A stretch of 33,782 nucleotides of DNA from an uncultured Clostridia bacterium (GTDB taxonomy: Bacteria > Bacillota > Clostridia > Oscillospirales > Oscillospiraceae): assembly GCA_947168005.1 (NCBI GenBank), contig CAMVKI010000006.1, forward strand, positions 1 to 33,782, written 5' to 3'. Each line of letters begins with the position of its first letter. The stretch's first letter is position 1. The notes below the pieces were generated by a model. The model saw nothing but the letters and a program-made list of their open reading frames with translations, had not been told where the DNA came from and did not search any database. Of the stretch, positions 1 to 33,782 are shown in pieces. The position numbers and the translations under genes were made by a program.

Positions 1-475
1 GCTGCTCAAAGTATTTCTTGCCCACTTCCATGACCACGTCGGAGAACATCTGGATAAAGCGGCGGTAGGAGTCGTAGACGAAGCGCTCGAACTTGGGGTC
101 GGGGTTGCCCTTGATCATGGCGTTGACGACCTCGTCGTTGAGGCCGAGGTTCAGGATAGTGTCCATCATGCCGGGCATGGAGGCCCGGGCGCCGGAACGG
201 ACGGAGACCAGCAGGGGGTTCTCCAGGTCGCCGAACTTCTTGCCGTTGATCTCCTCCATCTTGGCCACGCCTTCCATGATCTGGCCCATGATCTCGTCGT
301 TGATCTTGCGGCCGTCTTCATAGTACTGGGTGCAGGCCTCGGTGGTGATGGTGAAGCCCTGGGGGACGGGCATGCCGATGTTGGTCATCTCGGCCAGGTT
401 GGCGCCCTTGCCGCCAAGGAGCTCACGCATCTTGGCGTTGCCTTCGGTGAAGAGATAGACGTACTTGTGGGACAT
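1..475 (-). CDS. ppdK: Pyruvate, phosphate dikinase, N-terminal part (gene runs off the window edge)
   Basis: Reverse-strand translation from ATG at 475: [57 protein letters not shown]...[24 protein letters not shown], characteristic of PPDK; RBS-like GGAG upstream. Confidence 0.95.
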
Positions 476-671
476 GTAGTTTACTCCTTTCAATGTGACG
501 CGGGCCGGAGGGCGCCGCGCGATCTTCTTCTTTTTTCGAAAGAAAATACGATGCAAAATTACAATGCAATATACTTTAACATATTTTTTCCATATTTTCA
601 ACGGTTTTTCAAAAAAATTGATGCAGATGGAGAAAAAAGTTTCAGTTCCCGGCGGGAACGACGGATTGCGG

Positions 672-700
672 TTGAAAAGCGCGGCATTTTGTGGTAGGAT
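672..700 (+). promoter_or_regulatory. Predicted sigma70-type promoter for the ThrE-like gene
   Basis: TTGAAA (672-677), 17-nt spacer, TAGGAT (695-700), about 45 nt upstream of the start codon. Confidence 0.55.
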
Positions 701-744
701 AGGCCAAAGAAACGGGAAACCGAGACAGGAGAGGAGGACGCTCC

Positions 745-1968
745 GTGAATTACGAAAAAGCTTTGACGCTGATCCTCGACGCCGGGGCGGAGATGGTCCG
801 CTGCGGCGGCGAGACTCACCGGGTGGAGGACAGCGTGAGCCGCATGGCTGCCGCCGTAGGCTTTGAAAACTGCAGCGTCTGGGTGGTCCCGTCCAACGTC
901 CAGGCTACGGTCACGGACCCGGAGGGGAAGGTTCTGACCCAGCTCCGGGCCATCCGGGGCGGCGGCATCGACTTCGAGGTCCTGTCCCAGCTCAACGCCC
1001 TGTCCCGCTGGATCTGCGCGGAAAAACCGGACGACGGGGCCATCGCCGCCCGGTTGGAGGAGATCCGCAGCGCGCCCCAGCTTCCGGCCTGGCTGATCTA
1101 TTTGGCCGCCATCCTGGGGGGCACGGCCTTCTGCGTCTTTTTCGGCTGCGACCTGCTGGACTGCCTGACCGCCGTCGCCGCTTCGGCGCTGATCTGCTTC
1201 CTGATCCGCAGCCTTTCGCCCAAGGAGGGCAACCCGCTGATTCTGAATTTTGCCGTGGCCTTCTGCGTGGAGATGCTGATTCTCCTCTCGGCCCACCTCG
1301 GCCTGATCCATCATCAGGGCTGCATCACCATCGGAGTCGTCATGCTGCTGATCTCCGGTCTGGGCGCCACCAACGGCCTGCGGGACCTGGTCCACCTGGA
1401 CACCCTTTCGGGCCTCATCAACATTGTGGCCTCCGTCACCGGCGGCATCGGCATTGCCCTGGGCATCGCCCTGCCCCTGCTGATCTTCCGGGCCTGGAGC
1501 GGCAACGAGGTCATCACCAGTCTCCGCACCAGCGTGCCGGTCCAGATCCTCGCCGGGGCCGCGGCCTGCGTGGGCTTCTCCTTCTGGTTCCGCCTTCGGG
1601 GGCTCAAGATCCTGTGGTGCGCCCTGGGCGGCATGCTCTGCTGGGGGGTCTATCTGGCATCCTACAACTTCCTCTATCCCACGGTCTTCGGCTCGACCAT
1701 CCTGGCCTCGGTGGTCTGCGGCCTCTACGGCCAGGTCCTGGCCCGGCTCAACCGGGCCCCCGCCACGATCTTCACCACCATCTGTCTGCTGCCGCTGATC
1801 CCCGGCTCGTCGCTGTACTACGCCATCTACGGCGTCGTCACCCGGAACACGGCCCTCAGCTCCGCGAAGGCCGCGGACTTCGGCCTGACCTGCTTCGGCA
1901 TCGTCCTCGGCTTCATGGTGGTCGAGGTCGCCATCCGCTTCATCTGGCGAAAGGCCCGCAGCCGCTGA
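745..1968 (+). CDS. Threonine/serine exporter family protein (ThrE-like, fused two-part form)
   Basis: 407 aa; N-terminal [27 protein letters not shown]...VVPSNVQAT motif followed by multiple TM helices, typical of the ThrE/DUF1212 family. Confidence 0.85.
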
Positions 1969-2015
1969 GCAGACGCCTCGCACCGGACAATTCGGATTTG
2001 GCGGGTTCTTCCACC

Positions 2016-2088
2016 CGTAGGGGCCGATGCCCACATCGGCCCTCCCGATTGACCGGGGCAAGGGCCGATGTGGGCATCGGCCCCTACG
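2016..2088. repeat. Perfect 27-bp inverted repeat made of two opposed GTAGGGG-hairpin units
   Basis: cgtaggggccgatgcccacatcggccc (2016-2042) and its exact reverse complement (2062-2088). Each arm itself folds (GGGCCGATG-CCCA-CATCGGCCC style). Confidence 0.9.
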
Positions 2089-2137
2089 GTTTGATAAATC
2101 CCGATTTGCAAAGGATTCTTATTTGGAGGGGCGTCCT

Positions 2138-2710
2138 ATGAAAGGAAGACGAATTCCGGCTCTGATCTTGGCAATATTATGTGTTCTCATCCTGTTTACA
2201 GCTTGTTCCGATTCTTCTCGGGAGTACCGTCAGGCCTCACTGCCCCCGGAGACGGTGACTTCCGCTGCCGCCAAAACGACGGAAAGCCATCCGCTTCCGA
2301 CCGCGGCGCTGACGGAGGAGCCGATGACAGCGGCCGCCGAGGATTCTACTACGGAAGCGCCAACGGAGGCCTCTGCCGAAACAGCCTTACCGATCGACAC
2401 CGTGAAAACAGAGCAGCCCACGGCGGCGTCTGCGCCGGAGCAGCTGGAGACGGAAAAAGCCTCGCTCAGAGCGGCTCCGACGGCGGAGCCCGAAGAACCG
2501 GAGCCCGCAGAGACGGAAGCCGAAGAACCGGAGCCGGAAGAAACAGAGCCGAAGGTGACTTACGTGGCGAACACCAACACCAAGAAGTTCCATATTCCCG
2601 GCTGCAGCTCGGTGACGGATATGAAGGAGAGCAACAAGCGGTACTTCACCGGCAACAGGGAAGAGCTGATCGAGCAGGGCTACGAGCCCTGCAAGCGCTG
2701 CAAGCCCTGA
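2138..2710 (+). CDS. Small secreted lipoprotein with acidic low-complexity linker and C-terminal Cys-rich (Ada-like) metal-binding type module
   Basis: Start at 2138 preceded by GGAGGGG; signal peptide with lipobox LFTAC; Thr/Glu/Pro-rich linker; C-terminus YVANTNTKKFHIPGCSSV...GYEPCKRCKP. Confidence 0.75.
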   Translation: MKGRRIPALILAILCVLILFTACSDSSREYRQASLPPETVTSAAAKTTESHPLPTAALTEEPMTAAAEDSTTEAPTEASAETALPIDTVKTEQPTAASAPEQLETEKASLRAAPTAEPEEPEPAETEAEEPEPEETEPKVTYVANTNTKKFHIPGCSSVTDMKESNKRYFTGNREELIEQGYEPCKRCKP

Positions 2711-2768
2711 ACGGCTTAGCGGCCCACTGCTCTGATAACCCATTCGCAGCCTGCTCCGATTTTTCTTC

Positions 2769-2797
2769 TTGATTTTCCGCTGTGACCCTGCTATAAT
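2769..2797 (+). promoter_or_regulatory. Predicted sigma70 promoter of tRNA-Ser
   Basis: TTGATT (2769-2774), 17-nt spacer, TATAAT (2792-2797), 16 nt before the tRNA 5' end. Confidence 0.75.
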
Positions 2798-2812
2798 AAC
2801 ACCGTTCAAAAT

Positions 2813-2904
2813 GGAGCGGTATCGAAGCGGTCATAACGGGGCTGACTCGAAATCAGTTTGTGGGCATTCCCCACACGTGGGTTCGAATCCCACCCGCTCC
2901 GCCA
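2813..2904 (+). tRNA. tRNA-Ser (anticodon CGA), CCA encoded
   Basis: Acceptor GGAGCGG/CCGCTCC, anticodon loop CTCGAAA (CGA), long variable arm, T-arm GTGGGTTCGAATCCCAC, discriminator G, CCA. Confidence 0.95.
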
Positions 2905-2936
2905 TCAAAAGGGTACGAAAAAGATGTACCCGGCAG

Positions 2937-2962
2937 AAAGCCCGATTTTATCGGGCTTTTTT
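2937..2962 (+). terminator. Intrinsic terminator downstream of tRNA-Ser
   Basis: aaagcccga-tttta-tcgggcttt followed by a T tract. Confidence 0.85.
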
Positions 2963-3033
2963 GCTGCCCAAAGGCCGTTTTTCGAAGTTTCAAAATCGTA
3001 GATGAAAAAACGGCGTTTTCCCTTTGAAGATAG

Positions 3034-3276
3034 ATAGGTGCGCCTGCGGCAACCCAGATCTTGGACTGGCTTATAGCTTATGGTGTCCGAGAGCTCATCA
3101 GCTGTGGCTCGTGTGGTGTGTTGGTTGATATTCCCGAAAACGCATTTTTGGTTCCTTACAAAGCGCTTAGAGACGAAGGAACTTCATATCACTACCTTCC
3201 GCCTGAACGGTTTGTTGAGGTTTCTGAAAAGGCGCGCTATGCCATTGAGAAAGAGCGTTTGTTGATAAATGATTGA
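3034..3276 (+). pseudogene. Remnant of a nucleoside phosphorylase (PNP/UDP family)
   Basis: In-frame IGAPAATQILDWLIAYGVRELISCGSCGVLVDIPENAFLVPYKALRDEGTSYHYLPPERFVEVSEKARYAIEKERLLIND resembles an internal segment of phosphorylases; a stop codon (TAG 3031-3033) directly precedes it and N- and C-terminal parts are absent. Confidence 0.7.
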
Positions 3277-3361
3277 AAAATCGGCATAAAACATACCAAA
3301 AGGCCCTCACACTGCCATCATCGGCGGCGGGGATAATACCAAAATAAACTCACAAAGGGTA

Positions 3362-3396
3362 TTGACGGCAAATAGTTTATAGTGTATAATATAAAC
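3362..3396 (+). promoter_or_regulatory. marR promoter with overlapping palindromic operator
   Basis: TTGACG (3362-3367), 17-nt spacer, TATAAT (3385-3390); palindrome gtttata-N8-tataaac (3375-3396) covers the spacer and -10. Confidence 0.75.
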
Positions 3397-3421
3397 AGTA
3401 ATTACGGAAAGGAGAAAAATC

Positions 3422-3868
3422 GTGAAATTACCATTAGATGAATCCCTTCCCGAATATGTGAATGATTCCATAGCTATTCTGGAAAAAATACTGACAAGCG
3501 ATAATTTCAGCGTCTTTGAAAGGATCACCCGGGTATCCAGAGGTGAGATTTTTGTACTAAAGATTCTATTGTTTAACAATGGTACATCAACGCCTACTGA
3601 GATCAGCGAGGCGATGAAGAGTACAAAGGGACGCATATCGGCCATATTGAATTCACTGGAGAAAAAGGGCTTCATTGGCCGGGAAATTGATAAAGACAAT
3701 CGTAGAAACATTATCGTGACGCTTTCAGATTCCGGCAGGGATTATGTGATGAAGGAACTCCTTGAATGCTACCGCATCGTGGCACATGTTTTTGAGGAGC
3801 TGGGAGAAAAGGATTCTAAAAAGTTTGTTGAACTGACGGAGCGGGTGTTTCATCTGATGAACGAATAA
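3422..3868 (+). CDS. MarR family transcriptional regulator
   Basis: 148 aa, GTG start; winged-helix motif GTSTPTEISEAMKSTKGRISAILNSLEKKGFIGREIDKDNRRNIIVTLSDSGRDYV. Confidence 0.85.
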   Translation: MKLPLDESLPEYVNDSIAILEKILTSDNFSVFERITRVSRGEIFVLKILLFNNGTSTPTEISEAMKSTKGRISAILNSLEKKGFIGREIDKDNRRNIIVTLSDSGRDYVMKELLECYRIVAHVFEELGEKDSKKFVELTERVFHLMNE

Positions 3869-3876
3869 AAAATCCA

Positions 3877-3900
3877 TTGCAGGCCGAAAAAGGCCTGCAA
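3877..3900. repeat. Perfect hairpin between marR and the aldo/keto reductase gene
   Basis: ttgcaggcc-gaaaaa-ggcctgcaa; followed by A tract on +, so T tract only on the - strand. Confidence 0.6.
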
Positions 3901-3962
3901 AAAATAGAACCCATTGTTAATAGGGTAAATAATAAACAGCAAAAACAAAGGAGAAAGATAAT

Positions 3963-4892
3963 ATGAGCAATTTTTCAAAGGACAACAGACCGGGCGGAAC
4001 CTACGTGATGGGCGGGAAAACGGTATCCCGGGTAGGATACGGCACCATGCAGCTGCCGAAACTGAAGGATGAAGCTAAGGCAAGGGCGGTGATCCGCAGA
4101 GCCTACGAGCTTGGCGTGAACCATTTTGACACAGCTGATTTTTATGAGGATGGATTCACAAACAGATGCCTGGCGGATGAAATCGGCAAGGAGAAGGATG
4201 CGGTAATCGTAACCAAGATCGGCGCAAAGCCCGGTAATGGCATTATGCCGATGATACCCGCGCAGAGGCCGGAGGAACTCAGACAGCACATAGAGGATAA
4301 TCTAAGGAGCCTTAAGACGGACCATCTGGGGATCGTCAATTTCCGCAGGATCGCACCGGGAACGTTTCCCTTAAAACCGAGCCAGAAGGTGAATTTTGAC
4401 GACCAGATGGCGGAGCTTATTAAAATGCGTGACGAGGGGAAGATAGAGGCGATCGGGCTTTCCACGGTCAGTCTGAAAGAACTGCAGAGTGCATTGCCTG
4501 CCGGTATTGTCTGTGTCCAGAATCAGTACAATATTACATCGCGCAGCCAGGAAAGCATACTGGATCTGTGCAGAAAAGAAGGAATTGCATGGGTGCCATA
4601 TTTTCCTCTTGGCGGTGGTCTGCCCGGTTCCGCGAAGGTGACAGAAGACAAAACAGTACAGGCTGTCGCAAAAGAGATGGGGCTGTCACCGGTCCAAGTG
4701 GGGCTGGCATGGATTCTGCAACACGCTGAAAATGCGCTCATCATTCCGGGAACTACATCGATCGGTCACCTGGAGCAGAATGTTGCGGTAGGCGATATCC
4801 GATTTGATGAAGACACGATGCGACGCCTCGACAGTGTTCCTCCGGCAAGAGGGATAGGGGCTATTATCAATCGCTTTATGTCAAGAAAGTGA
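3963..4892 (+). CDS. Aldo/keto reductase
   Basis: 309 aa; VSRVGYGTMQLP, NHFDTADFY, VTKIGAK, GIAWVPYFPLGGG, LIIPGTTSIGHLEQN motifs; RBS AAAGGAG. Confidence 0.9.
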   Translation: MSNFSKDNRPGGTYVMGGKTVSRVGYGTMQLPKLKDEAKARAVIRRAYELGVNHFDTADFYEDGFTNRCLADEIGKEKDAVIVTKIGAKPGNGIMPMIPAQRPEELRQHIEDNLRSLKTDHLGIVNFRRIAPGTFPLKPSQKVNFDDQMAELIKMRDEGKIEAIGLSTVSLKELQSALPAGIVCVQNQYNITSRSQESILDLCRKEGIAWVPYFPLGGGLPGSAKVTEDKTVQAVAKEMGLSPVQVGLAWILQHAENALIIPGTTSIGHLEQNVAVGDIRFDEDTMRRLDSVPPARGIGAIINRFMSRK

Positions 4893-4901
4893 GGGACAGA
4901 T

Positions 4902-5555
4902 ATGACACTGCAAGAGGCAATGAAAGCACGCCATATGGTGCGGAAATATACCGATAAAGCGATCCCGGCAGATATTGCGGCAAAGCTGAATGAGCGGGTA
5001 AAGCAGAACAATGAGCAGTATGGTCTTTCCATTAAGCTGATGATCAATGACGGCAGCGCTGTACCGGGTGTGATCAAGCTGATCCTTGCCAAAGGCGTGA
5101 ACAATTTCTTCATCATGGCGGGCCCCAAAGGATCGGATGAGCGCCTTGGATACTGCGGTGCAGATCTGATGCTCTACGCTCAGACACTTGGGCTTAACAC
5201 CTGGTGGGTCGGCGGCACCTATAACCGCAAGGGTGCGGCTGAGAAATCAGAAGGAGCAACTCCGGTTGGTATTATAGCCGTGGGTTACGGACAGACGCAG
5301 GGTGTACCGCATAAAACGAAAACGGCAGATGCGGTCAGTTCCTATGTTGGCGATGTTCCTGACTGGTTCAAAGAAGGCGTGGATGCCGCACTTCTTGCCC
5401 CGACAGCACTGGCAAAGCAGGCATTCATCTTGAAAGGTGAAGGCGGTACCGTGCATATCGACTGTGACAACGGAATCTTCAGCGGTGTGGATACCGGCCT
5501 TGTGAAATATCACTTTGAACTGGGTGCAGGCAAAGAAAACTTTGAGTGGGTGTGA
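4902..5555 (+). CDS. Nitroreductase family protein
   Basis: 217 aa; N-terminal MTLQEAMKARHMVRKYTDKAIP, GLNTWWVGGTYN, GIIAVGYG motifs. Confidence 0.85.
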   Translation: MTLQEAMKARHMVRKYTDKAIPADIAAKLNERVKQNNEQYGLSIKLMINDGSAVPGVIKLILAKGVNNFFIMAGPKGSDERLGYCGADLMLYAQTLGLNTWWVGGTYNRKGAAEKSEGATPVGIIAVGYGQTQGVPHKTKTADAVSSYVGDVPDWFKEGVDAALLAPTALAKQAFILKGEGGTVHIDCDNGIFSGVDTGLVKYHFELGAGKENFEWV

Positions 5556-5558
5556 TTT

Positions 5559-6260
5559 ATGGATGAACAGATCAGACAATTACAGCAAATGATCGATGAG
5601 AGCCGTTTCACATTGGTCATTACCGGAGCGGGTATTTCCGTTGCATCCGGTATTCCAAGCATGCACGGTTTGAATCTGGCGGAGACGCTGCAGTTTGCCT
5701 CCACAACCGTGCTGAAGATGGCGCCGGAGCACTACTACAGGGTTGCCAGACATTCCTTTCTGGATGCCATATTCGAAAACGGTCCCAGCCTTTCGCATAA
5801 GAAGCTGGCGGAGCTGGAGAAAAAAGGTAAGGTACAGGGAATCATCACGACAAATCTGGATAACCTGCACAGCCTTGCCGGTTCAAAAAACGTGGCGGAG
5901 ATACAGGGTAGCTTCGCGGTCAATGCCTGTTTGAAATGCGGGAAGCGGAACTACGATGTGAATATCTGGAATCAGGGGAAAGCCCCGAGATGCGAATGCG
6001 GAGGGCTCTATGCCTGCTGGCCGGTCTATGCTCATGTCGGCCTTTATAATGATGATGTCCCAAAAGCGCAGGAATGGGCACGAAAGGCAGAATTGGTTAT
6101 TGTGGTTGGTGCGATCGGCAACTATGGCGGCGTGTACTGGAACCACATCAGATCCTCCGCGAAGATCGTGCAGATCAATCCCACCCATACACAATTCGAT
6201 TCCTGTTCCTTCCTGAACATCCGGAAAAAATGCGATGAAGTATTCGCGGAATTGGAGTAA
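5559..6260 (+). CDS. Sir2-family (sirtuin) protein with altered catalytic motifs
   Basis: 233 aa; GAGISVASGIP, TTNLDNLHSLAGSKNV, two CxxC-type motifs. The usual LHG is replaced by IQG (codon CAG 5904-5906) and the usual PDFR by PSMH (5655-5666). Confidence 0.85.
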   Translation: MDEQIRQLQQMIDESRFTLVITGAGISVASGIPSMHGLNLAETLQFASTTVLKMAPEHYYRVARHSFLDAIFENGPSLSHKKLAELEKKGKVQGIITTNLDNLHSLAGSKNVAEIQGSFAVNACLKCGKRNYDVNIWNQGKAPRCECGGLYACWPVYAHVGLYNDDVPKAQEWARKAELVIVVGAIGNYGGVYWNHIRSSAKIVQINPTHTQFDSCSFLNIRKKCDEVFAELE

Positions 6261-6263
6261 CCT

Positions 6264-6707
6264 ATGATTCGTTTAATCAAAGGAGACATCACGAAAATTA
6301 CGGATGTTGATGCAATCGTGAACGCTGCAAATAGAACACTTCTGGGTGGAGGCGGCGTCGATGGGGCAATCCACCGTGCTGCCGGTAAAGGATTGAGGGC
6401 AGAGTGCTTTAAGCTGCATGGATGTAAAACGGGCAACGCAAAAATCACAAAGGGTTATGATCTTCCCTGTAAATATGTGATCCATACGGTCGGGCCGAGA
6501 TGGAGAGACGGAACGCACGGAGAAGAAAGTCTGTTGCGATCTTGTTATCGCAATTCGCTTGAATTGGCGAAGAAAAACGGATGTGAAAGCGTCGCCTTCC
6601 CGCTGATTTCCTCCGGTGTTTACGGGTATCCGAAGGACCAGGCGATAAAGGTTGCCGTTGATGAAATCACCGACTTCCTACTGAAAGAAGATAACGCTCA
6701 CGGCTGA
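6264..6707 (+). CDS. Macrodomain protein (MacroD/YmdB type), probably 3'-truncated
   Basis: 147 aa; [57 protein letters not shown]. Native-looking sequence ends near FLLKED, then meets recombinase sequence on the opposite strand. Confidence 0.85.
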
Positions 6708-6988
6708 GATGGCCGAGTACCGTATCCTCATAGCAGCGTGAAATCAGCGTATCCAGATCGGCGATGCGTTTCTTCGCCTTTTCCAGGCGCTTTTTCTCAT
6801 CGTTGACGCTGGCCTGCCAGTCTGCCCGGCGGCAACGGAACCATTCTTCTTCAAAGCCTTCCACATCGCGCCGGACATATTCGTTGACTGCCTGGATCCG
6901 TTCCAGTACGATTTCCCGCAGAATGTCCTCACGGATATAGTGCGCGCCGCAGTCCCCGCGTCCGCTCTTGTATTTGGAGCAGACGTAC
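6690..6988 (-). pseudogene. Remnant of a large serine recombinase (C-terminal coiled-coil part)
   Basis: Reverse-strand text [96 protein letters not shown] resembles the distal part of transposon-type serine recombinases; no catalytic domain present. Confidence 0.75.
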
Positions 6989-6989
6989 C

Positions 6990-7325
6990 ACGGTCTATAT
7001 CGGCTACTGGTCCTTCGTGCTGATGGGCTTCCACCTGGGCCTCCACATCCCGGCCATGACGGCAGGGCTCAGATGGAGCGGCAAAGTCAGGACCGCTCTT
7101 TCACTGCTCTGCGCTGTCGCCGCTGGGCTGGGCTTCTGGCTGTTTGGGAAAAACGGCCTGCCGGACTACATGTTCTTCCGCACCCCCTTCGCCTTCCTGG
7201 ACTACGAGAAGGCGGCGGCGCTGGTCTTTGCCGAGAATCTGGCGATTCTGAGCGCCTTTGCCCTTCTGGGCGGCTGCGTCGCGGCGCTCTGCAAGGCGTT
7301 TGGCAGGCCCGGCCCGAGATTGTGA
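6990..7325 (+). pseudogene. 5'-truncated DUF4405-like membrane protein
   Basis: VYIGYWSFVLMGFHLGLHIPAM...GLPDYMFFRTPFAFLDYEKAAALVFAENLAIL; the N-terminal helices are missing and the frame joins the recombinase remnant. Confidence 0.65.
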
Positions 7326-7353
7326 ATCCGCCGGCGAGCATCGAGGAATGAGC

Positions 7354-8694
7354 TCACGATAAGCGCAGCTTTTTACGTTTCAGATACACGCGGAAGGGGA
7401 GCGTCCAGAGCAGCATGGCGCTCCAGCCGATGATGCAGGCCAGGGCCACGCCGGAGACGCCCAGCTTCGGGACGAGCAGCAGGGTGGCGGCGACCCGGAA
7501 GGAGATCTGGGTCAGGGTGGCGAAGAGCGAGCTCTTCATGGCGCCGACGCCGCGGAAATAGCCCTGCATCCCGTTGGTCAGACAGGGAAGCCAGTAGAAG
7601 AAGCGGATAAGGCCGAAATAAGCCAGGCCTTCGACGAGGATCTCCCGGTCCGCGGAGAAGAGCCCCATCAGAGGGGCGCGAAGCAGCAGGACCGCGGCGC
7701 AGACGGCCAGGCCGCTGCAGAGCTCCACCAGCATTCCCCGGCGGAAGCCGCGCTCCACCCGCGACCCGTCTCCCGCGCCCCGGTTCTGGGCGATCAGGGC
7801 GGTCATGGCCGTGGCGATGCTGCGCCCCGGCAGCAGGCCGATGTCCTCAATCTTCCGGGCGGCGCTGAAGGCCGCGGCGGCGGAGACGCCCAGGGTGTTG
7901 ATCGTGCCCTGGATCACCAGGTTTCCGATGGGCTGGGCGCACTGCTGCAGGGCGGTCAGGCCGCCGTAGGCAAGGGTCTTCCCGGCGAGCCGCCGGTCGA
8001 TCCGCAGCTCCCGCCAGGAAAAGCGCAGCTCGGGCACGTTCCGGCTGACGTAGAGGATGCAGAGCAGGGCGCTGAAGCCCTGGGCCAGGACAGTCGCGAG
8101 GGCTGCGCCCAGGACGCCCATGCGCAGGACTGCCACCAGGAGCAGATCCGCCGCGATATTGATCAGACAGGAAATAATCAGAAAGCGGACCGGCGTCCGG
8201 GAGTCCCCCACGCTGCGGAGGGCGGCGGCGTAGATATTGTACAGGCAGGTAAAGGGCATACCGAGCAGGATGACCCGCAGATAGCGCTTCGCGTCGGCCA
8301 GGGCCTCCGGCTGGACCCGCATGAGCCGGAAGAAGACGCCGGCCAGGGGAAAGCCCAGGGCCAGAACGGCGAGGGCAAAGAGCAGGCCAAGGCTTACGGT
8401 GGTCTTGAGCTCCGCCAGCAGCCGATCCCGGTCCTTCGCGCCGAAGAAATTGCCCATGAGGACCGAGGCCCCGACGCAGATGCCCGACACCCCCAAAATC
8501 AGCAGATTCATGATCTGATCGCAGGTGCCCACGGCGGCGAGGCTGACCTTGCCCGCGAAGCGCCCGATCACGATGGTATCCACCATGTTGTAGGAGAGCT
8601 GGAAGAGATTGCCGAGCATCAGCGGGATCGAAAAGGCCACGAGATGCCGCAGGATACTGCCCTGCGTGAGATCGGTTACATGATTGCGCTGCAT
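7354..8694 (-). CDS. MATE family efflux transporter
   Basis: 446 aa; LTQGSILRHLVAFSIPLMLGNLFQLSYNMVDTIVIGRFAG and repeated TM architecture. Confidence 0.93.
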   Translation of the reverse strand: MQRNHVTDLTQGSILRHLVAFSIPLMLGNLFQLSYNMVDTIVIGRFAGKVSLAAVGTCDQIMNLLILGVSGICVGASVLMGNFFGAKDRDRLLAELKTTVSLGLLFALAVLALGFPLAGVFFRLMRVQPEALADAKRYLRVILLGMPFTCLYNIYAAALRSVGDSRTPVRFLIISCLINIAADLLLVAVLRMGVLGAALATVLAQGFSALLCILYVSRNVPELRFSWRELRIDRRLAGKTLAYGGLTALQQCAQPIGNLVIQGTINTLGVSAAAAFSAARKIEDIGLLPGRSIATAMTALIAQNRGAGDGSRVERGFRRGMLVELCSGLAVCAAVLLLRAPLMGLFSADREILVEGLAYFGLIRFFYWLPCLTNGMQGYFRGVGAMKSSLFATLTQISFRVAATLLLVPKLGVSGVALACIIGWSAMLLWTLPFRVYLKRKKLRLS

Positions 8695-8786
8695 CCTCGC
8701 CCTCCTTTCGTTTTTTCTCCATCATAGGATGTCTGCGGCCAAAACGCAAGCCGCAATCTTTTTTTTTACAAAGATTGTCTGTTTCC

Positions 8787-8832
8787 TCCATAAATTGTCG
8801 GAATTTTCCATATGTTTTTTCCGGTTCTCCAT
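8787..8832 (+). promoter_or_regulatory. Three phased TCCAT half-sites, candidate AraC-family operator
   Basis: TCCATA at 8787, TCCATA at 8807, TCCATT at 8828 (20- and 21-bp spacing). The last one abuts the -35. Confidence 0.5.
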
Positions 8833-8860
8833 TGAGTCCGGGTCGGGATAATGGTAAAAT
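8832..8860 (+). promoter_or_regulatory. Predicted sigma70 promoter of the pectate lyase gene
   Basis: TTGAGT (8832-8837), 17-nt spacer, TAAAAT (8855-8860). Confidence 0.6.
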
Positions 8861-8925
8861 GAATAATAATACAGCACAAGTTGTATTAAAGTCATATCAG
8901 ACGCAACTGACAGGAGGACCGTATT

Positions 8926-11900
8926 ATGACAAAGCATTTCCATTGGTGCAAACGGGCCCTGGCGCTGGTGCTGGCCCTGCTCCTCCTCGCGGCCCCGCTG
9001 CCTCTGCGGGCGGCCGCCGAGGGAGAGGAAGCGGGCTCGGAGCTGGTGCTGGAGTCCAAGAATCTGACCGCCTTCGCCGCGGGGGATAAGGCCGACGGCG
9101 AGGCGGAGCGAATCAACGACGTCTTTACGATTCTTTGGAGCAGCAAGTCCAAGGTGGACGGCAGCGCCAAGACCTGGGAGGACGGCTATGAATCCGCCCA
9201 GCGCATCAACTTCGGCGGCAAGGTCACGACGGAAAAGAACGCCGTTCAGATCACCCTCACGGGGCCGGCCGCCGTCAAAATCTGGTGGGTCCAGGGCGGT
9301 GACGACAACCGGGAGATGGCCCTGCTGGACGCCAACGGCGAGATCGCGGCCATCAGCTCCGGCACCTACGTCAAGAACAGCCCCTATATCTCCGAGCTGG
9401 AGCTGGAAGCGGGCGGCGTCTATTATCTGGGCGGCGCGACGAACAACAACAATATTTATAAGGTAGAGGTCCTTCCCGCCGCCGTGACCCACACCCTGGA
9501 GTCCAAGCTGCTGGAGCCCTTCGCGGCAGGGGACAAGGCGGACGGCGACACCACGGCCGTCGGGGACTTCTTTACCCTGATCTGGAGCAGCAAATCCAAG
9601 GTGGACGGCAGCGCCAAGACCTGGGAAGACGGGTACGAATCCGACCAGCGCATCAACTTCGGCGGCAAGGCCGCGACCAACAAAAACGCCGTGCGTTTTG
9701 AGACTGCAGGCCCCGCCCTCGTCAAGATCTGGTGGGTCCAGGGCGGCGACGACAACCGGGAGATGGCGATCCTGAACGCCGACGGGGAGATCGCGGCCAT
9801 TACCTCCGGCACCTACGTCAAGAACAGTCCCTATATCTCCGAGCTGGAGCTGGAGGAGGCCGGCGTCTGGTATCTGGGCGGTGCCACCAACAACAACAAT
9901 ATTTATAAGGTAGAGGTCACCACCGGCGCGGCGGAGAAGCCACCCAGAGCCGACTGGGCCGAGGTCCCCGCCCCGGCGATTACCGATGTCAGCGTGGACG
10001 GCGGCAATATCACCGTCACCGTCAGCGCCCAGGTGGGCTACGACGGGGCCGACAGGGTTAGCGTGGAGATGCGCGACGAGGCCGGGAGCCTTGCGGACAG
10101 CAAGAGCTCCGGCCGGGAGCAGGCGGAGCACACGCTGGTCTTCACCCCTGCCGCCTCCGGGACCTACAGCTTCTCCGTCAGCGCCAGCCGGAACGAGGAG
10201 GAAAGCGTTCACGAGGGCGCCGAGACCGTCAGCGTGGACTTCGTTCTGCCTCTGGCAAAGCCGCAGTTTATCAGCGCCGGCAACGCCGGCGGCGGCACCG
10301 TCCATCTGGAATGGGAGCCCGTGGCCGAGGCCGAGCAGTATGAGCTCGCGGTCGAAGGCACCGATCTCCTGATCTGCACGGAGGCGCTGGAGGCCGACGT
10401 GAGCGGCCTCACCCCCGGCGAGACCTACGCCTTCCTGCTGACCGCCCTCCGGGGCGAGGAACGCAGTGAGACGGACCGCATCGAATGCACCGTCACCGAG
10501 GCCGCCGAGACGACCTGGGCCTTCTCCGCCTTCGGCACCGGCATCACCCTGTCCAACAATGCCAACGGTTATTCGGGCAGCGCCAACGACGGAAGCGTCA
10601 AGGTCTGGTCCACCGGCGGCAAGGGCAAGCTGGTCCCCGCCTCCACCGACGGTCTGGCCTTCTACTACACCAAGATCGACCCTGAAACCCAGAACTTCAA
10701 GCTGACGGCCAAGGCCGTGGTGGAGAGCTGGACCTACTCCAACGGCCAGGAGGGCTTCGGCCTCATGGCCTGCGACGCCGTGGGCCGGAACGGCGACAGC
10801 GCCACCTTCTGGAACAACTCCTACATGGCCTCCGTCACCAAGGTGGAGTACAGCGCCGACGCGGGCAAGTACAGCATGAAGCTCGGCGTGGGCTCCCAGC
10901 AGAAGGTGGGCGTCACCCCCGAGAACATCAACGCCTCCCTGCAGCTGGACGATATGAGCCTCTTCTCCTCCACCATGCGGACTCTGGAGACCGGCTGCGC
11001 CGACGCCGGCATGGCGCCGGGCACCTACAACCTGGTGGGCAACTACACCAACGCCAACGCCCCCGACGGCACCCTGGAGCCTCCGCTGACCGAGTTCCTG
11101 CTGACGGTGGAGAAGAACAACACCGGCTACTTCGTCAGCTATACCGATCCTGAGGGCGTCGTCCGCACCGAGAAATACTACGACACCCAGGCCCTGAATC
11201 ACCTGGATCCGGAGACGGTCTGCGTGGGCTTCTTCGCCTCCCGCAACGCCACGGTGGAGTTCACCGACATCGAATTCAGCACCTCCGATCCCGCCACGGA
11301 TCCCCCTCCCGAGGAGCAGCCCGTGACCCTGGTGGAGCCCAACTTCCTGGTGGAGTCTGCGACGATTGCCAACAGCCCCGACTACAGCCTGGTCTACTTC
11401 GGCAACGCCGACGGCACCCTGGTCGTCACCGGCCCCGACGGCGGCGAGCTCTACAACGGTCCCGTCAGCGCCAACGCCAAGCTCCGCGTCCCCGCGACCC
11501 TGAGCCCGGGTGAGAACCGCTTCTCCCTGACCATGACTCCCGATCCGGACTACAAGCCCTCGGAATACGAGCGGCTCTCCTCCTACGAGCCCGTCAGCTT
11601 CACCCACACCGTCAATTACGCCGTCAATGACGCCCTGCTCATCTACGTCTCCCCCGAGGGCGATCCCGCCGCCGACGGTCTGACCCGCGAGACCCCCACC
11701 AAGCTGGAGGACGCCGTGCAGAAGGCCATTCCCGGCCAGACCATCTGCCTGCTGGAGGGCACTTATCAGATGAACGGCAGGCTGGTGCTGGAGCGGGGCA
11801 TCGACGGCACCGAGGAAGCGCCTATCTGCCTCTTCGCGGACCCCGAGGCCCAGAGCCGCCCCGTCATTGACTTCGACGGCAAGAGCGCCGGCATCGTCCT

Positions 11901-13383
11901 GGCCTCCGACTGGTGGCATCTGAAGGGCTTCGACGTGACCAACACCGCCAACGGCGAAAAGGGCATCCAGGTCTCCGGCAAGCACAACGTGCTGGAGCTG
12001 CTGGAAACCTACCGCAACGGCAATACCGGCATCCAGATCAGCCGCTACAAGGGCAGCGACACCCGGGAGGAGTGGCCCGCCGACAACCTGATCCTCAACT
12101 GCACCAGCTATCTCAACGCCGACCGGGGCTATGAGGACGCCGACGGCTTCGCCGCCAAGCTCACCATCGGCGAGGGCAACGTCTTCGACGGCTGCATCTC
12201 CCACCACAACGCCGACGACGGCTGGGACCTCTACGCCAAGATCGAGAACGGCCCCATCGGCAAGGTCGTCATTCAGAACTCCGTGGCCTACAAGAACGGC
12301 TACATTCTCGACGAGGCCGGAAACGAGATCAACGCCGGCAACGGCAACGGCTTCAAGATGGGCGGAGAGAGCATCCCCGGCGGCCACACCCTGATCAACT
12401 CCGTCGCCTTCGCCAACAAGGCCAAGGGCATCGACTCCAACTCCTGCCCGGATATCAAGGCCTATCAGTCCACCAGCTTCGACAACGAGAGCTACAACGT
12501 GGCCTTCTACACCAACACCGCCGTCAACACCGACTTCGCCGCCGACGGCGTGCTCTCCTACAAGAAGTCCAACAGCGTGGCGGAGAACATCAAGCCCGTG
12601 GGCAGCCAGGACCTGACCGCCATCTACGGCCCCACCAACTTCTACGATACCAACGGCTCCTTCCAGAACAGCGAGGGTCTGGCCGTCAGCGACGACTGGT
12701 TCGTCTCCCTGGACACCGCCGCGGCTGTCAACGGCGGCATCACCCGGAACCCCGACGGCAGCATCAATATGAACGGCTATCTGGAGCTCACCGACGCGGC
12801 CCCCGAGGGCGTGGGCGCCCGCTTCCCGGCCTGGGAGCCCGCTCCGGAAAATCCCTTCACCGACGTGAAGGAGGGCAAGTACTACTATGACGCGGTCCTC
12901 TGGGCCTACTATCACGAGCCCCAGATCACCGCCGGCGTCGGCGACGGCCTCTTCGGCGTCAAGGAGCCCTGCACCCGGGCCCAGATCGTGACCTTCCTCT
13001 GGAAGGCCCTGGGCGAGCCGGAGCACCACATGAGCGAGAACCCCTTCACCGACGTCAAGGCCGGCAAGTGGTACTATGACGCCGTGATGTGGGCCTATGA
13101 GAACGACATCACCCACGGCGTGGGCGACGGCCTCTTCGGCGTCAAGGAGAGCTGCAGCCGCGGCGACGCCATGACCTTCCTCTGGAATGCCCTGGAGAAG
13201 CCGGAGCCCGAGACGACGGAGAACCCCTTCGAGGACGTGAGAGAAGGCAAGTACTACTGCAAGGCGGTGCTCTGGGCCGTGGAGAACGGCATCACCAGCG
13301 GTACCTCCGAGACCACCTTCGGGCCGAAGGATCCCTGCACCCGGGCCCAGATCGTGACCTTCCTGTACATTGCAATGAACTGA
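8926..13383 (+). CDS. Secreted multidomain pectate lyase (PL9-like parallel beta-helix) with duplicated N-terminal modules, Fn3-like domains and three C-terminal SLH domains
   Basis: 1485 aa; signal peptide; duplicated ~145-aa module; helix segment IYVSPEGDPAADGLTRETPTKLEDAVQKAIPGQTICLLEGTY...DRGYEDADGFAAKLTIGEGNVFDGCISHHNADDGWDLYAKIENGPIG; SLH motifs at C-terminus. Confidence 0.88.
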   Translation: MTKHFHWCKRALALVLALLLLAAPLPLRAAAEGEEAGSELVLESKNLTAFAAGDKADGEAERINDVFTILWSSKSKVDGSAKTWEDGYESAQRINFGGKVTTEKNAVQITLTGPAAVKIWWVQGGDDNREMALLDANGEIAAISSGTYVKNSPYISELELEAGGVYYLGGATNNNNIYKVEVLPAAVTHTLESKLLEPFAAGDKADGDTTAVGDFFTLIWSSKSKVDGSAKTWEDGYESDQRINFGGKAATNKNAVRFETAGPALVKIWWVQGGDDNREMAILNADGEIAAITSGTYVKNSPYISELELEEAGVWYLGGATNNNNIYKVEVTTGAAEKPPRADWAEVPAPAITDVSVDGGNITVTVSAQVGYDGADRVSVEMRDEAGSLADSKSSGREQAEHTLVFTPAASGTYSFSVSASRNEEESVHEGAETVSVDFVLPLAKPQFISAGNAGGGTVHLEWEPVAEAEQYELAVEGTDLLICTEALEADVSGLTPGETYAFLLTALRGEERSETDRIECTVTEAAETTWAFSAFGTGITLSNNANGYSGSANDGSVKVWSTGGKGKLVPASTDGLAFYYTKIDPETQNFKLTAKAVVESWTYSNGQEGFGLMACDAVGRNGDSATFWNNSYMASVTKVEYSADAGKYSMKLGVGSQQKVGVTPENINASLQLDDMSLFSSTMRTLETGCADAGMAPGTYNLVGNYTNANAPDGTLEPPLTEFLLTVEKNNTGYFVSYTDPEGVVRTEKYYDTQALNHLDPETVCVGFFASRNATVEFTDIEFSTSDPATDPPPEEQPVTLVEPNFLVESATIANSPDYSLVYFGNADGTLVVTGPDGGELYNGPVSANAKLRVPATLSPGENRFSLTMTPDPDYKPSEYERLSSYEPVSFTHTVNYAVNDALLIYVSPEGDPAADGLTRETPTKLEDAVQKAIPGQTICLLEGTYQMNGRLVLERGIDGTEEAPICLFADPEAQSRPVIDFDGKSAGIVLASDWWHLKGFDVTNTANGEKGIQVSGKHNVLELLETYRNGNTGIQISRYKGSDTREEWPADNLILNCTSYLNADRGYEDADGFAAKLTIGEGNVFDGCISHHNADDGWDLYAKIENGPIGKVVIQNSVAYKNGYILDEAGNEINAGNGNGFKMGGESIPGGHTLINSVAFANKAKGIDSNSCPDIKAYQSTSFDNESYNVAFYTNTAVNTDFAADGVLSYKKSNSVAENIKPVGSQDLTAIYGPTNFYDTNGSFQNSEGLAVSDDWFVSLDTAAAVNGGITRNPDGSINMNGYLELTDAAPEGVGARFPAWEPAPENPFTDVKEGKYYYDAVLWAYYHEPQITAGVGDGLFGVKEPCTRAQIVTFLWKALGEPEHHMSENPFTDVKAGKWYYDAVMWAYENDITHGVGDGLFGVKESCSRGDAMTFLWNALEKPEPETTENPFEDVREGKYYCKAVLWAVENGITSGTSETTFGPKDPCTRAQIVTFLYIAMN
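9043..9480 (+). repeat. Intragenic module copy 1 (carbohydrate-binding-like beta-sandwich, inferred)
   Basis: LVLESKNLTAFAAGDKADG...SSKSKVDGSAKTWEDGYES.QRINFGGK...KIWWVQGGDDNREMA...SGTYVKNSPYISELELE...YLGGATNNNNIYKVEV. Confidence 0.85.
9490..9927 (+). repeat. Intragenic module copy 2
   Basis: HTLESKLLEPFAAGDKADG... with the same blocks; some stretches are nucleotide-identical (aacaacaacaatatttataaggtagaggtc). Confidence 0.85.
12850..13380 (+). other. Three SLH (S-layer homology) domains of the pectate lyase
   Basis: NPFTDVKEGKYYYDAVLWAYY...CTRAQIVTFLWKAL repeated three times. Confidence 0.9.
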
Positions 13384-13390
13384 AAATGCG

Positions 13391-13425
13391 AAACAGGGTC
13401 TGCGCGGACTGCGCAGACCCTGTTT
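13391..13425 (+). terminator. Strong stem-loop terminator after the pectate lyase gene
   Basis: aaacagggtctgcgc-ggact-gcgcagaccctgttt, perfect 15-bp stem, T run at the end. Confidence 0.85.
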
Positions 13426-13492
13426 TCGGGCTGTCAAGGAACCGTATTTTGTCGGATTATCAAACGCGGCGCTTGCGGGAGAGAATCAGGAT

Positions 13493-13541
13493 CAGGTGAC
13501 AAATGACAAGTAACAAGTTACAGGTGATGGGTGACAGGTGA
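13493..13541 (+). repeat. Seven tandem degenerate heptamers (CARRTGA-like)
   Basis: caggtga caaatga caagtaa caagtta caggtga tgggtga caggtga. Confidence 0.85.
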
Positions 13542-13585
13542 CAAACACGCCGGGGCGGTCATTGGCGGCCCTTTTCCAAACGCCT

Positions 13586-13610
13586 GTAGGGACAAGCCTT
13601 GCTTGTCCGG
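13586..13610 (+). repeat. GTAG-tagged hairpin element
   Basis: GTAGGGACAAGCCTTGCTTGTCC; ggacaag/cttgtcc stem. Confidence 0.7.
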
Positions 13611-13722
13611 CATTCGGAACGAATGCAATTTGCCGCAGGCAAATCCGGAGGCAAATGAATGCTGAAAACTTAAGACTTAAGAACGGACAATAAAAGTGTC
13701 CCTCCGCGACGATTTGAATTTC

Positions 13723-13749
13723 ATTTTTCAATTCACAGAATTGAAAAAT
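13723..13749. repeat. AT-rich perfect hairpin
   Basis: atttttcaattc-aca-gaattgaaaaat, 12-bp stem and 3-nt loop. Confidence 0.75.
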
Positions 13750-13755
13750 ACCACA

Positions 13756-13783
13756 ATTATTCATTATTCACTATTCATTATTC
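13756..13783 (+). repeat. Four tandem heptamers (ATTATTC)
   Basis: attattc attattc actattc attattc. Confidence 0.85.
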
Positions 13784-13805
13784 ATTTGTCCCAGACGGGG
13801 AACAG

Positions 13806-13827
13806 GCCGGCAGATTGCCGGCGCTAC
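13806..13827 (-). repeat. GTAG-tagged hairpin element (minus orientation)
   Basis: Minus strand GTAGCGCCGGCAATCTGCCGGC; gccggc/gccggc stem. Confidence 0.65.
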
Positions 13828-13840
13828 AGGCGGGGTCGCC

Positions 13841-13868
13841 CTGTTCCCTGTTCCCGGTTCCCTGATCC
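13841..13868 (+). repeat. Four tandem heptamers (CTGTTCC)
   Basis: ctgttcc ctgttcc cggttcc ctgatcc. Confidence 0.8.
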
Positions 13869-13898
13869 CTTTTTCTGCCGCTGGTATCTTTTCCACCC

Positions 13899-14750
13899 CT
13901 ATCTGGCCCAGGGCTGCCTGCCCGGGCGCTTCGGGATCTCGTAGAACCTGGCGGTCTTGTCCCGCTCCGTGTCGTTCCATTTGTCGAAGCCCAGGGGGTG
14001 GATGTGGGGCCCGTAGACGCAGTTCTCGAAGCGGGCCAGGCCGTAGTCCCGCCAGGGCCGGGCCAGCCAGATGGAGGCGGGCTCCACCGCCTCCTCGGCG
14101 GTGAAGCGGCAGCGGCGGAAGGTGAAGCCGATCTCCTGCTCGGGAGCGTGGGCCGGGGCGGCCACATAGCCGACCTGGCGGACGTCGTAGACCGAGCGCA
14201 GCTCGCAGTCCTCCAGCAGCGCCTCCCCGCAGCCGAAGACGAAGTCCACGCTGCCCTCGATCAGGCAGCGCCGCAGGCTCTGGCGGCAGACCGGACCCCG
14301 GCGCAGGGGGTCGATCAGGAAGCCGTCGTAGCGGGCGATCAGGTCCGCCGGCAGGGGACCGAGAAAGAGCGTGTCCTGGGTGGAGCGCAGACGGCAGCGC
14401 TCCATGGAAAAGCCGTCGGCGCAGACGCTCAGGGCCACCTCCTGGCCCTTTTCCTCCGGGTGCCCCGCCTCGTTGACGATGCTCAGATCCTCGATGGAAA
14501 CCCCGTCGGCGCAGACCGCGGCGGTCCAGGTCCGGAAGGTGTTGTAGTCCCGGCCCAGCGCGTCCTTTTTCAGGGCGTAGTCGTCCCAGACAATGCGGGT
14601 CCTGTCCATGCCTGCGCCTCGCAGCCTCAGGCCGGGGGTGCGGATGAGCAGCTTGCAGCGAAACTCGCCCGGCGGCAGCAGCAGCTCCGCCCCCGGAGCT
14701 GCCTGATCGACCAGACGCTGCAGCTCCGAACTGATATTCTGTATAGCCAT
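13899..14750 (-). CDS. Pectinesterase family protein (CE8-like), no visible signal peptide
   Basis: 283 aa; STQDTLFLG, EGSVDFVFGCG, LARPWRDYG motifs. Confidence 0.9.
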   Translation of the reverse strand: MAIQNISSELQRLVDQAAPGAELLLPPGEFRCKLLIRTPGLRLRGAGMDRTRIVWDDYALKKDALGRDYNTFRTWTAAVCADGVSIEDLSIVNEAGHPEEKGQEVALSVCADGFSMERCRLRSTQDTLFLGPLPADLIARYDGFLIDPLRRGPVCRQSLRRCLIEGSVDFVFGCGEALLEDCELRSVYDVRQVGYVAAPAHAPEQEIGFTFRRCRFTAEEAVEPASIWLARPWRDYGLARFENCVYGPHIHPLGFDKWNDTERDKTARFYEIPKRPGRQPWAR

Positions 14751-14776
14751 ATTTTCTATACCTCCCTTTTATCTCT

Positions 14777-14805
14777 ATTATAGTTTTTTCCATAAAAAAT
14801 GGAAG
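14777..14805 (-). promoter_or_regulatory. Predicted promoter of the pectinesterase gene
   Basis: Minus-strand TATAAT (14782-14777) with weak CTTCCA at 17-nt spacing; overlaps inverted repeat ttccat-aaaaa-atggaa (14788-14804). Confidence 0.45.
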
Positions 14806-14852
14806 GTTTTTCTGTAAATTAGTCAAAAATGAACATAAATGAAACGGAAATA

Positions 14853-14885
14853 TCCATGTACAAGATTCGAAAAACACCATATAAT
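14853..14885 (+). promoter_or_regulatory. Predicted promoter of the ABC transporter operon with TCCAT half-site at the -35
   Basis: TCCAT (14853-14857) fused to TGTACA (14857-14862), 17-nt spacer, TATAAT (14880-14885). Confidence 0.5.
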
Positions 14886-14967
14886 TAGCCGTAGTGATGA
14901 GAATAGGCAGGAGCGGCAAGCGTTTTTTTGTCTATCTTCACACAATAATTCAGCAAAGGGAAGCGCC

Positions 14968-15549
14968 ATGAACAGACAACGTACCCTCAAACAGTATCGA
15001 ATGATCGACCTGGCGTTCTTTGCCCTGATGCTGTTGGTCGCAGAATACCTGATCGTCAGCGCGGCGAACCGCTGGTTCCCCGCGCAGCCCTACACTGTGT
15101 CCGTCGCCGCCGCAATCGTCACGTTGGTTTATATGCGATGGAGCTGGTGGGGCGGCATCCACGCGGTGCTGGCCGGTCTGGTGTTCTGCTTTTTTTCCGC
15201 CGCGACGGGGCCGCAGTATCTGATTTACTGCGGGGGCAATCTGCTCTCTCTGCTCGCGGTATATCTCCTCTGTCGGATTGGGAAGGAGAAGGTCCGGACC
15301 GGACACCTGGCCCTTCTGTTTCCCCTTCTTGTACAATTCCTGATGCTCCTGGGCCGCGCGCTCGCGGCGCTGGCATTGGGAACTCCTCTCGCGGAAGCGG
15401 CGGGCTTCTTCACCACAGACGTCCTGTCCTTCCTCTTTACCTTTGTGATCATCTGGATTGCCCGGAGGCTGGACGGGATCTATGAGGATCAAAAACACTA
15501 TCTGCTGCGGCTGCAAGAGCAGCAGAAATTGGAAAAAGGAGGTTCGTAA
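14968..15549 (+). CDS. Small polytopic membrane protein of unknown function (first gene of ABC operon)
   Basis: 193 aa from MNRQRTLKQYRMIDLAFF; about 5-6 hydrophobic helices; TAATG overlap with the next gene. Confidence 0.75.
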   Translation: MNRQRTLKQYRMIDLAFFALMLLVAEYLIVSAANRWFPAQPYTVSVAAAIVTLVYMRWSWWGGIHAVLAGLVFCFFSAATGPQYLIYCGGNLLSLLAVYLLCRIGKEKVRTGHLALLFPLLVQFLMLLGRALAALALGTPLAEAAGFFTTDVLSFLFTFVIIWIARRLDGIYEDQKHYLLRLQEQQKLEKGGS

Positions 15550-16604
15550 TGAAAGCTAAGGCGGCGGATTTTCTCGTGTATGACAAAGAACTTGGCATAT
15601 ATCGCGTGAATCCGGAACAAGCCGTCCGCGACGACGTGGAAAAACACTACTGGCGCCACGTCGGGCAGACGATTGTAAAAGACCGGCGGCTGTATCTGAT
15701 GCTGATTCCGATGCTGCTGGTATTCCTATTCTGGCGTTATTTCCCCATGTATGAGCTGCTTGGCTGCTTCAAGGTCCCCGATAAAGTGCTGCCGGTTTCC
15801 CAGCAGTATTTCTCAGGCTTTTCCTACTTCAAGCGGCTCCTGTTCGCGGGAGACGGCCTGTCCACCGACTTCTGGAGAGCCATGCGCAACACCTTCGTCC
15901 TGAGCTTCTACGGTTTGTGCTTCGGCTTCCCCATGCCGATCATTCTGGCGCTTTTCTTCAACGAGGTGCGGTCCAACATCGCCCGCAGCGTGTATCAGGT
16001 GCTGACTTATCTGCCCAAGTTCATGTCTACGGTCGTTATGACCTCCCTTGTGACCATGCTGGTCAAGCAGGGCTCCCTGACCACCGGCATGGGCATCGTC
16101 AGCCGTGCGCTTGCCAACATCGGTCTGATCAGCCCGGAGGTTGCCAACGCAGGCCTGCTCAACAACCCCGCCTACTTCCGCGCCATCTACCAGATCAGCG
16201 GTATCTGGGAGAGCGCGGGCTACGACAGCATCGTGTTCTTTGCGGCTATCATCGCCATTTCGCCTACCAGCTATGAGGCAGCGCAGATTGACGGCGCGGA
16301 TAAAATGGCACAGCTGCGGTACGTGGTGCTCCCCAGCATTCTGTCCACCATCGTTATCATGCTCATCACCCGAATCGGCCATCTGCTCAACGTGGGTTAC
16401 GAAAAGGTATTGCTGCTCTATAACCCAAACACCTATGTCACGGCGGACGTGGTATCCACCTTTGCCCACCGCAACGGCATGGGCAGCGGCGCCGGCACAG
16501 GCATCGCGGCCGCGGCGGAGATGATGAACAACGTCGTCGGCATGATCCTGGTGATCGGCGCGAACACCATCGCCAAGAAAGCGTCGAACACCTCGCTCTA
16601 CTAA
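15549..16604 (+). CDS. Carbohydrate ABC transporter permease (LplB/YteP-like, CUT1)
   Basis: 351 aa; RLYLMLIPMLLVFLFWRYFPMYELLGCFK, EAAQIDGADKMAQLRYVVLPSI (EAA loop). Confidence 0.93.
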   Translation: MKAKAADFLVYDKELGIYRVNPEQAVRDDVEKHYWRHVGQTIVKDRRLYLMLIPMLLVFLFWRYFPMYELLGCFKVPDKVLPVSQQYFSGFSYFKRLLFAGDGLSTDFWRAMRNTFVLSFYGLCFGFPMPIILALFFNEVRSNIARSVYQVLTYLPKFMSTVVMTSLVTMLVKQGSLTTGMGIVSRALANIGLISPEVANAGLLNNPAYFRAIYQISGIWESAGYDSIVFFAAIIAISPTSYEAAQIDGADKMAQLRYVVLPSILSTIVIMLITRIGHLLNVGYEKVLLLYNPNTYVTADVVSTFAHRNGMGSGAGTGIAAAAEMMNNVVGMILVIGANTIAKKASNTSLY

Positions 16605-16616
16605 CAGGAGGGCGCT

Positions 16617-17507
16617 ATGAAACGAAAACTTGAAGTGACTGAGCTGATCTTTAAGATCATCAGCTATACGCTGCTGACAGTATTTGCCCTCTGCTGTCTG
16701 TATCCCTTTGTCTACGCGATCAGCGCGGCGATCTCCGGCCGCTCCGCGGTGGAATACGGCTCTGTGGTGCTGTTCCCCAAGGACGTGCAGTTTGACGCCT
16801 TTGCCAAGATGTTCAGCGACAACATGTTCTGGAATTCCTATTCCAACACCCTGTTCCTGACGCTCTTCGGCACCATCTGGTCCATGCTGGTCGCCATTTT
16901 GGGCGCCTACGCTCTGTCCAAGCGCAGGCTGTTGTTCCGGACCTTCTTCAACTTCTTCCTGGTCTTTACCATGTGGTTCTCCGCCGGTATTGTTCCCCAG
17001 TACCTGAACTACCTGGCCACCAAGGATGTGTTCAACAGTGTGGGCATCATGGACGACAAGTGGCTCGTGGTCATTGCCATGGGCATGGCCGCCATGAACA
17101 TCATCCTGCTCCGCAACGCCTTTGAGGGAGTCCCCTCCGAGATCGAAGAGGCCGCCATTGTGGACGGCGCCTCCGAGGGCCAGGTCCTGACCCAGGTCTT
17201 TATCCCCATGAGCAAGTCCACCATCGCCACCGTGGCCCTGTTCTTCGCCATCTCCCGCTGGAACGGCTACTTCTGGGCCCGGCAGATGATCTCCAACTCC
17301 AACGAGCATCCGCTGCAGGTCTTCATCCGTCTGCGGCTGGAGCAGTACACCGACCCCGAGGTCATGGCGGGCTGGAACGAGAGCTTCGCCTCCGACTCCG
17401 TGATCTACGCGCTGATTGTCTGCTCCATCGTCCCCATCCTGATTATCTATCCCTTCATACAGAAGTACTTCGCCAAGGGCGTCAACGTCGGCGGCGTCAA
17501 GGAATGA
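16617..17507 (+). CDS. Carbohydrate ABC transporter permease (LplC/YtcP-like, CUT1)
   Basis: 296 aa; AISGRSAVEYGSVVLFPKDVQFDAFAKMF, EIEEAAIVDGASEGQVLTQVFIPMSKSTIATVALF. Confidence 0.93.
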   Translation: MKRKLEVTELIFKIISYTLLTVFALCCLYPFVYAISAAISGRSAVEYGSVVLFPKDVQFDAFAKMFSDNMFWNSYSNTLFLTLFGTIWSMLVAILGAYALSKRRLLFRTFFNFFLVFTMWFSAGIVPQYLNYLATKDVFNSVGIMDDKWLVVIAMGMAAMNIILLRNAFEGVPSEIEEAAIVDGASEGQVLTQVFIPMSKSTIATVALFFAISRWNGYFWARQMISNSNEHPLQVFIRLRLEQYTDPEVMAGWNESFASDSVIYALIVCSIVPILIIYPFIQKYFAKGVNVGGVKE

Positions 17508-17550
17508 TCCGACAGCTCCATTCTTTAAATTAATAATAAGGAGAAACACC

Positions 17551-19701
17551 ATGAAATCTATGAAGTCTCTGATTGCCATGCTGCTGGCAGTCGTCATGAT
17601 CGCCGCCCTGTTTGTGGGCTGCGGTCCCAGCATTACCGTCAACCCCGGCCAGACCAACGCCAACACCCCCGACGGGACCCAGGCCAACAACCCCGGCGGG
17701 AACACCGACATCGCCGCCGGCACCGTGCTGCGCATGGCCACCGGCTACAACTCCCCCAAGACCGGCCTGAGCTTCGACGCGGAGACCGCCGGCGAGGGCA
17801 TCACCCTGGCTGACGGCGTTACCTACCGCGCCGGCGACCTGAAGCCCACCTGGGTCGAGGTCGAGAAGATCCTCAACATCAAGATCGAGGACAAGTACCA
17901 GGGCAACGGCGCCTCCGCCGAGTTCGACTACTGGAAAGAGCGCCTGGGCGAGGTGGACCTGGTTTCCGGCACCGCCTCCAAGCTGTCCGAGAACGGCGAG
18001 GCCGGCTCTCTGATTAACCTGACCGACTATCTGGATCAGATGCCCAACTTCAAGGCCTATCTGGACGCCAACCCCATCGTGAAGCTGTCCATCGTCGGCA
18101 ACACCGACACCGGCGCCATCTACTTCAGCCCCTACTTCGACGGCGTGAACGACATCGAGCGTATGCCTCTGATGCGTGTGGACTGGGTCCAGAAGCTGCT
18201 TGACGGCGAGGGCGAGTTCGCCGCCGACGCCTCCAAGAAGCTGGCCGCCCCCGCGTATGAGCCCTACATGCCCACCTCCGGCTCCGTCACCGTGGACGTG
18301 GTCAACAAGGACGGCACCGCCGCCGAGACCGTGACCAAGAACTACGACGCCGCCGGCAACATCATCGACAACATGAACAAGGCCGGCGAGCTGGACGGCG
18401 TGGCCGCTGTCAACATGCTCCGCAAGTACATCGACGAGGCCTATGCCGGCTACTACGGCACCGCCCGCTCCGACCTCTTCGTGGGTCAGAACGCCGCCTG
18501 GGACGCCGACGAGCTGGTCGCTCTGCTCCGCTGCGTCGTCGCCAACCCCCAGACCCTCAACGGCACCGATTCCGTCCAGGGCCTCTTCTCCCGTGAGGAC
18601 GACAACAACCAGCGCCGCGTGGATATGTTCCGCTTTGCCGGTCACCTCTTCGGCGTCCGCGGCCTGGAGTCCCGTCAGGACTACCTCTACGTCGGCACCG
18701 ACGGCGCCCTGCACGACGCCCGCCAGGAGGAGGACACCTACAAGGCCATTGAGCGGATGAACGCCATGGTCAAGGAAGGCCTGATTTCCAAGGCTTTCAT
18801 CGATATGTCCACCGAGAACTCCGGCACCTACCTGGAGAACGACCTGGGCTTCATGCACTACGACTACAACCAGACCCAGACCATCCTGAACGACACCAAG
18901 CTGCAGGAAGGCGAGAAGTACATGGCCGTTATGGTCCCCGTGGCCAAGTGGTTCGACGGCTCCGATCCCAACGGCGTGTTCATGCACTTCACCGAGTCCT
19001 GGCGCTCCGTCAAGACCGACGGCTGGGGCATCTCCAAGGCCGGCGTGGGCAATGACACCAACAAGCTGAACGCCGCCCTCGCTCTGATCGACTACGCCTA
19101 CTCCGAGAAGGGCCAGATCCTCATGAGCTACGGCCCCGACGCCTTCATCAAGACCAACGCCGACGGCAGCTACGTCACCTTCGACTTCAACGGCAAGCAG
19201 ATGCCCGTCATCGCCGACGCCACCAAGGCGGAGCTTTGGGAAAAGGCCAACGGCAACTACACCAACTACGCCCGTATGTACCTGGGCTCCACCCTGAGCT
19301 TCGTCAAGAGCCAGGCCTTCGAGTATCAGTGCACCACCGACATCGGCCAGGAAGGCGCCGGCCACATCTCCAACGCCATCAAGCTGGGCGTCATCAAGCA
19401 CCCCGCTCTGGAGCTGGCTGAGAACTCCTGGTACACCTCCATTCCCACCGTCCTGCCCACCACCACCGTTGAGAACACCCAGATCGGCGGCTACACCGAG
19501 CTGACCGAGAAGTTCTCCCAGCAGAAGGGCGGCGACAACATCCTGGTCAACCTGATCGTCAACGGCTACACCGACGCCAACATGAGCGACGCCGCCTCCG
19601 CGGCCGCCTATGTGACCAACACCTGGAACGGCAAGCAGTATCTTGCCATCAAGCAGGGCGCCTGGGAGCGGGACGTCGAGTACTACCAGACCGTCAAGTG
19701 A
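17551..19701 (+). CDS. Extracellular solute-binding lipoprotein of the ABC transporter
   Basis: 716 aa; signal peptide with LFVGC lipobox; large SBP of the LplA/YtcQ type; directly after two permease genes. Confidence 0.9.
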   Translation: MKSMKSLIAMLLAVVMIAALFVGCGPSITVNPGQTNANTPDGTQANNPGGNTDIAAGTVLRMATGYNSPKTGLSFDAETAGEGITLADGVTYRAGDLKPTWVEVEKILNIKIEDKYQGNGASAEFDYWKERLGEVDLVSGTASKLSENGEAGSLINLTDYLDQMPNFKAYLDANPIVKLSIVGNTDTGAIYFSPYFDGVNDIERMPLMRVDWVQKLLDGEGEFAADASKKLAAPAYEPYMPTSGSVTVDVVNKDGTAAETVTKNYDAAGNIIDNMNKAGELDGVAAVNMLRKYIDEAYAGYYGTARSDLFVGQNAAWDADELVALLRCVVANPQTLNGTDSVQGLFSREDDNNQRRVDMFRFAGHLFGVRGLESRQDYLYVGTDGALHDARQEEDTYKAIERMNAMVKEGLISKAFIDMSTENSGTYLENDLGFMHYDYNQTQTILNDTKLQEGEKYMAVMVPVAKWFDGSDPNGVFMHFTESWRSVKTDGWGISKAGVGNDTNKLNAALALIDYAYSEKGQILMSYGPDAFIKTNADGSYVTFDFNGKQMPVIADATKAELWEKANGNYTNYARMYLGSTLSFVKSQAFEYQCTTDIGQEGAGHISNAIKLGVIKHPALELAENSWYTSIPTVLPTTTVENTQIGGYTELTEKFSQQKGGDNILVNLIVNGYTDANMSDAASAAAYVTNTWNGKQYLAIKQGAWERDVEYYQTVK

Positions 19702-19790
19702 TCTCACGCAGGGGCGTGACGCGGCTGCAGCTTCGGAGCGCAGAGGCGTTCCGGAGCGCGGCGGCGCAACATTAACAAGGGGAGGTCATC

Positions 19791-20381
19791 ATGTATAAAA
19801 AACAGTTGACAGTCCAGAAGATCCTCTGTCTGGCAGCGGTGATTGTCAGCGCGCTGGTGTTTGTCTATTCTCTCGGGATCATGACCGACCTGTACGACAG
19901 CCTGTACGATACCATGCGCAACCCGAACAACCTCCTGAAGACAGACGTGCCGGGCTCCATCGTGTACTACAACATGCAGGAGTTCAACCGGATGTTTACG
20001 ATCTACAGCATCGGACTCATCCTGCTGGCGGTTCTTCTGTTCATCACCAACACCCATAAGCGCAGAAGATACTACATCGGCAACTACGCCGCCACCGGCC
20101 TCTTTGCCGTCGGCGCAGTGGCGATCTCCGTCTTCGGCCACACCTATATCGAAATCTTCAAGCAGCAGTTCCTCCAGGTGGATTTCGCGGCGCTCAAGGA
20201 GCACGCGGAGCTCTGGGGCACACTGTACACCGAATCCACATTCTGGTTCGACGTCCATTATCTGGTCTTCGGCCTGGTCCTGCTGGCCGCCGTTCTGCTG
20301 GTCTGCAACGCCGTATGGAAAATGCGGCTCATGAAGGCGGAGACAGCCCTGGTCGAGGAGGGAAGGAGGAAGACGGCATGA
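19791..20381 (+). CDS. Small four-helix membrane protein of unknown function
   Basis: 196 aa; four hydrophobic segments with a basic loop (NTHKRRRYY); GGGGAGG RBS. Confidence 0.8.
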   Translation: MYKKQLTVQKILCLAAVIVSALVFVYSLGIMTDLYDSLYDTMRNPNNLLKTDVPGSIVYYNMQEFNRMFTIYSIGLILLAVLLFITNTHKRRRYYIGNYAATGLFAVGAVAISVFGHTYIEIFKQQFLQVDFAALKEHAELWGTLYTESTFWFDVHYLVFGLVLLAAVLLVCNAVWKMRLMKAETALVEEGRRKTA

Positions 20382-20869
20382 ATCAAGACGAACGCAGCAT
20401 CAGCCGCGACCGGATGCGGTATATCAAGAACTCCGCCTCCTCCCGTCTGTGCTATCTGGCGATTCTGTTTAACGTGTTCTACTTCGTGAGCATCTGCAAG
20501 TCCGACGTGGGCGTGTACTACTACAACATCCTCATCGGCGGCGTGATCCTCTACAATCTGTTCTTCATGCTGGCCGTCTTCCTGGCCTCCGAGGGCGTCA
20601 AGAACTACAAGCGGGATTATTCCTTCCTGCTCCTCGCCCTGGGCGTCGGACAGATCCTTCGCTTTTTCGTGATTCCCATGCATGCCCACAGTGAGACGAC
20701 GGTGGTCAACGGCGCCGAGACTCTGGTCATGCGTGACGGACAGTTCATTCGCGTAGCCATCTATCTGGCTGTCTCCGCCGTCTGTCTCATTGCGGCGGCG
20801 CTGATCAACCTCTACAAGTGCAGAGAGTTGAGCGAGCACCAGAAGAGCCTGGCCGCGCAGACCGCATAA
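20378..20869 (+). CDS. Small four-helix membrane protein of unknown function
   Basis: 163 aa; start ATG overlaps the preceding stop (ATGA); four hydrophobic segments. Confidence 0.8.
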   Translation: MNQDERSISRDRMRYIKNSASSRLCYLAILFNVFYFVSICKSDVGVYYYNILIGGVILYNLFFMLAVFLASEGVKNYKRDYSFLLLALGVGQILRFFVIPMHAHSETTVVNGAETLVMRDGQFIRVAIYLAVSAVCLIAAALINLYKCRELSEHQKSLAAQTA

Positions 20870-20881
20870 GGAGATGAAGTT

Positions 20882-21964
20882 ATGGCAACGCTGAGCTTAC
20901 AGCATATCGATAAGATATATGATAACAACGTTCAGGCGGTCTATGACTTCAATCTGGACGTCAAGGACGGCGAGCTGATCGTCCTCGTGGGTCCCTCCGG
21001 CTGCGGCAAGTCCACCACCCTCCGCATGGTGGCCGGCCTGGAGGACATCTCCAACGGCAAGCTGCTGCTGGACGGCAGGGACATCACCCAGACCCCCGCC
21101 AAGGACCGGGATATGGCGATGGTTTTCCAGAGCTATGCGCTCTACGGTCACATGACCATCTACGAAAACATGGCCTTCTCCCTGACCCTTCGCAAGGAAA
21201 ACCCCAACGTCATCCACAAGAAGGTGCTGGCCGCGGCCGAGGTCCTGGGCCTCACCAGCCAGCTCAACAAAAAACCCGCCCAGCTCTCCGGCGGCCAGCG
21301 GCAGCGCGTGGCTATGGGCCGTTCCATCGTGCGGAACCCCAAGGTCTTCCTCTTCGACGAGCCTCTGTCCAACCTGGACGCCAAGCTCAGAGGCGCGACC
21401 CGCCGGGAGATCCTCCTGCTCCACAAGCGGCTGCAGGCCACCATGCTCTACGTCACCCACGACCAGACCGAGGCCCTGACCCTGGCGGACCGGATCGTCT
21501 GCATGTCCATGGGCCACGTCCAGCAGGTCGGCACGCCCTTAGAGCTCTACGATTCCCCCAACAACATCTTTGTCGCCAGCTTCATCGGCCTGCCCCCCAT
21601 GAACTTCTTTGACGTGAAGGTGGGCGAGGGCAAGCTCGAGGGCAAGGGCTTCAGCGTGAAGCTCGACGCCGAGGAGCAGAAGCGCCTGGCCGCCTACAAG
21701 GGAAAGGAAATCACCCTGGGCGTCCGTCCCGAGGACATCGTCGAGGGACCCGACATTCCCGCCCTGGTCACCACCAATGAGAACCTGGGCATGAATACCC
21801 TGGTCCACGGCAACATCACCGCCCCCGACGCGCCGGCGCAGAAGATCGTTGCCAAGCTCAAGGGCTGGGCCAACTACAAGAACGGCGATACGGTGAAGTT
21901 CAGCTTCCAGCGGAAGCACTTCTTCGACAAGGAGACCACCAACGCCATCCGAGGGGAGGGATAA
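20882..21964 (+). CDS. ABC transporter ATP-binding protein (UgpC/MsmK-like)
   Basis: 360 aa; Walker A GPSGCGKST, LSGGQRQR, Walker B VFLFDEPLSNLD, C-terminal TOBE-like region. Confidence 0.95.
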   Translation: MATLSLQHIDKIYDNNVQAVYDFNLDVKDGELIVLVGPSGCGKSTTLRMVAGLEDISNGKLLLDGRDITQTPAKDRDMAMVFQSYALYGHMTIYENMAFSLTLRKENPNVIHKKVLAAAEVLGLTSQLNKKPAQLSGGQRQRVAMGRSIVRNPKVFLFDEPLSNLDAKLRGATRREILLLHKRLQATMLYVTHDQTEALTLADRIVCMSMGHVQQVGTPLELYDSPNNIFVASFIGLPPMNFFDVKVGEGKLEGKGFSVKLDAEEQKRLAAYKGKEITLGVRPEDIVEGPDIPALVTTNENLGMNTLVHGNITAPDAPAQKIVAKLKGWANYKNGDTVKFSFQRKHFFDKETTNAIRGEG

Positions 21965-21966
21965 GC

Positions 21967-22569
21967 ATGGCGAATCAGACAATGACTCAAAGCGCTGAGC
22001 CGAAGCAGAAGAAGGGCTTCAAGGCCTGGCTCAAGGAGCGCTGGCGCAAGTTCCTGGTGGCGCTCAAGCGCAGACCGCAGCGGATCCCCCTGGTCATGCT
22101 TTGCATTACCTTCCTCTATTACGCCCTGAACATGACCACCTTCTCCAACACCACGGCGAAGATCCAGGGCAGCGGCATGGGCCTGTGCGGCTTCTGCGTG
22201 ATGCTGTTCTCCATGCTGTCCTTCATGTGCTGCATGAACGCCTTCCCCTACCGCAAGAAGGTGAACAAGCCCATGCTGATTTTGCTGCTGGTGATGTTCG
22301 CCATCATTGCCGCGGCGGACGTGATTTACATGAACGCCATCGTCTCCGCCGTGACCCGGGCCGAGAACCCCATCGTGGTCACGGAGGCCACAGCCTATAT
22401 CGCCTATGCGGATTACTACTGCAAGGTGCATCTGGTGCTGCTGGCGATTACGGCAGCCCTCGTCCTGCTGCTGCCGGTGTACTCCAAGTGGATCCGCAAG
22501 ATCAAGACCTCCATCGAGGTGGAAGACAACGGTGAAATGGGAGCCATCGACATCTCCGGCGAGAATTGA
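21967..22569 (+). CDS. Small four-helix membrane protein of unknown function
   Basis: 200 aa; four hydrophobic segments with basic loop (PYRKKVNK). Confidence 0.8.
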   Translation: MANQTMTQSAEPKQKKGFKAWLKERWRKFLVALKRRPQRIPLVMLCITFLYYALNMTTFSNTTAKIQGSGMGLCGFCVMLFSMLSFMCCMNAFPYRKKVNKPMLILLLVMFAIIAAADVIYMNAIVSAVTRAENPIVVTEATAYIAYADYYCKVHLVLLAITAALVLLLPVYSKWIRKIKTSIEVEDNGEMGAIDISGEN

Positions 22570-22639
22570 TTACTGATTGATTTTGGACGCGGAGGCGGAG
22601 AACGCTCCGCCTCCCGTCCGCCGACCGACAGGTGATACT

Positions 22640-23260
22640 ATGAGCAAGAAAACCCGGATCCCGCGAAAGCCCGAGGTGGAGAAGGAAGCGGATTACTACG
22701 CGCTGAAAACCGACGCCGTGCAGGCTCTGGTGGAGGCCAACGAGGAGAACTCCCCGGAGGTCTCCGAGGAGGAGCTGCGCCAATATCAGTCCCACCGCAA
22801 GCTGAAGCTGGCGGACTGGGTCAAGCTGCTGCTGATCAAGTGGTGGTTTGCCGGCGCCTGCTGCTTCTTCATCCTCTGGGGGCTGGGAACCTATCTGGCG
22901 GATTTTCTGGATACCCTTCTTGTGATGGGAATCGCCATGGGCATTGTGACCGATATTCTGACGAACAACGCCCTGCGCTTCTTTGAAAAGGAAAAGGGAG
23001 AAGCAAACCGCTGGATCATGGTCACCAAGCGAGGCTTTGTCAGCTTCCCGCTGAACATTCTCTACGCCTTCGTGGTGCTGCTCCTGGTGTGTCTGCTCTA
23101 TGAGGGCGTCAACCGCCTCCTCGCGGCGGTCACCGGCCAGCCCGAGCGCGTCTTTCTGGGCGTGGAGCCCATCGTCTTCGGGCTCTTCTGGCTGGGCGCG
23201 GATCTGCTGCTGATCTGGCTGAAAAACCTGCTGGTCAAGCGTTTTCACAAGCAAGCTTAA
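22640..23260 (+). CDS. Membrane protein of unknown function
   Basis: 206 aa from MSKKTRIPRKPEVEKEADYYALKTDAVQ; charged N-terminus then 3-4 helices. Confidence 0.75.
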   Translation: MSKKTRIPRKPEVEKEADYYALKTDAVQALVEANEENSPEVSEEELRQYQSHRKLKLADWVKLLLIKWWFAGACCFFILWGLGTYLADFLDTLLVMGIAMGIVTDILTNNALRFFEKEKGEANRWIMVTKRGFVSFPLNILYAFVVLLLVCLLYEGVNRLLAAVTGQPERVFLGVEPIVFGLFWLGADLLLIWLKNLLVKRFHKQA

Positions 23261-23278
23261 GAGCAAGGAGGGCGTTCC

Positions 23279-24844
23279 ATGGTTCGTACACGCTACATCG
23301 GAAGCAGCTCCGTCTGCTTCGAGCTGGACAATCACGAACCCTATTACAGCCCCGCGGAATACGAGGTCCTGTTGGATGGAGTCTCCGTGCTCCGCGGCGG
23401 CACAAACGTATTTTCTCTCTTTGACCTGAAACCGGACACGGCGTATCAGGGAGAGCTCCGCTTTCCCGATCACGCGGAGGCCTTCGGCTTCCGCACGGCG
23501 GCGGAGCGCTGCTGCGTCAACGTCCGCGCCTTCGGCGCGGCGGGGGACGGGCAGCATGAGGATACGGCGGCCATTCAGGCGGCCATCAACTGCCTGCCCG
23601 AGGGCAGCCGGCTCTACTTCCCGGCGGGGACCTATCTGACCCTGCCCCTGACGCTCCGCAGCCATATCACCCTCGAGCTCTCCGAGGGCGCGGTGATTCT
23701 GGGCTCCACGGAGCGGAAGCGCTATCCGATCCTTTCTGCCTGGGCGGAGGACCGGATCAACGGCGCGGAGCTGCCTTTGGTGGCCTGGGAGGGCAACGAG
23801 GTCCCGACCTATCAGAGCCTGATCCACGGCTCCTACTGCGAGGACGTAGCCATCGTGGGCAAGGGCCGGATCGACGGCAACGCCCAGAACGGCGACTGGT
23901 GGCGGGAGTTCAAGAACTTCCCGACGGCCAGACCCCGGGCGGTCTTCTTCAACCGCTGCCGGAATGTGACGCTCCACGGCGTCACGGTGGCGAACAGCCC
24001 CTCCTGGAACATTCATCCCCTGTTCAGCCAGAACGTGGGTCTCTATGACATCTTTATCACCGCCCCGAAGGACAGCCCCAACACCGACGCCATCGACCCC
24101 GAGAGCTGCGACGGCGTGGAGATCATCGGCTGCCGCTTCTCCGTGGGCGACGACTGCATCGCCGTCAAGTCCGGCAAGATCGACATGGGCCGCAAGTACA
24201 AGACCCCGGCGGACCACCACACCGTCCGCAACTGCCTCATGCAGTTCGGCCACGGGGCCCTGACCCTGGGCAGCGAGCTGGCGGCGGGCATCCGGAACGT
24301 ATCGGTGACCCAGTGCGTCTTCAAGGCCACGGACCGGGGCCTGCGGATCAAGTCCCGGCGGGGCCGGGGCAAGGACAGTCTGATCACCAACGTGGAGTTC
24401 GACAACATCCGCATGGAAAAGGTTCTGACGCCCATCGTCATCAACCTGTGGTATAATTGCTGTGACCCGGACCGCTACAGCGAGTACGTCTGGTGCCGGG
24501 ACCCTCTGCCCATCGACGACCGGACGCCGCGCATGGGCGCCTTCCGCTTCCATAACATGGTCTGCACCGACGCCGAGGTGGCAGCCTGCTACATCGACGG
24601 CCTGACCGAGAGCCCCATCGAGCGGGTGGAGCTGGAGAACATCTCCGTCTCCTTCGCGCCGGACGCGAAGCCCGGCGTCCCCGCCATGCAGAACTTCGCC
24701 GAGAAGCGCTGCCGGCTGGGCCTGTACCTGAACAACGTCCGGGAGGTCCTGGTCAAAAACGTGACCGTCCGCGGCGCCGAGGGCGAGGCCCTGATCACCG
24801 GAAACTGCGGCGAGGTCGTAACGGAGGGATTGAAACAGCTATGA
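23279..24844 (+). CDS. GH28 family polygalacturonase-type glycoside hydrolase with N-terminal Fn3-like domain, no visible signal peptide
   Basis: 521 aa; NTDAIDPESCDGVEI, VGDDCIAVKSG, FGHGALTLGSE, RGLRIKSRRGRGK motifs; RBS AAGGAGGG. Confidence 0.95.
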   Translation: MVRTRYIGSSSVCFELDNHEPYYSPAEYEVLLDGVSVLRGGTNVFSLFDLKPDTAYQGELRFPDHAEAFGFRTAAERCCVNVRAFGAAGDGQHEDTAAIQAAINCLPEGSRLYFPAGTYLTLPLTLRSHITLELSEGAVILGSTERKRYPILSAWAEDRINGAELPLVAWEGNEVPTYQSLIHGSYCEDVAIVGKGRIDGNAQNGDWWREFKNFPTARPRAVFFNRCRNVTLHGVTVANSPSWNIHPLFSQNVGLYDIFITAPKDSPNTDAIDPESCDGVEIIGCRFSVGDDCIAVKSGKIDMGRKYKTPADHHTVRNCLMQFGHGALTLGSELAAGIRNVSVTQCVFKATDRGLRIKSRRGRGKDSLITNVEFDNIRMEKVLTPIVINLWYNCCDPDRYSEYVWCRDPLPIDDRTPRMGAFRFHNMVCTDAEVAACYIDGLTESPIERVELENISVSFAPDAKPGVPAMQNFAEKRCRLGLYLNNVREVLVKNVTVRGAEGEALITGNCGEVVTEGLKQL

Positions 24845-25968
24845 CAGATTACGGAAGAATCGACGCCTACGTGCTCCAGCTCATCGAGCGCTCCACCCCG
24901 GAGCGCACGGCCTGGAACCTGGAAAAGCTCCGGGAGGGCAAAACCGTCAGCTGGAACTACATCGACGGCTGTATGCTCAACTGTCTGCTGGAGCTCAGCC
25001 GCATCACCGGCGACGAGCGATACGCCGCCTTCGTGGAGCGGGTTGCCGACCACTTCGTGGCCGAGGACGGGACCATCCGCACCCTCCGGCCCGAAAAGGC
25101 CAACCTCGACGACATCAACGAGGGGCGCATCCTGTTTGAACTGCATCAAAAGACCGGAAACCCGAAGTACCGTCTGGCCGCGGACCGGCTGCGGCAGATG
25201 CTCCGGGACCAGCCCAGAACCTTTGAGGGGAACTTCTGGCACAAGGCCATCTATCCCAATCAGGTCTGGCTGGACGGCATCTACATGGCCCAGCCCTTCT
25301 ACGCCCTGTATGAAAAGCACTTCGGCTCCGGCGACTATTCGGACATCATCCGGCAGATCGAGACCGTCCGGGCCCGGATGTACAGCCCCGAAAAGGGCCT
25401 GTACTACCACGGCTACGACGCCTCGAAGACCGCCTTCTGGGCCGATCCCGAGACCGGCTGCTCCAAAAACTTCTGGCTCCGCTCCCTGGGCTGGTTCAGC
25501 GTGGCCCTGGCGGACCTGATGGAGATCCTTCCCGAGACGGAGCGGGGCCCCCTGGCCGCGATCTTCGTCGAGCTGATGGGCAATCTCCGCGCCTATGCCG
25601 ACACGGAGACCGGCATGTACTGGCAGGTTCCGGATCAGCCGGGCAGGGAAGGGAACTACCTGGAGACCAGCGGCAGCGCCATGCTCAGCTACGCCATGCT
25701 CAAGGGCGCCCGCCTGGGCCTGCTGGGTTCGGAGTACCGCGCCCTGGGCGACAAAAGCTTCCACGGCATCCTGGACCGCTATCTGCGCTTCACCGACGAG
25801 GGCCTGGACCTGGGCGGCATCTGCCTGGTGGCCGGCCTCGGCCCGGAGAACAACCGGCGCAGAGACGGGTCCTACGAATACTACATCTCCGAGCCCGTCG
25901 TCCAGAACGACGCAAAGGGCGTCGCGCCCTTCGTTCTGGCCTATACGGAGATCAAGCGCCAAGCCTGA
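24841..25968 (+). CDS. GH105 unsaturated rhamnogalacturonyl/galacturonyl hydrolase
   Basis: 375 aa; WHKAIYPNQVWLDGIYMAQPFYALYEK, FWLRSLGWFSVALADLMEILPE; ATGA overlap with GH28 gene. Confidence 0.93.
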   Translation: MTDYGRIDAYVLQLIERSTPERTAWNLEKLREGKTVSWNYIDGCMLNCLLELSRITGDERYAAFVERVADHFVAEDGTIRTLRPEKANLDDINEGRILFELHQKTGNPKYRLAADRLRQMLRDQPRTFEGNFWHKAIYPNQVWLDGIYMAQPFYALYEKHFGSGDYSDIIRQIETVRARMYSPEKGLYYHGYDASKTAFWADPETGCSKNFWLRSLGWFSVALADLMEILPETERGPLAAIFVELMGNLRAYADTETGMYWQVPDQPGREGNYLETSGSAMLSYAMLKGARLGLLGSEYRALGDKSFHGILDRYLRFTDEGLDLGGICLVAGLGPENNRRRDGSYEYYISEPVVQNDAKGVAPFVLAYTEIKRQA

Positions 25969-26030
25969 GACCTGATTTCAGGAAGCGCAGATTCCTTTCA
26001 TGGGCAGGCAAGCGATTCCGCCCGCAGAGA

Positions 26031-26855
26031 GTGAGGATGTTTATGATAGAGGTCCTGTTTGTCGGAAAGCACGCAAAGACGCTAAACGTGGCGCGGCATT
26101 TCCATACCAGCTGGGAGCTGATCTACTGCACCGGCGGCAGCGGCGAGATGGTTTTTAACCGACTTGTGATCCCGTATCAGGAGGACAGTCTGCTGGTTAT
26201 CCCGCCCCGGGTCCCGCACGCCAACCGCAGCCAGAACGGCTTCACCAACATCCATATGAATATCGCCACGGATGAAGTAAGCATTCCGCTGAACGAGCCC
26301 TTCCTGCTGCAGGCGGAGAAGGGAGGCTATCTGGGGAACGCCTTTGACGCCGCCTTCTATTACTATTCCAACGGCGGCGCCGGACAGACCCGGATCCTCC
26401 ATCTCTACGCGCAGCTCATCGTGGCGATGACAAAGACTATGAATACAGATTATATCCACAGCGACGTCGTGCGCTGCGTGACGGATCACATCCTCCGGAA
26501 CTATCCGGACGCTGGCTTTGATCTGAACGCCTATCTGCGGAGTCTGCCCTTCAGCGCGGAATATCTGACACGTCTGTTCAAGAAGGAGATGGGCATGACG
26601 CCGCGGCAGTATCTGACGGACCGCCGCCTGGAGAACGCCGCCAGCTCCCTTGCGCTGCTGGACGGCAGCCTGAGCGTCTCGCAAATCGCCCACCAGTGCG
26701 GCTTCAGCGACGCGCTGTACTTCTCCAAGGTGTTCAAGCAGCGCTACGGAGTCTCCCCCAAAAACTACCGCCCGTCGAATTCCATCCTTCCGAACACGGA
26801 TTCCGACGGTATCAAAACGATTCTGAACGACGATTCAGAATTTGCTTCATCCTAA
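26031..26855 (+). CDS. AraC family transcriptional regulator with N-terminal cupin domain
   Basis: Up to 274 aa (start may be the ATG at 26043); HFHTSWELIYCTGGSG cupin motif and C-terminal AraC HTH ending FSKVFKQRYGVSPKNYR. Confidence 0.92.
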   Translation: MRMFMIEVLFVGKHAKTLNVARHFHTSWELIYCTGGSGEMVFNRLVIPYQEDSLLVIPPRVPHANRSQNGFTNIHMNIATDEVSIPLNEPFLLQAEKGGYLGNAFDAAFYYYSNGGAGQTRILHLYAQLIVAMTKTMNTDYIHSDVVRCVTDHILRNYPDAGFDLNAYLRSLPFSAEYLTRLFKKEMGMTPRQYLTDRRLENAASSLALLDGSLSVSQIAHQCGFSDALYFSKVFKQRYGVSPKNYRPSNSILPNTDSDGIKTILNDDSEFASS

Positions 26856-26876
26856 CTTGTGTGAGGAGGCAGAAAC

Positions 26877-27956
26877 ATGGCATACATTTCCCTCAAAAAC
26901 ATCAACAAAATCTACCCCAACGGCTATCACGCGGTCCACGACTTCAACCTGGACATTGAGAAGGGCGAGTTCATCGTCTTCGTCGGTCCCTCCGGCTGCG
27001 GCAAATCCACGACCCTGCGGATGATCGCCGGCCTCGAGGACATCTCCAACGGCGATTTCCTGATCAACGGTAAGCGGGCCAACGAGCTGGGTCCCCGGGA
27101 GCGCGAGGTCGCCATGGTGTTCCAGAGCTACGCCCTGTATCCGCAGATGACCGTTTTTGACAACATCGCCTTCGGCCTGACCCTCCAGGGCGTGGACGAG
27201 GACGTCATTGAGCAGAAGGTCAAGGCCACCGCCGCGATCCTGGGCCTGACGGACTACCTGGACCGTCTGCCCCGGGCCCTCTCCGGCGGCCAGCGCCAGC
27301 GTGTCGCCATCGGCCGCGCCATCATCCGGAAGGTGGGCATCTTCCTGATGGACGAGCCGCTGTCCAATCTGGACGCCAAGCAGCGCGTGACCATGCGCTC
27401 CGAGATCGCCCAGATCCACCGGGAGACCCATGCCACCACCATCTACGTCACCCACGACCAGACCGAGGCCATGACCCTGGCCGACCGCATCGTGGTCATG
27501 AAGGAAGGCTACGTCCAGCAGATCGGCACGCCCTATGAGCTCTACTACAACCCGGTCAACGTCTTCGTGGCGGGCTTCATCGGCGAGCCGCCCATGAACT
27601 TCATCCGGGGCAAGGTCGAGAAGGGCCTGATCCGCTTCGGCAAGAACGAGCTGAACGTGGGGAAGCTCCTCGGCGGCAAGGCGAAGGCCTACGAGGGCAA
27701 GGAGCTGGTCTTCGGCTTCCGGCCTGAATCCATCGAGCTCGGCGCGAAGCCGGATGCCGTGCAGATTAAGGCGACGGTGGAGCTCACCGAAATGCTCGGC
27801 GACAACACCAATGTCTACGTCACCGCCGACGAGGACAAGGCGATCCTGAAGGTCGATCCCCACGACACCCCGGAGCTGGATTCCGAGCTGGTCTTCTCGA
27901 TCCCCGAGAAAAATGTCTACCTCTTTGACGGCGAGACCGAAGCCGTGATCAAATAA
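26877..27956 (+). CDS. ABC transporter ATP-binding protein (UgpC/MsmX-like), second ATPase of the locus
   Basis: 359 aa; GPSGCGKST, LSGGQRQR, IFLMDEPLSNLDAK, TOBE-like C-terminus. Confidence 0.95.
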   Translation: MAYISLKNINKIYPNGYHAVHDFNLDIEKGEFIVFVGPSGCGKSTTLRMIAGLEDISNGDFLINGKRANELGPREREVAMVFQSYALYPQMTVFDNIAFGLTLQGVDEDVIEQKVKATAAILGLTDYLDRLPRALSGGQRQRVAIGRAIIRKVGIFLMDEPLSNLDAKQRVTMRSEIAQIHRETHATTIYVTHDQTEAMTLADRIVVMKEGYVQQIGTPYELYYNPVNVFVAGFIGEPPMNFIRGKVEKGLIRFGKNELNVGKLLGGKAKAYEGKELVFGFRPESIELGAKPDAVQIKATVELTEMLGDNTNVYVTADEDKAILKVDPHDTPELDSELVFSIPEKNVYLFDGETEAVIK

Positions 27957-27971
27957 CAAAGGAGCAATTCT

Positions 27972-28814
27972 ATGGACATTCGCTATTCCGCAAGTCCCAA
28001 CGATGTTAAACGCTACACCACCGAGGAGCTCCGCAGGGAATTCCTCATCACAGATCTCTATGTGCCCGATACGGTCAAGGCGACCTATTCCCATGTGGAC
28101 CGCATGGTCGTGCTGGGCATCATGCCTGTCCATGAAAAGGTCTCCATCGACAAGGGCATCGACGTCTGGGCAAACTTCGGCACCGACTATTTCCTGGAGC
28201 GCCGGGAGGCCGGCGTCTTCAACCTGGGCGGCAAGGGCTGGATCGAGGCCGACGGCGTCCGCTACGAGCTGGGCTACGAGGACTGCCTCTACCTGTCCAA
28301 GGGCGTAAAGGAGGTCTATTTCGGCAGCGAGGACCCCGCCGCTCCGGCGAAGTTCTACCTGGCCTCCACCCCGGCCCACAAGGCCTGCAAGACCACCCTG
28401 CTGACCATGGAGAACGCCAATCACCGCCCCTGCGGCGACAAGCGCTTTGCCAACGAGCGGGTCATCAACCAATTCATCCATCCGGACGTGCTGCCCACCT
28501 GCCAACTGTCCATGGGTCTGACCCAGCTGGAGCCCGGCAGCGTGTGGAACACCATGCCCTGCCACACCCACGAGCGCCGCATGGAGGTCTACACCTACTT
28601 CGAGATCCCCGAGGATCAGACCGTCATCCACCTGATGGGTCAGCCCAAGGAGATCCGCCCCATCGTCATGCAGAACTTTGACGCCGTGATTTCCCCCTCC
28701 TGGTCCATCCACAGCGGCTGCGGCACCGCCAACTACACCTTCATCTGGGCCATGGGCGGCGAGAACCAGGCCTTTGACGACATGGACAATCTGAAACCCA
28801 ACGAGCTGAGATAG
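27972..28814 (+). CDS. kduI: 5-dehydro-4-deoxy-D-glucuronate isomerase
   Basis: 280 aa; MDIRYSASPNDVKRYTTEELRREFLI, MPCHTHERRMEVYTYFEIPEDQTVIHLMGQPKE, SIHSGCGTANYTFIWAMGGEN. Confidence 0.96.
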   Translation: MDIRYSASPNDVKRYTTEELRREFLITDLYVPDTVKATYSHVDRMVVLGIMPVHEKVSIDKGIDVWANFGTDYFLERREAGVFNLGGKGWIEADGVRYELGYEDCLYLSKGVKEVYFGSEDPAAPAKFYLASTPAHKACKTTLLTMENANHRPCGDKRFANERVINQFIHPDVLPTCQLSMGLTQLEPGSVWNTMPCHTHERRMEVYTYFEIPEDQTVIHLMGQPKEIRPIVMQNFDAVISPSWSIHSGCGTANYTFIWAMGGENQAFDDMDNLKPNELR

Positions 28815-28824
28815 GAGAAGTAAC

Positions 28825-29622
28825 ATGGATATGAACGCATTCCGTCTGGACGGCAAGGTCGCCCTGATCACCGGCGCGGTCTACGGCATCGGCTTCGCCA
28901 TTGCCGAGGCCTTTGCGGCCGCCGGCGCCACCATCGTTTTCAACTGCCTGGACCAGAAGTCTCTGGATATGGGCCTGGCAAACTATGAGGAGAAGGGCAT
29001 CAAGGCCCACGGCTATATCGCCGATGTCACCGAAGAGGAGCAGGTCAAGGACCTGGCCGAGAAGATCGCCAAGGACGTGGGCACCGTGGACATCCTGGTC
29101 AACAACGCCGGCATCATCAAGCGCATCCCCATGCTGGAGATGAGCGCCGAGGACTTCCGCAAGGTCGTGGACGTGGACCTGAACGCCTGCTTTATCACCT
29201 CCAAGGCCTTCCTGCCCGGCATGATCGCCAAGGGCCACGGCAAGATCATCAACATCTGCTCCATGATGAGCGAGCTGGGCCGCGAGACTGTGGCCGGCTA
29301 CGCCGCCGCCAAGGGCGGTCTGAAGATGCTGACCAAGAACATCTGCTCCGAGTTCGGCGAGCACAACATCCAGTGCAACGGCATCGGCCCCGGCTACATC
29401 GCCACCCCCCAGACCGCGCCGCTGCGGGAGCGGCAGCCTGACGGCTCCCGGCATCCCTTCGACCAGTTCATCGTGGCCAAGACTCCGGCGGCCCGCTGGG
29501 GCACCCCCGAGGATCTGATGGGCCCCGCGGTCTTCCTGGCCTCCGACGCCTCCAACTTCGTCAACGGCCACATCCTCTACGTGGACGGCGGCATCCTGGC
29601 CTACATCGGCAAGCAGCCCTGA
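28825..29622 (+). CDS. kduD: 2-dehydro-3-deoxy-D-gluconate 5-dehydrogenase (SDR family)
   Basis: 265 aa; GKVALITGAVYGIG, LVNNAGIIKR, YAAAKGG; directly after kduI. Confidence 0.93.
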   Translation: MDMNAFRLDGKVALITGAVYGIGFAIAEAFAAAGATIVFNCLDQKSLDMGLANYEEKGIKAHGYIADVTEEEQVKDLAEKIAKDVGTVDILVNNAGIIKRIPMLEMSAEDFRKVVDVDLNACFITSKAFLPGMIAKGHGKIINICSMMSELGRETVAGYAAAKGGLKMLTKNICSEFGEHNIQCNGIGPGYIATPQTAPLRERQPDGSRHPFDQFIVAKTPAARWGTPEDLMGPAVFLASDASNFVNGHILYVDGGILAYIGKQP

Positions 29623-30401
29623 TGCGTCCGATCCGCTTTCCGGCGCGGGATGCGGAGGTGCACGGCTGGCTGCAGGACTCCTATGAGACCCTGCGCGCCC
29701 ATCGCCTCCGGCCCGCTCTGGTGATCTGTCCCGGCGGCGCCTATCAGTGGCGCTCGCCCCGGGAGAAGGACCCGGCGGCCCTGGAATTCCTGTCCATGGG
29801 CTGGCAGGTCTTCATCCTCGAATACTCCTGTGGGGAGGCGGCCTCCGAGTACCGCCCCCTGCGGGAGCTGGCGGAGACCCTGCGGCTCCTGCGGGAGCGG
29901 GCGGCGGAGTGGCAGATCGACCCGACCAAGATCGCGGTCATGGGCTTTTCCGCCGGAGGCCATCTGGCGGCCAGCCTGGGCGCCCTCTGGAACGACCCGG
30001 AGCTGGGCCTGCCCGCGGCCTCCCGGCCCGACGCCCTGGTGCTCTGCTACCCGGTGATCAGCACCGGGGAATACGCCCACGCCGAGTCCGTCCGCTGGGT
30101 CACCGGGGGCAGCGAGGCGCTGACCCGGAAGCTCCATCTCCCGGATCAGGTCAATGAGGGCTTCCCGCCCAGCTTTCTCTGGCACGGCGGCGGGGACGAG
30201 AGCGTCCCGCCCGAAAACAGCCTGATGCTTGCCGCCGCCCTGCGCCGCAGGCACGTACCCTTTGAGTACCATCTTTTTGAAACAGGTGTGCATGGCATTT
30301 CCACCTGCACCCAGGAGGTGGAAACGCCGGATCCGGTCTGCCGGGCGTGGGTCGGGCTGTGCAAAACATGGCTCAACCGCCGCTTTGCCTACACACCGTG
30401 A
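29622..30401 (+). CDS. Alpha/beta hydrolase (acetylesterase-like)
   Basis: 259 aa; LVICPGGAYQWRSPREKDP, VMGFSAGGHLAASLG (GxSxG), FLWHGGGDESVPPENSL, C-terminal VHGIS; ATGs/stop overlap with kduD. Confidence 0.9.
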   Translation: MRPIRFPARDAEVHGWLQDSYETLRAHRLRPALVICPGGAYQWRSPREKDPAALEFLSMGWQVFILEYSCGEAASEYRPLRELAETLRLLRERAAEWQIDPTKIAVMGFSAGGHLAASLGALWNDPELGLPAASRPDALVLCYPVISTGEYAHAESVRWVTGGSEALTRKLHLPDQVNEGFPPSFLWHGGGDESVPPENSLMLAAALRRRHVPFEYHLFETGVHGISTCTQEVETPDPVCRAWVGLCKTWLNRRFAYTP

Positions 30402-30405
30402 ACAC

Positions 30406-30438
30406 AAAAACGAAGGTACGTCCCACCTTCGTTTTTTT
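30406..30438 (+). terminator. Intrinsic terminator between the esterase gene and uxaB
   Basis: aaaaacgaaggt-acgtccc-accttcgttttttt. Confidence 0.85.
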
Positions 30439-30480
30439 CATAACCCCGATGAAAACAGAAATCTATTGGAGGACATCCGC

Positions 30481-31980
30481 ATGGAAAAACTGAATTATGA
30501 GGTCCTGAAAAAATCCGGCTACGACGGATACATTCTGGAACAAGCACCGGAGAAGGTTCTGCAGTTCGGAGAGGGCAACTTCCTCCGCGCCTTTGCGAAC
30601 TACTGGTTCGACGTCTCCAACGAAAAGGCCGGCTGGAACGGCAAGTGTGTCCTGGTCCAGCCCATCCGTCCGGGCCTGGCCCAGCTCATCAACGAGCAGC
30701 AGGGCCTCTACACCCTGTACCTCCGGGGCCGCGAGAACGGCGAGAAGGTGGACCGCAAGCGGGTCATCTCCTGCGTCTCCCGCTGCCTGAATCCCTACGA
30801 GGAGGCCGATTACGCGGCCATGATGGAGCTGGCCCGCTCCGAGAGCCTGGAATACGTGGTATCCAACACCACCGAGGCCGGCATCGTCTATGACCCGGCC
30901 TGCCAGCTTACGGACCGTCCCGCCGACTCCTTCCCCGGCAAGCTGACCCAGGTCCTTCTGGAGCGCTGGGTCGCCGGCCGTCCCGGTCTGGTGATCCTCT
31001 CCTGCGAGCTGATCGACAACAACGGCAAGGAGCTGCTCAAGTGCGTCAACCAGTACATCGAGCAGTGGGGTCTGGACCCCGACTTCCGCCGCTGGGTCAA
31101 CGAGGACTGCACCTTCTGCTCCACCCTGGTAGACCGCATCGTCCCGGGCCGCATCCGCGACCCCGAGGAGGTGGCCCGTCTGGAGCAGGCCAACGGCTAC
31201 GCAGACCCCCTGCTGGACGTGGGCGAGGTCTTCGGCGTGTGGAACATCGAAGGACCGGCCTGGCTGGAGGAGAAGCTGCCCTTCAAGGCGGCGGGTCTCA
31301 ACTGCCCCGTGGTCCCCGACGTCACCCCCTACAAGAAGCGCAAGGTCCGCATTCTCAACGGCGCCCACACCGGCTTCGTCCTCGGCGCCTATCTGGCGGG
31401 CTTCAACATCGTCCGGGAGTGCATGGAGAACCCCACCGTTCTGGGCTTCATGAACAAGATGCTCTACAACGAGGTCATCCCCACCCTGCCCCTGGACAAG
31501 AAGGATCTCACCGACTTTGCCGCCGCGGTCCAGGACCGCTTCAACAACCCCTTTGTCAACCATGAGCTGATGAGCATCTCTCTGAACTCCACCTCCAAGT
31601 GGCGCGCCAGAGATCTGCCCAGCTTCGAGGAATACGTGGCCCTCAAGGGCGAGCTGCCCAAGTGCCTGACCGCCAGCTTCGCAGCCTATATCGCCTTCTA
31701 TTCCAGCGACGTTCAGGCTCTGACCGACGCCGGCCTGGTCTGCCGCCGTCCCGCGGGCAACGAGTACACCGTAAACGACGACCGCTTCGTCCTGGAGTTC
31801 TACTATGAGCATCGGAACGACGACGCCGAGACCCTGGTCGCCGCCGTCATGCGCGACGAGCGCATGTGGGGCAAGGACCTCAGCGCGATCCCCGGCTTCG
31901 AGGCCGCGGTGGTCAAGCTGCTGAAGCAGCTCCGCGCCGAGGGCGCCCTTGCGGTCTACGCCTCCTGCCTGGAGGGCTGA
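30481..31980 (+). CDS. uxaB: Tagaturonate reductase
   Basis: 499 aa from MEKLNYEVLKKSGYDGYILEQAPEKVLQFGEGNFLRAFANYWFD; VRILNGAHTGFVLGAYLAG; RBS TTGGAGGAC. Confidence 0.93.
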   Translation: MEKLNYEVLKKSGYDGYILEQAPEKVLQFGEGNFLRAFANYWFDVSNEKAGWNGKCVLVQPIRPGLAQLINEQQGLYTLYLRGRENGEKVDRKRVISCVSRCLNPYEEADYAAMMELARSESLEYVVSNTTEAGIVYDPACQLTDRPADSFPGKLTQVLLERWVAGRPGLVILSCELIDNNGKELLKCVNQYIEQWGLDPDFRRWVNEDCTFCSTLVDRIVPGRIRDPEEVARLEQANGYADPLLDVGEVFGVWNIEGPAWLEEKLPFKAAGLNCPVVPDVTPYKKRKVRILNGAHTGFVLGAYLAGFNIVRECMENPTVLGFMNKMLYNEVIPTLPLDKKDLTDFAAAVQDRFNNPFVNHELMSISLNSTSKWRARDLPSFEEYVALKGELPKCLTASFAAYIAFYSSDVQALTDAGLVCRRPAGNEYTVNDDRFVLEFYYEHRNDDAETLVAAVMRDERMWGKDLSAIPGFEAAVVKLLKQLRAEGALAVYASCLEG

Positions 31981-31983
31981 GAC

Positions 31984-33456
31984 ATGCGGGAATTCATCCA
32001 TATCCACCCCCGGGACAACGTGGCCGTCGCCCTGCGGCCCATTGAGCCGGGGAAGGTCTTTGACGGCGTTGCCGCCGCGGAGGCCGTTCCCCAGGGGCAC
32101 AAGATGGCCCTGCGGCCCATCAAGGCCGGGGAGCAGATCATCAAGTACGGTCTCCCCATTGGCCACGCCACCGCGGACATCGCCGCCGGAAGCTGGGTCC
32201 ACACCCACAACATGGCGACGAACCTCTCCGGCGAGGTGGAGTACAGCTACTGCCCCACCCATCCGAAGCTGGAGCCCCTGCCCCCCAAGAGCTTCCGGGG
32301 CTACCGCCGGGCCGACGGCAGAGCCGCCGTCCGCAACGAAATCTGGATCATTCCCACCGTGGGCTGCGTCAACGACGTCGCAAAGGCCCTGGTGCGGGAC
32401 AACCAGGATCTGGTCTCCGGCTCCATCGACGGACTCTACACCTTCACCCACCCCTTCGGCTGCTCCCAGACCGGCCACGACCACGCCCAGACCCGGAAGC
32501 TCCTGGCCGCCCTGACCCGCCATCCCAACGCGGGCGCGGTGCTGGTGCTGAGCCTCGGCTGTGAGAATCTGACCCACGAGCAGTTTTTGCAGGAGCTGGG
32601 CGACTACGACCCCGAGCGGGTCAAGTTCCTCACCTGCCAGCAGGTGGAGGACGAGCTCGAGGCGGGCCGCGCCCTGCTGGAGGAATGCGCCGCCTACGCG
32701 GGCCGCTTCCGCCGGGAGGAGCTGCCGGTCAGCGAGCTGGTGGTGGGCATGAAGTGCGGCGGCTCCGACGGTCTTTCCGGCATCACCGCCAACCCCACCG
32801 TGGGCCGCTTCTCCGATCTGCTGGTCTCCATGGGCGGCTCCACGGTGCTCACCGAGGTGCCGGAGATGTTCGGCGCCGAGAGCTTCCTGCTGGGCCGCTG
32901 CGTGGATGAAGCCGTCTTTGAGAAGGCCTCCAATATGCTCAACGGCTTCAAGAACTACTTCATCCGCCACGGCGAGGTGGTCTACGACAACCCCAGCCCG
33001 GGCAACAAGCAGGGCGGCATCACCACCCTGGAGGACAAGTCCTGCGGCTGCGTCCAGAAGGGCGGCACCGCCCCCATCGTGGACGTGATCGGCTACGCCG
33101 AGCCCGTGACGAAGAAGGGCCTGAACATGCTCTACGGCCCCGGCAACGATCTGGTCTCCGCCACGGCGCTGACCGCCGCCGGCGCCCACATGATCCTCTT
33201 CACCACCGGCCGGGGCACCCCCTTCGGCGCTCCCGCCCCCACTCTGAAGATCGCCACCAACACCCCCCTCGCCGCCAAGAAATCCAACTGGATCGACTTC
33301 AACGCCGGGCAGGTGGCCGACGGAGCCCTCACCCTGGACGAGGCCGGCGCGGCCCTGCTGGAAAAGGTAATCCGCGTGGCCTCCGGCGAGCTGACCCGGG
33401 CCGAGGAAAAGGGCTTCCGCGAAATCTCCATCTTTAAGGATGGGGTGGTGCTTTGA
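31984..33456 (+). CDS. uxaA: Altronate dehydratase
   Basis: 490 aa; N-terminal SAF-like domain, FTHPFGCSQTGHDHAQTRKLLAAL, GMKCGGSDGLSGITANPTVG. Confidence 0.96.
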   Translation: MREFIHIHPRDNVAVALRPIEPGKVFDGVAAAEAVPQGHKMALRPIKAGEQIIKYGLPIGHATADIAAGSWVHTHNMATNLSGEVEYSYCPTHPKLEPLPPKSFRGYRRADGRAAVRNEIWIIPTVGCVNDVAKALVRDNQDLVSGSIDGLYTFTHPFGCSQTGHDHAQTRKLLAALTRHPNAGAVLVLSLGCENLTHEQFLQELGDYDPERVKFLTCQQVEDELEAGRALLEECAAYAGRFRREELPVSELVVGMKCGGSDGLSGITANPTVGRFSDLLVSMGGSTVLTEVPEMFGAESFLLGRCVDEAVFEKASNMLNGFKNYFIRHGEVVYDNPSPGNKQGGITTLEDKSCGCVQKGGTAPIVDVIGYAEPVTKKGLNMLYGPGNDLVSATALTAAGAHMILFTTGRGTPFGAPAPTLKIATNTPLAAKKSNWIDFNAGQVADGALTLDEAGAALLEKVIRVASGELTRAEEKGFREISIFKDGVVL

Positions 33457-33782
33457 GGCCAAATCAAAAGGACGAGGCCTTCCGGAGCTACGCCCTGCAG
33501 GCGCATCCGGCCAGGCTGCTGCTGACGGTCTGCGGACCCCTGGCGATCTACCAGGCCTTTCGGCAGATTTTCACCATTCTCGATACCATGATGGCGGCCC
33601 ACGTCAGCGCGGACGCCGTCTCCTCCATCGCCGTGCTGGCCCAGATCACCCTGATGATCCAGGCCCTCGGCTCCGGTCTGGCCGTGGGCGGCAGCATTCA
33701 GATCTCCGCCTCCTACGGCATGGGCGACTACGACATGGTTCGGAAACGAACCTCCACCCTCTACCTGCTGGCGGTGGGCCTG
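33453..33782 (+). CDS. MATE family transporter, N-terminal part (runs off window edge)
   Basis: Translation LRPNQKDEAFRSYALQAHPARLLLTVCGPLAIYQAFRQIFTILDTMMAAHVSADAVSSIAVLAQITLMIQALGSGLAVGGSIQISASYGMGDYDMVRKRTS; exact start codon uncertain. Confidence 0.75.
   Translation, partial: MRPNQKDEAFRSYALQAHPARLLLTVCGPLAIYQAFRQIFTILDTMMAAHVSADAVSSIAVLAQITLMIQALGSGLAVGGSIQISASYGMGDYDMVRKRTSTLYLLAVGL

Follow-up and report, generated by a model that had tools for sequence, protein, structure and literature searches.

A 33,782-nucleotide stretch of DNA from an uncultured Clostridia bacterium (the window, by which we mean the whole stretch analyzed) encodes a sirtuin in which Gln116 stands in place of the catalytic histidine. 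Its gene is part of a mobile cassette found in gut bacteria. The protein belongs to a separate clade of Gln-sirtuins whose genes lie among redox enzymes and, at most loci, beside an ADP-ribosylhydrolase. We consider it probable that these genes specify a reversible ADP-ribosylation switch, with the sirtuin as writer, the macrodomain as eraser and a redox protein as partner, which would resemble the SirTM/Zn-Macro system of class M sirtuins and would have evolved separately from it.

Results

The Sirtuin of the Window Carries Glutamine at the Catalytic Position

The window's sirtuin scores 82.8 bits against Pfam SIR2 (cut-off 24), and its translation contains GAGISVASGIPSMHG, TTNLDNLH and VAEIQGS. 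The initial annotation had described a sirtuin with intact zinc-binding cysteines and the motifs EIQG, PSMHG and TTNLD, and both the open reading frame translation and the Pfam match bear this out; the four cysteines are C124, C127, C145 and C147. It had also placed Gln, encoded by CAG at 5904 to 5906, at the catalytic His position. In a 58-row alignment, Gln116 indeed shares its column with His116 of TmSir2 and Gln147 of the SpySirTM chain (Gln137 in the numbering of the published study). Because these three residues occupy one column, a catalytic His displaced to a neighboring position is ruled out; the alignment check that had been proposed for such a residue revealed no in-register adjacent His, and the Gln call stands. 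A sequencing error or a decaying gene is also ruled out, since Gln is found in all relatives that preserve the position and dN/dS for the gene is 0.09 to 0.12. Strong purifying selection extends over the sirtuin, nitroreductase and aldo/keto reductase (AKR) genes (dN/dS of 0.05 to 0.12).

Across the clade, the catalytic residues Asn99 and Asp101, the AGS motif and the zinc cysteines are invariant, as is His104 in the clade alignment, and the DFR motif (lost in the window's sirtuin, which has PSMHG), the GTSLxV motif and the GE/EE segment ahead of the substrate channel are remodeled. On sequence grounds, this combination would fit NAD+ activation without classical deacylation. The AlphaFold model (mean pLDDT of 90.3) has the sirtuin fold; its closest PDB structures are those of Sir2Tm (TM scores of 0.76 to 0.83), and the SirTM structure 5a3a falls outside the top 50. 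With CobB/Sir2Tm (T. maritima, 1yc5) the protein shares the fold, the four zinc cysteines, the NAD+-binding Asn99/Asp101 motif with His104, and ∼30% identity, but the His of the canonical ELHG is Gln116, DFR is lost, GTSLxV is remodeled and the GE/EE segment is replaced. Full-length clade members score ∼88 to 123 bits against a canonical HMM and at most 24 bits against a SirTM HMM. Profile scores and fold both agree with the earlier view that the protein resembles canonical sirtuins more than SirTM.

The canonical fold and zinc site, together with canonical sirtuin–macrodomain neighbors in three genomes (G229, G268 and G306), would suit a deacylase of unusual chemistry, in which Gln works with another base and the macrodomain clears O-acyl-ADP-ribose. 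We regard this reading as very unlikely, as Sir2 enzymes without the His deacylate very poorly or not at all, and the DFR motif and acyl-peptide–binding GE/EE segment are altered here too. Moreover, SirTMs, which carry the same change, have no deacylase activity. Their system also offers a precedent for the proposed switch, since its macrodomain takes the ADP-ribose mark off again and two oxidoreductases are encoded in its operon (PMC4518038).

Table 1. Features of the sirtuin gene cluster in the window
Feature	Position	Strand	Basis
Sigma-70-type promoter, TTGACG-17-TATAAT	3362..3390	+	11/12 consensus matches
MarR-family winged-helix regulator, 148 aa	3422..3868	+	Pfam MarR, 1.1e-9
Aldo/keto reductase, 309 aa	3963..4892	+	Pfam Aldo_ket_red, 3e-53
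TM1586-type nitroreductase (flavoenzyme family), 217 aa	4902..5555	+	Pfam TM1586_NiRdase, 4.4e-59
Sirtuin with Gln116 replacing the catalytic His, 233 aa	5559..6260	+	Pfam SIR2, 3.9e-23; alignment; tree; AlphaFold fold
MacroD-type macrodomain, 147 aa, mosaic	6264..6707	+	Pfam Macro, 2.5e-49
Probable serine-recombinase C-terminal remnant	6690..7000	−	Minus-strand translation read by eye

The Gln-Sirtuins Form a Clade Distinct from Class M

When the Q/H column was excluded, the Gln-sirtuin clade was monophyletic at 100/100, and the SirTMs, including SpySirTM (5a3a), were separate at 100/99. In the main tree, a small His-bearing set (L151 to L154) joins SirTM beyond a 100/99 branch, in an analysis for which the tree program warns of long branches. 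Forcing the clade and SirTM together lowered the log-likelihood by ∼20, and the AU test of this joint grouping gave p = 0.0585, or 0.028 without the active-site columns. In the tree without those columns, a weakly supported branch (73/72) set the clade together with SirTM and the His-bearing set apart from the other sequences. A common grouping of the clade with SirTM is disfavored rather than excluded. Because SirTM joins other sirtuins, which bear His, the Gln most likely arose twice, and the sequences favor, without proving, two origins of QG. The initial annotation had suggested an intermediate or a separate non-deacylase branch; the 100/100 all-Gln clade fits the separate branch, but the placement of SirTM with L151 to L154 does not suggest that the clade bridges the canonical and class M groups.

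All phylum sirtuins examined by alignment, class M and the clade aside, keep the His. Sequences L151 to L154, the nearest to SirTM, yet retain it (EVHGS/EIHGS) and possibly represent a pre-SirTM lineage. Six further sequences (L147, L148, L150, L155, L157 and L158) form a clade of short, His-bearing sirtuins (∼175 to 225 aa) with PTFxE or PGYD for PDFR; for two of them the alignment shows no second pair of zinc cysteines.

The clade resembles SirTM in the HG to QG change, with EIQG or EFQG in every member that preserves the position (L075_10231 is truncated before position 116, and L012 and L072_3 start past it), in TTN for TQN in most members, and, like SirTM/Zn-Macro, in an adjoining macrodomain gene and operon redox enzymes. 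In contrast to SirTM, the clade lacks the class M GVGx[NT]TP loop, which reads GVGxNTP or GVGHTTP in the SirTMs of the same alignment and GAxGxYG or GTxGxxx in the clade. At the column of Arg192, 19 of 20 members, that of the window among them, have no Arg; only L077_1811 does, within a stretch that aligns poorly. Clade sirtuins are also shorter (∼233 to 260 aa versus ∼300 aa), and their partner is either a PARG or a MacroD-type macrodomain that has neither the Cx4HxC Zn-loop nor the N-terminal helical bundle. SpySirTM depends on each of Gln137, Asn118 and Arg192, and the Q137H change abolishes its ADP-ribosylation activity (Rack 2015, PMC4518038). As Gln is kept and 19 of 20 members are without the Arg192 counterpart, the catalytic geometry of the clade may differ from that of SirTM.

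We find it least credible of all that the Gln-sirtuins are divergent class M SirTMs. The shared HG to QG and TQN to TTN changes, the macrodomain next door and AU values that do not strongly reject a common grouping favor such a descent, but the low SirTM HMM scores, the separate, well-supported clades and the missing loop, Arg and Zn-Macro weigh against it; on the loop motif, Arg192, the Zn-Macro partner and tree position, we rejected membership of class M.

The window's own genome (G000) contains three kinds of sirtuin: a canonical ELHG sirtuin (C23, L090), a SirTM/Zn-Macro pair (C92, L083) and the Gln-sirtuin (C6). The pair at L083:4984–6748 is genuine, with TQGDYG, GVGYNTP and a zinc-loop macrodomain that scores 340.8 bits against NF003163. 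Since the metagenome-assembled genome (MAG) has a completeness of 84% and a contamination of 2.6%, co-residence of the three kinds in one genome is likely, not certain.

The Sirtuin Gene Lies in a Five-Gene Cluster with a Mosaic Macrodomain Gene

Five closely spaced plus-strand genes make up the cluster, with the sirtuin gene in fourth place (Table 1). The promoter spacer and the bases after the promoter (GTTTATAGTGTATAATATAAAC) form an imperfect palindrome before marR, a candidate operator at which MarR would presumably act. Six promoter-like sites were found versus 4.3 expected by chance, and GTGTATA with the AT-rich repeat around it before marR is kept in six loci. The MarR gene is retained in L003 to L007, L010 and L012; L011 and L159, the latter a phage locus, have a different MarR-like gene. 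A short-chain dehydrogenase (SDR) takes the place of the AKR in L007, which is from Butyrivibrio sp. CB08. The nitroreductase gene adjoins the sirtuin gene in almost all close relatives and is missing from L006.

The macrodomain gene begins 3 bp past the sirtuin stop codon and was absent from the initial annotation, which had mentioned macrodomain pairing as a feature of SirTM. This holds for SirTM, but not as a SirTM-only trait, as macrodomain or PARG partners occur here too. The best PDB match is MACROD2 (4iqy, 1.1e-47). Like MACROD2 and YmdB, the window's macrodomain has the IS(S/T)GV loop, and NAAN, catalytic loop 1 and loop 2 are all present; unlike them, it is operon-linked to a Gln-sirtuin, mosaic and truncated. 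The Zn-Macro features (Cx4HxC loop, N-terminal helical bundle) are absent from it, with a classic GGGGVDG loop and no N-terminal extension, and its score against NF003163 is 145.6 bits (cut-off 272), versus 340.8 for the real Zn-Macro of the same genome.

Relative to L003, positions 6264 to 6497 of the macrodomain gene are 98% identical and 6498 to 6689 are 51% identical. The product lacks the C terminus, the usual last ∼20 to 25 residues, and the gene runs into the probable recombinase remnant, part of which is 70 to 77% identical to dispersed sequences in genomes of the family. Full-length copies are present in L003, L004, L007 and L012. Because it is mosaic and short, the window's macrodomain may be nonfunctional, with the eraser lost, or may reflect a MAG assembly chimera at the mosaic point.

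Flanking the cassette upstream, positions 3050 to 3280, read by eye, look like a truncated nucleoside phosphorylase, and a tRNA-Ser(cga) lies at 2813 to 2904. The open reading frames of 8926 to 33456 read as a pectin/uronate utilization region, with a large lyase-like protein bearing C-terminal SLH-like repeats, a pectinesterase, GH28- and GH105-like enzymes, KduI/KduD- and UxaA/UxaB-like proteins and sugar ABC transporters.

Related Loci Carry Tandem Gln-Sirtuins and Two Types of Hydrolase

An HMM of the close relatives identified members in 12 of 201 same-family genomes (1e-50). In a 398-genome phylum sample searched at 1e-40, no genome besides the window's was found, and 297 order genomes gave same-family matches only. 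Nine genomes (G122, G135, G195, G015, G026, G042, G152, G095 and G164) encode two to four Gln-sirtuins in tandem. The arrays usually begin with genes for an Rrf2 regulator, a nitroreductase and flavodoxin_4, followed by an EFQG sirtuin, then one or two of the EIQG type and a microbial PARG (PF10021); L071 and L072 depart from this order. All nine array PARGs keep the GG-x(n)-QEE catalytic signature of microbial PARG intact, and unlike other microbial PARGs they are placed within or at the end of the Gln-sirtuin arrays. After the PARG gene, a stand-alone AMP-binding (adenylation) enzyme and a GNAT-like ORF occur at L072:2922–5580, L073:9875–12564 and L079:4743–6678, and L072 and L073 have a further small ORF as well.

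Counting both types, an ADP-ribosylhydrolase gene is present in the cluster at 18 of 23 assessable loci (nine MacroD-type, nine PARG), which include close relatives that are not mutually independent. As a baseline, counted from tables for macrodomains and not PARG, a macrodomain match lay within 1 kb of 3 of 86 PF02146 hits in the phylum sample. Since canonical His-sirtuins occasionally adjoin a macrodomain, linkage to a hydrolase is by itself weak evidence. Because the partners are of MacroD type and of PARG type, they show at least two separate pairings. A neighboring hydrolase gene is missing at L011, L080, L082 and L159.

Two sets of redox enzymes recur, AKR or SDR with the TM1586 nitroreductase, and flavodoxin_4 with a nitroreductase and Rrf2. 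GcvH-L, the only known SirTM target, others being unknown (Ariza 2024, PMC11490716), and LplA are both absent from the clade loci, a further difference from SirTM.

The Cassette Is Mobile

Loci with 59 to 97% identical sirtuins carry the labels Clostridia, Ruminococcus, Lachnospiraceae, Butyrivibrio, Solobacterium and, once, actinobacterium (MAG and isolate labels). The block at ∼3340 to 6498 is 93 to 96% identical to L003, L004 and L010, 89 to 90% to L006 and 84% to L005, and the sequence on either side is not common to the relatives. None of the 11 other same-genus genomes of the sample has the cassette; they encode a canonical sirtuin only, or none. Since the block is shared, the flanks are not and same-genus genomes are without it, sequence comparison points to recent horizontal spread, most of the taxon labels being MAG labels.

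A search of IMG/VR revealed one true clade member, L159 (UViG_3300013830_000222), a phage contig that carries MarR, nitroreductase and Gln-sirtuin genes at 4903 to 6702. They sit between apparent tape-measure/distal-tail genes and a further tail gene, with holin- and endolysin-like ORFs downstream and no macrodomain at the locus. Carriage by plasmids was considered and dropped: tblastn matches were all below 60% identity and, among the matches listed, were named deacylases or unannotated. Annotated phages likewise gave only matches below 60% identity.

Such mobility would be expected of an ADP-ribosylating toxin with a macrodomain antitoxin (DarT/DarG-like logic) in a selfish or anti-phage cassette, a reading in keeping with 91 to 97% identical sirtuins in MAGs of several taxa, their absence from the other same-genus genomes tested and the copy carried as phage cargo. 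We nevertheless give it little weight, as L011, L080 and L159 have no hydrolase gene, the arrays have two to four sirtuins per single PARG, and the cassette includes metabolic enzymes and its own regulator.

Discussion

We infer that the Gln-sirtuin is an ADP-ribosyltransferase, and its substrate and physiological role are likewise proposed from the data above. Asn99 and Asp101, both retained, would bind and open NAD+. Gln116 stands where the general base for conversion of the alkylimidate to O-acyl-ADP-ribose would be, and the ADP-ribose would instead be transferred to a partner protein, on an acidic or other side chain, from which the adjoining MacroD-type macrodomain, or the microbial PARG in the tandem-array relatives, would remove it. 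We think it probable that this partner is one of the operon's flavin/NAD(P)H redox proteins (nitroreductase, AKR or flavodoxin); to name the nitroreductase or flavodoxin as substrate is a guess. The recurrence of redox enzymes with MarR or Rrf2 regulators suggests a redox-stress switch: under MarR or Rrf2 control, the module would tune redox metabolism during electrophile, nitro-compound or oxidative stress. Several observations weigh against the proposal: the Arg192 counterpart is missing from nearly all members, GcvH-L and LplA are absent from the loci, four loci have no neighboring hydrolase, and the window's own macrodomain may be nonfunctional.

The same redox neighbors and regulators could instead serve an NAD+ glycohydrolase or a noncatalytic NAD+/ADP-ribose sensor that relays redox state. 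Such a Gln-sirtuin would bind NAD+ and may slowly release nicotinamide, with the macrodomain or PARG recycling ADP-ribose products. Loss of the general base and of the DFR and GTSLxV motifs agrees with this, as does the missing hydrolase at several loci. However, the catalytic Asn/Asp and zinc site are invariant, which is unusual in a pure sensor; selection fixes Gln specifically, with no drift at the position; and the neighboring hydrolases are, by family, erasers of protein ADP-ribose. We therefore take the sensor or glycohydrolase to be a serious but unlikely alternative to the writer–eraser switch.

Whether the writer–eraser switch represents a second class of ADP-ribosylating sirtuins, with an independent His to Gln change, MacroD or PARG erasers, flavin/NAD(P)H-enzyme substrates and arrays in which two to four specialized Gln-sirtuins share one PARG, is a question on which we judge the evidence evenly balanced. 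A literature search, with most subscription papers outside reach, found no description of the clade or of a PARG- or nitroreductase-linked sirtuin.

If the proposal is true, the His to Gln change that would convert a deacylase into an ADP-ribosyltransferase occurred on two or more occasions, and on every one the sirtuin came to be paired with redox enzymes and an ADP-ribosylhydrolase. This would provide a natural replicate for how the switch works and whether the Gln matters. As systems without a lipoylated GcvH-L carrier, those of the clade could reveal other targets of such sirtuins.
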